A stretch of DNA of 64,000 bases from Lachnoclostridium sp. An196. Its GTDB lineage: Bacteria > Bacillota > Clostridia > Lachnospirales > Lachnospiraceae. This document shows, in pieces, positions 1-64,000 of the stretch. The first letter of the stretch is position 1; each line of letters opens with the position of its first letter. The stretch is taken from positions 62,001 to 126,000 of the forward strand of contig NZ_NFJZ01000007.1 in NCBI RefSeq assembly GCF_002160135.1, read 5' to 3'. Under the pieces are notes generated by a model. That model was not told the origin of the DNA, did no database searches, and saw only the letters and a program-made list of their open reading frames with translations. Both the position numbers and the translations under genes were made by a program.

Positions 1-456
1 CTCGGTGTATATGACGACTATCTGGTAGAACCTCTGGCGCAGGTATTAATTAATCTGGGAGTCAGACGCGGAATGGTCGTGTACGGACAGGATAAGCTGG
101 ATGAGATCTCCATGAGCGCTCCCACCAGCATCTGTGAAATCAAGGATGGGTGGTTCCGTTCCTCTGTCATCGCGCCGGAAGATTTCGGACTCAAACGCTG
201 TACCAGAGAAGATTTAAAAGGCGGATCCCCGGAAGAAAACGCACAGATTACGCGGGCAATTCTGAATGGTGAAAAGGGACCCAGGCGTGACGCCGTACTG
301 ATGAATGCCGGAGCCTCTCTCTATATCGGCGGAAAAGCGGCGTCAATGAAAGACGGCATTATCCTGGCCGCAGATCTGATCGATTCCGGAAAAGCCCTGA
401 AAACGCTGGAAAAGCTTATCGAAATCAGCAACCGGCCGGAGGAGGTATCCTTATGA
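1..456 (+). CDS. trpD: Anthranilate phosphoribosyltransferase, C-terminal part (cut by window start)
   Basis: The reading frame is open from base 1, so the start lies outside the window. The visible 151 residues match the end of TrpD, which transfers phosphoribosyl from PRPP to anthranilate in tryptophan synthesis. Visible hallmarks are the stretches [23 protein letters not shown] and the late [13 protein letters not shown] segment. The stop overlaps the trpC start in an ATGA (453-456), which implies translational coupling. Identity rests on sequence resemblance plus the following trpCFBA order; I am confident. Confidence 0.95.
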
Positions 457-1235
457 ATATCCTTGACCAGCTGGCAGAACATGCAAAAGAACGTACAGAA
501 CGGGCAAAACAAATGCATCCCTTGGAAGAGATACGGGCGCAGGCGCAGGCTCTTCCCAAAGGATCATTCGCTTTTGAAAACGCTCTGAAAAAGCAGGATA
601 TTTCTTTTATATGCGAATGCAAGAAGGCTTCTCCGTCCAAAGGACTGATCGCTCCGGATTTTCCATATCTGGATATCGCTCTGGAATACGAGGCCGCAGG
701 CGCAGACTGCATCTCCGTTCTGACAGAGCCTAAATGGTTTCTGGGGGATAACCGGTATCTGAAAGAGATTGCCGGCGCCGTTTCTGTCCCCTGCCTGCGC
801 AAAGACTTTACTGTGGACGAGTATATGATCTACGAAGCCAGACTCCTGGGCGCGTCCGCCGTCCTTCTGATCTGCGCGATCCTGAGCCCCGGGCAGATCC
901 GGGAATATATCCAGATCTGCGACTCGCTTGGTCTTTCCGCTCTGGTGGAAGCACACGACGAAGAGGAAATACAGACAGCCCTTCTGGCAGGCGCCCGGAT
1001 CATCGGCGTCAACAACCGAAATCTGAAAGATTTTACGGTAGATACCGGAAACAGCCGTAAACTCCGCCGGATGATTCCATCCCATGTGCTGTTTGTATCA
1101 GAAAGCGGAATCCGTGATGCCGGGGACGTATCCGCGCTCCGGGAAATCGGCGCCGACGCGGTATTGATCGGCGAGACACTCATGCGCGCTTCCGACAAAA
1201 AGGCCCGGCTCGCCAAATTGCGGGGTGACTTATGA
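453..1235 (+). CDS. trpC: Indole-3-glycerol phosphate synthase
   Basis: A 260-residue TIM-barrel enzyme that closes the indole ring from carboxyphenylamino-deoxyribulose phosphate. Family motifs are in order: [11 protein letters not shown] near residue 55, [27 protein letters not shown] near 110, [18 protein letters not shown] and SESGI near the phosphate site. Length is normal for a monofunctional TrpC, so it is not fused to TrpF. The ribosome site GGAGGT (442-447) lies inside the end of trpD. It overlaps trpD and trpF by 4 bases each, as expected for one coupled operon. Confidence 0.97.
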
Positions 1236-1840
1236 CGAAAATTAAACTTTGCGGCCTGTTCCGCCCCTGCGATATAGAAACAGTGAATCTGTTAAAACCA
1301 GAATATATCGGCTTTGTGTTCGTCCCCGGAAGCAAACGGTATATAAGCTTTCAAAGGGCTGCCGAGTTAAAATCCCTGCTCGCTCCCGGCATAAAGGCAG
1401 TCGGAGTGTTTACAGATGAAGCGCCGGAGACAGTGGCAGAACTGCTCAAAGATCAGATCATCGATATGGCACAGCTTCATGGAAACGAATCCGGAACATA
1501 TTTGAACCAACTGCGAAGCCTCACAGAGAAACCTCTGATCAAGGCATTCCGGATCCGTTCCTGCCTGGATATCCGCGCCGCGTCCGTATGTGATGCCGAT
1601 TACGTACTTTTGGATTCCGGTGCCGGTACAGGAACTGTTTTTAACTGGGATCTGATCAAAAAATTACACCGGCCTTATTTCCTTGCCGGGGGGCTCAGCC
1701 CTGAAAATGTATCCTCCGCGCTGAAAACACTTCATCCCTATGCGGTGGATGTAAGTTCCGGCGTGGAGACAGACGGACAAAAAGATAGAATAAAAATGAC
1801 GGCATTTGTACAGGCCGTAAGAAAGGAAGGCAGATCATGA
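1232..1840 (+). CDS. trpF: Phosphoribosylanthranilate isomerase
   Basis: A 202-residue stand-alone isomerase that converts phosphoribosylanthranilate to carboxyphenylamino-deoxyribulose phosphate. The N-terminal KLCGL holds the catalytic cysteine (Cys7), LLDSGAGTG holds the catalytic aspartate, and [11 protein letters not shown] and VDVSSGVE form the phosphate-binding end. The usual Thr/Ser of the KICGL(T/S)R motif is Phe here, a small deviation. It starts in the ATGA overlap with trpC and ends in an ATGA overlap with trpB. Confidence 0.95.
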
Positions 1841-3027
1841 CGAATCCAAACGGACGCTTCGGCATCCACGGCGGGCAGTATATCCCCGAAACGCTGATGA
1901 ATGCAGTCATCGAACTGGAAAACGCGTACAACTACTATAAAAATGATCCGGTATTCAACCGGGAACTGACAGAACTCTTCAATGAATATGCAGGCAGACC
2001 CTCCCGATTGTATTTTGCAGAAAAGATGACAAAAGACCTGGGCGGCGCCAGAATATATCTGAAGCGGGAAGATCTCAATCATACCGGTGCGCACAAGATC
2101 AATAACGTTCTCGGTCAGGCCCTTCTGGCAAAAAAGATGGGCAAGACACGCCTGATCGCGGAGACAGGCGCAGGTCAGCACGGTGTGGCCACCGCCACTG
2201 CCGCCGCGCTCATGGATATGGAATGCGTCGTCTTCATGGGGCAGGAAGATACCGTTCGCCAGGCGCTCAATGTTTACCGCATGCGTCTGCTGGGCGCTGA
2301 AGTCATCCCGGTCAAAACCGGTACTGCCACATTAAAGGACGCGGTATCAGAAGCTATGCGCGAGTGGACTTCCCGTATCAGCGATACCCATTACTGCCTG
2401 GGCTCTGTCATGGGGCCTCATCCATTTCCCACCATTGTGCGGGACTTTCAGGCTGTTATCTCTAAAGAAATCAAAGAACAGATTCTTCAGAAAGAGGGGC
2501 GGCTGCCCGACGCGGTGATCGCCTGCGTAGGAGGCGGTTCCAATGCCATCGGAAGCTTCTATCACTTTATCGAAGATCAGAATGTAAGGCTGATCGGCTG
2601 TGAAGCGGCAGGCAGAGGCATCGACACCTTTGAAACCGCCGCGACAATCGCCACCGGCAGACCGGGTATCTTCCACGGTATGAAATCCTACTTCTGCCAG
2701 GATCAGTACGGGCAGATCGCTCCTGTATACTCCATCTCCGCCGGACTGGATTATCCCGGTATCGGTCCTGAGCACGCTTATCTGCACGACACGGGACGCG
2801 CAGAATATGTTCCCGTCACTGATGAAGAAGCCGTATGCGCTTTTGAATACCTGGCAAAAACAGAAGGAATTATCCCCGCCATCGAATCTGCTCATGCGGT
2901 GGCACATGCCATAAAGCTTGCCCCCGGGATGAGCCGGGACCAGATCATCGTCATCACCATATCCGGCCGGGGAGATAAAGACTGCGCCGCCATAGCGCGC
3001 TACAGAGGGGAGGATATCCATGAGTAA
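1837..3027 (+). CDS. trpB: Tryptophan synthase beta chain
   Basis: A 396-residue PLP enzyme that joins indole and serine to give tryptophan in the TrpAB complex. The PLP lysine is in [15 protein letters not shown] near residue 85, followed by [12 protein letters not shown], the glycine-rich phosphate loop [10 protein letters not shown] near 232, and the C-terminal SGRGDKD. This is the common TrpB1 type with normal length. It overlaps trpA by 8 bases, so the alpha and beta subunits are probably made in a coupled way. Confidence 0.97.
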
Positions 3028-3802
3028 TATCAGAAAAGCATTTGAAAAAGGGAAAGCATTTATTCCTTTCATTACCTGCGGAGACCCGGATCTTGAAACC
3101 ACCGGCGCCGCTGTACGGGCCGCCGTGGAAAATGGCGCCGACCTGATCGAACTGGGCATCCCTTTTTCCGATCCCACTGCCGAAGGCCCCGTCATCCAGG
3201 GCGCTAATCTGCGCGCGCTGAACGGCGGTATCACAACCGACAAAATATTCGATTTCGTCCGGGAACTCCGTCAGGATGTAAAAATACCGATGGTTTTCAT
3301 GACCTATGCCAATGTGGTCTTCTCCTATGACGCGGAACGTTTTATTTCCACCTGTAAAGAAATCGGCATCGACGGGTTGATCCTGCCCGATCTGCCTTAT
3401 GAAGAAAAAGACGAATTTCTGCCCTTGTGTCATACTTATGGTATAGACCTGATCTCACTCATCGCGCCTACCTCTGAAAACCGCATCGCCATGATCGCAA
3501 AAGAAGCGGAAGGATTCCTGTATATCGTCTCTTCTCTGGGCGTTACAGGCATGAGAAATGAGATAAAGACCGACCTTGCATCCATCGTAAATGTGGTCCG
3601 CCAGAATACCGATATCCCCTGCGCCATTGGTTTTGGCATCTCCACTCCGGAACAGGCAAAGAAAATGGCCGCTCTCTCTGACGGTGTCATCGTCGGCTCC
3701 GCAATCATAAAGCTATTGGAAAAATATGGTAAAGACGCGTCCGATCATATAGGCGCATATGTAAAAGCTATGAAAGACTCTCTAAAGTCAAAACCCCTAT
3801 GA
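3020..3802 (+). CDS. trpA: Tryptophan synthase alpha chain
   Basis: A 260-residue TIM-barrel subunit that cleaves indole-3-glycerol phosphate and channels indole to Trp[12 protein letters not shown] starts the barrel, [14 protein letters not shown] holds the catalytic glutamate, and [12 protein letters not shown] holds the catalytic aspartate. [10 protein letters not shown] and [11 protein letters not shown] complete the phosphate site. It is the last gene of the trp operon here. No clear hairpin terminator follows in 3803-3881. Confidence 0.97.
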
Positions 3803-3881
3803 TTCAAGGAATCTTTGCGTGACATTTTGTCCGGAATATGCCATAGTAAAAGTACCAAAACCCGTCCGTGGAGGTGCTCAC

Positions 3882-4457
3882 ATGGCAAACGTAGGGAAGA
3901 ATATTCGGATTCTGAGAACCAGGAAAAAGATGACACAGGATGCGCTGGCAGAAAAGCTTTTTGTCAGCCGTCAGACTGTGTCTAATTATGAAACCGGGAA
4001 AACCCGCCCTGATATAGATACCCTGGTAAAAATTGCAGACATCATGGAAGTGGATGTAAACGTCCTGATCCATGGCATGCCATCGCAGGAAAACACCCGG
4101 AATGCCAGAATTCGAAGTACCGCACTTCTGGCAGCGACAGTTATTTTTGGATTTTTATTATTTTCCTTTTCCGATTATATGAATCTTCTGAGACAGCATA
4201 CCATGCGGTCAGCTCCTTATTATCTGACCCTCTCCCTGGCCTTTCCGGCTTATTATCTGCTGGCAGATTATCTTGGTATCATCCGCCGTACCCGCTTTTT
4301 CGGCATTGAATCTGCCTGGGATTTTATTGCCAGCAAACTTTTTGCTGTCGTAACACATCAAAAAACACCGTTCTTCTTCCTTCCCATGGGTATTGCCCTC
4401 TGGATCACAAAACCGCGCAAATCCTGTTCCCAGAATCACACCGCCGACATTTCCTGA
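3882..4457 (+). CDS. Membrane-anchored XRE-family HTH regulator (paralog 1)
   Basis: I place the start at ATG 3882 (191 residues) because GGAGGTG lies just upstream; a longer open frame from 3819 has no ribosome site. Residues about 5-60 form a classic Cro/C1-type helix-turn-helix (IRILRTRKKMTQDALAEKL, then VSRQTVSNYETGK). The rest holds about three hydrophobic segments (from near residue 80, near 112, and at the C-terminus), so the DNA-binding domain is probably tethered to the membrane. The C-terminal PMGIALWITK closely matches the end of the XRE gene at 5734, so the two are paralogs. Its last 22 bases overlap the convergent nuclease gene. Targets and ligand are unknown. Confidence 0.8.
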   Translation: MANVGKNIRILRTRKKMTQDALAEKLFVSRQTVSNYETGKTRPDIDTLVKIADIMEVDVNVLIHGMPSQENTRNARIRSTALLAATVIFGFLLFSFSDYMNLLRQHTMRSAPYYLTLSLAFPAYYLLADYLGIIRRTRFFGIESAWDFIASKLFAVVTHQKTPFFFLPMGIALWITKPRKSCSQNHTADIS

Positions 4458-5431
4458 ATCAGACGGCGGATAGTATCCACACTGTCCTCCAGTTCCTCTG
4501 CTATGGTCTCCGGATCTTTTCCTTTTTGAAGTTTTCTGGAAATTAATTCTTTTAATTTACCATCTATACCTTTTTCTATTCCTTCTTCTATTCCCTTTTC
4601 CTTCCCGTCTTCAAAAATCTCTTCTAATGCCTTACACATATCTGTTTCCCCCTCTCTTTCAAAAATATTGTTTTCTGCCAGCCATTTTTCAGAGTTCAAA
4701 AATACCCCCAGCGCTCGGTAACTGTCTACATTCATATGTTGAAAATATGATTTATTCTCTTCCACATATTCTAAAATCTTTTCCTTCTTTTCTCTGTATT
4801 TTATCATATTTAATACATATTGTAAATCAGTTTGAAACACAGTTGTGTCTTCCAATCGCTCCACATCCACAAGATTAACAGCATAATTGGGTATGTACTT
4901 TCGTATTTTCGCATCACTGCCGTCGATTTCTTTTGGAAAAATCATTTCATATAAATCCCTGCTCCCATCCCAAGGAATAGAACCATAATAAAACACCAAA
5001 GTGATCACAGGATATAACCGGTCTGTCTTTCGAAAATGTGAGAGAAATTCTTCTGACGCTATATTTTGTTTGTTTTTCTCCTCGTCTTTCCATGCTTCTT
5101 CTATCTGTTCTGCATAAGACAGTCCGTCATAAATCATAGTCCTCACCGGCATCGCATAATGAATACGTTCCTGATTTTCTATCGCCAGAATCGTAAATTC
5201 CGCCTTGTTATTCCATCGCATTGCCACATCCCGGTAACGTTGTATTCCTCGTCCTTTCTTTTGTTTTCTATCCAACTTATCTGGTATAAATAAGTCCGTC
5301 TCCCGATCCAGCTTTTCCAGCTGATCCGGCAACACAATCTGTTGTCCCTGAAACAAACAGCCATTCATCAAATCCGCAAATCGTCCTTTTTGAGAAAGCC
5401 ATTTGTTTACAATTACATTGTTTTTGCTCAT
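4436..5431 (-). CDS. Rpn-type (transposase_31-like) PD-(D/E)XK nuclease family protein
   Basis: A 331-residue protein resembling the Rpn 'recombination-promoting nuclease/putative transposase' family, which is abundant in Lachnospiraceae. The segment FTILAIENQERIHYAMPVR near residues 80-100, followed by YDGLSYAEQIEEAW and the PVITLVFYYGSIPWDG strand, is typical. The C-terminal third is charged, with repeated EKGI(E/D) turns and a short HTH-like tail. No inverted repeats or target duplications flank it, so it is a family member rather than a demonstrable transposon. It converges on, and overlaps by 22 bases, the upstream XRE gene. Confidence 0.75.
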   Translation of the reverse strand: MSKNNVIVNKWLSQKGRFADLMNGCLFQGQQIVLPDQLEKLDRETDLFIPDKLDRKQKKGRGIQRYRDVAMRWNNKAEFTILAIENQERIHYAMPVRTMIYDGLSYAEQIEEAWKDEEKNKQNIASEEFLSHFRKTDRLYPVITLVFYYGSIPWDGSRDLYEMIFPKEIDGSDAKIRKYIPNYAVNLVDVERLEDTTVFQTDLQYVLNMIKYREKKEKILEYVEENKSYFQHMNVDSYRALGVFLNSEKWLAENNIFEREGETDMCKALEEIFEDGKEKGIEEGIEKGIDGKLKELISRKLQKGKDPETIAEELEDSVDTIRRLIQEMSAV

Positions 5432-5733
5432 GTAAACCCCCTATAAAATTTTCTGTCAATGGAAAACACAAGAAGCAGAACGCTCCCTGTCAGATTGATA
5501 TGTTGAACTTATCACAATCCAGATAAACATTCAAGGCCTGTTTCAAAGCTTTTATATAGAATTTTACGTGACCTTGCACACCGAATATGGTATAATGAGC
5601 GCAGCGTGCGGATTATACCATCGCGCATGCCGGTTTCTGCGCTCGCCGCAGAAAGCCGGGCGCATCCGCCGGAGGCATCATGTCTGCGAAGCAGACATGA
5701 TACAGTAAAAACAAAAATCCAGGAAGGTGCAGT
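5432..5733. other. 302-base spacer between divergent nuclease and XRE genes
   Basis: This spacer separates the nuclease gene (minus) from the second XRE gene (plus). It contains the structured 115-bp repeat at 5588-5702. A possible promoter for the XRE gene is GTGACC (5568-5573) with a 17-base spacer to TATAAT (5591-5596), where the TATAAT is supplied by the repeat arm itself. I see no convincing ORF in it. Confidence 0.5.
5588..5702. repeat. 115-bp structured dispersed repeat, copy 1 (inverted relative to the other copies)
   Basis: Three stem-loops in a row: TGGTATAAT/ATTATACCA (5588-5596 with 5612-5620), a GCCGGTTTCTGCG/CGCAGAAAGCCGG stem near 5629-5660, and CATGTCTGC/GCAGACATG near 5679-5699. 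The same 115-bp unit occurs twice in tandem at 37787-38011 in the opposite orientation. Arm differences between copies are paired (C-G replaced by T-A), so the foldable structure is maintained. It is non-coding, GC-rich and unlike its surroundings, similar in style to REP/BIME or MITE-like elements. Confidence 0.85.
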
Positions 5734-6402
5734 ATGTCGATCGTTGGAAAAAATATACAGATTCTCAGAATGAAAAAAAGAATGTCCCAGAATGATCTGG
5801 CAAAGAAAATATCTGTCAGTTTTCAGGATATTTCAGACTATGAATCCGGTAAATCCGAACCCGACATTGACACACTGGTAAAAATTGCAGATATTCTGGA
5901 GACTGATGCGAATACTTTGATCTATGGAATACCAGACGAAACCAGCATCAGAACCAAACGCAGACAGATACTGCTTCTTCTGATCGTCCTTCTCTTCCTG
6001 GGCGTCATCCTGTCCCGGCTTTCTTACGGCTTCCAGATTTCAAGAGGGACACGGCTGAATGCCGCACCTTTACTGTTTTTACATCCCCTGATTTTACCCT
6101 GTTATTTTACTCTGACCGGATGGACTGTCATGCAGGCAGCCGGATACTTTCTTCATGCCCGGCCTCTTTCCGGCAGATTCTGCAGGATCGTACATATTTT
6201 ACTTTGCAATTTGATGGGGATCTACTGCATCCTCGTTCTTCTGGCAGATATCATCCTGCTTGGATTCTATACTCCCTGGGTCAACGCCGCGGCGGGAATT
6301 TTCGCGGCTGCCGTACTGCCGAATATACCACTTATATTTTTCATCCTGGGTATCGCGCTCTGGATTACGAAGTCTTCTTTTCGCTCTTCTCCTCTTCCTT
6401 GA
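5734..6402 (+). CDS. Membrane-anchored XRE-family HTH regulator (paralog 2)
   Basis: A 222-residue paralog of the gene at 3882. Residues 5-60 carry the HTH (IQILRMKKRMSQNDLAKKI, then ISDYESGKSEPDIDTLVKIA), nearly superimposable on paralog 1. Downstream are about four hydrophobic segments (near 82-102, 115-140, 150-175 and 185-215) ending in ILGIALWITK. AGGAAGGTG precedes the start. Its 3' end overlaps the convergent DUF1622 gene by 38 bases. Likely a membrane-tethered transcription factor; the signal sensed and the targets are unknown. Confidence 0.8.
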   Translation: MSIVGKNIQILRMKKRMSQNDLAKKISVSFQDISDYESGKSEPDIDTLVKIADILETDANTLIYGIPDETSIRTKRRQILLLLIVLLFLGVILSRLSYGFQISRGTRLNAAPLLFLHPLILPCYFTLTGWTVMQAAGYFLHARPLSGRFCRIVHILLCNLMGIYCILVLLADIILLGFYTPWVNAAAGIFAAAVLPNIPLIFFILGIALWITKSSFRSSPLP

Positions 6403-6703
6403 TTTCCCAGTGGATCAGGAACGTCAGCGCTGCCCGCAGTGCGATGATGCCTGCTACCGTGCCGATCTCTCTCCAATCGCGTACTACCACCGTACGCAGG
6501 ATCTCGCTTCCCAGCTTGAACTCCAGACCCATGGCAAGCCCCTTGGCCAAAGTCAGCTTCGTATCCGGCGACCGCCTCAGATACAGATAAAATCCCCTGA
6601 TGCCGGAAAAAATAATGATCCCCACGCCGATAAATTCAAATATCAGAATCGCTGCTTCTACAATGCCATCCAGCACCAGTTCCATCAAACTCAGTATATC
6701 CAT
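6365..6703 (-). CDS. DUF1622 family membrane protein
   Basis: A 112-residue protein with about three membrane segments: one near residues 17-40, one near 60-75 (GLAMGLEFKLGSEILRTVV) and one near 82-100. The arrangement, with the EFKLGSEILRT segment and the WREIGTVAGIIALR stretch, matches the uncharacterised DUF1622 family. The C-terminus is very acidic and basic. The gene runs convergent to XRE paralog 2 and overlaps it by 38 bases. Function is not known. Confidence 0.8.
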   Translation of the reverse strand: MDILSLMELVLDGIVEAAILIFEFIGVGIIIFSGIRGFYLYLRRSPDTKLTLAKGLAMGLEFKLGSEILRTVVVRDWREIGTVAGIIALRAALTFLIHWEIKEEEKSEKKTS

Positions 6704-6866
6704 CCCTTTTTCCCCGTATTCTTATTCTGTCCCGCAGTGCATGCTCGCACCGGCTCATGTTCTACTCCGCAGTGCACGCTCGCCTCCGCTCCGGCTCGCT
6801 CACGGGCTTCGCCCTATGAAATCCGACAAAACCTGCCGCTTTCATGCAAGCATGACGCGTCAGCTT
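6704..6866. repeat. Spacer with a 17-bp direct repeat
   Basis: The non-coding stretch between the MATE and DUF1622 genes holds two near-identical copies of CCGCAGTGCRTGCTCGC (6732-6748 and 6767-6783), 35 bp apart. They lie in a GC-rich patch that also contains CCGGCTCG-type words. It is unrelated to the 115-bp repeat. No terminator with a T-run was found. Confidence 0.5.
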
Positions 6867-8243
6867 TTATCGCCTTTCGCACTGCTCATTGCTTTCGTGA
6901 ACATCATACCACTTACCGCTGGTGTAGTGCAAGAGGGTGGGGACGGCGGAGATGATCCAGCCGGCGCAGACGCCCCACCAGAGTGCGGGAACGCCCAGTA
7001 CGGGGGCGAAAAAAAAGGTAAACGCCACCCGGATACCCAGGCTGCTCAGGGTCATACCCACGTACCACTTCATGTCCCCGGTCCCCTTGAACACATCTTT
7101 CACAACCATGTAAACGGCAAAGATAATCAGAAACGGCCCTGTGGCGCGCAGGTATTCCGCTCCTACTGCCACCACGGCTGCGCCGCCATCTTCTTCCACA
7201 AACCATCCGACGATCTGTTCCGGCATCAGTTCCAGGAACAATACCAGAAACGCAGTGAGCAGTCCGGTTACCCAGACGGACACCCGTACTCCGGCCCGTA
7301 TGCGGTCCGGTTTTTTCCCGCCCACATTCTGTCCCGTATAATTAGCCAGGGCGCTTCCCCAGTTGATTGGAATCAGAGAGACCAGACTGATCGCTTTATT
7401 GGCCGCCGTACAGCCCGCCATTACCACTGCTCCAAAGCTGTTCGTCGCCGCCTGGACACACACATTTCCCACGGATACCACCGATTGCTGCAGGGCCGCG
7501 GGCAGGGCGATTTTCATCATCTTCCAGAATTCCGCCCGGTCAAACAGGCGTTCCGCATGCGCCATATCAGCCTTTCGCATTCTCCATTCCAGAACCATCC
7601 AGGACAGAACGGTACAGACCGCCTGGGACAGAGTAGACGCCAGGGCTCCGCCCCGCACACCCATGGAACAATTTACGATAAAAAAAAGATCTCCCGCCAC
7701 ATTAAGGAAGAACGCGAGAATAAGAAAATACAGCGGCGTCCTGGAATCTCCCACCGCAATATATACGGCATTCAGCGCGTTATAGAGAAAAATAACCACG
7801 CTCCCCCAGAAATATACCGTCAGGTAAGCGATACTGTCTGCCATCACCTCGTCCGGCGTCAGCACAAGGCGAAGAATATCTTCGGCGAATACCTGGGTCA
7901 GCAGGGTGACGGCCGCTCCGGCCGCCACGGAGAAAAGACAGATTGTCGTCATACAGACCCTTATTTTCTCTCTTTTGCCTGCTCCAAAATATTGGGAAAT
8001 CACCACGGATGCCCCCAGCGATAGTCCGGACGCCAGCTGGATGACCACAGCAGTGATCGTTCCCGCCGAGCCCACAGCCGCCAGCGCATTTGGTCCCAGA
8101 TAATTTCCCACGATCAGGCTGTCCACCAGATTGTAAAGCTGCTGGAACAGATTGGACAGGATCACCGGCACCGCAAACAGCAAAAGCACCCTGGCCGGAC
8201 TGCCCTCTGTCATATCCAGCGTTCCCGCCTGCTTCCGTTCCAT
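6867..8243 (-). CDS. MATE-family multidrug/toxin efflux transporter
   Basis: A 458-residue, 12-helix membrane exporter of the MATE family, normal in length. The N-terminal half starts SPARVLLLFAVPVILSNL followed by QQLYNLVDSLIVGNYLG, the standard first-helix signature; the second half repeats the fold around IALPAALQQSVVSVG. Such proteins exchange drugs or metabolites for Na+ or H+. The neighbours give no hint of the substrate. A second, different MATE gene lies at 54547. Confidence 0.9.
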   Translation of the reverse strand: MERKQAGTLDMTEGSPARVLLLFAVPVILSNLFQQLYNLVDSLIVGNYLGPNALAAVGSAGTITAVVIQLASGLSLGASVVISQYFGAGKREKIRVCMTTICLFSVAAGAAVTLLTQVFAEDILRLVLTPDEVMADSIAYLTVYFWGSVVIFLYNALNAVYIAVGDSRTPLYFLILAFFLNVAGDLFFIVNCSMGVRGGALASTLSQAVCTVLSWMVLEWRMRKADMAHAERLFDRAEFWKMMKIALPAALQQSVVSVGNVCVQAATNSFGAVVMAGCTAANKAISLVSLIPINWGSALANYTGQNVGGKKPDRIRAGVRVSVWVTGLLTAFLVLFLELMPEQIVGWFVEEDGGAAVVAVGAEYLRATGPFLIIFAVYMVVKDVFKGTGDMKWYVGMTLSSLGIRVAFTFFFAPVLGVPALWWGVCAGWIISAVPTLLHYTSGKWYDVHESNEQCERR

Positions 8244-8312
8244 GTCATCCCCTCTTTTCCTCTTCCCGCTCTCCTGTTATTATCCTATGATACCGGACGC
8301 AAAAGGTATCCC

Positions 8313-9971
8313 CTATGCATCTGCTTCTTTCAAATGTTTTACATAGAGATTCCGGATTCCTTCATATTCTCCAAGTCCTCTCAGAACGCAGGAAACCTGA
8401 AATCCCTCTGCCTCGAACCGGCTTCTCCAGGAATCCTCGTCATCGCTGGACATATCGTTGATGGCGTGATCCCCGGCAACCACCATGAAAGGCGCCAGTC
8501 TCACCTTTTTCGCTCCATACGCATGCACCAGCTTCATCAGCGTCTCCAGGGACGGATATGCTTCTACCGTACCCAGAAACACATTGGAATATCCCATATC
8601 CTTGAAACGATAATCCAGCGCCGCATAAATCGAATTCGCATAGTGGGTCGTACCGTGTCCCATGAAGATCAGGGCTTCTTCTTCTGAAAGGTCCTGATAT
8701 TCCTCCATCAAAGCACGAACCACTTCTTCGGAATCTTCTTCGCTGGTCAGCAGAGGATTTCCAAACGCGATCCGGTCAAAACGCCCCTGAAAAGCCAGCA
8801 TATCCTGGATCATCAGGTCATTTTCCACTCCGTTGATCACATGCGTGGGCTGTACCAACACTTCCGTGATCCCGTCTTCCAGCATCCTCTGCGCCGCTTC
8901 CGTCACCGTATCAATATGCACGCCGTCCCTTTTCTGAATCTTCCGGATAATCATGCCGCTGGTCCACGCGCGATACAATGCGCAGTCCGGAAATGCGCGC
9001 CGGATATCATCTTCGATAACGTCAATCGTCTTCTCTCTGGTCTCATTGACACTGGTGCCGAAGCTGACCACCAGTATGCCTTTCTTTTCTTCTTTATTCA
9101 TATCCCGTATTCCTCCTGTATATATGGGTCTTTCTGTCCGGGCGATATAATCTTCCAGTGTCTTCAGATTTCTCGGAAAAGGCAGGTCCGCTTTCAGGAT
9201 TCCTTTCCTGCACAGACTGTCAAATAATTTCAGTGCTGCCGGCTGTTCCAGGTTCGTCATCTCAAGCGCGGTCCGGTTGGCAAATACCTCTTCCGGACTT
9301 CCTGAAACAAGCACTCTCCCTTCGTGAAATAAAAAAACATCATCTGCCCAGCCATAGGCAAAATCCACATCATGAGTAGATACCACCACGGTAATCCCTT
9401 CCTCAGCCAGCCGGTCCACGATCCGGCGCACCATCCCTGCATGTTTCGGATCCAGCGCCGCCGCCGGCTCATCGAAGAAGATGACCTCCGGACGCATTAC
9501 CAGAATATCCGCGATGGATACCTGCTTTTTCTGTCCTCCGCTCAGGGCATGAACCGGTCTGTTCCGGAAAGGCGTGATTTCCAGTTCACGGATCACCCGT
9601 TCCACTTCCTGCGCCGCTTCTTCATCCGGCACGCCAAGATTCAGGATCCCGAAAGAAATCTCCTGATAAACGCTGGCCGAAAAAAGCTGATTTTCCGGAT
9701 CCTGGAACACGATGCCTACCTTGCGTCTCAGTTCCAGCAATCCTTTCTTATCATAGGATACCGGATTTCCGTCATAATATAAAGTCCCTTTCTGCGGTTT
9801 ATGAATTCCGTTGCAGCACAGGAAAAACGTGGACTTCCCTGCTCCGTTGGCTCCCATCAGCGCAATCCTGCGCCCCTTCCTCAGCTCCAGGGACAAGCCC
9901 CGGAGCGCGTGGGCCTCTTCTCCATCATAAGAAAACCACAGATCCTCTGCCTTTATAATCACATCACCCAT
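8313..9971 (-). CDS. cbiO-cbiK: In-frame fusion: cobalt ECF transporter ATPase (CbiO) + anaerobic cobalt chelatase (CbiK)
   Basis: One 552-residue open frame carries two proteins. Residues 1-280 are an ABC ATPase: Walker A GANGAGKST at 40-48, Q-loop near 89, signature LSGGQKKQ at 142-149, Walker B IFFDEP at 163-168 and H-loop His199. Residues 291-552 are a full-length CbiK-type sirohydrochlorin cobaltochelatase, which inserts Co2+ in the anaerobic B12 pathway; GHGTTHYANS holds a likely catalytic histidine. At the junction there is an intact AGGAGG (9111-9116) 9 bases before ATG 9101 (Met291), so free CbiK could also be made. No stop separates the parts. It overlaps cbiQ by 13 bases. Confidence 0.88.
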   Translation of the reverse strand: MGDVIIKAEDLWFSYDGEEAHALRGLSLELRKGRRIALMGANGAGKSTFFLCCNGIHKPQKGTLYYDGNPVSYDKKGLLELRRKVGIVFQDPENQLFSASVYQEISFGILNLGVPDEEAAQEVERVIRELEITPFRNRPVHALSGGQKKQVSIADILVMRPEVIFFDEPAAALDPKHAGMVRRIVDRLAEEGITVVVSTHDVDFAYGWADDVFLFHEGRVLVSGSPEEVFANRTALEMTNLEQPAALKLFDSLCRKGILKADLPFPRNLKTLEDYIARTERPIYTGGIRDMNKEEKKGILVVSFGTSVNETREKTIDVIEDDIRRAFPDCALYRAWTSGMIIRKIQKRDGVHIDTVTEAAQRMLEDGITEVLVQPTHVINGVENDLMIQDMLAFQGRFDRIAFGNPLLTSEEDSEEVVRALMEEYQDLSEEEALIFMGHGTTHYANSIYAALDYRFKDMGYSNVFLGTVEAYPSLETLMKLVHAYGAKKVRLAPFMVVAGDHAINDMSSDDEDSWRSRFEAEGFQVSCVLRGLGEYEGIRNLYVKHLKEADA

Positions 9972-10741
9972 CCTGTCAACCTCCCTGCCAGCAAAATTAA
10001 AAGTATAAATTCAAATACGGCAATCGCTGCGATCTCACGCGCTTTTGGCGGATAATCTTCCTTCAGTACCCGGATCGTTCCATCATAACATCTGGCTTCC
10101 ATAGCGTCATACAGCGCATTGGACTTCTTAAGCGCCCTCAAAAGAAGCGCGGACGCCATCTGCCCGAAAGAATGGCATGCCGTCCGGAAATCTTTGTTGC
10201 CCAGCCGCGCGTTCTGCGCCGTTGTCATGGCAGAAGCAATATCCAGAAGGACAAAAATAAACCGGTAAATCAAAAGCATCAGTTCAATGATCAGCCTGGG
10301 ACAGCGGCAGTATCCAAGAACGGTCAGGATATCTGTCATCGGAGTGGAAAGACTCAGGAAATACAGGCAGGAGACTCCGGCCAGCGCCGTAACGATCAGC
10401 CTCGCCGTCCGCAGAGCTCCGGCAGCGCTTCCTGTTATATACCATCCTCCCAAAGGCACGGCAAAAAGATCTAACGGAACTCTCGACACATTGATCATAA
10501 TCGCCAATGTACTAAGTATGAGAAATCCCAGAGGCCACATAAGCATTTTCCTATAACGCGAGAAAGGGAGCCCTCCCTTTCTTACGGTCAGGACCCCCAT
10601 CACCGCCAGAACTGCCGCAGAAATCACAAAGGATTGCCCCGCGATACAGATCAGCAGCGTAATGACTGCCAGTGCAAATTTTTCCGAAGCATTGACATAA
10701 CGCAGCCTGCTGGTATAACAGAATTTATCAATTGCTATCAT
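9959..10741 (-). CDS. cbiQ: Cobalt ECF transporter transmembrane component CbiQ
   Basis: A 260-residue T-component with about five membrane helices and the cytoplasmic region around MEARCYDGTIRV, which contains the Ala-Arg-x motif used to dock the ATPase. It couples CbiO ATP hydrolysis to the CbiM substrate unit. It overlaps cbiO by 13 bases and cbiN by 14, so the importer genes are one translational unit. Confidence 0.92.
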   Translation of the reverse strand: MIAIDKFCYTSRLRYVNASEKFALAVITLLICIAGQSFVISAAVLAVMGVLTVRKGGLPFSRYRKMLMWPLGFLILSTLAIMINVSRVPLDLFAVPLGGWYITGSAAGALRTARLIVTALAGVSCLYFLSLSTPMTDILTVLGYCRCPRLIIELMLLIYRFIFVLLDIASAMTTAQNARLGNKDFRTACHSFGQMASALLLRALKKSNALYDAMEARCYDGTIRVLKEDYPPKAREIAAIAVFEFILLILLAGRLTGWVM

Positions 10742-11060
10742 GTCCGTCTGCTTCCTTTTTCATCCATTTCTTCCGTTCCACAAGCCGTCCCATGCAGAAT
10801 GCGATGATACCGACTCCGATTCCTGTCTGGATGCAGAAAAAAAGACTCTCTACTTCTCCGGGAAGTTCGCCGCCGATCACAGTTTCCAGCACAGGCGTGA
10901 ACCAGGGCTCATATTCGTCTCCTGTAATCTCTTCCACCATCACAGACCCTGCGTCATCGGACCCGCCGAATTCCGCTCCCCTTAAGGCAAACAGGGGCAC
11001 TGCCGCGATCAGCACCACGGCAAGGATCAATATCAATACCGTCTTCGTATTTTTTGTCAT
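10728..11060 (-). CDS. cbiN: Cobalt transporter accessory subunit CbiN
   Basis: A 110-residue protein with two membrane helices (residues about 7-25 and 78-95) and an extracytoplasmic loop. The loop holds EFGGSDDAG and YEPWFTPV, and PGEVESLFFCIQTGIGVGII follows, the standard CbiN pattern. It assists metal loading of CbiM. It starts one base after the cbiM stop and overlaps cbiQ by 14 bases. Confidence 0.9.
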   Translation of the reverse strand: MTKNTKTVLILILAVVLIAAVPLFALRGAEFGGSDDAGSVMVEEITGDEYEPWFTPVLETVIGGELPGEVESLFFCIQTGIGVGIIAFCMGRLVERKKWMKKEADGHDSN

Positions 11061-11061
11061 T

Positions 11062-11811
11062 CTACTTTTCCTCCCCGATAAAACGAAGTTCTTTCAATTC
11101 CGGGCTCGCATAAGATTCCAGACCGATCATGACCGCCACCGTGATCAGTCCCTCGATCACTGCCAGCGGAATCTGCGTCGGAGCAAATACTCCCAGGAAT
11201 TTTATCAGGGAAGCCCCCACTCCGCCTGCCTCGGAAGGATAGCAGATGGCAAGCTGAAAACTGGTCACGCAATATGTAAAAAGATCACCCAGCGCCGCCG
11301 CCAGGAAAATGCTGACTCTCCGGTTCACACGGCATTTTTTTAACAGCCGGAAGACACCATAGGAAACAAACGGGCCGGCAATCGCCATGGAAAATGTATT
11401 GGCTCCAAGAGTGGTCAGTCCTCCATGAGCGAGGAGCACTGCCTGAAACACCAACACGATGATTCCCAGAATAGAAACCGCCGATGGTCCGAATAAAAGG
11501 GCCCCCAGCCCGGTGCCCGTCATATGTGAACAGCTTCCTGTTGCCGACGGAATCTTCAGAGAAGAGATCACAAAAATAAACGCGCCCGACATGGCAAGCA
11601 GGATCATGGTCTTCCGATGCTCGTTTATGGTTCTGCGTATGGAAAAGAATCCCGCCGCCAGAAACGGAACGCAGAGGATTCCCCAAATCACACAATACTG
11701 TACCGGCAGATAGCCTTCCATAATATGCATGGCATTGGCCGCCGGAGCGATCCCAAAGGTAAGGGCAAACACAGCCGCCAGAGCCACTGTTCTTTTTTCT
11801 GTCTTTTTCAT
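11062..11811 (-). CDS. cbiM: Cobalt ECF transporter S-component CbiM
   Basis: A 249-residue membrane protein that binds cobalt and gives the importer its specificity. A signal peptide (residues 1-27, ending ANA) would expose Met28-His29 (MHIMEGYLP). In this family the mature N-terminal Met-His amino groups and a later histidine (here near HMTGTGLGALLFGP) coordinate the metal. It is first in the minus-strand order cbiM-N-Q-O/K. I found no cobalamin riboswitch in the 230 bases upstream. The chelatase fused downstream argues for cobalt rather than nickel. Confidence 0.92.
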   Translation of the reverse strand: MKKTEKRTVALAAVFALTFGIAPAANAMHIMEGYLPVQYCVIWGILCVPFLAAGFFSIRRTINEHRKTMILLAMSGAFIFVISSLKIPSATGSCSHMTGTGLGALLFGPSAVSILGIIVLVFQAVLLAHGGLTTLGANTFSMAIAGPFVSYGVFRLLKKCRVNRRVSIFLAAALGDLFTYCVTSFQLAICYPSEAGGVGASLIKFLGVFAPTQIPLAVIEGLITVAVMIGLESYASPELKELRFIGEEK

Positions 11812-11947
11812 TCTGTCTTAATATCCTCCGTTCATTCGCAACTGATAGCATTTTATCATTAATTCCTGTAAAAGTCCATGCGTGAGGTATAATATATCGT
11901 TATATCTCGTTCCGACTCTGTAAAAAATGGCCTTCTGGCAGAATTTA

Positions 11948-11976
11948 TTGACAAATTCATTTTTTCTTTCTATAAT
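11948..11976 (+). promoter_or_regulatory. Sigma-A promoter of the DUF6465 gene
   Basis: A perfect TTGACA (11948-11953) and a perfect TATAAT (11971-11976) are 17 bases apart. They lie about 66 bases before the start at 12042, whose ribosome site is GAGGAGGAAATG. One of the strongest promoter matches in the window, suggesting high, constitutive expression. Confidence 0.85.
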
Positions 11977-12041
11977 CATCTATGACCGGAATGCTTAGAC
12001 ATCTTAGGATTTTTATATGAGTTTTGAGGAGGAAATGAAAA

Positions 12042-12353
12042 ATGGCAAGACCAAAAAAAGCCACTACGGCTGCTGCAGCCGCACCGGCAAAGGCCGCTGA
12101 GACAAAAGCTGCCGCCACGACCGAGAAAAAGGCAGCTCCGAGAAAGACTTGCAAGACTTCTGTATGCGTAGAGATGAACGGCTTAAGCGTTGCTGTTGCC
12201 GATATCCAGAACGCAGTGAAGAAAGCGGTAAAAGACCAGGGGCTGGAAGCTTCCGAACTGAAAATCTACGTAAACGCGCAGGAACAGGCTGCTTACTACA
12301 CCGTAGACGGAGAAGGCGGACAGACCTATAAAGTAGATCTGAAAACCTTATAA
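12042..12353 (+). CDS. DUF6465 family small basic protein
   Basis: A 103-residue protein with two parts. Residues 1-38 are an Ala/Lys-rich, low-complexity tail resembling histone-like tails. Residues 40-103 form a small globular domain (VCVEMNGLSVAVADIQNAV, then LEASELKIYVNAQEQAAYYTV) typical of DUF6465, common in Clostridia. Function is unknown; the basic tail suggests nucleic acid or polyanion binding, which is inference. It has its own strong promoter and terminator, so it is monocistronic. Confidence 0.8.
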   Translation: MARPKKATTAAAAAPAKAAETKAAATTEKKAAPRKTCKTSVCVEMNGLSVAVADIQNAVKKAVKDQGLEASELKIYVNAQEQAAYYTVDGEGGQTYKVDLKTL

Positions 12354-12375
12354 TTCACATAAAGCTAATCTCAAA

Positions 12376-12412
12376 AAAGCGGTCTACCAAAATTGGTTGG
12401 CCGCTTTTTCCA
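12376..12412 (+). terminator. Rho-independent terminator after the DUF6465 gene
   Basis: AAGCGGTCTACCAA pairs imperfectly with TTGGTTGGCCGCTT, followed by a T-run. The A-run on the other side means it could also stop the convergent AraC gene, which ends at 12464. Confidence 0.8.
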
Positions 12413-12463
12413 ATTCGTCTTTTACTGATTAGAAATGTGAATTCAATACTATCTGAATTTTCT

Positions 12464-13366
12464 TCAGACAGTCCTTGATGAAATGGAATAGCCCTTCCGG
12501 TATTCCATAGGCGTGCACCCCATCTTTCTGCGGAAGATTCTGGAATAATAACCCGGATTTCCAAACCCTACCATACCTGAGATCTGAGTCACATCCATCT
12601 GGGTCTGGCGGAGCAGTTCCAGACTCTTCTCAATACGGTAATTCAGCAGATACTCAAACATTGTCTCATTCATACAGCGTTTGAACATACGGCAGCACTC
12701 GCTTCTGCACAGATGGATCTGATCCGCCAGATCTTTCAGGGTGATTTTATCCGTATAATGTTTCTGGATATATTCCATGATCGTCCGGATCCGTTCCATA
12801 TCCCGTCCGCGTTCTTTTCCTTCTTCTCCGCCGATTTCCACATGTTCAAAAATACTTCTCCATATCTCCAAAAGTTCAATCTGCATCTGCAGTTCCATGG
12901 AGGCAGGGCGTTCCTTATCCAGAATCCGGATCTTCTCGATCCGTTCCAGAATCTGATTCTGCCAGTCTTTTTCCGGTTCCAGCAAAATGGATGCCAGCGC
13001 AGGATCTTTTAAAACAGGATTCATATATTTCTCCTGAATAATGCTGGAAGAATAACCATACAGAAAACGGGGATGCACCGTAACGGACAGATAACTGCAG
13101 TCTCCTCCCCCGATCCCCCGTCCGCTGTGCAGCATATTAGAGTTGCAGAAAAGTCCCTGTCCCTTTTTCAGATGATAGAGATTGTCATTGACCTGATAGG
13201 CAATTTCCCCGTCCATCACCAGGGTCAGTTCCACTTCCGGATGCCAGTGCCACAGAAAAGATCCCGTCTCAAAATAAGACAATCTTTCATAGCTGACCAG
13301 CAGCGGAAATCCATAATTTCCGTGAGGCTTCAGCTCTTTTTTCTCCTGATTGATCTGTAATTGCAT
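12464..13366 (-). CDS. AraC-family transcriptional regulator, probably of galactose genes
   Basis: A 300-residue regulator with an N-terminal cupin-like sensing domain (residues about 20-120, with WHWHPEVELTLV and YHLKKGQGLFCNSNMLHSG) and a C-terminal double HTH (about 195-295). The second helix segment ends in VGFGNPGYYSRIFRRKMG and TPMEYRK, the AraC signature. It is divergent from galK across a 112-base spacer with a 16-bp perfect palindrome. The position suggests it controls galK-galT in response to a sugar; the ligand is not shown by sequence. Confidence 0.85.
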   Translation of the reverse strand: MQLQINQEKKELKPHGNYGFPLLVSYERLSYFETGSFLWHWHPEVELTLVMDGEIAYQVNDNLYHLKKGQGLFCNSNMLHSGRGIGGGDCSYLSVTVHPRFLYGYSSSIIQEKYMNPVLKDPALASILLEPEKDWQNQILERIEKIRILDKERPASMELQMQIELLEIWRSIFEHVEIGGEEGKERGRDMERIRTIMEYIQKHYTDKITLKDLADQIHLCRSECCRMFKRCMNETMFEYLLNYRIEKSLELLRQTQMDVTQISGMVGFGNPGYYSRIFRRKMGCTPMEYRKGYSISSRTV

Positions 13367-13390
13367 AAAATCTCAATATCCTTCCATTTT

Positions 13391-13434
13391 ATAAGAATAT
13401 TCTTATTGATTTCTTTATCCTTTCTCATTATATT
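13391..13434 (+). promoter_or_regulatory. galK promoter with adjacent palindromic operator
   Basis: ATAAGAATATTCTTAT (13391-13406) is a perfect 16-bp palindrome. It abuts a promoter: TTGATT (13406-13411), 17 bases, TATATT (13429-13434). A regulator bound there would touch the -35 box and could govern galK and its divergent AraC neighbour. Confidence 0.65.
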
Positions 13435-13478
13435 GAAATCAGAAACTGATTGTCAACCACACAAAGGGGGAAAACATT

Positions 13479-14654
13479 ATGGCAGTATCTGTTCAGGAAC
13501 TGAAAGACAAATTCAAAGAATTATTTGGCGGAGAAGGCGATATCCATGCCTACTTCGCGCCGGGACGCGTAAACCTGATCGGCGAACATACGGATTACAA
13601 CGGCGGACACGTTTTTCCGTGCGCATTGACCATCGGCACTTACGGGATTATCCGTCCCCGTGCAGACCGAAAACTTCGTTTCTATTCTGTTAACTTTTCC
13701 GGACTGGGAATTATTGAGACTTCCCTGGACGAACTGGTTCCGGAGGAGGCCGCGGACTGGACCAACTATCCGAAGGGGGTTATGTGGACATTTGAAAAAA
13801 GAGGATATCACCTTCCGACAGGCGCCGATATCCTGATCTATGGAGATATCCCGGCCGGAAGCGGTCTCTCTTCTTCCGCATCTCTGGAAGTCCTGACCGG
13901 CCTGATGCTGCGCGATACATTCGGCTTTGATATCTCTATGGTGGATCTGGCTCTGATCGGACAGTATTCGGAAAACAATTTTAACGGTATGAACTGCGGC
14001 ATCATGGATCAGTTTGCCTCCGCCATGGGAAAAAAAGACTGCGCAATCTTTCTGGACACCGCTACTCTGGAATATGAATACGCTCCCATAAAACTTCCGG
14101 ATGCCAAAATCGTTATCACCAACAGCAAAGTCAAACACAGCCTGGTTTCTTCTGCCTACAACGACCGCAGACGGGAATGCGAGACGGCTCTGAAAGAGCT
14201 GCAGGCAGTTGTGGACATCAAAACACTGGGCGATCTGACGGAAGAACAGTTTGAAGCGCATAAAGACGCGATCCAGGATCCGGTCTGCCGGAAGCGCGCA
14301 AAACACGCCGTCTACGAAAATCAGCGGACGATCCGCGCCGTAGACGCGCTGAAAGCGAACGACATCGAGACATTTGGCCGTCTTATGAACGAGACCCATA
14401 TATCACTCCGGGACGACTTTGAAGTATCCTGCGCAGAGACAGATCTGCTGGCAGAGCTGGCCTGGCAGGTTCCCGGCGTGCTTGGCTCCCGGATTACCGG
14501 AGGCGGTTTCGGCGGATGTACCGTCAGCATCGTGAAGAACGAATCTGTGGATCTCTTTATCCAGTCTCTGGACAGACCTTATGAAGAGAAGACCGGACAC
14601 AAAGCAGAGTTTTATGTAGTAGATGTAGGCGACGGCGCACACGCGCTGGATTAA
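13479..14654 (+). CDS. galK: Galactokinase
   Basis: A 391-residue GHMP kinase that phosphorylates galactose at C1 (Leloir pathway). The signature PGRVNLIGEHTDYNGG begins near residue 27. The ATP loop DIPAGSGLSSSASLEV lies near 125, the NNFNGMNCGIMDQFAS region near 165, and motif 3 (RITGGGFGGCTVS) near 345. The ribosome site is AAAGGGGG. It is followed after 18 bases by galT, so they form one operon. Confidence 0.97.
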   Translation: MAVSVQELKDKFKELFGGEGDIHAYFAPGRVNLIGEHTDYNGGHVFPCALTIGTYGIIRPRADRKLRFYSVNFSGLGIIETSLDELVPEEAADWTNYPKGVMWTFEKRGYHLPTGADILIYGDIPAGSGLSSSASLEVLTGLMLRDTFGFDISMVDLALIGQYSENNFNGMNCGIMDQFASAMGKKDCAIFLDTATLEYEYAPIKLPDAKIVITNSKVKHSLVSSAYNDRRRECETALKELQAVVDIKTLGDLTEEQFEAHKDAIQDPVCRKRAKHAVYENQRTIRAVDALKANDIETFGRLMNETHISLRDDFEVSCAETDLLAELAWQVPGVLGSRITGGGFGGCTVSIVKNESVDLFIQSLDRPYEEKTGHKAEFYVVDVGDGAHALD

Positions 14655-14672
14655 AGAAAGGGGGCGCCATCC

Positions 14673-16160
14673 ATGTTGTCAGAGCAGATTGCCGCTCTGG
14701 TACAGTACGGAATCTCTTCCGGCCTGCTGCCAGAATGCGAAAAAATATATACCACCAACCTTCTTCTGGATCTGTTCAGAGAAGACGAGTATACAGAACC
14801 GGAGACGGTTCCGGAAGAGTCCTTGGAAAATATCCTGAAACACCTCCTGGACGAAGCCTGCCGCCGGGGCATTATCGAAGACAGCATTACTTACCGGGAT
14901 CTTTTCGACACTAAGATCATGAACTGTCTGACCCCGAGGCCTTCCCAGGTGCAGCAGACTTTCTGGCAGAAATATCAGGAATCTCCGAAGGCAGCCACAG
15001 ACTATTTCTATAAGCTCAGCCAGGACAGCGATTATATCCGCCGCTACCGGGTATGCAAGGACCAGAAATGGAAAGTCGATTCTGAATATGGTGAAATAGA
15101 CATTACCATCAATCTGTCCAAGCCGGAGAAGGATCCCAAGGCGATTGCCGCTGCCAGAAACAGCAAGACTGCCGCTTATCCCAAATGCCAGCTCTGTATG
15201 GAGAATGAAGGGTACGCCGGAAGAGTGAACCATCCCGCCAGAGAAAACCACCGGATCATTCCAATCACCATTAACGGCAGCCGCTGGGGTTTCCAGTATT
15301 CGCCCTATGTATATTACAATGAGCACTGCATCGTGCTGAACGGAGAACACGTGCCGATGAAGATCGACCGTGCGGCATTCATGAAACTGTTCGACTTTGT
15401 ACGTCAGTTCCCGCATTATTTTCTGGGTTCCAACGCAGATCTTCCCATCGTGGGCGGATCGATCCTGAGCCATGACCATTTCCAGGGCGGCAACTATACC
15501 TTTGCCATGGCAAAGGCTCCCATTGAGATTCCGGTAACCATTCCCGGATATGAAGACGTGGAATCCGGCATCTTAAAATGGCCTCTGTCTGTCCTCCGAA
15601 TCCGTCACAAGGATCCGGAACGCCTGATCGATCTGGCAGATCATGTTCTTCAGGAATGGAGAAACTATACCGATGCCGACGCATTTATTTTCGCTGAAAC
15701 AGACGGCGAACCGCACAACACGATCACGCCGATCGCCCGCAGAAAAGGAGACATGTACGAGCTGGACCTGACGCTTCGGAATAACATTACCACCAAGGAA
15801 CATCCTCTGGGCGTCTTCCACCCCCATGCGGAGCTCCACCACATCAAAAAGGAAAACATCGGCCTGATCGAAGTCATGGGACTGGCTGTGCTTCCTTCCC
15901 GTCTCAAGGCCGAAATGGCAGAACTGAAAAAATTCATTCTGGCCGGAAAGGATCCTGCCTCCGATGAAACTCTGGCAAAGCACGCAGATTGGGTAAAAGC
16001 ATTCCTTCCCCGATACAGCTCTGTCACAGAAGAAAACATCGAGCATATCCTGCAGCAGGAGATCGGAAAAGTATTTGTGAAGGTGCTGGAAGACGCCGGC
16101 GTCTACAAATGCACCAAAGAAGGCCGCGAAGCCTTCCTGAAATTTGTAAGGACTCTCTGA
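14673..16160 (+). CDS. galT: UDP-glucose-hexose-1-phosphate uridylyltransferase, class II
   Basis: A 495-residue GalT of the class II (Firmicutes) type, longer than and distinct from the E. coli enzyme. It exchanges UMP between UDP-glucose and galactose-1-phosphate. Seen in sequence are HDHFQGGNYTFAMAKAP near residue 268 and HPHAELHHIKKENIGLIEVMGLAVLP near 385, conserved in class II GalT. It ends the gal operon. galE is not in the window; a mutarotase-like gene lies at 22754. Confidence 0.95.
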   Translation: MLSEQIAALVQYGISSGLLPECEKIYTTNLLLDLFREDEYTEPETVPEESLENILKHLLDEACRRGIIEDSITYRDLFDTKIMNCLTPRPSQVQQTFWQKYQESPKAATDYFYKLSQDSDYIRRYRVCKDQKWKVDSEYGEIDITINLSKPEKDPKAIAAARNSKTAAYPKCQLCMENEGYAGRVNHPARENHRIIPITINGSRWGFQYSPYVYYNEHCIVLNGEHVPMKIDRAAFMKLFDFVRQFPHYFLGSNADLPIVGGSILSHDHFQGGNYTFAMAKAPIEIPVTIPGYEDVESGILKWPLSVLRIRHKDPERLIDLADHVLQEWRNYTDADAFIFAETDGEPHNTITPIARRKGDMYELDLTLRNNITTKEHPLGVFHPHAELHHIKKENIGLIEVMGLAVLPSRLKAEMAELKKFILAGKDPASDETLAKHADWVKAFLPRYSSVTEENIEHILQQEIGKVFVKVLEDAGVYKCTKEGREAFLKFVRTL

Positions 16161-16169
16161 TATTTTGCC

Positions 16170-16198
16170 TTGCAAAAAGGCAGGGAATCCGCTAAGAT
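16170..16198 (+). promoter_or_regulatory. Promoter of the ZTP-riboswitch transcript
   Basis: TTGCAA (16170-16175), a 17-base spacer and TAAGAT (16193-16198) place transcription start near 16205, just before the first paired arm of the riboswitch. It begins 9 bases after the galT stop, so the purine genes have their own transcript. Confidence 0.6.
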
Positions 16199-16204
16199 AA
16201 AAGA

Positions 16205-16330
16205 AAGAACTGCACGACTGGCGGAAAGCAGGGATATCCTGTGGTAGGGAAACCTACAGGGAGTGCAGATCATCAAGAAAGCCGACCGCCTGGGCGCATG
16301 CAGAATCTGCCTGCGTTCAGGCGGTTTTTC
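16205..16330 (+). ncRNA. ZTP (pfl) riboswitch
   Basis: The leader shows the pfl-motif layout. P1 is CTGCAC (16210-16215) with GTGCAG (16263-16268), and an internal hairpin is capped by GGGAAACC. After a linker comes the conserved 3' element GCCGACCGCCTGGGC (16281-16295), which forms the pseudoknot and ZMP site. These RNAs sense ZMP/ZTP, the purine intermediates that build up when 10-formyl-THF is short. The downstream genes are the two enzymes that consume ZMP, which fits exactly. ZTP binding should keep the 3' element out of the terminator and switch genes on. Confidence 0.93.
16285..16330 (+). terminator. Riboswitch-controlled intrinsic terminator
   Basis: ACCGCCTG (16285-16292), part of the riboswitch core, can instead pair with CAGGCGGT (16318-16325), followed by a T-run. 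The two pairings exclude each other, which is the expected anti-termination switch. Confidence 0.88.
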
Positions 16331-16346
16331 TGTGATTTACAATAAA

Positions 16347-16370
16347 CAGTTCGGGAGCCCTCCTGAACTG
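16347..16370 (+). other. Hairpin in the purine-gene leader
   Basis: CAGTTCGGGA and TCCTGAACTG (one G-U pair) with a GCCC loop form a 10-bp hairpin between the riboswitch terminator and the next gene. No T-run follows directly. It might stabilise the read-through mRNA. Confidence 0.5.
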
Positions 16371-16398
16371 TCACGATTTTCATCTTAAGGAGGAAGCT

Positions 16399-17112
16399 AT
16401 GAGCTATTTATCCCTGGAACAGGAACTGAAAAACAATGCCTATCCCGGTCGGGGCATCGTCATCGGACGGACGCCGGACGGCGCCCATGCAGTCACCGCC
16501 TATTTTATCATGGGCCGCAGTCAGAACAGCCGCAACCGTATCTTTGCGGAAGAAGGAGACGGCATCCGTACGCAGGCATTCGACCCCTCCAAACTGGAAG
16601 ATCCCAGCCTGATTATCTACGCGCCGGTCCGCGTTCTTGGAAATGATACCATCGTGACCAACGGCGACCAGACCGACACGGTCTATGAGGGACTGAGCAG
16701 CCGCCTGACTTTCGAGCAGAGTCTGCGTTCCCGTGAATTTGAACCGGACGCTCCCAACTACACCCCCAGAATTTCCGGCCTCCTTCATGTGGCGGACGGA
16801 CAGTTTCATTACGCCATGTCTATTCTGAAAAGTAATCAGGGCGATCCCTCTTCCTGTCTGCGTTACACCTTTACTTATGAGAATCCGAAAGCAGGGGAAG
16901 GGCGTTTTATCCATACCTATATGCACGACGGCGATCCGCTGCCCAGTTTTGAAGGAGAACCCAAGATTGTAGATATTTCCGGCAGCATCGATGAATTTGC
17001 CGGGATGCTCTGGAACAGTTTAAATGAAGACAACAAAGTCTCCCTCTTCGTCCGCTATATCCGGATCTCGGACGGAACCTTTACGACCAGAATCATCAAT
17101 AAAAACCAGTAG
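16399..17112 (+). CDS. IMP cyclohydrolase (PurO-like, stand-alone)
   Basis: A 237-residue protein of the IMP_cyclohyd (PurO-like) family, which closes FAICAR to IMP in the last purine step. NNAYPGRGIVIGRTPDG near residue 12, AVTAYFIMGRSQNSRNRIF near 33 and the GDQTDTVYEG segment near 92 fit the family. It replaces the IMPCH half of bifunctional PurH. It sits behind the ZTP riboswitch with the ribosome site AAGGAGGAAG, and the formyltransferase gene follows after 12 bases. Confidence 0.9.
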   Translation: MSYLSLEQELKNNAYPGRGIVIGRTPDGAHAVTAYFIMGRSQNSRNRIFAEEGDGIRTQAFDPSKLEDPSLIIYAPVRVLGNDTIVTNGDQTDTVYEGLSSRLTFEQSLRSREFEPDAPNYTPRISGLLHVADGQFHYAMSILKSNQGDPSSCLRYTFTYENPKAGEGRFIHTYMHDGDPLPSFEGEPKIVDISGSIDEFAGMLWNSLNEDNKVSLFVRYIRISDGTFTTRIINKNQ

Positions 17113-17124
17113 GAGGAATGAATC

Positions 17125-18303
17125 ATGAACGAACTGCAGTTAAAATACGGTTGCAACCCCAATCAGAAACCTTCCCGGATCTTCATGGAAGACGGAAGCG
17201 ACCTTCCGGTGCAGGTACTCTGCGGCAAACCAGGCTATATCAATTTTCTCGACGCATTCAATGGCTGGCAGCTGGTCAGCGAACTGAAAAAGGCCACCGG
17301 TCTCCCCGCCGCTACTTCTTTCAAGCATGTGTCCCCGGCAGGCGCGGCAGTAGGCCTCCCGCTGACCGATACGCTGGCGAAGATCTACTGGGTGGCTGAT
17401 CTGGGCGAACTTTCCCCGCTGGCATGCGCTTACGCGAGAGCAAGAGGCGCGGACCGCATGTCCTCATTTGGAGATTTTATCGCTCTTTCCGATGTCTGCG
17501 ACGCAGATACCGCGAAGCTGATCAAGCGCGAAGTGTCCGACGGCGTCATTGCCCCCGGATATACAGACGAAGCGCTGGAGATCCTGAAACAGAAGAAAAA
17601 GGGAAATTACAATGTGATCCAGATCGATCCGGATTACGTACCGGCTCCTCTGGAGAGAAAACAGGTCTACGGCATCACTTTCGAGCAGGGCCGCAACGAG
17701 CTGGACATCAATGATGAATTTCTGTCCAATGTGGTGACCGCCAACAAAGAGATCCCCGCGAATGCCCTGATGGACATGAAGATCGCCCTCATTACGCTGA
17801 AATATACCCAGTCCAATTCTGTCTGCTACGTGAAAGACGGACAGGCCATCGGCATCGGCGCCGGACAGCAGTCCCGCGTGCACTGCACCCGTCTGGCCGG
17901 AAACAAAGCTGACAACTGGTTCCTGCGCCAGGCTCCCCAGGTGCTGAATCTGCCGTTTCTGGACACTCTGGGCCGCGCGGAACGCGACAACGCCATCGAC
18001 GTCTATATCGGAGAAGAGTACATGGATGTGCTGGCAGACGGCGCATGGGAAAATATCTTCAAAGAGAAGCCGGAAGTCTTCACCAGAGAGGCAAAACGCG
18101 CCTGGCTGGATCAGCTGCAGGATGTGACACTGGGTTCCGATGCGTTCTTCCCGTTCCCGGACAACATTGAACGCGCCCGCAAGAGCGGCGTAAAATATAT
18201 TGCGCAGCCGGGCGGATCCGTCCGTGACGACCAGGTCATCGCCTGCTGCGACAAATACGGCATGGCTATGGCGTTTACCGGAATCCGGCTGTTCCATCAT
18301 TGA
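17125..18303 (+). CDS. AICAR formyltransferase, single-domain PurH-like
   Basis: A 392-residue protein matching only the AICARFT half of PurH; the N-terminal MGS-like cyclohydrolase domain is absent. It formylates AICAR (ZMP) with 10-formyl-THF. Conserved segments are LRYGCNPNQ-like LKYGCNPNQKPSR at the start, SFKHVSPAGAA near residue 68 (catalytic Lys-His), GAGQQSRVHCTRLAG near 245 and DAFFPFPDNIERA near 337. It pairs with the upstream cyclohydrolase, and the shared riboswitch senses its substrate. Confidence 0.93.
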   Translation: MNELQLKYGCNPNQKPSRIFMEDGSDLPVQVLCGKPGYINFLDAFNGWQLVSELKKATGLPAATSFKHVSPAGAAVGLPLTDTLAKIYWVADLGELSPLACAYARARGADRMSSFGDFIALSDVCDADTAKLIKREVSDGVIAPGYTDEALEILKQKKKGNYNVIQIDPDYVPAPLERKQVYGITFEQGRNELDINDEFLSNVVTANKEIPANALMDMKIALITLKYTQSNSVCYVKDGQAIGIGAGQQSRVHCTRLAGNKADNWFLRQAPQVLNLPFLDTLGRAERDNAIDVYIGEEYMDVLADGAWENIFKEKPEVFTREAKRAWLDQLQDVTLGSDAFFPFPDNIERARKSGVKYIAQPGGSVRDDQVIACCDKYGMAMAFTGIRLFHH

Positions 18304-18335
18304 TTTTCGTCACTAGCTTTTAAACATCCGCATAT

Positions 18336-18383
18336 GGCAGGAGCCGCAAAACGAGATGCTTTGCGGCTCCTGCCTGTTTTGTA
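18336..18383 (+). terminator. Strong terminator of the purine pair
   Basis: GGCAGGAGCCGCAAA pairs perfectly with TTTGCGGCTCCTGCC over a 9-base loop, then TGTTTTGT. The convergent rubrerythrin gene ends 7 bases later. Confidence 0.9.
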
Positions 18384-18390
18384 TTCCATC

Positions 18391-18924
18391 TTAATAATTT
18401 TCTGCCTTCACCTCAAAATATGCCTGCGAATGGGCGCATACCGGACATACCTTCGGCGCTTCTTTCCCGATGTGGATATGTCCGCAGTTGCCGCATTTCC
18501 AGATGGTATCTCCGTCTTTGGAAAATACCAGGCCGTTCTCCACGTTTTCCAGCAGCTTCAGATATCTTTCTTCATGTTCCTTCTCGATGGCGGCCACTCC
18601 TTCAAACAGAGCCGCGATGCGGTCAAACCCTTCTTCTCTCGCTTCCTTCGCAAAAGTCGCGTACATGTCCGTCCACTCGTAATTCTCTCCCGCGGCGGCG
18701 TCTTTCAGGTTTTCTTCCGTAGTTCCGATGCCGTGGATCAGCTTGAACCACAGTTTGGCATGTTCTCTTTCGTTGGCGGCTGTCTCCTCAAACAGATCGG
18801 CGATCTGTTCGTATCCTTCTTTCCGCGCCTTGGAAGCGTAATAAGTATACTTGTTCCTGGCTTCGGATTCTCCCGCAAATGCCGCCATCAGGTTCGTCTC
18901 TGTCTTAGAGCCTTTCAGTTCCAT
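18391..18924 (-). CDS. rbr: Rubrerythrin
   Basis: A 177-residue peroxide-scavenging protein with a diiron four-helix bundle and a C-terminal rubredoxin. The iron ligands are in [24 protein letters not shown] and [13 protein letters not shown]. The rubredoxin part is CGNCG...CPVCAH. I start it at ATG 18924 because AAGGAG precedes it; an ATG seven codons upstream overlaps the previous stop and has no ribosome site. It reduces hydrogen peroxide in anaerobes. Directly downstream of a flavin oxidase gene. Confidence 0.93.
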
Positions 18925-18944
18925 ATTCGTCTGGTCTCCTTCCA

Positions 18945-19964
18945 TTATGGTCTTCGGATCATATCACCGGATATATCGTCCAGACGGCCGGCGCCGCACA
19001 TGGCCATGGTATCTCTCAATTCCTCTCCAAGTTTCTCGATGTAACACCGGACACCTTCTGCTCCTCCTCCGTACACTGCCGTGACAAACGGACGGCAGAC
19101 CAGCACTGCGTCCGCGCCCAGAGCCAATGCCTTAAAGACATCCACTCCGCTGCGGATACCTCCGTCCACCAGTATCTTCATCCTGCCCCCTGCCGCTTCC
19201 GCGATCTCCGCCAGTACTTCCGCCGTGGCAGGACACTGATCCAGCACCCGTCCGCCATGATTGGACACTACGATTGCCGAGGCCCCGGCTTCCAGCGCTT
19301 TCAGGGCTCCCTTTACCGTCATAATACCTTTGACGATAAACGGGACTCCTGCCATCTGTGCAATATCGGCAAGCTCCTCCACAGTCTTGCTGCCGGCCGG
19401 GGGCGTCATATTCTTCAGGAAAGGAAGCCCGGCGGCATCCACATCCATGGCCGCGGCAAACGCTCCGGAACTTTTCACCAGTTCCATCTTCTGCCGGATC
19501 GTATCCAGATTCCAGGGCTTGACTGTAGGTACTCCCAGGCCGCCTGCACGCCGGATTGCTTCTGCGGCCGCTTCCATCACTTTTCCATCCGTACCGTCTC
19601 CGGTGAAAGCCGCGATGCCTGCTTCGGCACAGGCTTCCACCAGGACATTATTATATGTAAAATCGTCATATTTATTACTGTAATGCAGATTTACCGCCCC
19701 CACCGGACCTGCGAACAAAGGATATCGGAATGTCCTGCCAAACAGTTCCAGGGATGTATCCGGCTCCTGATTTTCATGGAGCGTGTCCATATTCACACGG
19801 ATCTCCTGCCACTTCTGGTAATTGCGGACCGCCGTATCTCCCGTTCCCTTCGCTCCCGGACCGGGTATCTGATTTTTACACGCGATCCCGTTGCACACAG
19901 GACAGGCCTTGCAATATTCCCCCATACATGTTCTTGCTTCCTTCAATACTTCCTGATAATTCAT
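18945..19964 (-). CDS. FMN-dependent alpha-hydroxy-acid oxidizing protein
   Basis: A 339-residue TIM-barrel flavoprotein of the LldD/glycolate-oxidase family. [12 protein letters not shown] near residue 233 holds the catalytic His and substrate Arg; [24 protein letters not shown] binds the FMN phosphate. The N-terminus has an unusual cysteine cluster (Cys13, 18, 21, 24, 29) which I do not associate with classical lactate oxidase; it could bind a metal or cluster. Substrate is unknown. It is followed closely by rubrerythrin, which could clear peroxide if this enzyme uses oxygen. Confidence 0.85.
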
Positions 19965-20006
19965 TTTCCTTCCTCCCTCTCGATTGCCTCTGTATTATAT
20001 TGCCCG

Positions 20007-20771
20007 TCAGAAGAATCTGACGAGCATCATCGCTATTCCCAGCACTGCCAGGAAAGCTCCCACGATACGGTTCAAAGTCACCGCACTCGCCTTATTGGCA
20101 AATCCTGCCGCCCATCTGGCAAACAGGAAAGTAAACAGCACACAGAAAAAAAGCGCCGTGAGATCCGGTATCCCTCCGATCACCATATGGGAAACAGCTC
20201 CGGTAAACGCAGTAAAACTCATGATAAACACACTGGTTCCTACTGCGGTTTTCAGCTCATAATGCATGACGCTGGTCAGGATCAGAAGCATCATCATACC
20301 CCCGCCGGCGCCGGTAAAACCGCAGATAAACCCGATCACAGAACCGCAGATCACCGATTCTGCTATCTTTCTTCTCAGACTCTTTTCCCCCATAGCCTCC
20401 TTGGTAGTCATCACCGGAAGAATCAGGAATTTGACTCCCAGCAGAAATGTCATGATCACGGAAAAATCTCCCATAGTCTGATCCGGCAGAAGAGAAGCCA
20501 CATAACTTCCTATCATCGTGAAAGCCAGCACCGCCATCATCATCACCAGACCGTTTCTGATATCCAGGTTTTTATTTCTCCCATATACCCAGGCCGACGC
20601 TGCAGACGCCAGCACGTCAGATGCCAGAGCAATCGCCACTGCCTCATAGGCTTCAACCCCCAGGAATGTGATCAGCATGGGCGCAATCACCGCTGCCGCG
20701 GAGAGCCCCGCCAGTCCCGTGCCGACTCCGGCTCCCAGACCTGCCAGTAAATATACGATCAAAGCTTCCAT
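20007..20771 (-). CDS. TauE/SafE-family membrane exporter
   Basis: A 254-residue protein with about eight membrane helices in two repeats, typical of the TauE/SafE sulfite/organosulfonate exporter family (GLGAGVGTGLAGLSAAAVIAP at the start; ICGFTGAGGGMMMLLIL at the start of the second repeat). The substrate cannot be told. It lies 13 bases after the three-domain fusion gene and 42 bases before the FMN oxidase gene, all on the minus strand. Confidence 0.85.
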   Translation of the reverse strand: MEALIVYLLAGLGAGVGTGLAGLSAAAVIAPMLITFLGVEAYEAVAIALASDVLASAASAWVYGRNKNLDIRNGLVMMMAVLAFTMIGSYVASLLPDQTMGDFSVIMTFLLGVKFLILPVMTTKEAMGEKSLRRKIAESVICGSVIGFICGFTGAGGGMMMLLILTSVMHYELKTAVGTSVFIMSFTAFTGAVSHMVIGGIPDLTALFFCVLFTFLFARWAAGFANKASAVTLNRIVGAFLAVLGIAMMLVRFF

Positions 20772-20784
20772 ATTCTGTATACTC

Positions 20785-22614
20785 CTACTTGCAGACGTCG
20801 ATCCATCCTTCGGAGCCGGATGCCGTCTCCAGTTCTGAAAGTGTCAGTTCTACCGCGCTGTTGCTGCTTCCGCAGGCCGGATAAACGCTCTCAAATCGTC
20901 TCAGGGAGACATCCAGATATACTTTTACTCCTTCTTTCACGCCAAAAGGACATACGCCCCCGATCGCATGGCCCACCAGGATCTCTACCTCTTCCGGAGC
21001 CAGCATCTTCGCCTTTGTATGGAACTGGGCTTTATATTTACTGTTGTCGATGCGCGCGTCTCCGGCTGCAACGATCAGGACACAATCATCTCCCACTTTA
21101 AAAGAAAGGGTTTTTGCGATCCGCGCCGGTTCACAGCCCACTGCCTGAGCTGCCAGATCAACGGTGGCGCTGGATGTGTCAAAAACCAAAATACGATTTT
21201 CCAGGCCAAACTGTTTCAGATATTCTTTTGCTTTCTCGAATGCCATTTTCTTTTCCTCTTTTCCATATATCAATTCTTCCCAGGTATCCGTCAGACGGTC
21301 CAGGGTAAAGATCGCGTTCGCCGGACTGGTGGACGGCAGCTTCACTGCCGGGATCCCTGTCTCTTTCCGGCAGTATTTCTGGTACAGCTTATATGCCTTG
21401 TCGCCATTGGCAAAAATCTTCGCGACGCGGCTGTCGGACAGAATTCTGCCAAGATCTGCAGGTACCACATTTCGGATGCTGCTGTCGCTGGAACCGATGA
21501 TATCACAGCTCTGCACCACATCCCAGACAGCAATATGATGCTTCAGCAGCATCTCTTTCTTCTGCTCCACCGTATCCGGCACCGGTTCTCCTGTCAGTCT
21601 TGCCATCACTTTCCAGAAACGGTTCTGCGGATGTCCGTAATAGAAGTTCTGCTCTCTGGACTTTACCGATGGAAATGTCCCCAGAATCAGGATCTTAGAA
21701 TCCTGGTCGTACACCGGGTCAAACGTATGCTCCACATGCTGGTATCCGGAACGGTACCCTTCCGGGATCACATCTTCCGGATCCAGCTTCTGTTTGTTCG
21801 GCGATATAATCCCCACGGTCCCGTCTTTCGCGACCGACACAATATAAGAATTAATCTTCAGCTTATGCTCTTCATAAAGTCCCATGCTCTGATACAGATC
21901 CTTATACCGCTCCAGCAGCTCAAAACGCAGCTTCACGGCATCCACGGAGATAGACTCCGTGGACACCAGGCTTCCGCGCCTTTTCATATAATAATAAATG
22001 GGTTTCTGGATCGCGCGGAAACGATCCCCATAACGAATAAATCTCAGATTAAACAGGAAATCCTCGCACCAGTTCAGGGACGTGTCGCAGGCGAGGCCGT
22101 GTTCTTCCACCACACTTCTGCGGTACAGCTTATTCCACATGACTCCGTAGTAGTAATCCGACGGATCATCAGCCATCTCCAGCGCAAACTCTTCCCGCCC
22201 CATTACATGCGTCGTACGGATATGTTTTTTTTCCGCGTAGTGGGCGCCGTTGACCCGGTAAAAATCCGCGATCACCAGATCACAGTCGTCTTCTTCCGCA
22301 GCCTGTACCAGACTGCTGGTGGCATCCGGCGTCAGCCAGTCATCGCTGTCCATGAACTGAAGGTATTTTCCTTCTGCCAGCTGCATGCCCCGATTCCGGG
22401 TATCCGATACGCCTGTATTTTCCTTGTCGACAACCCGGATACGGCTGTCTTTCTTTTCATATTCCCGGCAGATCTCCAGGCTTCTGTCCTTGCTCCCATC
22501 ATTCAGAACCAGGACTTCCATATCGGCAAAATCCTGCGCCAGCACGCTGTCCAGACAGCGTCTCAGATAGCGGGCGGCATTATAAACAGGTATAATCAAT
22601 GTCACCAGTGGCAT
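20785..22614 (-). CDS. Three-domain fusion: family 2 glycosyltransferase + DNA-deoxyinosine glycosylase + YbaK-type deacylase
   Basis: A single 609-residue frame. Residues 1-270 are a GT-A glycosyltransferase (TLIIPVYN at 5-12, NDGS at 38-41, DSDDW at 89-93). Residues 290-450 are a uracil-DNA-glycosylase-fold protein of the deoxyinosine/mismatch type (ILGTFPSVKSREQNFYYGHP near 310, LPSTSPAN at 426-433). Residues 457-609 are a YbaK/EbsC-like aminoacyl-tRNA deacylase (KTLSFKVGDD, GGVCPFGVKEGVKVYLD). I start at ATG 22614 because the longer frame from 22680 would begin upstream of the -10 box. AGAGGA precedes Met457, so free deacylase may also be made. The parts have no obvious shared role. Confidence 0.85.
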   Translation of the reverse strand: MPLVTLIIPVYNAARYLRRCLDSVLAQDFADMEVLVLNDGSKDRSLEICREYEKKDSRIRVVDKENTGVSDTRNRGMQLAEGKYLQFMDSDDWLTPDATSSLVQAAEEDDCDLVIADFYRVNGAHYAEKKHIRTTHVMGREEFALEMADDPSDYYYGVMWNKLYRRSVVEEHGLACDTSLNWCEDFLFNLRFIRYGDRFRAIQKPIYYYMKRRGSLVSTESISVDAVKLRFELLERYKDLYQSMGLYEEHKLKINSYIVSVAKDGTVGIISPNKQKLDPEDVIPEGYRSGYQHVEHTFDPVYDQDSKILILGTFPSVKSREQNFYYGHPQNRFWKVMARLTGEPVPDTVEQKKEMLLKHHIAVWDVVQSCDIIGSSDSSIRNVVPADLGRILSDSRVAKIFANGDKAYKLYQKYCRKETGIPAVKLPSTSPANAIFTLDRLTDTWEELIYGKEEKKMAFEKAKEYLKQFGLENRILVFDTSSATVDLAAQAVGCEPARIAKTLSFKVGDDCVLIVAAGDARIDNSKYKAQFHTKAKMLAPEEVEILVGHAIGGVCPFGVKEGVKVYLDVSLRRFESVYPACGSSNSAVELTLSELETASGSEGWIDVCK

Positions 22615-22662
22615 CTTGTCAATCACTCCTACATCTGCTTTTCGGCAATGCCCAATGCTCAC

Positions 22663-22691
22663 ATTATAACACCTTTCCATATGATGGGCAA
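22663..22691 (-). promoter_or_regulatory. Promoter of the glycosyltransferase fusion gene
   Basis: On the minus strand TTGCCC (22691-22686), a 17-base spacer and TATAAT (22668-22663). It rules out the ATG at 22680 as the start. It overlaps the divergent mutarotase promoter. Confidence 0.7.
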
Positions 22692-22713
22692 ACGGATATT
22701 TTTCTGCTATAAT
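22685..22713 (+). promoter_or_regulatory. Promoter of the mutarotase gene
   Basis: TGGGCA (22685-22690), a 17-base spacer and a perfect TATAAT (22708-22713). Its -35 box covers the same bases as the -35 of the minus-strand promoter, so the two probably compete for polymerase. Confidence 0.6.
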
Positions 22714-22753
22714 AGGGACAAATCACAACCGTCCGAAGGAGGAGGAAATCTTT

Positions 22754-23557
22754 ATGAACATCACGATTCAAAACGACCGGGCATCGGCCGTCTGCCGGAC
22801 TCACGGCGCGGAACTTCTTTCCTGCAAAAATGCCGCAGGGAAAGAATATCTCTGGCAGAAAGACCCGGCCTACTGGCCCAAGACTTCTCCGGTACTGTTT
22901 CCCTATGTGGGCGCGGTCCCGGAAAACGTGACGATCCACGGGAAAGCCTGCGCGATTCCCCGGCATGGATTCGTCAAAGATATGGAATTCTCTGTCAGCG
23001 AGCAAGGCGCCGACTATGTCGTCCTGACCGTATCCCCGGATGATTTCACCAGATCTGTATATCCCTATGACTTCCGCTTCTCCGTCACCTTCCGGCTGAA
23101 CGGGCCGTCCCTGGAAGTCACTTATGGCGTTTCCAACCTGGGTTCTGAAAACATGCCGTTCCTGGTCGGCGGACATCCGGCATTTTTCTGTCCCATGGAG
23201 GAGGGTGAACACTTTACGGATTATATGCTCCGCTTTGAAGATGAAGACGTACCGGATCTGCATCTTAAGTATTCCATGTTTGACAACGATGCCATCCTCT
23301 ACGAAGGTTTAAAGCACCGGACCGTCCGCCTGATTCATCAGAAGACAGAAAAGGGTATCTCTTTTGATTTCCCGGGATTTGAAAGCGTGGCTTTCTGGAC
23401 TCCCATCCGCAAGGACGCTCCCTTCCTCTGCATCGAACCCTGGTGCGCAGGCACCATGGATCAGGTAGAAAATACAAATCTTCTGGAAAAGAAATATGTC
23501 CAGTTTCTGTCCGCCGGAGAGCACCGGGACTATGAATTTTCCTTCCGTCCATGTTAA
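22754..23557 (+). CDS. Aldose 1-epimerase (mutarotase) family protein
   Basis: A 267-residue protein of the galactose mutarotase-like fold, closest to the LacX-type subgroup. HGAELLSCKNAAGKEYLWQ near residue 17, FPYVGAVP near 50, PRHGFVKDMEF near 70 and VGGHPAFFCP near 138 contain the conserved histidines of the site. It probably interconverts sugar anomers and could support the gal genes, though it is not in that operon. AGGAGGAGG precedes the start. Confidence 0.9.
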   Translation: MNITIQNDRASAVCRTHGAELLSCKNAAGKEYLWQKDPAYWPKTSPVLFPYVGAVPENVTIHGKACAIPRHGFVKDMEFSVSEQGADYVVLTVSPDDFTRSVYPYDFRFSVTFRLNGPSLEVTYGVSNLGSENMPFLVGGHPAFFCPMEEGEHFTDYMLRFEDEDVPDLHLKYSMFDNDAILYEGLKHRTVRLIHQKTEKGISFDFPGFESVAFWTPIRKDAPFLCIEPWCAGTMDQVENTNLLEKKYVQFLSAGEHRDYEFSFRPC

Positions 23558-23597
23558 AAAACTGCGGGACCCTGTGATGGGGGTTCCGCAGTTTTCA
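23556..23597 (+). terminator. Terminator of the mutarotase gene
   Basis: AAACTGCGGGACCC pairs with GGGTTCCGCAGTTTT, giving a stem with T-run. It lies directly after the stop codon. Confidence 0.85.
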
Positions 23598-23670
23598 TTA
23601 TATTGCAGCTGCTCAGGACGGCACATACTCCTGTTATATGCCCGTTTTCCCGCCGTCCTGAACTGCCGCG

Positions 23671-24903
23671 TCAGATCGCGTGGATAAAGAGTCCGCTCCG
23701 CAGTTTCGGTTCAAACCAGGTGGATTTCGGCGGCATCAGAAGCCCCGCGTCGGACACCTGAAACAACTCCCGGATAGAGGTGGGATACATAAAGAATGCC
23801 GCGCCTCCGGTTCTGTCCGCCTCCTGCTCCAGCTCCTGGAGGCAGCGGGTTCCTCCCGCAAAATCAATCCGTTTATCAGTTCTGGGATCTCCTATCCCCA
23901 GCACCGGCTGTAAAAGCTCTCTCTGCAGATAAGACACATCCAGTTCTCCCACCGGATCATCCCGCATAAACTCCCTCTTCATATTGAGCTTATACCATTT
24001 CCCCTTCAGGTACATATGGATCTGACCTTTTCTGGGGGGCTTTTCTTCCTGAAGAAGCGGATTCCGATCGAATTTCTCATCCACCTTCTGCAGGAACCCC
24101 TCCTCAGAAAGGCCGTTCAGGTCTTTTACCAGTCGATTGTAATCCATGATCAGCAGCTCGTCGTCCGGGAAAAGCACGGACAGGAAATAGTTAAAATCTT
24201 CTTCTCCCGTATATTCCGGATCTGCTGTTCTGCGGCGAAGCCCTGCTTTTACGGCCGACGCCGCCCGGTGATGTCCGTCCGCGATATAGATACTGTCCAG
24301 TTTCCCGAATGCGTCTGTAAATCTGCGGATCCGTTCCTCCTCAGAGATCTTCCACCCGGCGTGCCGGATACCGTCCTCTGAGACAAAGGAAAAATCCGGC
24401 TCTTCACTCTTTACTTCTTCCGTAAGCCGGCGGATCTCCTCCTGTGCCCGGTAGGTCAGAAAGATCGGGCCGGTCTGGGCTCTGCATGCCTCCACATGGC
24501 GGATACGGTCCAGCTCCTTCTCTTCCCGGGTATTTTCATGCTTTTTGATTACCTGATTCTGGTAATCATCCACAGATGCACAAGCTACCAGCCCGGTCTG
24601 GCTTCTCCCGTCCATGGTCAGCTCATACAGATAATAAACCGGCATTTCCTCTTTTACGAAATACCCGTCTTCTACCATCTTCCAGAATCTTTTGCTGCCC
24701 GCTTCATAAACTTCCGGAGCATACATATCCTGTTCAGGAGGAAACATCGTCTCCGGACGGTCAATGTTCAGGAACGACAGTGGTTTGCCCAGCACTGCCT
24801 CCCTTGCGTCTTCACGGTGATATACATCGTAAGGGAGCGCCGCGATCTCCGGTTCCATTCCTTTTGCGGGATGGATACAGCAAAACGGCCTGATCACGGC
24901 CAT
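23671..24903 (-). CDS. DUF1015 family protein in the serine operon
   Basis: A 410-residue protein of the DUF1015 family, function not established. Typical segments are FCCIHPAKGMEPEIAALPYDV at the start, SFLNIDRPE near 42, IADGHHRAASA near 210 and the end LLMPPKSTWFEPKLRSGLF. The ADGHHR segment looks like an active-site loop. It follows serA with a one-base TAATG overlap and so is co-translated with serine synthesis genes. A role in serine or phosphoserine metabolism is inference from this position. Confidence 0.88.
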   Translation of the reverse strand: MAVIRPFCCIHPAKGMEPEIAALPYDVYHREDAREAVLGKPLSFLNIDRPETMFPPEQDMYAPEVYEAGSKRFWKMVEDGYFVKEEMPVYYLYELTMDGRSQTGLVACASVDDYQNQVIKKHENTREEKELDRIRHVEACRAQTGPIFLTYRAQEEIRRLTEEVKSEEPDFSFVSEDGIRHAGWKISEEERIRRFTDAFGKLDSIYIADGHHRAASAVKAGLRRRTADPEYTGEEDFNYFLSVLFPDDELLIMDYNRLVKDLNGLSEEGFLQKVDEKFDRNPLLQEEKPPRKGQIHMYLKGKWYKLNMKREFMRDDPVGELDVSYLQRELLQPVLGIGDPRTDKRIDFAGGTRCLQELEQEADRTGGAAFFMYPTSIRELFQVSDAGLLMPPKSTWFEPKLRSGLFIHAI

Positions 24904-26066
24904 TACCGTATCACCCGCACTTTCAGCACGCCGTCGATCCTGCGGATCTTTTCGATCGCCCGGTCGTCCGCCGTGTTTTCCAGATCCATCATGGCATATC
25001 CGTATTCACCCCTGGTCACATTGCTCATGCGGCCGATGTTGATGCCCAGTTCCCCGAATGCCGCGGTAAACTGTGTCAGCATGTTGTGAATGTTTCTGTG
25101 AATAATCGTCACGCGCATGGCTGTCTGGCAGACGCCCATGTCGCAGTTCGGATAATTGACGGAATTATGTATATTCCCGTTTTCCAGATAATCCCGGATT
25201 TCATCCACTGCCATCGCAGCGCAGTTATCCTCGGACTCTTTCGTGGACGCGCCCAGATGGGGTACCACGATGGCTTTTCTCTGATTCACGATCTCCGGAA
25301 TGGGGAAATCCGATACATAATGACGGATGCGGTTGGTACGGAGCGCTTCTACCATGGCCTTCTGATCCACCAGGGGACCGCGGGCAAAGTTCAGAACCAC
25401 CGCGTCAGGTTTCATCTGGGCGATTGCCTCCGATCCGATCATGCCTCTGGTCTCGTCCGTCAGCGGTACATGAATCGTAATATAATCGCACTCTTTATAA
25501 ATATCGTTTACATCCATGATATGTTTCACGTCGCGGGACAGCTTCCACGCCGCGTTTACAGAAATATACGGATCGTATCCATATACCTCCATTCCCAGCG
25601 CCGAAGCCGCGTTTGCCACCAGGATACCGATGGCTCCCAGGCCGATCACGCCCAGCTTCTTGCCTTTGATCTCATTGCCGGCAAACTGTTTCTTCTGCTT
25701 TTCAGCCAGCTGCTCCAGATCTTCGTTCTGGCGCTCGGACTGTACCCAGCGAATTCCTCCGATAATATCGCGGGAAGCCAGCAGAAGCCCTGCCAGCACC
25801 AGTTCTTTCACTCCATTGGCATTTGCTCCCGGTGTATTGAAGACCGCGATCCCCTTCTCGGAACATTTTTCCAGCGGAATGTTGTTTACTCCGGCTCCTG
25901 CTCTGCCGATCACGCAGAGTTTCTCCGGCAGTTCCATATCGTGCATCACCGCGCTGCGGACCAATACGGCGTCCGCATCCGCCATATTGTCTGTCTGCGC
26001 ATAGTTTCCGTCAAATTTTTTCAGTCCGACCTCCGCGATCGGATTCAGGCAATGATATTGAAACAT
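24903..26066 (-). CDS. serA: D-3-phosphoglycerate dehydrogenase
   Basis: A 387-residue enzyme for the first step of serine synthesis. The NAD-binding fold is GVIGLGAIGILVANAASALG near residue 138. The catalytic residues lie around NFARGPLVDQ (Arg), the following Glu, and VPHLGASTKESEDN (His). A C-terminal ACT domain (about 315-387) suggests feedback control by serine, as known for this family. It follows serC by 2 bases. Confidence 0.95.
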   Translation of the reverse strand: MFQYHCLNPIAEVGLKKFDGNYAQTDNMADADAVLVRSAVMHDMELPEKLCVIGRAGAGVNNIPLEKCSEKGIAVFNTPGANANGVKELVLAGLLLASRDIIGGIRWVQSERQNEDLEQLAEKQKKQFAGNEIKGKKLGVIGLGAIGILVANAASALGMEVYGYDPYISVNAAWKLSRDVKHIMDVNDIYKECDYITIHVPLTDETRGMIGSEAIAQMKPDAVVLNFARGPLVDQKAMVEALRTNRIRHYVSDFPIPEIVNQRKAIVVPHLGASTKESEDNCAAMAVDEIRDYLENGNIHNSVNYPNCDMGVCQTAMRVTIIHRNIHNMLTQFTAAFGELGINIGRMSNVTRGEYGYAMMDLENTADDRAIEKIRRIDGVLKVRVIR

Positions 26067-26068
26067 AA

Positions 26069-27151
26069 TCAGCTATTCTCCTCTTCAAATTTCTTCATAA
26101 ACGCCACCAGCGCCTCCACGCCTTCTTTCGGCATCGCATTGTAGATGCTGGCTCTCATGCCTCCCACGGTGCGGTGTCCTTTCAGGTTCACCAGCCCTTC
26201 CGCTTCTGCCGCTTTTACAAATTTCGCATCCATCTCTTTATCCCCGGTCACAAACGGCACATTCATCAGAGAACGGTCCTCCTTGCGCACGGTTCCTTTG
26301 AACAGCCTGCTGCCGTCCAGAAAATCATAGAGAATCTTTGCTTTTTCCTCATTGCGGCGCTTCATTTCTTCCAGCCCGCCCATTTTTTTGAGCCATTTAA
26401 ATACTTTTCCGCACACATAAATGCAGAAGCAGTTCGGCGTATTGTACAGCGAATTGGCATCCGCATGCGTCTTATATTTCATCATGGTCGGCGTACCCGG
26501 AAGCACGTCGTCCGTGATCAGATCTTCTCTGACAATGGCGATCACCATGCCGGCAGGTCCGATGTTTTTCTGAACGCCGCCATAAAGGATCGCGTATTTT
26601 GACACGTCCACCGGCTCGGACAGGAAACAGGACGATACATCCGCCACCAGGTCTTTCCCTTTGGTATTCGGAAGCGTCTTGAACTTGGTTCCATAGATCG
26701 TATTGTTTTCGCAGATATATACATAATCCGCGTCCTCACTGATGGGCAGATCGGAGCAGTCCGGAATATAGGAAAACGTCTGGTCCTCACTGGTGGCAAT
26801 CTTGTTGGCCGTACCATATTTCTGCGCTTCCTGCCAGGCTTTCTTTGCCCACTGTCCCGTCACGATATAATCCGCCACACGGTTCTTCATCAGATTCATG
26901 GGAATCATGGCAAACTGCAGGCTTGCGCCTCCCTGCAGGAAAAGGACTTTATAATTGTCCGGAATCCCCATCAGGTCTCTCAGATCTTTCTCCGCGCTCT
27001 CGATAATCTCCTCAAAGGCGGCGGATCGATGACTCATTTCCATCACGGACATACCCGTCCCATTATAGTCCATCATCTCTGCAGCTACTTCTCTCAATAC
27101 TTCTTCCGGTAATACCGCCGGACCGGCTGAAAAATTATATACCCTGCTCAT
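26069..27151 (-). CDS. serC: Phosphoserine aminotransferase
   Basis: A 360-residue PLP enzyme that makes phosphoserine from phosphohydroxypyruvate. The N-terminal YNFSAGPAVLPEEVL is the family hallmark, the PLP lysine is in YGGVQKNIGPAG near residue 195, and RASIYNAMPKEGVEAL closes the protein. It heads the serC-serA-DUF1015 operon. serB is not in the window. Confidence 0.96.
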   Translation of the reverse strand: MSRVYNFSAGPAVLPEEVLREVAAEMMDYNGTGMSVMEMSHRSAAFEEIIESAEKDLRDLMGIPDNYKVLFLQGGASLQFAMIPMNLMKNRVADYIVTGQWAKKAWQEAQKYGTANKIATSEDQTFSYIPDCSDLPISEDADYVYICENNTIYGTKFKTLPNTKGKDLVADVSSCFLSEPVDVSKYAILYGGVQKNIGPAGMVIAIVREDLITDDVLPGTPTMMKYKTHADANSLYNTPNCFCIYVCGKVFKWLKKMGGLEEMKRRNEEKAKILYDFLDGSRLFKGTVRKEDRSLMNVPFVTGDKEMDAKFVKAAEAEGLVNLKGHRTVGGMRASIYNAMPKEGVEALVAFMKKFEEENS

Positions 27152-27189
27152 TTTAGTCCTCCTTTGAGGGATTTATGTACACAACCATC

Positions 27190-27218
27190 ATTCTACTGCT
27201 TTGATATTTTTTTGTCAA
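27190..27218 (-). promoter_or_regulatory. serC operon promoter
   Basis: On the minus strand a perfect TTGACA (27218-27213), a 17-base A-rich spacer and TAGAAT (27195-27190), about 40 bases before the serC start. No T-box or riboswitch is visible between it and the gene. Confidence 0.8.
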
Positions 27219-27233
27219 TAGTTCCCGATATCC

Positions 27234-27268
27234 GAAAACGCCGTACAGATAGCTTCTGTACGGCGTCT
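27234..27268 (-). terminator. Terminator of the leuB-ilvD-ilvB operon
   Basis: GACGCCGTACAGAAG and its partner CTGTACGGCGTTTTC on the minus strand form a strong stem with a T-run, 14 bases past the ilvB stop. Confidence 0.85.
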
Positions 27269-27281
27269 TAAATCAGATTAT

Positions 27282-28961
27282 TCAGCCCTTTCCATCCAGA
27301 TCATCCTGATCAAATGCGTTTTCAATGGGAGCGCCGGCCGGAACCATCGGGAATACTTTATCGTCGCTGTCAATCTGGCAGTCCAGCACCACCGGACCGC
27401 CGCACTCCATGGCCTCTTTCAAAGCCGGAGCCAGCTCTTCCTTCGATGTCACCCGGATGCCCCTGCATCCAAGAGCTTCCGCAACTTTCACGAAATCCAC
27501 CTTATCGTTCAGGGTAGTCGCGGAATAATGCTCATCATAGAACAGTGTCTGCCACTGACGCACCATCCCCAGCACATGGTTATTCAGAATCACTTCAATC
27601 ACCGGGATATTATAACGTGACGCCGTAGCAAGTTCATTCATATTCATACGGAAACATCCGTCGCCGGCGATGTTGATAACTGTCTTCTCCGGCTTCGCCA
27701 GTTTCGCCCCTATGGCGGCGCCCAGACCGTATCCCATAGTCCCCAGGCCGCCTGAAGTCAGAAGCGTTCTCGGCTTGCTGAACTTATAATACTGGGCCGT
27801 CCACATCTGATGCTGTCCCACGTCTGTGCAGATGATCGCATCGCCCTTCGTTGCCCTGTAGATCTCTTCCACCACATACGGACCGGTCAGCCGGTCCTGA
27901 TCATATTTCATGGGGAAGCGCACTTTCAGATCGTTGATATATTCGATCCATCTGGAGTGATTCTGCTGTTCAAGCATGGGATTCAGACGTTTCAGAACCT
28001 CTTTCACATCTCCGATCACACTGGCCGAGGTCATGACATTTTTATTAATTTCCGCCGGATCCACATCGATCTGCAGCACCTTTGCTCCCATAGCGAAACG
28101 GCTGGTATCTCCGGATACCCGGTCGCTGAAACGGGATCCCACCGTGATCAGAAGATCGCACTTGCATACCCCGAAATTGGCGTATTTCGTACCATGCATA
28201 CCGAGCATGCCCACATACAGAGGATGCTCTCCGCTGAACGCGCCCTTGCCCATAAGCGTATCGCAGACCGGGGCATTTACCTTTTCTGCAAACTCCAGTA
28301 ATTCTTCAGAAGCGTTGGACAAGATTGCTCCTCCGCCTACAAAGATCATGGGTTTCTCCGATTCCCTGATTAATTTGACCGCAGTTTCCAGATCCTCTTC
28401 CGTGATCAGGTTCACATCCGGCTTAATCTCTTCCGGCTCCATCTTCGTATATTCCGCGGAATCCGAAGTGGCGTCCTTGGTAATGTCAATCAGAACCGGT
28501 CCCGGACGTCCCGTCCTGGCAATCTTGAAAGCTCTGCGGATAACTCCCGCCAGATTATTTACATCTTTCACGATAAAATTATATTTGGTGATAGGCATGG
28601 TGATTCCTGTTATATCCACTTCCTGGAAACTGTCCTTGCCCAGCAGGGAATTGCCCACGTTGCAGGTAATCGCCACAATCGGCACAGAGTCCATATACGC
28701 GGTGGCGATTCCGGTCACCAGATTGGTTGCTCCCGGTCCGGAGGTGGCAAAACAGACGCCCACTTTTCCCGTAGCTCTTGCGTACCCGTCCGCCGCATGG
28801 GATGCTCCCTGCTCGTGAGAAGTCAGAATATGGCGGATCTCGCCATGTTTATACAATGCATCGTAGATATTCAAAATAGCGCCGCCCGGATAACCGAATA
28901 CCGTATCCACTCCCTGCTCTTCCAGACAGGCGATTACAATCTCTGCTCCCGTTAATTTCAT
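27282..28961 (-). CDS. ilvB: Acetolactate synthase large subunit, biosynthetic type
   Basis: A 559-residue thiamine-diphosphate enzyme for the first common step of valine, leucine and isoleucine synthesis. GYPGGAILNIYDAL near residue 23, the activating Glu in SHEQGASHAADGYARA near 48, and the ThDP motif GDGCFRMNMNELATA near 440 are present. I start at ATG 28961, which has GAGGGGAG upstream; the longer frame to 29084 runs into ilvD. A regulatory small subunit gene is not next to it, as it usually is. It is last in the leuB-ilvD-ilvB order. Confidence 0.95.
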   Translation of the reverse strand: MKLTGAEIVIACLEEQGVDTVFGYPGGAILNIYDALYKHGEIRHILTSHEQGASHAADGYARATGKVGVCFATSGPGATNLVTGIATAYMDSVPIVAITCNVGNSLLGKDSFQEVDITGITMPITKYNFIVKDVNNLAGVIRRAFKIARTGRPGPVLIDITKDATSDSAEYTKMEPEEIKPDVNLITEEDLETAVKLIRESEKPMIFVGGGAILSNASEELLEFAEKVNAPVCDTLMGKGAFSGEHPLYVGMLGMHGTKYANFGVCKCDLLITVGSRFSDRVSGDTSRFAMGAKVLQIDVDPAEINKNVMTSASVIGDVKEVLKRLNPMLEQQNHSRWIEYINDLKVRFPMKYDQDRLTGPYVVEEIYRATKGDAIICTDVGQHQMWTAQYYKFSKPRTLLTSGGLGTMGYGLGAAIGAKLAKPEKTVINIAGDGCFRMNMNELATASRYNIPVIEVILNNHVLGMVRQWQTLFYDEHYSATTLNDKVDFVKVAEALGCRGIRVTSKEELAPALKEAMECGGPVVLDCQIDSDDKVFPMVPAGAPIENAFDQDDLDGKG

Positions 28962-28981
28962 AAATATCTCCCCTCGTACTT

Positions 28982-30649
28982 TTATTTCCGGATCTCCAGG
29001 ATGGCTCCTCTGTTGCCGGAAGTCACCATGGATGCGTAGCGCGCCAGATAGCCGGTAGTCACCTTCGGCTCCCTGGGTCTCCATTTCTTTCTTCTCTCTT
29101 CCATCTCTTCGTCAGAGATATCCACATCCAGCCGGTTGTTCGGAATGTCAATCTTGATGATATCTCCTTCTTCCACCAGGGCGATGGGGCCTCCCACAGC
29201 CGCTTCCGGAGAAATATGGCCGATGGACGCGCCCCGGCTGGCGCCGCTGAACCGTCCGTCGGTGATCAGCGCCACGGAAGATCCCAGTCCCATACCGGCG
29301 ATCGCGGAGGTGGGGTTCAGCATCTCTCTCATGCCCGGACCGCCCTTCGGACCTTCATAGCGGATCACTACTACGTCGCCGGCCACGATTTTGCCGCCTT
29401 TGATCGCCGCGATCGCGTCTTCCTCGCAGTCGAAAACACGGGCCGGTCCTTCATGCACCAGCATCTCTTCCGTTACTGCGGAACGTTTTACCACGCCGCT
29501 GTCCGGAGCCAGATTGCCCTTCAGGATCGCGATGCCGCCTGTCTCGCTGTAAGGATGGTCAATCGGACGGATCACTTCCGGATTCTTATTATAACAGTCT
29601 TTGATATTCTCCCCTACGGTCTTTCCTGTCACAGTCATGCAGTCCAGATTCAGAAGACTCTTCTTGGAGAGTTCGTTCATCACCGCGTAAACGCCGCCGG
29701 CTTCGTTCAGATCCTCGATATAGGTCGGACCTGCCGGAGCCAGATGACACAGATTCGGAGTTCTGGAACTGATCTCATTGGCAATATCCACATTCAGCTC
29801 TACCCCTGCCTCATGGGCAATAGCCGGAAGATGCAGCATACTGTTGGTAGAACATCCCAGCGCCATATCCACGGTCAGAGCATTCAGGAAGGCTTCTTTC
29901 GTCATGATATCTCTGGGACGGATGTTTTTCTTCAGCATCTCCATCACCTGCATGCCCGCGTGCTTTGCGAGACGGAGGCGGTCGGAATAAACTGCCGGAA
30001 TCGTACCGTTGCCCTGAAGTCCCATACCGAGCACCTCCGTCAGACAGTTCATGCTGTTGGCCGTATACATGCCGGAGCAGGAACCGCAGGTAGGACATAC
30101 CTTCTGTTCAAATTCCCTCACATCCTCCTCCGTCATAGTTCCCGCTGTATAAGCGCCCACTGCCTCGAACATGCTGGAAAGACTTCTCTTCTGGCCCTTC
30201 ACATGTCCTGCAAGCATAGGTCCTCCGCTGACAAATACGGTTGGAATATTTACTCTGGCCGCCGCCATTAGAAGTCCCGGCACATTTTTGTCGCAGTTGG
30301 GCACCATCACCAGTGCGTCAAACTGATGTGCCATCGCCATAGCCTCTGTAGAATCGGCGATCAGGTCGCGGGTGACCAGCGAATATTTCATTCCGATATG
30401 CCCCATGGCAATCCCGTCGCATACGGCGATGGCCGGAAATACGATCGGCGTTCCTCCTGCCATGGCGACTCCCATCTTCACTGCCTCTACGACCTTATCC
30501 AGGTTCATGTGTCCCGGAACGATCTCATTATAAGAGCTGACAATTCCCACCAGAGGGCGGTTCATCTCTTCTTCCGTCAGTCCCAGCGCGTGGAACAGAG
30601 AACGGTGCGGGGCCTGCTGCATCCCCTTGGTAACTGCGTCACTTCTCAT
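28982..30649 (-). CDS. ilvD: Dihydroxy-acid dehydratase
   Basis: A 555-residue iron-sulfur enzyme that dehydrates dihydroxyisovalerate and dihydroxymethylvalerate. Cluster ligands are visible in NCDKNVPG near residue 118 and [21 protein letters not shown]-type sequence near 190. [15 protein letters not shown] near 463 is the C-terminal signature. The ribosome site is CAGGAGGAA. It is flanked by leuB (55 bases upstream) and ilvB (20 bases downstream). Confidence 0.96.
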
Positions 30650-30704
30650 GACTGATTCCTCCTGTTGTCTTTGTTATAAATGTGTTTGCTGTATAGTAAA
30701 TAGC

Positions 30705-31787
30705 TTATACCCGTTCTGCGATCAGGCTGCCCATGGCGGCGGTTCCCACCTTTGTGCAGCCTTCGGACCAGATATCCACGGTCCGGTATCCCTCTTTCAG
30801 TACCTGGCGGACTGCCGCTTCCACCGCGTCGGCCTCCCGGTCCAGATCAAAGGTATAACGCAGCATCATAGCTGCCGATAGAATCGTTGCGATCGGATTG
30901 GCTTTGTCCTGCCCGGCGATGTCCGGAGCAGAGCCGTGACTCGGTTCATAAAGACCGAATCTGGTATCATTCAGACTGGCGCTGGAAAGCATGCCGATAG
31001 AGCCGGTCACCATGCTCGCCTCGTCAGAAAGGATATCCCCAAACATGTTCTCCGTCAGGATCACGTCGAACTGCGCCGGGTTCATCACCAGCTGCATCGC
31101 GCAGTTATCCACATACATGTGAGACAATTCCACCTCAGGATAATCCTTCGCGACCTCTTCCACCACTTTTCTCCAGAGGCGGGAGGAATCCAGCACGTTG
31201 GCCTTATCCACGCTGCAGACTTTCTTCCGTCTCTTCATGGCGATGTCGAAAGCCCTTTTCGCGATACGGCGGATCTCATTTTCATTATATGTCAATGTAT
31301 CGACCGCGGTCAGCACTCCATCCCGCGTCTCTGTCTTTCTCTCTCCGAAATACAGTCCTCCGGTCAATTCTCTGACGATGATCATATCGAATCCTGCCCT
31401 GCTGATATCATCCCGGAGCGGACATGCGGCCCGCAGCTCATCATACAGATATGCCGGACGCAGGTTGGCGAAGAGATTCAGCGCCTTGCGGATCCCCAGA
31501 AGGCCGGCCTCCGGGCGCTTCGACGGCTCCAGCTGATACCACGGAGAAGTTTTTGCGTCTCCTCCGATGGATCCCATCAGCACCGCGTCGCAGGCACGGG
31601 CCTGTTCGACCGTCTCCTCTGTCAGAGGAACGCCATGTACGTCAATAGACGCTCCTCCCAGCAATAACTCTGTATAAGAAAAATCATGTCCATACCTGGA
31701 TGCAGCCGCATCCAGCACTTTTTTTGCTTCGTTTACGATCTCCGGTCCGATTCCGTCTCCGTGGATCAATCCAATCTTACAATTCAT
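30705..31787 (-). CDS. leuB: 3-isopropylmalate dehydrogenase
   Basis: A 360-residue oxidative decarboxylase in leucine synthesis. [14 protein letters not shown] at the start, [17 protein letters not shown] near 95, the catalytic region around [14 protein letters not shown] near 137, and [14 protein letters not shown]-type sequence near 275 are canonical. It opens the leuB-ilvD-ilvB cluster; leuA, leuC and leuD are not in the window. Confidence 0.96.
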
Positions 31788-31835
31788 ATCTGTCTTCCTT
31801 TCCTAGTCCGCATCCTGCCCGGAGGATTTCCTGTA

Positions 31836-31884
31836 TTCATGCGGACGCATGAACGCACAAAGGCGGAAGATAATCCTTCCGCCT
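31836..31884 (-). promoter_or_regulatory. Two hairpins between yajC and leuB
   Basis: AGGCGGAAG/CTTCCGCCT (31861-31884) forms a 9-bp stem with only a short T-run on the minus strand, so it may be a weak yajC terminator. TTCATGCGGACGCATGAA (31836-31853) is an 18-bp dyad 49 bases before leuB, perhaps an operator or mRNA hairpin. Confidence 0.45.
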
Positions 31885-31899
31885 CTGCTGCATCCTTGC

Positions 31900-32190
31900 C
31901 TAGTTCTGTTTTTCCACTTCCTGGATGGCCGTTTTCTTCATCGGAATACGGCAGTTGCGGTTGCTTCCGAACTCTACAATTACGTCCTCGTCAGTAATAT
32001 CGATCACGACTCCGTAGAATCCGCTGGTGGTCACTACAACATCTCCCACTTCCAGGGACGCCAGCATGGCGCTTACCCTCTTCTGCTCCTTTTTCTGTGG
32101 TCTGAAAACCAGAAAATACATAATCGCAGCAAAAAATACGATATATACGATCAGCATGATTCCATCCGATCCTGCTCCTGTTAACAGCAT
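31900..32190 (-). CDS. yajC: Preprotein translocase accessory subunit YajC
   Basis: A 96-residue membrane protein with one N-terminal helix (residues about 10-30) followed by the family marker FRPQKKEQKR and the small domain SLEVGDVVVTTSGFYGVV. It associates with SecDF-YidC in protein export. It lies downstream of tgt, the usual tgt-yajC arrangement in Firmicutes. Confidence 0.95.
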   Translation of the reverse strand: MLLTGAGSDGIMLIVYIVFFAAIMYFLVFRPQKKEQKRVSAMLASLEVGDVVVTTSGFYGVVIDITDEDVIVEFGSNRNCRIPMKKTAIQEVEKQN

Positions 32191-32258
32191 ATCATTTCCT
32201 CCTGAAAAATAACTTCAAAGAACATTTTACACAATATTCCCTTTCAGGGCAAGCCTTT

Positions 32259-33392
32259 TTATATATTTTTTGCCAGTACCCCGGAAAGCTTCTGTTTTTT
32301 GTATTCCTGATAACGGCCCTGGTCGATGGCGTCCCGGATCTCTTCCATCATATGATTGTAGAAGTACAGGTTGTGCAGCACACACAGACGCATTCCAAGC
32401 ATTTCCTTGGCTTTCAGCAGATGGCGGATATAAGCCCGGCTGTAGCGGCGGCATGCGGGACAGCCGCAGCCTTCCTCGATGGGGCGGTCGTCCAGCTCAT
32501 ATTTCGCGTTAAACAGGTTCAGCTTGCCGTGGTTCGTATACACATGCCCGTGCCTTCCGTTGCGGCTGGGGTAAACGCAGTCGAAAAAATCCACGCCCCG
32601 GTCCACGGCTTCCAGAATATTGGCGGGAGTACCCACTCCCATCAAATAGACCGGCTTATTCTCCGGAAGGTGCGGCGCCACAGTCTCTATAATATGATAC
32701 ATTTCCTCATGGGTTTCCCCTACTGCCAGTCCTCCGATAGCATATCCCGGCAGATCCAGCTCGGCGATCCGCTGGGCATGTTCGATGCGGATATCCTCAA
32801 ATATCGCTCCCTGGTTGATTCCAAACAGGAGCTGGTTCGGATTGATCGTGTCCGGCAGACTGTTCAGACGTTCCATCTCCGTCTTGCACCGTACCAGCCA
32901 CCGCACCGTGCGGTCTACAGAACGCTGTACATAATCCCGGTCTGCCCGGCTGGACGGACATTCGTCAAAGGCCATGGCGATCGTGGACGCCAGATTGGAC
33001 TGGATCTGCATACTCTCTTCCGGTCCCATAAAGATCTTTCTGCCGTCAATGTGCGACTGAAAATAGACGCCTTCTTCCTTGATCTTGCGCAGGCCTGCCA
33101 GAGAAAACACCTGGAATCCGCCAGAGTCCGTCAGGATCGGCCTGTTCCAGGACATGAACTTATGCAGACCTCCCAGCTTCTTTATGACCGTGTCGCCCGG
33201 GCGCACATGCAAGTGATAGGTGTTGGACAGCTCCACCTGCGTGCCGATCTGTTCCAGATCCTCTGTAGACACAGCCCCCTTGATGGCAGCCGCCGTCCCC
33301 ACATTCATAAACACCGGGGTCTGGATCACGCCGTGTACGGTGTGCAGTTCCCCCCGTTTCGCATTTCCGTCTTTTTTCAATAACTTGTACAT
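32259..33392 (-). CDS. tgt: tRNA-guanine transglycosylase
   Basis: A 377-residue TIM-barrel enzyme that swaps guanine 34 for preQ1 in GUN-anticodon tRNAs. The catalytic Asp regions are ILTDSGGFQVFSL near residue 90 and FFDCVYPSRNGRHGH near 265. The zinc site is the CGCPACRRYSRAYIRH segment near 305, with a later His. I start at ATG 33392 with GAGGAAAAG upstream; upstream in-frame codons lack a ribosome site. Normal length. Confidence 0.96.
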   Translation of the reverse strand: MYKLLKKDGNAKRGELHTVHGVIQTPVFMNVGTAAAIKGAVSTEDLEQIGTQVELSNTYHLHVRPGDTVIKKLGGLHKFMSWNRPILTDSGGFQVFSLAGLRKIKEEGVYFQSHIDGRKIFMGPEESMQIQSNLASTIAMAFDECPSSRADRDYVQRSVDRTVRWLVRCKTEMERLNSLPDTINPNQLLFGINQGAIFEDIRIEHAQRIAELDLPGYAIGGLAVGETHEEMYHIIETVAPHLPENKPVYLMGVGTPANILEAVDRGVDFFDCVYPSRNGRHGHVYTNHGKLNLFNAKYELDDRPIEEGCGCPACRRYSRAYIRHLLKAKEMLGMRLCVLHNLYFYNHMMEEIRDAIDQGRYQEYKKQKLSGVLAKNI

Positions 33393-33405
33393 TCTTTTCC
33401 TCATT

Positions 33406-33549
33406 TCATATGGCGACTGCCGCGGCAATCGCGCAGATTGTGCTTAAAAGAGTTCCCAGCAGATAGTACTCTGCGAACTCCTGATCTTTAGATATTCTAT
33501 CATACCTTGCAATGGACTTTGCCGTCAATACCAAACCTGCTTGTCTTTT
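33406..33549 (-). pseudogene. Remnant of a membrane protein C-terminus upstream of tgt
   Basis: A 47-codon frame without a usable start ends at TGA 33408-33406. It reads LTAKSIARYDRISKDQEFAE followed by YYLLGTLLSTICAIAAAVAI. This resembles the conserved tail that I associate with DUF3307-type membrane proteins ending in a hydrophobic helix. A stop (33552-33550) and the aroC promoter sit where the rest of the protein should be. I take it as a gene fragment left by deletion; the family assignment is tentative. Confidence 0.5.
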
Positions 33550-33569
33550 TTAAAGGGGTATACTATACT
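33541..33569 (+). promoter_or_regulatory. aroC promoter
   Basis: TTGTCT (33541-33546), a 17-base spacer and TATACT (33564-33569), 43 bases before the chosen aroC start. Confidence 0.7.
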
Positions 33570-33611
33570 GAGAAAAGATATTTCGACAAAACAGAACAGG
33601 AGAGATCAACT

Positions 33612-34730
33612 ATGGCAGGATCCACATTCGGCACTTTATTATCCATCACAACCTGGGGCGAGTCCCACGGCAAAGGGATCGGCGTCGTCATCGACGGCTG
33701 TCCCGCGGGGCTTCCCCTGGCAGAGGAAGACATACAGCTTTACCTGAACCGGCGCAGGCCCGGGCAGTCCCGCTTCACCACACCCAGAGTGGAAGCAGAC
33801 CAGGCAGAGATCCTCTCCGGCGTTTTCGAAGGCAAAACCACCGGGACTCCCATTTCCCTGATGGTGCGCAATACATCCCAGCGTTCCAAAGACTACAGCG
33901 AGATCGCGTCTTACTACCGTCCCGGCCATGCAGACTATACCTATGATAAAAAATACGGTTTCCGGGATTATGCCGGCGGCGGACGTTCCTCCGGGCGGGA
34001 GACCATCGGCAGGGTGGCCGCAGGCGCGGTAGCCGCGAAGATCCTGGCGGAACTGGGAGTCTCAGTCCGGGCATACGCGAAATCCATCGGTCCCGTCTCC
34101 ATCGATTACAGCCGTTTCGATCCGGCTCAGGCACTGGAGAATCCCGTCTGTATGCCGGATGCAGACGCAGCTGTGCAGGCCATGGATTATCTGGATCAGT
34201 GCCGCAAAAATCAGGATTCCGCAGGAGGCGTAGTGGAGTGCATTATCAAAGGACTCCCTGCAGGCATCGGAGAACCCTGTTTTGATAAATTAAGCGCCAA
34301 TCTGGCGAAAGCCGTCTGTTCCATCGGAGCCGTAAAAGGCTTCGAGATCGGCGACGGTTTCGCCGCCGCCCGCTCCAACGGCTCCGTCAACAACGACGCC
34401 TTCCACGCGGAAGCAGACGGCCGGATCGGCAAACTGACCAACCACGCAGGAGGCGTATTGGGCGGCATCAGCGACGGCAGTGATGTGGTCTTCCGCGCGG
34501 CATTCAAACCCACCGCTTCCATCAGCGCAGAACAGCAGACCGTTTCCCGCTCCGGAGAAAATATCACGGTCTCCGTCCGCGGACGCCACGACCCCATCAT
34601 CGTCCCCAGAGCCGTTGTAGTAGTAGAATGTATGGCTGCGCTCACCGTACTGGATCTTATGATGGTGGGCATGACGTCCCGCCTGGACCGTATCCGCGCT
34701 TTCTGGAAAAATGTACGGGAAGAGGACTGA
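33612..34730 (+). CDS. aroC: Chorismate synthase
   Basis: A 372-residue FMN-dependent enzyme that makes chorismate, the precursor of tryptophan. GTLLSITTWGESHGKGIGVV-type start, RRRPGQSRFTTPRVE near 47, and GGGRSSGRETIGRVAAGAVA near 122 are the family signatures. The start is ATG 33612 with CAGGAGAG upstream; the longer frame from 33507 would begin upstream of the promoter. It is a single-gene transcript between a promoter and a strong terminator. Confidence 0.96.
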   Translation: MAGSTFGTLLSITTWGESHGKGIGVVIDGCPAGLPLAEEDIQLYLNRRRPGQSRFTTPRVEADQAEILSGVFEGKTTGTPISLMVRNTSQRSKDYSEIASYYRPGHADYTYDKKYGFRDYAGGGRSSGRETIGRVAAGAVAAKILAELGVSVRAYAKSIGPVSIDYSRFDPAQALENPVCMPDADAAVQAMDYLDQCRKNQDSAGGVVECIIKGLPAGIGEPCFDKLSANLAKAVCSIGAVKGFEIGDGFAAARSNGSVNNDAFHAEADGRIGKLTNHAGGVLGGISDGSDVVFRAAFKPTASISAEQQTVSRSGENITVSVRGRHDPIIVPRAVVVVECMAALTVLDLMMVGMTSRLDRIRAFWKNVREED

Positions 34731-34731
34731 C

Positions 34732-34776
34732 AAAAATACCGGGAGGGCAGATGGCCCTCCCGGCGAAAACATTTTT
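34732..34776. terminator. Bidirectional terminator between aroC and the coat-like gene
   Basis: CCGGGAGGGC/GCCCTCCCGG (34739-34763) with T-runs in both directions (TTTTT after it on plus, ATTTTTG after it on minus), serving two convergent genes. Confidence 0.88.
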
Positions 34777-34777
34777 C

Positions 34778-35041
34778 TTATCCAAGCATAGATTCCGGTT
34801 TGAACAAAGATCTTACATGCGCGATTTCTTCCTGCGACGCCTTGTCCGCAGGCACATAATAGGATTTCTCTCGCGCGATCTGATACAGCTGCTCCTGCGC
34901 CGTCTCCGTCTTGTTGCGCATCTGCTTCAGCGTCTGTTTCAGCTGAGGATTCTCCGTCTGCGTGATATAGTCCGCATATGCCTTCAGTTCTCCATTAATG
35001 CCCACCAGAGCATCGCTTACCATTGTCTTTTCATCCATCAT
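34778..35041 (-). CDS. Small CotF-like spore coat-type protein
   Basis: An 87-residue helical protein. ALVGINGELKAYADYITQTE followed by NPQLKQTLKQMRN and the end SYYVPADKASQEEIAHV resemble the ferritin-like CotF/spore-coat family found in sporulating Clostridia. Length suits a single two-helix unit. It follows another small helical gene by 9 bases and probably shares its transcript. The coat role is inferred from family resemblance only. Confidence 0.65.
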   Translation of the reverse strand: MMDEKTMVSDALVGINGELKAYADYITQTENPQLKQTLKQMRNKTETAQEQLYQIAREKSYYVPADKASQEEIAHVRSLFKPESMLG

Positions 35042-35050
35042 GAACGCCTC

Positions 35051-35236
35051 CTATTTCAGAAATCCCATGAGCTGCTGTTTGTTCTCTTTCGCAGACTGGG
35101 CCGCCTGCTGAAAATACTGCTTTACCTGCGTATCCGTCGCCTGCTCCGCGTACGCGGTAAATTTCGCGTGGCAGGTCTCGCTTCCGCCGATCAGATGACG
35201 GAGATTCTGCACATCCAGTTCTGACAAATCTGACAT
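35051..35236 (-). CDS. Small helical protein, partner of the coat-like gene
   Basis: I start it at ATG 35236 with AAGGAGGG upstream, giving 61 residues; a longer frame from 35287 has no ribosome site. It is all-helical and Gln-rich: DVQNLRHLIGGSETCHAKFT then QVKQYFQQAAQSAKENKQQL. It looks like a shortened coat-like or ferritin-like helical hairpin and pairs with the downstream 87-residue protein. I do not recognise a defined family. Confidence 0.55.
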   Translation of the reverse strand: MSDLSELDVQNLRHLIGGSETCHAKFTAYAEQATDTQVKQYFQQAAQSAKENKQQLMGFLK

Positions 35237-35270
35237 AAAAAATCCCTCCTTGTTTTCCATACTTGCTATC

Positions 35271-35298
35271 CTAGTATGTGAAAACAAAGAGGAATTAT
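35271..35298 (-). promoter_or_regulatory. Possible sigma-E-like sporulation promoter
   Basis: On the minus strand ATAATT (35298-35293), 14 bases, CATACTAG (35278-35271). This resembles a mother-cell sigma-E promoter (ATA-rich -35, CATAC-type -10) and precedes the small coat-like genes. A weak match. Confidence 0.3.
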
Positions 35299-35325
35299 GC
35301 GTTCCAAAATCTTCAGACGCAGCCT

Positions 35326-36771
35326 CTAACAGGTCAGTTCTTCGTACAGTTCTTCATACTGTTTCGCGGAATGATTCCAGGAAAAGTCTGCCGCCATAGC
35401 ACGATCCACGATCTTGTTCCAGGATCGTTTTTTGTCATAATACACAGACTGCGCATAGCGCACCGCACCCAGCATCTCATGCGCATTGTAATTGGCGAAG
35501 CTGAAACCGGTGCCTGTCTCTTCATATTCATTGTACGGTTCCACCGTATCTTTCAGTCCGCCCGTCTCTCTGACAATCGGCAGAGAACCATAGCGCAGGC
35601 TCATCAGCTGGCTGAGTCCGCACGGTTCGAACAAAGACGGCATCAGGAAGGCGTCGCTGGCCGCGTAAATCTTATGTGCCAGTTCATTGGAATAATAGAT
35701 GCAGGCAGCTACCTTCCCGCTGTATTTCCACGCATAGTGACGAAACATATTTTCGTAGCGGGCTTCTCCGGTGCCGAGCACAACAATCTGTACCGCGTCC
35801 TGACATATCTCATCCATGACAGCGTCGATCAGGTCAAATCCTTTCTGATCTGTCAGCCGGGACACAATACCGATCATCATCACGTTTTTATCCTGCTCAA
35901 GTCCCAGCTCTTTCTGAAGCTCCAGCTTGTTTTTCCATTTATTCCGGCGGAAATTATCCGCCGTGTATTTTTTGTATATCAGCGCGTCCGTTCCCGGATC
36001 CCATTCCTTGTAGTCCAGACCGTTGACAATCCCATGCAGTACGTTGGAGCGCGCCCGCATGAGCCCGTCCAGATGCTCCCCGTAAAAAGGAGTCTTGATC
36101 TCCTCCGCATAAGTACGGCTGACCGTGGTCACCATATCGGCATAGACAATGCCGCCCTTCAGATAATTCGCGTCTCCGAAAGCTTCCAGCTTATCCGCTG
36201 TGAAATACGACATGTCAAGACCGGTCGCATCCTGCACTGCCTTAATATTCCAGATTCCCTGGAACTTCAGGTTATGGATCGTGATCATGGACTTCATATT
36301 TGCGTAAAACTCACCTTCATGGAAACTGTCCTTCAGATAAACCGGCACCAGTCCGGTCTGCCAGTCATGGCAGTGTACAATATCAGGCTGATACCCTACC
36401 ACCGGCAGGATCGAAAGCGCGGCCCTGGAAAAGAACGCGAACTTCTCCACGTCTTCATAAATATTCCCGTAAGGACGGTCGCCTGCAAAATAGTATTCAT
36501 TATCGATAAAATAATACTGAATCCCGTCATATTCCATCTCCATGATACCCACATACTGGCTCCGCCATGCCATATCCATGTAAAAATTCGTGACGAAATT
36601 CATCTTCTCTTTCCATTCATGCCCAATACAAAGATAATTAGGAATGATTACCCGTACTTCATATTTATCTTTGTCGAAATACTTCGGCAAAGATCCCACT
36701 ACGTCAGCCAGACCGCCGGTTTTTACAAACGGCACGCATTCTGACGCCACAAATAAGACCTTCTTCTTCAT
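35326..36771 (-). CDS. glgA: Glycogen synthase (ADP-glucose type)
   Basis: A 481-residue GT5 glycosyltransferase that extends alpha-1,4-glucan from ADP-glucose. KTGGLADVVGSLPKYF near residue 16 is the ADP-glucose site. PDIVHCHDWQTGLVPVY near 125 and the C-terminal FEPCGLSQLMSLRYGSLPIV near 375 are conserved. The start is ATG 36771 with GGAGGG upstream, not the in-frame GTG before it. Other glg genes are not nearby. Confidence 0.95.
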   Translation of the reverse strand: MKKKVLFVASECVPFVKTGGLADVVGSLPKYFDKDKYEVRVIIPNYLCIGHEWKEKMNFVTNFYMDMAWRSQYVGIMEMEYDGIQYYFIDNEYYFAGDRPYGNIYEDVEKFAFFSRAALSILPVVGYQPDIVHCHDWQTGLVPVYLKDSFHEGEFYANMKSMITIHNLKFQGIWNIKAVQDATGLDMSYFTADKLEAFGDANYLKGGIVYADMVTTVSRTYAEEIKTPFYGEHLDGLMRARSNVLHGIVNGLDYKEWDPGTDALIYKKYTADNFRRNKWKNKLELQKELGLEQDKNVMMIGIVSRLTDQKGFDLIDAVMDEICQDAVQIVVLGTGEARYENMFRHYAWKYSGKVAACIYYSNELAHKIYAASDAFLMPSLFEPCGLSQLMSLRYGSLPIVRETGGLKDTVEPYNEYEETGTGFSFANYNAHEMLGAVRYAQSVYYDKKRSWNKIVDRAMAADFSWNHSAKQYEELYEELTC

Positions 36772-36846
36772 GTTTCCCTCCACACACGATATAGTATAAG
36801 AAAATTATACCGCAAACCAGAGGGCAATAAAAGAAGTTTTCAAAAT

Positions 36847-37647
36847 TTATGCGTGTTTTTTATAGTCCAGACGTATCTTATCCGCGATCAGGGCGATAAA
36901 CTCTGAATTTGTCGGCTTTCCTTTCCCGACGCTGACGGTGTAGCCGAACAGCTCGTCGATGGTATCCATTTTTCCTCTGCTCCATGCGACTTCGATAGCA
37001 TGGCGGATCGCGCGCTCCACTCTGCTGGGCGTAGTCTTATGATTCTTTGCAATCGTCGGATACAGAATCTTCGTGATGGAATTCAGCATGTTCATATCTT
37101 CCACCGCCATCATGATCGCATCCCTGAGATACTGATACCCTTTAATATGGGCTGGTACGCCGATCTCATGAATCATGTTGGTCACGTCTGTCTCCAGATT
37201 CCTTTCCAGATAATCAGCTTTGGCCTCGTAGGGGAGCATCTTCATGCCCTCCGGTCTCTTCCTGTGCCGGTTTTCTTTCAGGCTGCGGATTCTGCTGAGC
37301 AGCATGTCATGATCAAACGGTTTCATAATGTAATAACTGGCTCCCAACAGGAACGCATCCTCCGTAATTCTCTCCTGGCCGATCGCCGAGATCACTACGA
37401 ATTCCGGTTTCTTGCGGATATTGGCATCATGTCCGATCCGCTCCATGACAGTCAGGCCGTCGAGCTTGGGCATGATAATATCCAGGAGCATGATGTCCGG
37501 CTCCTTCTCACGGATTACCTGACATGCTTCTTCTCCGTTTCTGGCAATGCCTACAATCTGGAGTTCTTCGTCCTGGCGCAGAATCCCGTCCAGGATCTCC
37601 ACCATTCTTTCGTTGTCGTCCACAATTGCAACACTCCATCTGCTCAT
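36847..37647 (-). CDS. spo0A: Sporulation master regulator Spo0A
   Basis: A 266-residue response regulator. The receiver (about 1-125) has [10 protein letters not shown] with acidic residues, phospho-acceptor Asp56 in [12 protein letters not shown], and [10 protein letters not shown] with the conserved Lys. The C-terminal Spo0A-specific effector (about 150-266) contains [20 protein letters not shown], the recognition helix region. The start is ATG 37647 with GAGGAGG upstream. It is the main evidence that the organism sporulates. It has its own promoter. Confidence 0.97.
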
Positions 37648-37726
37648 CCATAATCCTCCTCGTTTCCCATTTTTCCTGTCTCCTTTCAACAGCTTCATAC
37701 AAAAGCTTTCATCATTCACAGTGAAA

Positions 37727-37781
37727 ATTATAGAGAAACCGGCAATTCCTTACAAGCAGATAGTATCGGGGGTTTTCGACA
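37727..37781 (-). promoter_or_regulatory. spo0A promoter with upstream 0A box
   Basis: On the minus strand TTGTAA (37755-37750), 17 bases, TATAAT (37732-37727). Nineteen bases upstream of the -35 is TGTCGAA (37781-37775), a consensus Spo0A-binding 0A box. This fits autoregulation, as known in other spore formers. Confidence 0.6.
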
Positions 37782-37786
37782 TATTG

Positions 37787-37901
37787 TGCCATGTCCGCTG
37801 CGCGGACATGGCGCCTCCGGCGGATGCGCCCGGATTTCTGCGGCCAGCGCGGAAACCCGGGTGCGCGTTGGCATATTTCGCGCCCTGCGCTCACTATGCC
37901 A
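37787..37901. repeat. 115-bp structured dispersed repeat, copy 2
   Basis: The same unit as at 5588, in opposite orientation. Stems: CCATGTCCGC/GCGGACATGG near 37789-37811, a middle TTTCTGCG/CGCGGAAA stem, and the terminal TGGCATA (37869-37875) with TATGCCA (37895-37901). Relative to the other copies the terminal stem has T-A changed to C-G on both arms. It shares its last five bases with copy 3. Confidence 0.85.
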
Positions 37902-38011
37902 TGTCCGCTCCGCGGACATGGCGCCTCCGGCGGATGCGCCCGGCTTTCTGCGGCAAGCGCAGAAACCGGCATGCGCGATGGTATAATTCGCACTTCGCGC
38001 TCATTATACCA
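37897..38011. repeat. 115-bp structured dispersed repeat, copy 3, overlapping the efflux pump stop codon
   Basis: In tandem with copy 2 and closest to copy 1. The terminal stem is TGGTATAAT (37979-37987) with ATTATACCA (38003-38011). The stop codon of the RND permease (38006-38004) lies inside this arm. Together copies 2 and 3 fill most of the 356 bases between spo0A and the pump gene. Confidence 0.88.
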
Positions 38012-41000
38012 TGTTCGCCTCGTTCATTTTCTGCTCTTTTTTGTACTTTCTTCCATAGAAAATCAGATAGAAAACAGGCATCAGGATCAGGATCAGCAGC
38101 GTGGACGCCACCAGGCCTCCGATAATGATAATATACATGCCCTGCATCATCTGATTGCCTTCTCCGATACCCAGTGCTCCCGGCACCATGGAAATAATTG
38201 TCGTCAGAGTCGTGATCAGGATCGGACGAAGCCTCGTCTTGGCACTCTCAATCAGCGCGTCCTCCAGAGCCATTTCCGTTCTGAGCAGGTTCACTCCGTC
38301 CACATACAGGATACCGTTGTTTACCACAATGCCCGCCAGCATCAGAACTCCCATCAGGGAAATCATACTGAATGAAGATCCCGACAGGAACAGAAGTCCG
38401 AAGGATCCGATCAGGCTGAACGGAATGCTCAGCATCACCATCAGCGAATACCGGGGAGATTCAAACTGCATCGCCATCACCAAAAATACCAGGAAAATTG
38501 CCGCTGCCAGAGCGAGCCCCAGAGAACGGAATGACTCGTTCATCATCTCGTCCATCGTATTGACCGATATTTCCACAGAATCCGGGAAATCTTCCTCTTC
38601 TGCCAGCCGGTCCATCTCCGCCTGAACAGCGTCTGTATCTTCCGACAGACAGGTGGCAGACACGGTCATTACGTAAGCTCCGTCCTCTCTGGTCACAGTC
38701 TGCTGCGAATTCGTATATTCCAGAGAAGCGATCTCAGACAGAGGAATTCCCGAAACGTTTGCATCCATCAGGCTGTCCGCGTTTGTATATGTCCCCTCCG
38801 GGTATTCCAGAACTACGCTGTATTCCTGCCCATTGGATGTCACCGTCATAGCCTCCGTACCGCTGATCATACTGTAAAGACTGCCCGCCGCCTGAGCAGG
38901 AGTCATGCCGTAGCTCATGGCATTCAGCGGATCGATCAATACACGGACCTGCGTGGAACTCTCTCCCGCGCTGGAACTTACATTCAGCACGCCCGGGATA
39001 TTCCAGGAGACTTCTTCCATCACCGCAACCGCTTCCTGCAGATCTTCCAGATCTGTGGATGTCAGCGTGACAGATCCGCCGGATCCGCTGGTCATCATAG
39101 AGGATATCGTACTGCTGGTCGAAATCTCCAGCTGCATATCCGTAAAGTCTTTTGTCTCTTCCGTCCACTGATCGGCTATTTCCTGGCTGGACATATTCCG
39201 GTCATCTTTCAGATTGACGGAAATCGAGCCGGATCCGTCCGAAGCTGTCATCGTATAGCTCTCCACATCCTCATGGGACGCGACCATATCCTCGAGCCGC
39301 GCCATTCTCTCCTCCACAAGGGACACCTTTGTGCCCGGACGCATGGACGCGCTGATACTGACCGTTCCTTCATCCATGGCCGGAATCAGTTCTGTATCCA
39401 TGAGACTTACCAATCCGAGGGAAAATACCAACAGCGCGACCGATACAAGCACCGCCGTTTTCTTCCGGTTCAGAAGCTTCCGCTCTGTCTTCTCATATCC
39501 GGTTTTTACTTTATCCAGCAGGACATTGATCTTCAGCTCTTTCTTCTCCTTCGGACGGAAATACTTAAAGAACAGCGGCACCAGAGTGATCGCGGACACC
39601 AGCGAAGCCAGCATGGCGATGATAATCGTGTATCCCAGCTGTCCGAATATCTGTCCGCTCAGCCCTTGCTGCAGGCACAACGGCAGATATACAACTACTG
39701 TCGTAATCGTGGATGCCACGATGGATCCTACCACTTCTCCGGTCCCGTGAAGCGCCGCTTCATTATGATCCAGATCTTTGTCCTTATACCGGAAACAGCT
39801 TTCCAGCACTACGCTGGAACTGTCCACCATCATACCGATCGCGATGACCAGCGCTCCTAATGTGATCATATTCAGTGAAAATCCGCACACTGCCATCAGA
39901 ATCACCGTAGCCAGAAGAGAGATCGGCATAGAACTCCCCACGATCAGGCTGGCCTTGATGTCTCCGAAGAAGATCAGGAGCACCGCCATGGTCAGCACCA
40001 CGCCCAGAGCAAGCGTACTTCCCACAGAACTTACCGATTCCATGATCATATCAGAAGCATCATAGGAAATCTCAGCAGTCATCCCCTCGTGTTCCTGCAC
40101 CATCCGGTCCATAACTTCTTTCACATCATTTACCATGCCGATGGTGCTGGCGCTCTGGTTCTTGGTCACGCTGACCGATACCGTATCCTGTCCGTTAAAA
40201 CGGCTCACGCTGTCCGCATCCTGAACCGCCCAGCTCACATCCGCCACATCTGCAAGGCGGATCAGACTGCCTGTAGAGGTATAAAGCGGAATCTCCTGCA
40301 GGTCCTGTACCGTCTCAATATCGGCAGTGCTGGAAGCGCTGATAGACTGCGATCCCTGTTCCAGCGTTCCCAGAGGAATCATGAAATCGGCCGCGCCCAC
40401 ATACTGCGCCACCTGGCTCATGCTCAGGCCGTACTGGTTCAATGCCTCTTCATCCAGCATCACCCGGATATAATTTTCCTCTCCTCCGGTCACATCTACG
40501 CTGGCTACCGTACTGATCGCTTCCAGTTCCGGTACGATCTCATCATTGACCAGCGTCAGCGTATCCGTGCCTTCTTCCGCGCTGACCGAATAACTGATGC
40601 TGGGCATAGAATTGACGTTCATCTCAATAACTACCGGATCCTGGCAGTCATCCGGCAGCGACGCCGCGGTAGCGTCCAACGCGGCGCGCAGATCCAGGTA
40701 CGCTTCATCCGTATCCACACTGTAGTCATACTGCAGGATAACCATAGAGACATTTTCCTGAGAGTAGGTCATAACAGAATCCACACCGCTCAGGCTGGAA
40801 ACATCGCCTTCAATCTCTGTGCTGACCAGCTCATCCACAGACTTCGGATCGGCGCCCGGATAAACCGTCATGACCATCAAGATCGGCATATCCATATCCG
40901 GCATCAGTTCCAGACGAAGCGTTGTAAGCGCGGAAAATCCAAACACTGCCAGAGCCAGTACAATCAGAAGCGTGGAGACCGGCCTTCGCAGCGATAATTT

Positions 41001-41012
41001 TGTCAAGCCCAT
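38004..41012 (-). CDS. RND-family efflux permease
   Basis: A 1002-residue AcrB/HAE-type permease with 12 expected helices and two large extracytoplasmic domains, each inserted after the first helix of a half. LSLRRPVSTLLIVLALAVFG starts helix 1; PISLLATVILMAVCGFSLNMITLGALVIAIGMMVDSS-type sequence near 370 holds the charged relay; the second half ends VSTLLILILMPVFYLIFYGR-like. Gram-positive versions work without an outer-membrane channel. It follows its adaptor by 2 bases. The stop codon is in the structured repeat. Confidence 0.93.
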   Translation of the reverse strand: MGLTKLSLRRPVSTLLIVLALAVFGFSALTTLRLELMPDMDMPILMVMTVYPGADPKSVDELVSTEIEGDVSSLSGVDSVMTYSQENVSMVILQYDYSVDTDEAYLDLRAALDATAASLPDDCQDPVVIEMNVNSMPSISYSVSAEEGTDTLTLVNDEIVPELEAISTVASVDVTGGEENYIRVMLDEEALNQYGLSMSQVAQYVGAADFMIPLGTLEQGSQSISASSTADIETVQDLQEIPLYTSTGSLIRLADVADVSWAVQDADSVSRFNGQDTVSVSVTKNQSASTIGMVNDVKEVMDRMVQEHEGMTAEISYDASDMIMESVSSVGSTLALGVVLTMAVLLIFFGDIKASLIVGSSMPISLLATVILMAVCGFSLNMITLGALVIAIGMMVDSSSVVLESCFRYKDKDLDHNEAALHGTGEVVGSIVASTITTVVVYLPLCLQQGLSGQIFGQLGYTIIIAMLASLVSAITLVPLFFKYFRPKEKKELKINVLLDKVKTGYEKTERKLLNRKKTAVLVSVALLVFSLGLVSLMDTELIPAMDEGTVSISASMRPGTKVSLVEERMARLEDMVASHEDVESYTMTASDGSGSISVNLKDDRNMSSQEIADQWTEETKDFTDMQLEISTSSTISSMMTSGSGGSVTLTSTDLEDLQEAVAVMEEVSWNIPGVLNVSSSAGESSTQVRVLIDPLNAMSYGMTPAQAAGSLYSMISGTEAMTVTSNGQEYSVVLEYPEGTYTNADSLMDANVSGIPLSEIASLEYTNSQQTVTREDGAYVMTVSATCLSEDTDAVQAEMDRLAEEEDFPDSVEISVNTMDEMMNESFRSLGLALAAAIFLVFLVMAMQFESPRYSLMVMLSIPFSLIGSFGLLFLSGSSFSMISLMGVLMLAGIVVNNGILYVDGVNLLRTEMALEDALIESAKTRLRPILITTLTTIISMVPGALGIGEGNQMMQGMYIIIIGGLVASTLLILILMPVFYLIFYGRKYKKEQKMNEANMV

Positions 41013-41014
41013 AT

Positions 41015-42637
41015 TTATTCAGCCTCCTCTTCCGCAGGAGCTGTTTCCGCCGTCTCTGCCGACTCCTCCGGTTCTTCTGTCACAGGGGGTTCACCGTTGA
41101 CGGACACCACTTCTGCGGGAGCTCCGTCACGCAGTCGGGAAGACCAGTTTCCCACTACCTGGCTGTCTTCCGACAGGCCCTCCTCAATCGCGGCTTGGGT
41201 ATCGCTCATCAGTCCTACCGTCACCGGCGTCCGTACGATCGTGCCGTCTTCCACACAGTACACATACGCGCTGCCGGCGGAAAAATAGAGAGCGTCGTAC
41301 GGAATGATCAGCTTATTCTCCTCTTCATGGGTCGTCGCGTATACTTTGACCGTTACCCCATTGGGGATTTTATCGCTGGCTCCTGACACCGACGCTTTGA
41401 CCGCAAAGAGATGGGTCTGGGCGTTTGCCATGGTGCCCACTTCTGTAATCGTCCCTTCATATGTATCGCCATTTCGCTCTACCGTCACCGGATCTCCCGC
41501 TGCCAGCACATTCTTCGCCTCTTCCGTAACCTGGAACGTCACGGTCATAGATTCTTTATTGGAGATCACATACGCGGCAGATCCTGCCGACACCATCTGA
41601 TCCTCTTCTACGCTCACCGACTCGATCACACCGCTGATAGGCGCTTCCACCGTATAGTATTCCAGCTGCATCTGCGCGGAATCGATCCCGACCGCCGCGC
41701 TCTCCAGCTGTGCCGCGTAGGTGGCGTCTGTATCCGGATAAACCTCATTCTGAGTGATCGCGTAAGACTGCTCTGCCGTGGCCAGATTCTCGTTGATCGT
41801 CTCCCGGCTGTCCTCAGCTGTGTCAATGCCGGATTTCAGCTGTGTCTTGGCGGATTCATTGGCCGCGATCTGTCCGTCGATCTGGGTCACCGCTGCCTGC
41901 GCCTGATCAAACGCAGTCTTACTCTCGGCTACCTTTGGCTGAAGCTGTGTCACAACATCCTGCGCACTTACCAGCTGAGTTTCCAATGCCGAAACATCTT
42001 CTCCCAGCTGCTGCCCTTCCTCTATCTGTTTTTTCAAATTATCAACATTTCCTTCTGCTGCGCCAAGTTCACTCTGCAGCGTATAATACTCCGTCCCCGC
42101 CTGATCCGCCGCTGCCTGGGCAGCGTTTTTCGCTGAAGACAGCTGTCCTCCCGCGTCTCTCAGATCTCCCAGGTTGCTCTCCATCTCGTCGATGCTTTCA
42201 TCCACGTCATTCATGCTGTCCCGAAGCTGCTGGATACTCTGCTCGGTCTGGTAATTCTGCAGATCTCTGGCGCCTCCGGTCGCGGCCTGTACTCCTGCTT
42301 CCGCAGAATGGTAAGCAGCCTCTGCGCTGGCAAGCTGAAGCTGCGCGGCCTCGTCGTCGATCCGGAACAGCAGATCCCCCTCCTGTACCGTATCGCCCAC
42401 CTGAAAATTCACTTCCGTCACCGTTCCGGAGACCATAGGCGTCACATAGACCTGCTGCTGCGGAGCAGCCGTCCCCATATAAACAGTATCTGTGGACAGC
42501 GATCCTCTCTCGGGAGTCACCACATCCACCGCTGCTTTTTCTGCTTCTTCTGTTTCTTCACTGGATCCGGAGCATGCCGTCGCCGTCATTCCAAGAATCG
42601 CTGTCATACCCAGAAGCACACATCTTTTCCCATTCAT
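41015..42637 (-). CDS. RND efflux adaptor (membrane fusion protein), lipoprotein
   Basis: A 540-residue HlyD/AcrA-type adaptor. The N-terminus is a signal with a lipobox-like end at Cys22. The chain then runs: barrel-sandwich half (VTEVNFQVGDTVQEGDLLFRIDDE near 78), a long coiled-coil hairpin (about 105-320, Gln/Ala-rich), and the second half with ISGVIESVSVEEDQMV near 335. The C-terminus is acidic. I start at ATG 42637, preceded by GGAGATG. It pairs with the permease downstream and is divergent from a two-component system. Confidence 0.9.
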   Translation of the reverse strand: MNGKRCVLLGMTAILGMTATACSGSSEETEEAEKAAVDVVTPERGSLSTDTVYMGTAAPQQQVYVTPMVSGTVTEVNFQVGDTVQEGDLLFRIDDEAAQLQLASAEAAYHSAEAGVQAATGGARDLQNYQTEQSIQQLRDSMNDVDESIDEMESNLGDLRDAGGQLSSAKNAAQAAADQAGTEYYTLQSELGAAEGNVDNLKKQIEEGQQLGEDVSALETQLVSAQDVVTQLQPKVAESKTAFDQAQAAVTQIDGQIAANESAKTQLKSGIDTAEDSRETINENLATAEQSYAITQNEVYPDTDATYAAQLESAAVGIDSAQMQLEYYTVEAPISGVIESVSVEEDQMVSAGSAAYVISNKESMTVTFQVTEEAKNVLAAGDPVTVERNGDTYEGTITEVGTMANAQTHLFAVKASVSGASDKIPNGVTVKVYATTHEEENKLIIPYDALYFSAGSAYVYCVEDGTIVRTPVTVGLMSDTQAAIEEGLSEDSQVVGNWSSRLRDGAPAEVVSVNGEPPVTEEPEESAETAETAPAEEEAE

Positions 42638-42737
42638 TCTTTCATCTCCATTTCCATAATTTTTATTAACATTCTGATCACTCACCAGAAAATCCCTTAT
42701 AGACTATTCTCCTTTTTTAAACAGAATATAAATTCAT

Positions 42738-42757
42738 CCGTTCATATACCGTTCATA
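42738..42757 (+). promoter_or_regulatory. 11-bp-spaced direct repeat between the efflux and regulator genes
   Basis: CCGTTCATA occurs at 42738-42746 and again at 42749-42757, an 11-bp period typical of tandem OmpR/PhoB-family binding sites. A further TTCAT lies just upstream. It sits between the divergent efflux and regulator operons, so it may control both. Confidence 0.6.
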
Positions 42758-42816
42758 ATTCTCGGATATGATATTACAAAATCATAAATCTGTATTTACA
42801 ATACGAGGTGTTTCTG

Positions 42817-43491
42817 ATGTTTCATATTATGGTAGTAGAAGACGATCAGGCCCTGAACAAGCTGATCTGCCGGGTGCTGGTAAAGAATAATTATGAAGTG
42901 GTCACGGCTTTTGACGGAGAAGAAGCGCTCTCCCTGCTGGACCAGAATTACATTGATCTGATTATTACTGATCTGATGATGCCGAAAGTAGACGGATACG
43001 ACCTGACCAAAGAGCTGCGCGAGAGCGGCTACCAGCTGCCCATACTGGTGGTCACGGCCAAAGATACTTTCCCGGACAAACTGAAAGGTTTTAAACTGGG
43101 CATTGACGACTATATGGTAAAACCCATCGACGTAAATGAACTGCTTCTGAGAGTGGAAGCTCTGCTGCGCCGCGCCCGGATCATCTATGAAAAGAAACTG
43201 GAATTTCCCCATGTCTGTCTGGACTACATCAATCTGACCGTGACGGTAGACGGGAAATCCCAGATCCTTCCCCAGAAAGAGTTCCAGCTCTTGTATAAAC
43301 TTCTGTCCTTTCCCAATCAGACGTTTACCCGTCAGCAGCTCATGGACGAGCTCTGGGGATACGATTCGGAGACAGATATCCGTACCGTAGATGTGCATGT
43401 GAACCGTCTGCGGGACCGGTTCCGGGAGATTCCATATTTTCAGATACTGACTGTAAGAGGTCTGGGCTATAAGGGGACGATCGAAAAATGA
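42817..43491 (+). CDS. OmpR/PhoB-family response regulator
   Basis: A 224-residue regulator. The receiver has acidic EDD at 8-10, phospho-acceptor Asp52 in IITDLMMPKVDG, and the conserved Lys in DDYMVKPIDV near 103. The winged-helix output domain (about 125-222) ends TVDVHVNRLRDRF and VRGLGYKG. The start is ATG 42817 with GAGGTG upstream rather than the in-frame GTG three codons earlier. It overlaps the kinase gene by 4 bases (ATGA). Probably regulates the divergent efflux operon. Confidence 0.93.
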   Translation: MFHIMVVEDDQALNKLICRVLVKNNYEVVTAFDGEEALSLLDQNYIDLIITDLMMPKVDGYDLTKELRESGYQLPILVVTAKDTFPDKLKGFKLGIDDYMVKPIDVNELLLRVEALLRRARIIYEKKLEFPHVCLDYINLTVTVDGKSQILPQKEFQLLYKLLSFPNQTFTRQQLMDELWGYDSETDIRTVDVHVNRLRDRFREIPYFQILTVRGLGYKGTIEK

Positions 43492-44540
43492 AAAAACATT
43501 TTTATTCCTTATGGTTCCGTGTCGTCATCATCTTTTTCTGGGCTATGGTAACAACTGTCCTGGTCATGGGAGTTCTGCTCCACCTGATGCGCGGCACATT
43601 TTTGTGGAATTTTTTTCCCTTTACCGGACTGGGTTTCCTCGCCGTGCTGGCTGTGGCCTGTATCCTGCTGGGCACTCTGATCAGCGTTGCCATCGCGCAT
43701 CATGTCATGAATCCCGTCAGCGAACTGACCCGGGCCATGCAGAAAGTGGCTGCCGGAGACTATACCGTAAAACTGGAATCTGGACGGTATATCGGAGAAC
43801 TGGCGGATCTTTACCATAACTTTAACCAGATGGTGCAGGAACTGAACAGTACGGAAACACTGCACTCGGATTTTATATCCAATGTATCTCATGAATTCAA
43901 GACACCTCTGGCTTCCATCAGCGGCTACGCCACCCTCCTGCAGGACGACTCTCTTTCGGAAAAGGAGCGCGATGAATATATTGAGATCATTATTCAGAGC
44001 GCCAAAGCGCTTTCCCAGATGACCGGAGACATCTTAAGCCTCTCCCGCCTGGAGACTCAGACCATCATCAGTGAAAAGGAATATTTCCGTGTAGACGAAC
44101 AGATCCGGCAGATCATCCTCCGGGCGGAACCTTCCTGGACATCCAAAAATCTGACTATTGAACCGGAGCTGGATCCTATCTCCTGGTACGGGAATCAGGA
44201 ACTGACCGCCCATATCTGGAGCAACCTCCTGGACAACGCGGTAAAATTCACCCCTTCGGGAGGAGAAGTCGATATCATCGCCCGAATGGACCAGGACTGG
44301 CTCACCGTAACTTTTCATGATACCGGTATCGGTATGACGCCGGAAGTGCAGAAACACGTATTTGATAAATTTTATCAGGGCGATATATCACACAAAAAAA
44401 AGGGCAGCGGCCTTGGCCTTGCCCTTGTAAAACGGATCGTATCTCTTCATAACGGAAACATACGGCTGGAAAGCGTTCCGGATCTGGGGAGCACCTTCAC
44501 CGTACGGCTTCCGGCAGAACATCCGGATACATCCTCATGA
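43488..44540 (+). CDS. Membrane sensor histidine kinase
   Basis: A 350-residue kinase with two close membrane helices (about 9-34 and 46-70) and almost no extracytoplasmic loop, so it likely senses the membrane or an intramembrane signal. Then come a HAMP domain (70-125), HisKA with phospho-acceptor His135 in SNVSHEFKTPL, and HATPase motifs (NLLDNAVKF, DTGIGMTPE, GSGLGLALVKRIV). It partners the preceding regulator. Its last 6 bases overlap the convergent Gx transporter gene. Confidence 0.93.
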   Translation: MKKHFYSLWFRVVIIFFWAMVTTVLVMGVLLHLMRGTFLWNFFPFTGLGFLAVLAVACILLGTLISVAIAHHVMNPVSELTRAMQKVAAGDYTVKLESGRYIGELADLYHNFNQMVQELNSTETLHSDFISNVSHEFKTPLASISGYATLLQDDSLSEKERDEYIEIIIQSAKALSQMTGDILSLSRLETQTIISEKEYFRVDEQIRQIILRAEPSWTSKNLTIEPELDPISWYGNQELTAHIWSNLLDNAVKFTPSGGEVDIIARMDQDWLTVTFHDTGIGMTPEVQKHVFDKFYQGDISHKKKGSGLGLALVKRIVSLHNGNIRLESVPDLGSTFTVRLPAEHPDTSS

Positions 44541-45050
44541 CGCGGTCTTCTGTCCCGGCACACGCCGGAGCACTTCTCTGGATACAATCCCGATCACGCT
44601 TCCGGTAACGACGCCGGCCAGCACCAGCACCGGCGCGTAGTAGACCAGGCTGCCTGTCTCCAGCGCCAGCACCGCCAGCGCCAGCTGTCCCATGTTGTGC
44701 ATGATACCGCCTGCAATACTGACGCCCACTACCTGCAAAAGGCCGCTCCTCTTTACCAGATACATACACAGGAAACTAACCAGCGCTCCTGCCAGACTGT
44801 ACAGGATCATGGAAAGATTCCCGAAAAGAAAACCCGAAAGAAAGATACGCAGCATATTTATCAGCAGCGCCTCTCCTGGTCTCAGAGTATATAACGCCCA
44901 GACGACGACCAGATTGGCCAGTCCCGGCTTCACTCCCGGGATCCCTATGGGAATCGGAATCAGGAACTCCACATAGCTTACGATCAGAGCGAGAGCTGTG
45001 AGGAGTCCCATATATGCGATTTTTCCGGTTCGATTCTGAAAAAGTTTCAT
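44535..45050 (-). CDS. Gx transporter family / heptaprenyl diphosphate synthase component I-like protein
   Basis: A 171-residue membrane protein with about five helices, matching the Hpre_diP_synt_I family (YMGLLTALALIVSYVEFLIP, GVKPGLANLVVVWALY, GGIMHNMGQLALA). Despite the family name these look like small ECF-type substrate-binding membrane units; the substrate is unknown. No clear ribosome site precedes it, but it begins 7 bases after the DUF362 gene stop, so it may be coupled to it. Confidence 0.85.
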   Translation of the reverse strand: MKLFQNRTGKIAYMGLLTALALIVSYVEFLIPIPIGIPGVKPGLANLVVVWALYTLRPGEALLINMLRIFLSGFLFGNLSMILYSLAGALVSFLCMYLVKRSGLLQVVGVSIAGGIMHNMGQLALAVLALETGSLVYYAPVLVLAGVVTGSVIGIVSREVLRRVPGQKTAS

Positions 45051-45057
45051 GAGTCCG

Positions 45058-46188
45058 TTATTTTACAAAAATCAGTTCATAGTCGCGGTTTCCAAGTCCG
45101 ATCTTCGCCGCATGGTCAAGGCAGGTCTTGTATTCGGAATCCGGAGTCGTATTTTCAAAATGATCGTGATGATCGCAGAAATCTTCGCTGCGCATCCGGT
45201 CAGAGAGCTGGCTGTTCGGCAGCGGATCACATTTCAGGCAGGCGTCCACACACGCCTGGTCGAGGGCCAGCGGATCAAAAGATGCGAACATGCCGATATT
45301 CGGCAGGATCGGCGCATCGTTCTCCGCATGGCAGTCGCAGTTCGGCGACACATCTACTACAAGAGAAATATGGAAATTCGGACGTCCGTCGATCACCGCC
45401 TTGGTATATTCCGCCATACGGCAGTTCAGTTCTTTGGTCGCCGCGTCATTGACAAATTCGATAGCGTCAAAGGTACAGGCTCCCAGACATCTGCCGCACC
45501 CTACACAGTTGTCGGCGTTGACCGTCATCTTCTTTGTATCTTCATGAAATTCCAGACCGTTGTTCGCACATTCCTTCTGGCAGCGGCGGCATCCGCGGCA
45601 GATATCCGGATTAATGTTCGGTTTCCCGTTGGAATGCTGGTCTTTCTTGCCCGCACGGGATCCGCATCCCATGCCGATATTCTTGATGGTTCCGCCGAAA
45701 CCGGTCATCTCATGTCCCTTGAAATGAGTCAGGCTGATGAAAACGTCGGCGTCCATGATGGCCCGTCCGATCCTGGCGTTCTGTATGTACTCGCCGCCGT
45801 TTACCGGTACCTCAATATCGTCGGTCCCCTTCAGTCCGTCGCCGATGATGACCGGACATCCCACCGTAAGCGGGGTAAACCCATTCTCCCAGGCACACTG
45901 CAGATGCTCCAGCGCATTTTTCCTGCTGCCCGGATAGAGTGTATTGCAGTCGGTCAGGAAAGGCATGCCGCCCAGTTCCTTTACCACATCGGCGACTGCC
46001 TTTGCGTAATTGGGGCGCAGAAAACTGAGGTTGCCCAGTTCTCCGAAGTGCATCTTGATCGCCACGAACTTCTGGTCCGTATCAAGCTCCTCGATGCCTG
46101 CCTTTTTAATCAGTCTTTTCAGTTTTGTGGGCAGTCCCTCGCCCAGTTTGGTTCTGAAATCTGTATAATATACTTTTGATTTTTCCAT
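45058..46188 (-). CDS. DUF362 family protein with two 4Fe-4S motifs
   Basis: A 376-residue protein. The DUF362 core (KVYYTDFRT at the start, LTHFKGHEMTGFGGTIKNIGMG near 157) surrounds a ferredoxin-like insert with CRGCRRCQKEC near 195 and CVGCGRCLGAC near 225, enough for two 4Fe-4S clusters. An electron-transfer or iron-sulfur role is likely; the partner is unknown. AGGAGA precedes the start. Confidence 0.88.
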   Translation of the reverse strand: MEKSKVYYTDFRTKLGEGLPTKLKRLIKKAGIEELDTDQKFVAIKMHFGELGNLSFLRPNYAKAVADVVKELGGMPFLTDCNTLYPGSRKNALEHLQCAWENGFTPLTVGCPVIIGDGLKGTDDIEVPVNGGEYIQNARIGRAIMDADVFISLTHFKGHEMTGFGGTIKNIGMGCGSRAGKKDQHSNGKPNINPDICRGCRRCQKECANNGLEFHEDTKKMTVNADNCVGCGRCLGACTFDAIEFVNDAATKELNCRMAEYTKAVIDGRPNFHISLVVDVSPNCDCHAENDAPILPNIGMFASFDPLALDQACVDACLKCDPLPNSQLSDRMRSEDFCDHHDHFENTTPDSEYKTCLDHAAKIGLGNRDYELIFVK

Positions 46189-46211
46189 TTGGTGTTCTCC
46201 TCGCTTTCATC

Positions 46212-46967
46212 TCATGCCATTACGACCATGCATTCTTTCTCGCAGAACGCGATTCCATATTTGATGATTTTTTTCGTGCCGCGTCCCTCACGCTGATGGA
46301 CTCCCACAGGTAGTCGTAGCTCTGCCAACAGCTCATCGCAGTAGTTAATAACGTCCCAGGGACAGTACACATCCGTATCCCCGAAACGGTATCCATCATA
46401 CCAGTCACGGATCACGTCTTTATAAGAGAACAGACCGTAGGATGCCAGTATTTCATCCACATCTGCATCAGTAAAGCCAAAGTATTCATCATATCGTATA
46501 TCCGAGATCGTGTGTACCTTCAGATTGTTAAGGTCCGTGAAGATACTTTCTTTGGAAATCCGCAAACATCCCGTAAAAACGGCAAAATACAGGCTGTCAT
46601 TCGTCTTCAGCGCATTGCCAAGCAGGTTTCGAATGAGATTTACCATCTCATCATAGTATCCTCCCTGGAATGCCTTATCCAATGGAACATCATACTCATC
46701 AATCAACAGGATAACTCTCTGGTCATAGTGCCTGGTCAAAAGCTGTGAGAGTATTTTCAGGCTTGCTTCTGCCATTTTTTCTGTCATCGTGTAAATCCCG
46801 CCCTGTGATGAACCAACCTCTGTCAGCTGCGCATAAAATTCTTTCTCTCTCGCAATCTTTAAACCGTCGAACAGCGCCGGATCGTTCCCTGTCTCAAAAA
46901 AGCTCTTCAGCATGCTCATGTTCAATGTCTTTCCAAAACGCCTGGGACGGGTAAACAGGTTTTTCCA
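46212..46967 (-). pseudogene. Decayed AAA-ATPase-like / PD-(D/E)XK nuclease gene
   Basis: The frame matches the AAA-ATPase_like family, usually over 500 residues. It has the end of the P-loop region (LFTRPRRFGKTLNMSMLK), Walker B (VILLIDEYDVPLDKA) and FTGCLRISKESIFTDLNNL. The roughly 45 residues that normally precede the P-loop are missing (a TGA lies at 46970-46968). After WDVINYCDELLA the protein jumps almost directly to the family's C-terminal end (KKIIKYGIAFCEKECMVV), so the nuclease domain is deleted. A start at ATG 46925 would give 237 residues lacking the P-loop. I regard it as inactive. Confidence 0.75.
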
Positions 46968-47081
46968 TCATCATAAGGTCACCAAAGAGTATAAGCTGCC
47001 TGTTATATGTCTATTTTACCGTTAAGCCACAGAGCAGTCAAGTTTGTCCGTTAAATTATCGTGTCGAGCCGGGCACACCAC

Positions 47082-47113
47082 AAAAAAACCCCATCCGTCT
47101 CCGGACAGGGTCT
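47082..47113 (-). terminator. ppk1 terminator
   Basis: On the minus strand ACCCTGTCCG/CGGATGGGGT with a GAGA loop, followed by a run of seven T, just past the ppk1 stop. Confidence 0.88.
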
Positions 47114-47116
47114 TTT

Positions 47117-49186
47117 TCAGGCTTCCGCGTTCCCGGCGGCTGCTCTGTACGCTTCTTCAAAGAAATATTCCTGAGAATTCAGAGGTTCTTCTCCTTCTCC
47201 CCGCTCTACTCTCACATAATTGCCATCCGGCATCTGGATACGCGCTTTCACGTTGTCCCGGAGCATGATGCGGAACATATGGCGGATGCGTTCTTTCAGC
47301 GCCGGATCATAGATGGGTACACCCACTTCCACCCGACGCAGCGTGTTGCGGGTCATGAAATCCGCGGAAGCAATATAGATCTTCTCCCGCTCCCCGCACC
47401 CGAAGATATAGATTCTGGAATGTTCCAGATACCTGCCGACGATGCTGATCACGCGGATATGGTCCGTCTTTCCCGGGATCCCGGACTGGACGCAGTTGAT
47501 GCCCCGGATCACCATATCGGTCTTCACCCCCGCTTCGGACGCCTCGATCAGCTTGTCAATGATCTTTTTATCCGTCAGCGAATTGATTTTGACGCCGATG
47601 TAAGCTTCGCGGCCTTCTTTCGCTTCCCGGATCTCCTCGTCTATCATCTCCAGAATCCGGTTCTGCAGGCATCTGGGCGCTACCAGCAGATGTTCTGTTT
47701 TCTCCACCACATCCCCCAGAGAAAGCGCCTGGAATACCTGCGCCGCTTCCTGACCGATCTCCGGATTGGCCGTCATCAGCGACAGATCCGTGTAGAGACG
47801 CGCCGTCTTCTCATTGTAGTTCCCTGTACCGATCTGGGTAATATACTCAATCCGTCCTTCTTCTTTACGGGTGATCAAGCACAGCTTGGAATGCACTTTC
47901 AGACCGTCCAGGCCGTAGATCACATGGCATCCGGCGTCTTCCAGCCGTCTGGACCATTCAATATTATTCTCCTCGTCGAACCGCGCTTTCAGTTCTACCA
48001 GAACATCCACCTGTTTCCCGTTCTCCGCAGCTTCCACCAGAGCTTCCACCACCTTGCTGTCTTTGGCCAGGCGGTACAGAGTCATCCGTATAGATACGAC
48101 CTTCGGATCGATCGCCGCTTCATGAAGCATGCTCAGGAAAGGTTTGATGCTCTCATAAGGATAGGACAGAAGGATATCCTTCTCCAGGATCTGAGGAATC
48201 ACCGGTTCTCCATAGCGGACCATGGCGCTTCTCTGGGGCACCCGTTTCTGGAAGAAAAGCTCCGGCTTCCGCCGCAGGCTGTCCTGGATCTGGGACAGGA
48301 AAGACAGGTCCATGGGCGCTCCGGTGAGAAATACCTGCTCCTCTTTCAGCCCCAGCACCTGGCAGAGGCGCTCGATAATCCGCCCGTTCAGCTCTCTGGT
48401 CATCTCCAGACGTACCGGGCAGAGCTTCCGGCGCAGTTTCACCACTTCCGCCATATGGTCTCTGTAGTTCAGATCCTCGTCATAAATGCTGTCCGCGTCG
48501 ATATCCGCATTGCGCGTCACGCGGATCAGAGACTTCTCTATGATCCGGTATTTTTTGAAAACTTTCGGCAGAAAATGCAGGATCAGATCCTCTGCCAGCA
48601 TAAATGAACCCGGTCTGGACGGAATCGTGATCAGCCTCTCGAATGCGTCGCTGCCGCAGGGAATGATGGCGATCTTCTCTTTCTCTCCTTTGGTCTCCAG
48701 CACCGCCACCGCGTAGATGCCCCGGTTGCGCAGGAATGGAAAGGGCTGTTTCCTTCCAACGATAATCGTAGACAAAAGCGGCTGGATCTCCCCAACAAAA
48801 TAGCGTTCCAGATATTTGGCTTCTTCATCGGACAGGGAGGCGAAACGGATCAGCCGGCTGCCTTGTTCCGCCACCTGTACCATCAATTCTTCGTAAGCCT
48901 GGTCACGGCGTTCCGCCAGCACATGAATCCGTTCCAGCAGGGCGGCGATCTGTTCCCGGGCGGTCATATTTGTCTTATTTTCCCGTTCCTCTTCCTTCAG
49001 CAGCATCATATCGTGCAGAGAACCGATACGCACCATGAAGAATTCATCCAGGTTGCTCTGATAGATAGAAAGAAAACTCAGCCTTTCGCAGAGAGGAATG
49101 CTCTGGTCTTCCGCCTCCTCCAGCACGCGTTCATTAAATTTCAGCCAGGACAGTTCCCGGTTCTGATAACAAATCACTTCGTTCAT
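47117..49186 (-). CDS. ppk1: Polyphosphate kinase 1
   Basis: A 689-residue enzyme that polymerises ATP gamma-phosphate into polyphosphate. The N-terminal domain starts ENRELSWLKFNERVLEEA-like. The phospho-histidine region is GLDGLKVHSKLCLI near residue 435, followed by IGTGNYNEKTARLYTD. The second phospholipase-D-like half has IYIASADFMTRNTLRRVEVG near 600. AGGAGA precedes the start. It sits just downstream of a CorA-like transporter and close to the pst-phoU operon, which makes sense for phosphate storage. Confidence 0.96.
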   Translation of the reverse strand: MNEVICYQNRELSWLKFNERVLEEAEDQSIPLCERLSFLSIYQSNLDEFFMVRIGSLHDMMLLKEEERENKTNMTAREQIAALLERIHVLAERRDQAYEELMVQVAEQGSRLIRFASLSDEEAKYLERYFVGEIQPLLSTIIVGRKQPFPFLRNRGIYAVAVLETKGEKEKIAIIPCGSDAFERLITIPSRPGSFMLAEDLILHFLPKVFKKYRIIEKSLIRVTRNADIDADSIYDEDLNYRDHMAEVVKLRRKLCPVRLEMTRELNGRIIERLCQVLGLKEEQVFLTGAPMDLSFLSQIQDSLRRKPELFFQKRVPQRSAMVRYGEPVIPQILEKDILLSYPYESIKPFLSMLHEAAIDPKVVSIRMTLYRLAKDSKVVEALVEAAENGKQVDVLVELKARFDEENNIEWSRRLEDAGCHVIYGLDGLKVHSKLCLITRKEEGRIEYITQIGTGNYNEKTARLYTDLSLMTANPEIGQEAAQVFQALSLGDVVEKTEHLLVAPRCLQNRILEMIDEEIREAKEGREAYIGVKINSLTDKKIIDKLIEASEAGVKTDMVIRGINCVQSGIPGKTDHIRVISIVGRYLEHSRIYIFGCGEREKIYIASADFMTRNTLRRVEVGVPIYDPALKERIRHMFRIMLRDNVKARIQMPDGNYVRVERGEGEEPLNSQEYFFEEAYRAAAGNAEA

Positions 49187-49195
49187 GTTTGTCTC

Positions 49196-50107
49196 CTATA
49201 ATATTTTCTTTTTCTTGAATATAAAGATACAGACGATCACCACCAGAATGCTGACAAGAATGATGACCGGGTATCCTCCATCCAGTTCCGGCATATCCTG
49301 GAAATTCATCCCATACCATCCGGTAATCAGGGTCAGCGGAAAGAAGATCGTGGATATCATAGTCAGAAACTGCATATTTTCGTTTTGTTTCGCGTCAATG
49401 ACCGCCTGATAAGAATCCCTTACCTGCTGGGCATATTCCAGCAGATGGCTGGTGCGGTCCTTCAGCCGGTCCGCCCGGTCCGCCACGGTGCCGAAATACC
49501 GCAGCTGCTTCTTGGCAAAATAACGGTTCTCATTCTCTTCCAGATCCCGCCCCATATCCGCGATCTGATCATAGTAACCCCGGAGAGTCAGGAGCTGCTT
49601 GCGGATAGGCTGGATCCGGCTGCGGATGTCCTCCACATGTCCTTTGCCCGCCTGGTCTTCCATATCCATCAGTTCCCGTTCGTAATTCTCCAGCAGCACC
49701 GCGTCCTTCGAGATAAATTCCACCATGAAGTTATAGAGAAACCGTTCTCTGGTCTCCCCCTGATGGGCTTTTTTCCGTCGGATCCGCTCCACCAGGCGTC
49801 TGGCAAAACCGTCATTGTCCGCCAGCACGATGTATTTTTCCGTAATCACACAGGCGATCCGGTATCTGCTCCCCAGCACATCCAGCAGCCTGGGGATGGC
49901 AAACGTACCATACAGGCATTCCTGCTGCGCTTCCACTTTGCAGAAGCAGATCTCGGAAAGCGGGCTGTCGCTCTCCACGCTGATGGACAGCTCCTCCATC
50001 ACCTGCGGGAACTGCGCCTCGGTGATCAGAAAAATCGCCGGAATCCCCGTCGTCAGCACGGTCTCCATATCTGTCTCTTCCATCTGGCTTCCCAACGTGT
50101 ATATCAT
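49196..50107 (-). CDS. CorA-family divalent metal transporter
   Basis: A 303-residue protein with a large cytoplasmic N-terminal domain, a long helix (about 170-245) and two C-terminal membrane helices. The selectivity motif GMN is present in LITGWYGMNFQDMPE near residue 265. The end is Lys-rich. Most likely imports Mg2+ (or Co2+). GGAGG precedes the start. It lies 9 bases before ppk1; Mg2+ is a counter-ion of polyphosphate, which may explain the pairing (inference). Confidence 0.9.
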   Translation of the reverse strand: MIYTLGSQMEETDMETVLTTGIPAIFLITEAQFPQVMEELSISVESDSPLSEICFCKVEAQQECLYGTFAIPRLLDVLGSRYRIACVITEKYIVLADNDGFARRLVERIRRKKAHQGETRERFLYNFMVEFISKDAVLLENYERELMDMEDQAGKGHVEDIRSRIQPIRKQLLTLRGYYDQIADMGRDLEENENRYFAKKQLRYFGTVADRADRLKDRTSHLLEYAQQVRDSYQAVIDAKQNENMQFLTMISTIFFPLTLITGWYGMNFQDMPELDGGYPVIILVSILVVIVCIFIFKKKKIL

Positions 50108-50150
50108 CTTGACGCTTTTCCTCCAGAAATCATATGCTCAATAAGTACAC

Positions 50151-50184
50151 AAAAATTCCCCCGCCACGCGTTGTGCCGGGGGAC
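50151..50184 (-). terminator. Terminator of the pst-phoU operon
   Basis: On the minus strand CCCCGGCAC and GTGGCGGGG pair, followed by GAATTTTTG. It lies between phoU and the CorA-like gene. Confidence 0.8.
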
Positions 50185-50204
50185 ATCCGTATACTTCCTG
50201 TGCC

Positions 50205-50855
50205 TTATTCGTTGTTGCTGTGTACGCCGGTCACTGAATATTCCACCCACTCCGCGATATTGACTGCATGGTCGCCAATCCGCTCAAAATATTTGGCAAT
50301 CATCAGGATATCGATACAGCGCTCACCTTCCTCAGGGTTCTCAGCGATCAGCTGGATCAGCTCTTTCTTCACTTCCATGAAGAGGTCGTCCACGATGTCG
50401 TCCTCTTTCATCACCTGTCTTGCCAGCAGCAGATCCTTCTTTACAAAGGAATCGATGCTGTCGGTCAGCATGCGCATGGCCGCTTCCGCCATCTTGCGGA
50501 TATGTACCTGCTGGGTGATATTGCTTCCCTCCAGGAATTTGGCGATATCCGCGATATCGGACGCCTGGTCGCCGATCCTTTCCATATCGGAAATCATCTT
50601 CAGCGCGGCGGAGATCGTTCTCAAGTCCCGCGCCACCGGCTGCTGCTGAAGCAGAAGCTTCATGCAGAGACTTTCGATATCCCTCTCCTTATGGTCGATC
50701 TCGTACTCTACCATAAAAGCTTTCTGTCTGGCCTGTTTGTCGGAATCCAGCAGCGCCGTGGTGGCGTCCGCGATAGCTTCCTTGCACATAGCTCCCAGTT
50801 CAATCAGGTCTTCGTTCAGCTGTTCCAGCTGCTGGTCAAATCTGTTTCTCATCTT
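50205..50855 (-). CDS. phoU: Phosphate transport regulator PhoU
   Basis: A 216-residue all-helical protein with two PhoU three-helix repeats. The metal-binding patterns ALKMISDMERIGDQASDIAD near 83 and ILMIAKYFERIGDHAVNIAEWV near 185 are clear. It signals Pst activity to the phosphate sensor kinase and limits uptake. I start at ATG 50855, 4 bases after the pstB stop; the ribosome site is weak, so translation is probably coupled to pstB. Confidence 0.95.
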   Translation of the reverse strand, partial: KMRNRFDQQLEQLNEDLIELGAMCKEAIADATTALLDSDKQARQKAFMVEYEIDHKERDIESLCMKLLLQQQPVARDLRTISAALKMISDMERIGDQASDIADIAKFLEGSNITQQVHIRKMAEAAMRMLTDSIDSFVKKDLLLARQVMKEDDIVDDLFMEVKKELIQLIAENPEEGERCIDILMIAKYFERIGDHAVNIAEWVEYSVTGVHSNNE

Positions 50856-50859
50856 CTTA

Positions 50860-51609
50860 TTAACCAAACCTTCCTGTGATATAATCTTCGGTTCTCTTGT
50901 CCTTCGGCATAGAGAACAGTTTCTCCGTCTTGTCATACTCGATGACTTCTCCCAGCAGGAAGAATGCGGTGTTGTCGGAGATACGGGCCGCCTGCTGCAT
51001 ATTATGCGTTACCATGATGATCGTATAATCTTTTTTCAGTTCCAGCGCCAGATCTTCTACTTTGGAAGTAGAGATCGGGTCCAGAGCGGAAGTAGGCTCA
51101 TCCATCAGGAGAACTTCCGGCTGTACCGCCAAGGCTCTGGCGATGCAGAGTCTCTGCTGCTGTCCGCCGGACATGCCCAGCGCGCTCTTTTTCAGACGGT
51201 CTTTTACTTCATCCCAGATCGCCGCGTCCCTCAGAGATTTCTCCACGATATCGTCCAGCTTCGCTTTGCTGCGGATGCCATGGGTGCGGGGGCCGTAAGC
51301 GATGTTGTCGTAAATACTCATGGGGAACGGGTTCGGTTTCTGGAACACCATGCCCACCTTCTTGCGCAGAAGATTCACGTCGATATTTTTATAGATATCC
51401 ACGCCGTCCAGCGTCACCTCTCCGGTGATCTTACATCCCTCCACCAGGTCGTTCATCCTGTTCAGGGATTTCAGAAGCGTGGATTTCCCGCATCCGGACG
51501 GACCGATAAACGCGGTGATCTCCTTCTCCGGAATGTCCAGATTGACGTTCTTCAGGGCATGGAAATCACCATAATATAACTCCAGGTTTTTTATATTAAA
51601 CTTTCCCAT
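50860..51609 (-). CDS. pstB: Phosphate ABC transporter ATPase PstB
   Basis: A 249-residue ATPase. Walker [20 protein letters not shown] near residue 33, signature [16 protein letters not shown] near 148, Walker [16 protein letters not shown] near 168 and H-loop MVTHNMQQA near 200 are canonical for PstB. It drives high-affinity phosphate uptake with PstA and PstC. It begins 2 bases after pstA. Confidence 0.97.
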
Positions 51610-51611
51610 AC

Positions 51612-52514
51612 TTAGCTCCTTGTAAATTTCTTGGCAATCAGGCTGGACAGACCGTTAATCAACAATACCATAACCAGCAGGACAACTGCCGTCGCATAGG
51701 CCTGCTCCATATACAGACCTTCGTTCAACAATGCATACATATGAATGGCAAGCGTACGTCCGGATGCCAGTACGTCCAGAATCGGGAAATTGCCGATCTG
51801 CGTGGTCGGGATACCCGCCACCGTACCTGCCGTATAAATCAGAGCCGCCGTCTCGCCGGTAATACGTCCGATACCCAGGATCACGCCCGCCAGAATACCC
51901 GGCATAGCGCTGGGCAGGATCACGACGAACACCGTCCGGAGACGTCCGGCGCCCAATCCGAAGCTGCCTTCCCGGTAGGAGTCCGGAACCGCTTTCAGAG
52001 CTTCCTCCGTCGTTCTCATAATGGACGGAAGAATCATAATCGCCAGTGTAAACGCGCCGCTTAACATGGAATATCCCCATCCAAACGCCACGCCAAACAT
52101 CAGATATCCGAACAGGCCGTATACGATGGACGGGATACCCGACAAGGTTTCTGCTGTCGTACGGACCACAGACACCAGTTTATTTCCTCTTCTGGCATAT
52201 TCTACCAGATAGATCGCAGAAAAAATCCCGACCGGCACTGCCAGGAGAAGAGCCAGTACCGTCATGATAATCGTGTTGATGATCGCCGGCATCATGGATA
52301 CATTTTCCGTGGTATATTCCCACTCAAACAACTCCGGTGAGAGATTCGGTATACCCATAATCAAAATATATGCAATCAGTGCGACCAGTACGCCGATCGT
52401 AATCGCCGCCGCTGCCCATACCAGCACGCGCAGTATCCACTGTACCGTCTTCTGTCTGCGCAGGCTTTCCGCTTCTCCTTCTTTCAGCAGCGCCGTCATA
52501 TTCATATCAGCCAT
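51612..52514 (-). CDS. pstA: Phosphate ABC transporter permease PstA
   Basis: A 300-residue permease with six predicted helices. The binding-protein-dependent-transport signature lies around [20 protein letters not shown] near 170. [16 protein letters not shown] near 130 and the end [14 protein letters not shown] fit PstA. It overlaps pstC by 8 bases. Confidence 0.95.
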
Positions 52515-53361
52515 CCGTATCCCTCCGTTTCACCAGTGAGAACAACAGGTTGATGATCAGAATGAACACAAACAGAACCACGCCTGTCGCAATCAGTGCT
52601 TCTCTATGTAAATCTGCCGCATAGCCCATTTCCAGAACGATATTGGCCGTCAGCGTACGTACGCCGGACAGCAGACCTTCCGGAATCACCGCCTGGTTTC
52701 CGGCCACCATGATCACAGCCATCGTCTCACCGATTGCACGGCCGATACCCAGGATCACACCGGCCATAATACCGGACTTGGCGGCTGGAAGAACTGCACG
52801 GAATACGCTTCTTTCATGAGTATCGCCCAGCGCCAGGGCTCCTTCATAGTAGCTTTCCGGGACCGCGCGGATCGCGCTCTCGGACACGCCGATAATCGTC
52901 GGCAGAATCATAATCCCAAGTAATATCGATGCTGTCAAAACACTTTTTCCGCTCCCGCCGAAAATATCCTGCATCAGCGGGACAATCACTACCAGACCAA
53001 AGAATCCATATACGATGGACGGAATACCCGCCATCAGTTCAATCATAGGTTTTAAAACCGGGTAAATCTTTTTCGGACAGAACCTTGCCATGAATACTGC
53101 ACAGAGGATGCCGATCGGCACGCCGACGATGATGGCTCCGGCCGTCACATAAATACTTCCCACAATCATGGGGAAAATACCAAAAATATTATTTAAAGGT
53201 TTCCATCTCATGCCGCCCAGAAATTCCAGGGGTCCGATCTCCAGAATAGCCGGAACTCCATTGGCAAACAAGAAAATACAGATCAGGGCAACTGCCAGGA
53301 TGGAAACACACGCGGCGCCTAAAAAGACGCCGTGCATGAGATTTTCTTTCAGATTCTTCAT
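52507..53361 (-). CDS. pstC: Phosphate ABC transporter permease PstC
   Basis: A 284-residue permease with six helices. FLGGMRWKPLNNIFGIFPMIVGS near 45 and [20 protein letters not shown] near 113 are PstC hallmarks; the coupling loop is SESAIRAVPESYYEGALALG near 160. It forms the channel with PstA. It lies 30 bases after pstS, with ribosome site AGGAAGAG. Confidence 0.95.
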   Translation of the reverse strand: MKNLKENLMHGVFLGAACVSILAVALICIFLFANGVPAILEIGPLEFLGGMRWKPLNNIFGIFPMIVGSIYVTAGAIIVGVPIGILCAVFMARFCPKKIYPVLKPMIELMAGIPSIVYGFFGLVVIVPLMQDIFGGSGKSVLTASILLGIMILPTIIGVSESAIRAVPESYYEGALALGDTHERSVFRAVLPAAKSGIMAGVILGIGRAIGETMAVIMVAGNQAVIPEGLLSGVRTLTANIVLEMGYAADLHREALIATGVVLFVFILIINLLFSLVKRRDTDG

Positions 53362-53391
53362 ATTCTCTTCCTTACGTGTGTTCCCGAAAGA

Positions 53392-54381
53392 TTACTGTAC
53401 CTCAGACCAGTCGGTAATCTCTCCGGTGTAGATCTGCATAACCTGCTCAGAGGTGATATCGGTAATCGGATTCTCCGGATTTACAATGATTGCAATACCA
53501 TCCATCGCGATCACGGTCGGAACAAGGCCGCTCTCCAGCTCCGTATCTTTCAGTTCACGAGATGCCATACCGATGTCATAGCTTCCATCCAGAGTAGAAG
53601 TCATACCAGTGGTAGAATCGCTCTGCTGTACTTCGATCGTAGCGTTCGGGTTTACTGCCTGATAAGCCTCTGCCAGTTTCTCCATAACCGGAGTAACAGA
53701 AGAAGATCCGCCTACGGTGATGGTTCCTTCGGACTCATCGCTGGTGAATGCGCCGGTGCTGCCCTGGCTTACGTATCCATCCTCAGAAACTACTGCCTGG
53801 CCATCATCGCTCATGATAAAGTTGATGAAATCTGCTGCAACGCCTTCCGGCTCGCCTGCCGTTGCGATATTGAACGGACGCGCTACTGTATAAGAACCAT
53901 CTTTTACAGTGTCAACCGTCGCTGCCACTCCATCCACATTCAGGGCTTTTACCATGCTGGTGTCCAGAGAACCAAGGGATACATATCCGATCGCATTGGT
54001 GTTTCCTGCTACAGTAGTCATCATAACGGAGGTGCTGTTGGTGATCTCAGCGGTATCAACCGTCATATCTACTTTATTTCCATCCGCGTCTTCCTGCTCG
54101 ATGCCAAGCAGTTCTACAAAAGCGCCTCTGGTACCGGAACCATCCTCACGGGACAGAACGGTGATCGCGCCGCTCATGGAACCGCCGGCCGCTTCTGTAT
54201 CCTCAGCTGCTTCTTCCTCCGCAGGAGCTTCTTCTGCCGTCTCTTCCTCAGCAGCCGCATCCTCGGTTGTATCGGTCGTAGCCGTAGTATCTGTGGTGGT
54301 GTCGGAAGAACTGCTTCCGCATCCGATCACAGTCGTTGCCGTCATAGCAGCAAGCATAAGTACAACAATCGCTTTTTTCAT
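53392..54381 (-). CDS. pstS: Phosphate-binding lipoprotein PstS
   Basis: A 329-residue extracellular binding protein. The lipobox is TVIGC with Cys21, followed by a very Ser/Thr/Glu/Ala-rich linker (about 22-70). The binding domain has TVLSREDGSGTRGAFVELLG near 78 and TVGGSSSVTPVMEKLAEAYQ near 222, the phosphate-coordinating Ser/Thr loops. The two halves appear in the reverse of the usual PstS order, with the SREDGSGTR segment first. It heads pstSCAB-phoU. Confidence 0.94.
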   Translation of the reverse strand: MKKAIVVLMLAAMTATTVIGCGSSSSDTTTDTTATTDTTEDAAAEEETAEEAPAEEEAAEDTEAAGGSMSGAITVLSREDGSGTRGAFVELLGIEQEDADGNKVDMTVDTAEITNSTSVMMTTVAGNTNAIGYVSLGSLDTSMVKALNVDGVAATVDTVKDGSYTVARPFNIATAGEPEGVAADFINFIMSDDGQAVVSEDGYVSQGSTGAFTSDESEGTITVGGSSSVTPVMEKLAEAYQAVNPNATIEVQQSDSTTGMTSTLDGSYDIGMASRELKDTELESGLVPTVIAMDGIAIIVNPENPITDITSEQVMQIYTGEITDWSEVQ

Positions 54382-54398
54382 AATAATTTTCTCTCCTT

Positions 54399-54541
54399 AA
54401 AAATGGTTTCAGATTTTACTCTGTTTTTTATGTACTCCTCAAGTACATACCTGATCATACAGACCGAATGTAAAATCTAAAACCATCTTTAAGTAAAATA
54501 TATGTAAAATCCATCGGAAACAGCGTCCCGAAATGTAAAAT
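54399..54541 (-). promoter_or_regulatory. pstS control region with Pho-box-like repeats
   Basis: The motif ATGTAAAAT (minus strand ATTTTACAT) occurs at 54468-54476, 54502-54510 and 54533-54541, with a near copy AAGTAAAAT at 54491-54499. The last two neighbours are 11 bp apart, typical of PhoB/PhoP repeats. A -10-like TATGAT lies at 54459-54454, eight bases past the first repeat. There is also a dyad ATGTACT-N5-AGTACAT (54430-54448) and a 21-base inverted repeat, 54399-54419 with 54470-54490. Phosphate-starvation activation is the likely meaning. Confidence 0.6.
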
Positions 54542-54546
54542 CCATT

Positions 54547-55887
54547 TCACATACAGCGTTTCTTTCCGATCTGCTGCCTGCACCAGAAAAACGCCGGAAT
54601 CAGGAATATGTCCGCAAAAATCCATGCCATGGGATGCGCCATGCAGATCGCCGCATAGCCCAAGAACGGCACCAGCACCGCCGAAGCCAATATTCTTGCG
54701 ATCATCTCCATGACGCCGGAAACAATGGCAAAGATCGAGAATCCCATTCCCTGGATCGTAAACCGCACGGTATTCACCAGCGTCAGCAGACAGTAGCCGC
54801 CCGTGCAGAACAGCAGAAATTCATAAGAATATTCGATGATCTGCGCTTCCGCGGCATCCACAAACAGCAGCGTCAGCTGGCGGCCTCCCAGAAGAGCAAT
54901 CAGAAAACAGATCAGAGATGCCCCGAAGCCGATCAGGGATGCAGAAAGCAGTCCTTTCCCGATCCGGTCCAGTTTGCCGGCCCCCATATTCTGTCCCGTA
55001 TAGGGAGCCATGGTCTGCCCCAGCGCTTCCACCGGGCAGGAGATGAAAGCGTTAATTTTCTGGGCTGCCGTGACCCCTGCCACCACTGCCGCTCCCAGGC
55101 CGTTGACAGCCGCCTGGACCACCAGCGTTCCGATCGCAGTCACCGAATACTGCAGACCCATAGGTATCCCGATCAGACAGAGTCTCTTCATATAAGAAAG
55201 CTCCGGCTTCCACTCTTCTCTGGTTCCCCGAAGAACGGGATATTTCTTCCACATATAGAAAAGGCAGATCACGCCGGATACCCCCTGAGAGATCACCGTA
55301 GCCAGCGCGGGGCCTTCCACGCTCATATCCAATAACCGGATCGAGACAATGTCCAGGGCAATATTCAAAAGGGAGGCAAGCGCCAGAAAAACCACCGGCG
55401 TCCTGCTGTCTCCCAGCGACCGGATGATTCCTGCCAGGATATTGTACAGGAAGGTGCACGGAATCCCCCAGAATATGATGACAATATAAATATAGGCATA
55501 CTCAAAAATCTCCGGAGGCGTGTCCATCAAGGCAAGAATCGGACGGCAGGCAGCTACCACCGCCAGCGTCAGCGCCACAGAAAATACGATGCACAGCCAG
55601 GCGCCGTTGGCCACATACCTCCGCAGCCTGGACTCCTCCCTGGCTCCGAACATCTGCGCCACCGGGATCGCAAAACCGTTGCACACTCCAGTGCAGAATC
55701 CGATCACCAGGAAGTTCAGTGAACTGGTGGATCCGACTCCCGCCAGTGGATTGACTCCCAGGTACTGCCCTACGATCACGGTGTCCACCATGCTGTAAAA
55801 CTGCTGAAAAAGCATTCCCAGAAACATGGGAATCGCAAAACTGACAATCAATTTTGCCGGAGATCCGGCCGTCATGTCTTTCGTCAT
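54547..55887 (-). CDS. MATE-family efflux transporter (second)
   Basis: A 446-residue, 12-helix MATE exporter. The start TAGSPAKLIVSFAIPMFLGM followed by QQFYSMVDTVIVGQYLGV is the family hallmark; the second half begins GIPMGLQYSVTAIGTLVVQAAV. ATG 55887 is chosen because AGGAGG precedes it. It is in the same family as, but clearly divergent from, the MATE gene at 6867. Substrate unknown. Confidence 0.9.
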   Translation of the reverse strand: MTKDMTAGSPAKLIVSFAIPMFLGMLFQQFYSMVDTVIVGQYLGVNPLAGVGSTSSLNFLVIGFCTGVCNGFAIPVAQMFGAREESRLRRYVANGAWLCIVFSVALTLAVVAACRPILALMDTPPEIFEYAYIYIVIIFWGIPCTFLYNILAGIIRSLGDSRTPVVFLALASLLNIALDIVSIRLLDMSVEGPALATVISQGVSGVICLFYMWKKYPVLRGTREEWKPELSYMKRLCLIGIPMGLQYSVTAIGTLVVQAAVNGLGAAVVAGVTAAQKINAFISCPVEALGQTMAPYTGQNMGAGKLDRIGKGLLSASLIGFGASLICFLIALLGGRQLTLLFVDAAEAQIIEYSYEFLLFCTGGYCLLTLVNTVRFTIQGMGFSIFAIVSGVMEMIARILASAVLVPFLGYAAICMAHPMAWIFADIFLIPAFFWCRQQIGKKRCM

Positions 55888-55969
55888 GATCTGTCCTCCT
55901 TTTCGCAAACGAAAGGATTATATCTCCGGCAGGAACTCTTGTCAATCGGTATTCCGCCTCACGCCCTGA

Positions 55970-57787
55970 TTATATCTCACGGGTATAGACCTGCAGCCAC
56001 TCCCGCTCCTCTTCATCCAGATAAGGAGACAGTTCCTCATACACCCGGCGGTGGTAGCGGTTCAGAAGTTCCCGCTCCTGAGGGTTCATCTCCTCCGGCA
56101 GAATGGCATCCAGGTCGATAGGTACAAAGGTCAGCGGCTCAAATCCAAGAAACCGTCCGTATTCATTCTGGCCCTTTTCCACACAGACCAGCTCATTTTC
56201 CGTGCGGATCCCATACTGCCCTTCCACATACACGCCCGGTTCATCGGTGGTGACCATGCCCGGCTCCAGTACGGCGGGAGGTTCTCCCGGACGCATCTTC
56301 CAGCGGAAGGCGTTGGGGCCTTCATGGACATTCAACAAATATCCCACTCCATGACCGGTTCCGCAGCGGTAATCCATCCCCAGCTCCCACAGAGGCTCCC
56401 GGCATAAAATATCCAGGCTGTATCCGGTGCACCCGTACAGGAACACCGCATCCCCCAGATTCAGGCATCCCCGGCACACGGCCGTAAACATGCGCTTCTG
56501 CTCCATGGAAAGCGGTCCCAGCGCAAAAGTCCGGGTGGTATCCGTGGTTCCCTCCAGGTAATGCCCTCCCGCATCCACCAGAAGGAATCCTTCGGGACGG
56601 ATCGCATCGTACTGTTCCTCTGTGGCGGAATAATGCATCATGGCGGCATTGGCTCCGCAGGCACAGATCGGGGCGAAACTCTGCCCCAGATAGTGATCCT
56701 GCTCCTTCCTGCGGTCTTCCAGATACTCTGCCGCCGACAGCTCCGTAATATTTTCCTTTCCCACACGGGTTTTTACCCAGCGCATGAAACGGGTGAAGGC
56801 GATGCTTTCTTTGCGGTGCGCTTCTTCCAGGTTGCGGAGCTCTGTACTGTTTTTCACGGCTTTCATCCGCTCCGAAGGATTCGGCATGTCCAGAATGCAG
56901 ATTCCTTCCGGAATCGACGACAACAGCTGATAATTGACCGCTCTTTTATCCAGCAGAACCGCCGACGCATCCCTCCTCTCTCCCGGCGCGGCGTCTGCCG
57001 CCTTCAGCGCCGCCAGATCCGTATAAATTTCCCCGTAGTCTTTTCTCCGGACTTTACAGGATGCCAGATATTGATCCGTCTCACTGCTTACAACCTCCGG
57101 GCGTACATACCAGACGCAGTCGTCCTGCGTGATACACAGGAAAGACATGATTACCGGTACGCAGGGGATATCCCCTCCCCGCAGGTTCAGAATCCAGGCA
57201 ATATCGCACAGATCCGCCAGCACATGCACGTCCGCGCCCGCTTCCCGCATCTCCTCCCGGATCCGTGACAGTTTGCTTTCCGTACTCTCTCCGCTCCAGC
57301 ATTCGTCCAGGATCCATACCGGCGCGGGCGGAATACCCGGGCGGTCTTCCCAGATCTCCCCGACCAGATCCCGGTCTGTGGTCAGTTTCGCGCTTTTTCT
57401 TCCGGCTGCTTCCGCCAGGCGCGCCGCCCGGGCAGCTCCCATGGTACGTCCGTCAAATCCAAGACATCCGTCCTCGTCCAGCCGGGCTTCCACCCAGGCT
57501 CCCGGTTCCGGCACTCCCGGCTCGCCCATCCGGAACAGCCGGATCCCGCTCCCTGCCAGCTGACGCTCCGCCTGGATAAAATACCGGCCGTCCGTCCACA
57601 GCCCCGCATCTGTCAGCGTAACCACCGCCGTACCGGCAGACCCGGTAAATCCGGTTATATATTCCCGCGCCCGGTAGTGAGCGCAGACATATTCCGACTC
57701 ATGACAGTCAGAGGACGGGATCACATAGACACTGATCCCTGCCTCTTTCATCTTCTGTCTCAGTTTCCGCAGCTGCTCCCGTTCCAT
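55970..57787 (-). CDS. Xaa-Pro aminopeptidase (M24B), long form
   Basis: A 605-residue peptidase that removes N-terminal residues before proline. Two creatinase-like N-terminal domains (about 1-305) precede the pita-bread catalytic domain. Metal ligands lie in LVDAGGHYLEGTTDTTRTF near 400 (two Asp), GTGHGVGYLLNVHEGP near 480 (His), and the two Glu in TTDEPGVYVEGQYGIRTENE near 515. Length fits the long aminopeptidase P type. It lies 24 bases downstream of the M18 gene, likely one operon for peptide use. Confidence 0.93.
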   Translation of the reverse strand: MEREQLRKLRQKMKEAGISVYVIPSSDCHESEYVCAHYRAREYITGFTGSAGTAVVTLTDAGLWTDGRYFIQAERQLAGSGIRLFRMGEPGVPEPGAWVEARLDEDGCLGFDGRTMGAARAARLAEAAGRKSAKLTTDRDLVGEIWEDRPGIPPAPVWILDECWSGESTESKLSRIREEMREAGADVHVLADLCDIAWILNLRGGDIPCVPVIMSFLCITQDDCVWYVRPEVVSSETDQYLASCKVRRKDYGEIYTDLAALKAADAAPGERRDASAVLLDKRAVNYQLLSSIPEGICILDMPNPSERMKAVKNSTELRNLEEAHRKESIAFTRFMRWVKTRVGKENITELSAAEYLEDRRKEQDHYLGQSFAPICACGANAAMMHYSATEEQYDAIRPEGFLLVDAGGHYLEGTTDTTRTFALGPLSMEQKRMFTAVCRGCLNLGDAVFLYGCTGYSLDILCREPLWELGMDYRCGTGHGVGYLLNVHEGPNAFRWKMRPGEPPAVLEPGMVTTDEPGVYVEGQYGIRTENELVCVEKGQNEYGRFLGFEPLTFVPIDLDAILPEEMNPQERELLNRYHRRVYEELSPYLDEEEREWLQVYTREI

Positions 57788-57811
57788 TTTCCACTCTCCT
57801 CTCTGCCCGCT

Positions 57812-59200
57812 TCAATCCCAGCGTGCTTTCAGAAACGCTCCGTATCCGCGATAGGCTTCATAAATGTCCGCTTTGCTGGATACCTCCCAGGGGCTGTGCA
57901 TATTCAGAAGAGCCACGCCGCTGTCAATGACATCCATTCCATAATTTGCAGTGATATAGGCAATCGTTCCGCCGCCTCCCTGGTCCACTTTGCCCAGTTC
58001 CGCGGTCTGCCAGCAGACGCCGGCGCCGTCCATAATCCCCCGCAGCTGTCCGATATACTCTGCGCAGGCGTCATTGGAACCGGATTTTCCTCTGGAACCG
58101 GTGTACTTATTAAACACCATGCCGCGTCCCAGGTACGCCGTGTTCTTCTTTTCAAAAGCGGACGCATAGTTCGGGTCAAAAGCCGCGCTCACATCCGAAG
58201 AAAGCATGTGCGAATTCTGCAGGCACCGGCGCAGCGCCAGTTCGGAATACTGGCCGGACAGCTGCATCACTTCCGCCGTCACATTTTCAAAATACCGGGA
58301 CTGCATGCCCGTGGCTCCCATGCTGCCGATCTCCTCCTTGTCAGTCAGCAGACACACGGAAGTATACGCCGGATCCTGTACTTCCAGCTGAGCCAGAAGG
58401 GACGTGAACGCGCAGATCCGGTCGTCCTGTCCATATCCCATGATCATGCTCCGGTCCAGTCCAAAGTCCCTGGCCGCTCCTGCCGGTACCGCCTCCAGTT
58501 CCGCCGAGAGGAAGTCTTCCTCTTCGATTCCATACTGCTCCTTCAGGATCCCGAGCAGCGCTTCCCGGATCTTTTCTTTCTCCTCTGTATCCTTCAGCGG
58601 ACGGCTGCCCACGATCACATTCAGGTTTTCGCCTTCCACCACGACGGCTGCTTTCTTCTGCAGCTGCTCCGAAGAAAGGTGGATCAGCAGATCCGAGATG
58701 CCGAACACCGGATCCCCCGGCTGCTCGCCGACCGCTATCTCCACCGTGCTCCCATCTTTTTTTACCACTGTGCCGTGCAGGGCAAGCGGGATCGCCGCCC
58801 ACTGGTATTTTTTGATGCCGCCATAATAATGGGTCTCCAGAAGCGCCATCTCTCCATCTTCATATAAAGGGTTCTGTTTGATGTCGAGTCTTGGAGAATC
58901 GATATGGGCTCCCAGGATATTCATGCCCCTCTCCATAGGCTCCGTGCCAATGTGAAACAGGATCACCAGTTTCTTTTTATGAACCGCATAGACCTTGTCC
59001 CCCGGCTGCAGGCTTCCTTCTTCCCGCACCGCTTTTTCAAGAGACACATAGCCTGCCGCCTCTGCCATCTCCCGGATACGGACGGCGCATTCACGCTCCG
59101 TCTTACAGTCTGAGATAAACTGCCGGTACTGCTCCGCGATCCGGTTCACCTGTACCAGATCTGCTTCCTCATATGTATTCCACGCATTCTTTCGTTCCAT
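57812..59200 (-). CDS. M18-family aspartyl aminopeptidase
   Basis: A 462-residue zinc aminopeptidase. LGAHIDSPRLDIKQNPLYE near residue 98, YGQDDRICAFTSLLAQLE near 255, TDKEEIGSMGATGMQSRYFE near 288 and SSDVSAAFDPNYAS near 335 contain the di-zinc ligands. The C-terminal DQGGGGTIAYI matches the family. I start at ATG 59200 with AAGGAG upstream, seven codons inside the longer frame. Probably removes acidic N-terminal residues in the cytoplasm. Confidence 0.93.
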   Translation of the reverse strand: MERKNAWNTYEEADLVQVNRIAEQYRQFISDCKTERECAVRIREMAEAAGYVSLEKAVREEGSLQPGDKVYAVHKKKLVILFHIGTEPMERGMNILGAHIDSPRLDIKQNPLYEDGEMALLETHYYGGIKKYQWAAIPLALHGTVVKKDGSTVEIAVGEQPGDPVFGISDLLIHLSSEQLQKKAAVVVEGENLNVIVGSRPLKDTEEKEKIREALLGILKEQYGIEEEDFLSAELEAVPAGAARDFGLDRSMIMGYGQDDRICAFTSLLAQLEVQDPAYTSVCLLTDKEEIGSMGATGMQSRYFENVTAEVMQLSGQYSELALRRCLQNSHMLSSDVSAAFDPNYASAFEKKNTAYLGRGMVFNKYTGSRGKSGSNDACAEYIGQLRGIMDGAGVCWQTAELGKVDQGGGGTIAYITANYGMDVIDSGVALLNMHSPWEVSSKADIYEAYRGYGAFLKARWD

Positions 59201-59541
59201 GTCTGTACTCCTTTCTGTCACTACACTGCCCGGAACACTGATCCGGACGGTCTCTGTTATTTATTATATATATTTTTGCGGGGGTGTACAAGAAGCAGAA
59301 AAGAAGACGAAAAAAGGTTGAAAAAATTGTGCAACAGTGTTGTATTTTCCTATTCTCTATGTTAAACTGAATTACATAGAGTATATCTCTGCCGGCAGAT
59401 ATTACACTCTGTTGAAAATCTTTGAACTGAATATTTCCGATGAGTTCTCATCATATTTCCTTTTTCAATCTATTTTTATCCGCACAGGGAGATTTGCGCG
59501 CATTTTTCCAATGTGGAAATCCAACTGCAAGGAGACTGCCT
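59201..59541. other. 341-base AT-rich divergent spacer
   Basis: Holds the M18 promoter (59263-59291) and, on plus, a weak candidate promoter for the nuclease gene: TTGTAT (59340-59345), 17 bases, TAAACT (59363-59368). A perfect 8-bp inverted repeat CTCTATGT/ACATAGAG (59355-59362 with 59374-59381) brackets that -10 box and could be an operator. No ORF is supported. Confidence 0.45.
59263..59291 (-). promoter_or_regulatory. Promoter of the M18-pepP operon
   Basis: On the minus strand TTGTAC (59291-59286), a 17-base spacer and a perfect TATAAT (59268-59263), about 63 bases before the chosen start. Confidence 0.75.
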
Positions 59542-60720
59542 ATGAATCAATCCAAAAACAAATTCCAGCAAACTTCTGCGCCATACGCCCATATCATATG
59601 GAAGGATCCTCCCGATTCCAGAGAATCCATAGAATCGTATCTGGAGAATGATCCTATATTATATCTCTCCTATCGGCATCTGACCTCGCCGTACCGGGAA
59701 CGGCTCCTGGATTTTCTGCGGGGAGCCAGAACCCTTCCTCTGACTTACGACCCGTTTTTCAAAACGATCTTCGATCCGGTGCTTCATCCGGAACGTCTCT
59801 CCGGGCTGATTTCCAGCCTCTTAGGTATCCCTGTAAAAGTAAAAGACGTCCTTCCCACAGAAGACCGCATGCTGGATGGGGAATCTCTGTTGATCATGGA
59901 CGTACTGGTGGAATTAGAAGACGGCTCCCTGACGAATGTGGAGATTCAAAAGATCCCCTACGCCTTTCCGGCAGAACGCATGTCCTGTTATTCTTCAGAT
60001 CTGGTCATGCGGCAATACGCACGCGCCAAATCTCTTCGGGGCAAAGATTTTTCCTATCGGGATATGCGGAAGGTCTATACGATTATCCTTTTCGAGAACA
60101 GCGCCCATATCTTCCACCAGGATCCGGACCGCTATATCCATCACGGGAAAACCACTTTCGACACCGGTCTTCAGATGACTCTTCTGCAGGAATACTGCCT
60201 GGTAGCCCTTGACGTATTCCGAAAAAAACCTTATTCTGAAAATAGAAGCAAACAGACTGCATGGCTATCCCTTCTGACCACAGAAACCATAGAAGACGCC
60301 GAAAAACTGATAACCGTATATCCGTGGCTGGAAGATATCTATAAGGAGATCGCCATGCTCCGCCAGAAACCGGAGGAGGTGCTGCATATGTTTTCGGAAG
60401 CATTAAAGATTATGGACCGGAATACGGTGCATTATATGATTGAAGAGCAGCAGAAAGAACTGGAAGAACAACTGGAAAAATTGAAAGAACAACAGAAAAA
60501 ATCAGAAGAACAACAGAAAGAATTGGAAGAGCAACAGAAAGAATTAGAAGAACAACAGAAAGAATTAGAAGAACAACAGAAAGAATTAGAAGAACAACAA
60601 AAAGAATTAGAAGAACAGCAGAAACTGCTTTCTGTGAAAGATCAGGAGATCGAAACACAGCGTCGGGAAATCGAGACTCTGAAAAAACAGATAGCAGCGC
60701 TCAAAGCACAGGAAATCTGA
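59542..60720 (+). CDS. PD-(D/E)XK nuclease-family (Rpn/transposase-like) protein with heptad-repeat tail
   Basis: A 392-residue protein starting at ATG 59542 (AAGGAG upstream). LTYDPFFKTIFDPVLHPERL near 70 and LMDVLVELEDG-like IMDVLVELEDGSLTNVEIQK near 115 carry the Asp and Glu-x-Gln-Lys of the PD-(D/E)XK core common in 'Rpn/PDDEXK transposase' proteins. Residues 301-363 are nine heptads, five of them exactly EEQQKEL, forming a long coiled coil, then a charged tail. It is a different subfamily from the gene at 4436. Not flanked by transposon ends. Confidence 0.78.
   Translation: MNQSKNKFQQTSAPYAHIIWKDPPDSRESIESYLENDPILYLSYRHLTSPYRERLLDFLRGARTLPLTYDPFFKTIFDPVLHPERLSGLISSLLGIPVKVKDVLPTEDRMLDGESLLIMDVLVELEDGSLTNVEIQKIPYAFPAERMSCYSSDLVMRQYARAKSLRGKDFSYRDMRKVYTIILFENSAHIFHQDPDRYIHHGKTTFDTGLQMTLLQEYCLVALDVFRKKPYSENRSKQTAWLSLLTTETIEDAEKLITVYPWLEDIYKEIAMLRQKPEEVLHMFSEALKIMDRNTVHYMIEEQQKELEEQLEKLKEQQKKSEEQQKELEEQQKELEEQQKELEEQQKELEEQQKELEEQQKLLSVKDQEIETQRREIETLKKQIAALKAQEI
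60442..60630 (+). repeat. In-frame 21-bp tandem repeat (nine heptads)
   Basis: Nine 21-base units encode the coiled-coil heptads of the nuclease-family protein. Several central units (about 60523-60606) are nearly identical in DNA, GAAGAACAACAGAAAGAATTA-like with few changes, so copy number can vary by slippage without a frameshift. Confidence 0.9.
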
Positions 60721-60734
60721 AACCGACAATTTTC

Positions 60735-60816
60735 AAAAATCCCGCAGCGGACTCTCCAAAAACAGGAGTCCGCTGCGGGATTTTATTTTATTCATCTGTT
60801 ATCTGGTTCATTTATT
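60735..60816. terminator. Terminator repeat, copy 1
   Basis: CCCGCAGCGGACTC (60741-60754) with GAGTCCGCTGCGGG (60766-60779) and then TTTTATTTTATTCATCTGTT. It ends the nuclease gene transcript. The whole unit of about 80 bases recurs at 61593-61671 as a direct repeat. Confidence 0.92.
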
Positions 60817-60840
60817 TGAATAATTTGACACATAAAGCGT

Positions 60841-60869
60841 TTGACAAATACGCATTATATGCGTATAGT
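60841..60869 (+). promoter_or_regulatory. hicA promoter with embedded operator
   Basis: A perfect TTGACA (60841-60846), 17 bases, TATAGT (60864-60869). Between and overlapping the boxes lies the dyad ATACGCAT-TAT-ATGCGTAT (60848-60866), placed where a bound HicB would block polymerase. A second TTGACA is at 60825-60830. Confidence 0.8.
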
Positions 60870-60921
60870 ATATGTTAGGAAAATACATTAAAGAAAAAAC
60901 CATTTCAAGGAGCTTTTGTTC

Positions 60922-61092
60922 ATGAAAAGACGAGATTTGATTAAGCTTCTCGAAGAAAATGGATGGCGCTTCAAAAGAAGCGGCGGGAATCATGATCTGT
61001 ATACTGACGGCAACAGAGTCGAAGCAATTCCCAGACATTCAGAAATAAACGAGATGCTCGCAAAAACAATCATCAAGAAGCTGGGGCTTTAA
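60922..61092 (+). CDS. hicA: HicA-type mRNA interferase toxin
   Basis: A 56-residue protein. KRRDLIKLLEENGWRFKRSG then GNHDLYTDG and IPRHSEINEMLAKTIIKKLG match the HicA double-stranded-RNA-binding-like fold; the catalytic His is in GGNHDLY. It cleaves mRNA when free of HicB. AAGGAGC lies upstream. The stop codon sits in a GGGGCTT/AAGCCCC hairpin. hicB follows after 66 bases, an unusually wide gap containing a second inverted repeat (TATTTCAT/ATGAAATG). Confidence 0.9.
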   Translation: MKRRDLIKLLEENGWRFKRSGGNHDLYTDGNRVEAIPRHSEINEMLAKTIIKKLGL

Positions 61093-61158
61093 GCCCCGGT
61101 ACTTGATATTTCATAGAACCAGGCCCGATGAAATGTCATAAAAAGAAAGGAGTCAAAC

Positions 61159-61563
61159 ATGAAAAAGAAAGGAGCGTATCCGGTCATTTTAAAACGTACG
61201 GATGAAGGGTATTATGTGGAAATACCTGACTTCGATTCCGGTACGCAAGGCGCCACAGTCGCAGAAGCGATGGAAATGGCAAGAGACGCAATTGGATTGA
61301 TCGGAATTGATCTGGAAGACGAAAAAAAGGAGATTCCAAAACCATATTCCAAACAATTCAAAATCACAGATGATGATATTTTTACATTAGTCGATGTAGA
61401 TTTTTCAGAGTACAGAAAAAGAGTTGATAATAAAGCAGTAAAAAAGAACTGTACCATTCCTTATTGGATGAGTGTCGAAGCCGATAAAGCCGGCGTTAAT
61501 TACTCACGTGTGCTTCAGGATGCATTGGCCGGGATACTGGGCGTGAAGAAATTAACGAATTAA
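61159..61563 (+). CDS. hicB: HicB-type antitoxin
   Basis: A 134-residue antitoxin. The N-terminal HicB domain (YPVILKRTDEGYYVEIPDF near 7, GTQGATVAEAMEMARDAIG near 28) covers the toxin. The C-terminal part (about 98-134, IPYWMSVEADKAGVNYSRVLQDAL) looks like a ribbon-helix-helix or HTH DNA-binding segment for autorepression at the dyad before hicA. AGAAAGGAG precedes the start. The toxin-first order is normal for HicAB. Confidence 0.9.
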   Translation: MKKKGAYPVILKRTDEGYYVEIPDFDSGTQGATVAEAMEMARDAIGLIGIDLEDEKKEIPKPYSKQFKITDDDIFTLVDVDFSEYRKRVDNKAVKKNCTIPYWMSVEADKAGVNYSRVLQDALAGILGVKKLTN

Positions 61564-61592
61564 ATCAGATTCCGAAAAATTGACAGTTTGTG

Positions 61593-61671
61593 AAAAAATC
61601 CCGCAGCGGACTCTCCAAAACAGGAGTCCGCTGCGGGATTATTTTATTCATCTGTTATCTGTTCACTTATT
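61593..61671. terminator. Terminator repeat, copy 2
   Basis: The same stem as copy 1 (61600-61613 with 61624-61637), then ATTATTTTATTCATCTGTT. It serves hicB on plus. On minus it directly follows the surface-protein stop codon (61669-61667), which lies inside the repeated unit. Confidence 0.9.
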
Positions 61672-64000
61672 TTTTCCGTCTCCGGTACACATATACGCCA
61701 ATTACGGTCAAAACAGCTGCGGACAGTACGGCAGCCGCCGTCCAGAGCGAGATCCGCGCGCTGTCTCCGGTTTTTACGGAGCCGGTCGGCACTGCCGCGC
61801 TTACCGCCATGACTGTATCTTCCTCATCGGAAGAATCGTCAGAACCGGTCGATCCGGAACTGCGTTTTACATTCGTAATCGTGTTGTCTCCTTCTCCATA
61901 ATCGACCCTGTAACCGTCCGGTACCACCTCCTGTACTGTATAAGCGATTTCCGCGCCATTTTCGTCATATTTGGGAAGTCCGGCAAAAGTATATACCCAT
62001 GTATTGTCCGTACCGGAGGTTGCCTGATTCCAGAGTGCTTCCAGGTTTCCGGTATCTGCTCCGACTTCTACCCTCTGTACTTCCACTCCGTTCGCGTACA
62101 GGATCAGTTCAATCTCCTCCGGCCGTTTCCCATTAGAATTATTGTTGTCATCCCAGACCTTTGTCACCGGAATGTCAACTGTCTCAGACAGCGTATTGGT
62201 GAAATCATATCCGTCTGTATCCGCTTCATATCCGTCCGGTATGATTTCTTCCACCCGGTAGGTGTAGAGATTTCCTTCATCGTCGGTCAGCGGAAGCCCG
62301 CTGTAGGTATACGTCCATACATCCGTGTCCGTGCCGGTCCAGACAAGGACTGTTCCGTCCGCTTCCAGGATATCCGCCGTCACTTCCTCTTCTTCGCCGC
62401 CCTCTGTGCTCCGGTATATCTTAAGTTCCAGCGTCTCCGGGCGGGTGCCGTAGGCATTGTGATTGTCCAGCCAGGTCTTCGTGCCGGATACGGCTGTTTC
62501 AGGAATATTGGTAATCGTGTAGGCAAACGTGCCTGCCTCCTGTTCCCCGTCCGTTTCCGTGATCCGTCCGCCGTCTGTATGGACAACAAATCCGGATTCT
62601 TCCACCGGATTTTCTCCGACTGTTTCTTCCTTCACCGTATACAGGTACCTCGTCCCTTCTTCAGCAAAGCGGGGAAGGTTCTCGAATGTTCCTTTCCAGC
62701 CGTTCGCATCGCTCAGCGTCAGGGTCAGCGGATCTCCGCTCTCGTCCGTGACTGCCACCGGAAGACCATCAGAGCCCTCGGTACTGCGGTACAGTCCTAC
62801 CGTCACTTCTTTCTGTTCTCCGGCGTCTGTTCCCCGCCATACCTTCTGAACCTTCACTTCTGTGGTCAGGATGTTCGTCACTGTAAATCCTTCTTCCGCA
62901 GAGCCCTGCGCGGTACCGTCTCCGGCGCCGTCCGCCTGATAACCGTCCGGCACCGAAGCTTCTTTGACCGTATACTGATAACGGACTCCGTTTTCGTCAT
63001 ATTCCGGCAATTCACTGAACGTGTAACTCCAGGAATCAGAGGAGCCGGTCACCGTCCGGATCAGTCTCTGCAGCAAGTTCCCTTTTGTCAGAGTTACCGT
63101 ATCATATTCTATGCCGTTCTGATACAGGATCAGCGTAACGGATTCCGGCCTCAGGCCGTCCTGGTCGCTTCCGTCCAGCCATTCTTTAGTCACCGTAATC
63201 TCAATCGTATCGTCCAGCGTATTGGTAATGTTATTGCCGTTGTAGGCAGACTCATATTCCTCGGGGACTTTCTCTTCCCGGACCCGATACGTATACGTCC
63301 GCCCCATTTCGTCCGCTGCCAAAAGGTCCGAATAGGTATAGGTCCATTCGTTCCCTTCCTGCCCTGTCCACTCAAAGGAAGCTTTTTCTTCTTCCAGGGT
63401 CTCTGCGGTCACTTCCTCCCAGGAAGTTTCCTCATCCGGTGTTACAGTTCTCTGGAGCGTCAGTTCCAGAGTTTCCGGGCGGGTGCCGTAGGCGTTGCCA
63501 TCGTCTTTCCATGTCTTGGTGACGGTCAGATCTGTGCGGCCGATGTTGTAGATGGTTGTCTTTTTATTCTGTGTATCCTGCACATGTACAATCTTCCAGT
63601 CTCCTGCATATTGGGAATCTGATTTAACGTCCTCGATCTGCACCGCGCCATCGCCTGTCCCGATCCGTATCTCCCGGGCATAATATACGTACTTTTTCGC
63701 TCCGGATTCTGAGCCGCCATATTCCGGCAGACCTTCAAACGTATCGGTCCAATTGTTTTGGCTGTTCAGAGTCAATTTCATCTGCGTACCGTCTGATGCA
63801 GGTACTTCTTCTGATTTTTCATCTCCCGGCGTTCCTGTAGTCCTCCAAAGGCCCACAGTCACTTCCTGTATCTCGCTTTCATCCGCCACTGCCCAGATCT
63901 TTTCCACGGTCAGAGAGGTTACCTTTTTGTTGGTGATGATCGTGGTATCTCCTGCTTCGTCCGTGGTCTCTCCATATTCATAGTCTGTCTCGTATCCCGC
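61667..64000 (-). CDS. CnaB-repeat surface protein, C-terminal part (cut by window end)
   Basis: The frame is open to the window edge, giving at least 777 residues. It holds six consecutive CnaB-type beta-sandwich modules of about 100-120 residues. Each has an opening Lys strand (VTKTWKDD, VTKEWLDG, VQKVWRG, GTKTWLDN, VTKVWDDN), a middle YTYSGLP/YTFAGLP turn, a Glu strand (YTVKE/YRVEE) and a closing ITN. These are the residues that form self-made Lys-Asn isopeptide bonds. The C-terminus has a cell-wall sorting region: SVKTGD, a hydrophobic helix and RRRKK. Likely a stalk-like adhesin anchored by sortase; the N-terminal adhesive head is outside the window. Confidence 0.9.
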   Translation of the reverse strand, partial: AGYETDYEYGETTDEAGDTTIITNKKVTSLTVEKIWAVADESEIQEVTVGLWRTTGTPGDEKSEEVPASDGTQMKLTLNSQNNWTDTFEGLPEYGGSESGAKKYVYYAREIRIGTGDGAVQIEDVKSDSQYAGDWKIVHVQDTQNKKTTIYNIGRTDLTVTKTWKDDGNAYGTRPETLELTLQRTVTPDEETSWEEVTAETLEEEKASFEWTGQEGNEWTYTYSDLLAADEMGRTYTYRVREEKVPEEYESAYNGNNITNTLDDTIEITVTKEWLDGSDQDGLRPESVTLILYQNGIEYDTVTLTKGNLLQRLIRTVTGSSDSWSYTFSELPEYDENGVRYQYTVKEASVPDGYQADGAGDGTAQGSAEEGFTVTNILTTEVKVQKVWRGTDAGEQKEVTVGLYRSTEGSDGLPVAVTDESGDPLTLTLSDANGWKGTFENLPRFAEEGTRYLYTVKEETVGENPVEESGFVVHTDGGRITETDGEQEAGTFAYTITNIPETAVSGTKTWLDNHNAYGTRPETLELKIYRSTEGGEEEEVTADILEADGTVLVWTGTDTDVWTYTYSGLPLTDDEGNLYTYRVEEIIPDGYEADTDGYDFTNTLSETVDIPVTKVWDDNNNSNGKRPEEIELILYANGVEVQRVEVGADTGNLEALWNQATSGTDNTWVYTFAGLPKYDENGAEIAYTVQEVVPDGYRVDYGEGDNTITNVKRSSGSTGSDDSSDEEDTVMAVSAAVPTGSVKTGDSARISLWTAAAVLSAAVLTVIGVYVYRRRKK

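Follow-up and report, generated by a model that had tools for sequence, protein, structure and literature searches.

A folded repeat that lies just upstream of a gene raises two questions: what kind of element it is, and how it came to occupy that position. The repeat considered here stands once at site 1 and as an inverted tandem pair at site 2 of the window, the whole 64,000-nucleotide stretch of DNA that was analysed. The three copies reported by the first-pass annotation are all present (Table 1). Its 115-bp stretches also recur as described, but the true period is 110 bp rather than 115 bp, the remaining 5 bp (TGnTA) being common to the tandem copies. A BLAST search of the own genome (G000) returned 12 matches, of which 10 span all or nearly all of the unit and 2 are partial, with a best E-value of 9e-55. 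The initial caveat that only three copies might exist did not hold, as further copies occur in this genome and in relatives, among them two sister species (G013 and G014) that supplied alleles for comparison.

Table 1 Features of the two element-bearing sites in the window.
Feature	Position	Strand	Basis or remark
Rpn-like gene (PF04754 Transposase_31), adjoining copy 1	4436–5431	−	
Native −35-like hexamer GTGACC, 17 bp 5' of the element's TATAAT	5568–5573	+	Sequence; GTGACT at equal spacing before TACAGT in G013
Hairpin A, TGGTATAAT...ATTATACCA, with an extended −10 (TGnTATAAT) as its left arm	5588–5620	+	Predicted fold; kept in the 56-unit alignment
Inserted 110-bp unit, copy 1	5591–5700	+	G013 allele lacks exactly these 110 bp; 5588–5702 is the unit plus 5-bp TGnTA flank
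Hairpin B	5623–5663	+	Predicted fold; covariation
Mini-hairpin M, GCC-GGA-GGC	5668–5676	+	Predicted fold; variants in relatives
Hairpin C	5677–5701	+	Predicted fold; covariation; G-U bias
Native −10 TACAGT, directly 3' of the insert	5701–5706	+	Identical in the element-free G013 allele
Downstream gene of copy 1, 222 aa, HTH_3 (XRE-type) protein	5734–6402	+	
spo0A, downstream of site 2	36847–37719	−	Spo0A_C and TIGR02875
Two-unit, 229-bp insert of site 2	37787–38015	−	Not present in either G013 or G014
Unit 2 of the tandem pair, 5 bp common with unit 1	37787–37901	−	
Unit 1 of the tandem pair	37897–38011	−	
RND permease gene (ACR_tran), stop codon now within the element	38004–41012	−	

The unit is composed of four stems: hairpin A (TGGTATAAT...ATTATACCA), hairpin B, the mini-hairpin M (NCC-GGA-GGN) and hairpin C, which is followed by the next A. 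The three hairpins originally proposed are retained, and the 3-bp mini-hairpin with its GGA loop, which is missing from some relatives, is added to them. The predicted fold has an energy of −57.3 kcal/mol, compared with −41.5 ± 3.8 for shuffled sequences (z −4.2; opposite strand, z −5.0). Two of the paired changes first noticed among the three copies are seen in the sequence, namely the terminal stem TGGTATA/TATACCA, which becomes TGGCATA/TATGCCA in the copy at 37787–37901, and CATGTCCGC/GCGGACATG, which becomes CATGTCTGC/GCAGACATG in the copy at 5588. The third, a middle-stem change from U-A to U-G, holds on the antisense strand only; on the gene-sense strand the pair is C-A, and broken (columns 66/78). 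TATAAT hexamers are present on both strands as reported, and the sense-strand one proved central.

Variant forms of the unit were also seen. Short forms at L012, L024 and L026 comprise only hairpin A with CGCGCATG or CGCGCGTG, with one common end point at the three loci. At L120, L040, L106 and L139, the left and right hairpins A share locus-specific changes, as if copied from A to A or both derived from a resident A. A conserved small open reading frame with a Shine-Dalgarno sequence in hairpin C (GGAGG followed by ATG or GTG) was considered and rejected as a defining part, since only 26 of the 56 aligned units carry it. At two sites, L006 and L023, a Shine-Dalgarno–ATG pair within hairpin C opens a frame running into the downstream gene, which could be due to chance.

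Whether the fold itself is maintained was assessed on an alignment of 56 units from 19 genomes and 14 genera, made with MAFFT without structural information. Before any counting, up to six units per genome were chosen, all with hairpin B in its common form; units with the second form of this hairpin (L051, L053, L057 and L061 are examples) were left out. RNAalifold predicted 36 pairs, 27 of them with double changes. With a fixed 36-pair structure, 96.4% of cells pair, a percentage that is favoured because the structure was derived from the same alignment; the double changes are the stronger evidence. Compensatory double changes occur at 26 of the 36 pairs, against 15.3 in shuffles, and in 211 cells, against 50.1 ± 8.5, counts that are not corrected for relatedness. 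None of 500 shuffles reached any of five measures, and sliding the structure along the alignment lowered pairing to 28–45%. Adding relatives, which do carry compensatory changes, gives strong support to the early claim that the folded form is important; the three copies alone were insufficient.

The RNA strand alone can hold G-U pairs, which appear as A-C on the opposite strand. On the gene-sense strand of the MAFFT alignment, collapsed by genus, G-U exceeds A-C by 45:12 over all stems (p 1e-5), which points to the sense RNA as the folded molecule. By hairpin, the ratios are 29:7 for C (p 3e-4), 9:4 for B and 7:1 for A, of which only C is significant alone. A second alignment fitted to the covariance model (96 of 125 rows) gave 84:39, a count that leans on the model, with the inner stem of B going the opposite way (13:18). 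These data show that the sense RNA is under structural constraint, and they support the proposal of an RNA element.

The element is patchily distributed. Within the genus it was found in 5 of 17 genomes by DNA search and in 6 of 17 by the covariance model R1, which was used for all model-based genome searches. In the own genome, R1 gives 13 matches, including two opposite-strand shadows; solo A pieces are recovered by the DNA search but not by R1. In a family sample, 35 of 397 genomes and 31 of 334 genera matched at E ≤ 1e-3. Two of 392 genomes matched in the order sample, both within the same family, and one of 398 in the phylum sample, the own genome; neither sample gave a match in any other family. 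In model searches of more than 40 genomes, scoring was limited to nine candidates per genome under stricter filters, so that copies can be missed and copy numbers are lower bounds. The family is apparently Lachnospiraceae, to judge from the named exact-pattern matches, which fall in two 'uncultured Lachnoclostridium sp.' metagenome-assembled genomes. This family is common in the gut. Units are 86% similar within a genome and 74% between genera.

In Rfam, searches of L001, L014 and L015 at E ≤ 1 gave no sense-strand match to the unit. The only match above the gathering score in the window lies elsewhere, a ZMP/ZTP riboswitch at 16204–16302 (+) with 51.8 bits. No title or abstract among the open-access papers listed was found to describe this repeat or an element that targets −10 boxes, which does not by itself show absence from print. 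The repeat is real, and it belongs to a family found in none of the databases or literature searched.

The orientation of the element is strongly biased towards genes. For neighbour, −35-spacing and gene-start counts, the overlapping or duplicate loci L004, L007, L010, L012, L016, L027 and L103 were dropped. The 3' neighbour lies on the same strand at 84 of 98 loci (p 2.5e-13), whereas the 5' neighbour is divided 53:47. The 98 are those with a called 3' neighbour and no open reading frame across the element, 12 of 112 being left out because the element lies within a called frame; L002, L005, L006 and L017, among the 14 exceptions, have known sense genes that the simple caller misses. With a Shine-Dalgarno criterion, a gene start within 150 nt is found at 54 of the 112 loci on the 3' sense side only, at 7 on the 5' antisense side only, at 7 on both and at 44 on neither. 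The downstream genes are unrelated, with 136 Pfam families in 99 proteins, the commonest (Response_reg) seven times. A gene-specific riboswitch or other cis-regulatory RNA was rejected on this ground, there being no common class of downstream gene.

Element-free alleles were found in sister genomes, for example at sites 1 and 2. At nine of ten comparable sites, read from sister-species alleles without the element, the target is a native −10 box and the unit points to the gene. After insertion, the native −35 is still 17 bp from the left-end TATAAT of the element, whose 3' end (CATGn) puts TGn before the native −10; a −10 is thus remade there. At site 1, the element-free G013 reads GTGACT-17-TACAGT and G000 reads GTGACC-17-[TATAATG...110 bp...CATGA]TACAGT. 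The L023 site reads TTGGAA-17-TATAATGAACC in G000 and G013, and is exactly 110 bp longer in G014. The L029 site reads TTGAAA-17-TATAAT in G000 and G013, with the G014 element at equal spacing and comprising 109 bp with a partial A at the right. Upstream of nfeD, the element measures 220 bp in G000 and 110 bp in G013, and is decayed in G014; no element occurs in the 380 bp upstream in any of the 12 further genus members compared (G015, for instance, reads TTGTCA-17-TATAAT). At the L014, L032 and L006 sites (110, 127 and 220 bp, respectively), the other allele has a TATAAT box, and at L019 and L003 the alleles differ by a solo A versus A-B-C-A.

The exception among the ten is site 2, where the insert is 229 bp, no multiple of 110, and lies at a gene end with no −10 box. 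Flanked by GAGGCG and TAATATG, it lies upstream of spo0A and at the 3' end of the RND permease gene, which gains three codons and a stop from it. There the insert joins native sequence at 37778–37786 that reads ATGTCGAAAA, which resembles a Spo0A box.

The same register recurs across loci, with left flanks that are native, as sister alleles show them. Among 104 left flanks, a −35-like hexamer (at least four of six positions) is found 23 times at a spacing of 17, 12 times each at 16 and 18, and 0–9 times at any other spacing over 8–59. Taking the best of spacings 16–18, 45 sites have at least four of six, compared with 12.9 ± 3.3 for shuffled flanks. Eight of the 112 loci were left out of this count, having no clear left −10, a short or N-containing flank, or a flank inside an array. 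Survival bias could mimic such targeting of −10 boxes.

The alleles also bear on whether the element is gained or only lost. Those at sites 1 and 2 are clean, with no remnant in the sisters. At L023, the sequence GGACATG-TTATAATGA in the shorter allele resembles the 3' end of the element, so that this allele may have arisen by deletion and need not be an original empty site. A-like sequence also persists in the alternative alleles of L006, L032, L019 and L003. Gain and loss thus both occur. The Nfo site offered no usable element-free allele, its distant matches being 40–44% identical and in other contexts, and at L020, L011 and L026 the adjoining DNA did not align between genomes. A second module, reading ..AAGCATGAGCAG.. 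or ..AAGCAATGAGCAGG.. in the two genera concerned, lies directly 3' of the element's TATAATGT at L014, L018 and L031 (G014) and at L121, L123 and L125 (G244), and may represent another repeat family using the same spot.

One alternative is a regulatory or stabilising RNA leader of the host, spread by duplication and gene conversion without active mobility, so that absence from sisters would reflect loss. Constraint on the sense RNA, the sense position before genes, the change of array size at one site and the solo-A alleles all accord with it. We nevertheless consider it improbable, given that the downstream genes are unrelated, that only 6 of 17 genus members have the element, and that the sister alleles of sites 1 and 2 show no remnant.

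A second alternative is a miniature inverted-repeat element (MITE) belonging to a DDE insertion sequence: a resident transposase would act on its terminal inverted repeats to move it, and its promoter position would be survival bias. The element is indeed small, folded and dispersed, with short direct repeats at its ends (TGnTA, containing TA), and such elements are often near genes in the cited passages (PMC10969869, PMC2229807). The 5-bp TGnTA that flanks the insert on both sides, as a target-site duplication would, is at once the target sequence and the end of the unit itself. Compared with shuffles, the insert ends of site 1 and L023 showed no terminal inverted repeats beyond chance: in the frames tried, the ends match as inverted repeats at 8–9 of 20 positions, against a shuffled mean of 7.4–7.6. 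The exact 17-bp register to native −35 boxes also exceeds mere nearness to genes, and we give a MITE only a small chance. Mobility, as the first-pass annotation had suggested under this heading, is supported by the element-free sister alleles; a classical MITE is not, as the 110-bp insert lacks terminal inverted repeats. An A-B-C-A MITE with TA ends was rejected separately, because at site 1 the native −10 directly follows C.

Movement by a Y1 transposase, as for REP or IS200/IS605-like elements, would account for hairpins at both ends, a short oriented target and the lack of inverted repeats, and the GGAG 5' of hairpin C resembles some REPs. Of ten element-bearing genomes searched with PF01797, six had no match (G000, G013, G332, G403, G106 and G272); the other four comprise three with short fragments only (G014, G296 and G244) and one with full genes (G233), whereas all eight element-free genomes tested match. 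This makes the reading very unlikely, and the REP/BIME option is abandoned, the own genome being among the six and the unit being a 110-bp four-hairpin module. A different candidate adjoins copy 1. The Rpn-like gene has three homologues within G000. At a threshold of E ≤ 1e-40, homologues occur in 5 of 6 element-bearing versus 2 of 11 element-free genus members, an association looked at post hoc and confounded by kinship.

Comparison of genomes shows an element that is dispersed at unrelated genes, present or absent between sisters, oriented, placed at −10 boxes and predicted to yield a structured sense RNA. It is probably a small non-autonomous mobile element that targets promoters, is transcribed as a structured leader and relies on a mobiliser acting in trans. 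Transcription would start within hairpin A from the native −35 and the first −10, so that B, M and C would form the structured 5' leader of the transcript, and the extended −10 at the 3' end would give a second start near the gene. A recombinase supplied in trans may join the unit ends at TGnTA, acting on the folded form of the element. Because the rebuilt TGnTATAAT would be a fresh target, arrays may grow in 110-bp steps, as with the two nfeD units in G000 and the single one in G013.

More tentatively, and with considerable doubt, the promoter may be the integration device: the element would enter the −10 box where RNA polymerase melts the DNA, with the folded sense RNA or single-stranded hairpins as substrate, and each insertion would rebuild the extended −10 that is the next target. 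If so, it would represent an RNA-dependent mobile element that is targeted to the promoter bubble and has no known relative. Small folded repeats are common in bacteria, though for most of them neither the mover nor the reason for their gene-adjacent position has been worked out. In the present case, sister genomes give the target as a native −10 box, with the promoter remade on both sides, and the element offers a concrete, testable case of what appears to be rewiring of transcription starts without breaking genes, with the folded RNA conserved.

Among known systems, REP/RAYT and IS200/IS605 derivatives share hairpins and a short oriented target with this element, and differ in their dependence on the Y1 transposase that most of the element-bearing genomes tested here lack. 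BOX, RUP and Correia elements appear nearest in way of life, as far as the cited passages describe them; those passages give no description of insertion into native −10 boxes for any of the three (PMC3049150, PMC10969869, PMC2229807). The RUP element of Streptococcus pneumoniae is likewise dispersed and non-coding, at approximately 107 bp, but has inverted ends matching IS630-Spn1, which are absent here (PMC3049150). Correia/NEMIS elements of Neisseria also carry promoters and lie upstream of genes, and their RNA stem-loops have been proposed to act in mRNA control (PMC10969869, PMC2229807). They differ in having terminal inverted repeats and TA ends (PMC10969869, PMC2229807); neither is found here, the A-B-C-A form having no constant TA after the right A. 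BOX elements of S. pneumoniae, with the arrangement boxA-(boxB)n-boxC, are similarly modular and folded, with variable copy number at one site, and can be transcribed and alter neighbouring genes, a likeness that for the present element is predicted from sequence (PMC3049150). In BOX only the middle module, boxB, is repeated, whereas here the whole unit is repeated with a period of 110 bp and the target is a −10 box (PMC3049150).
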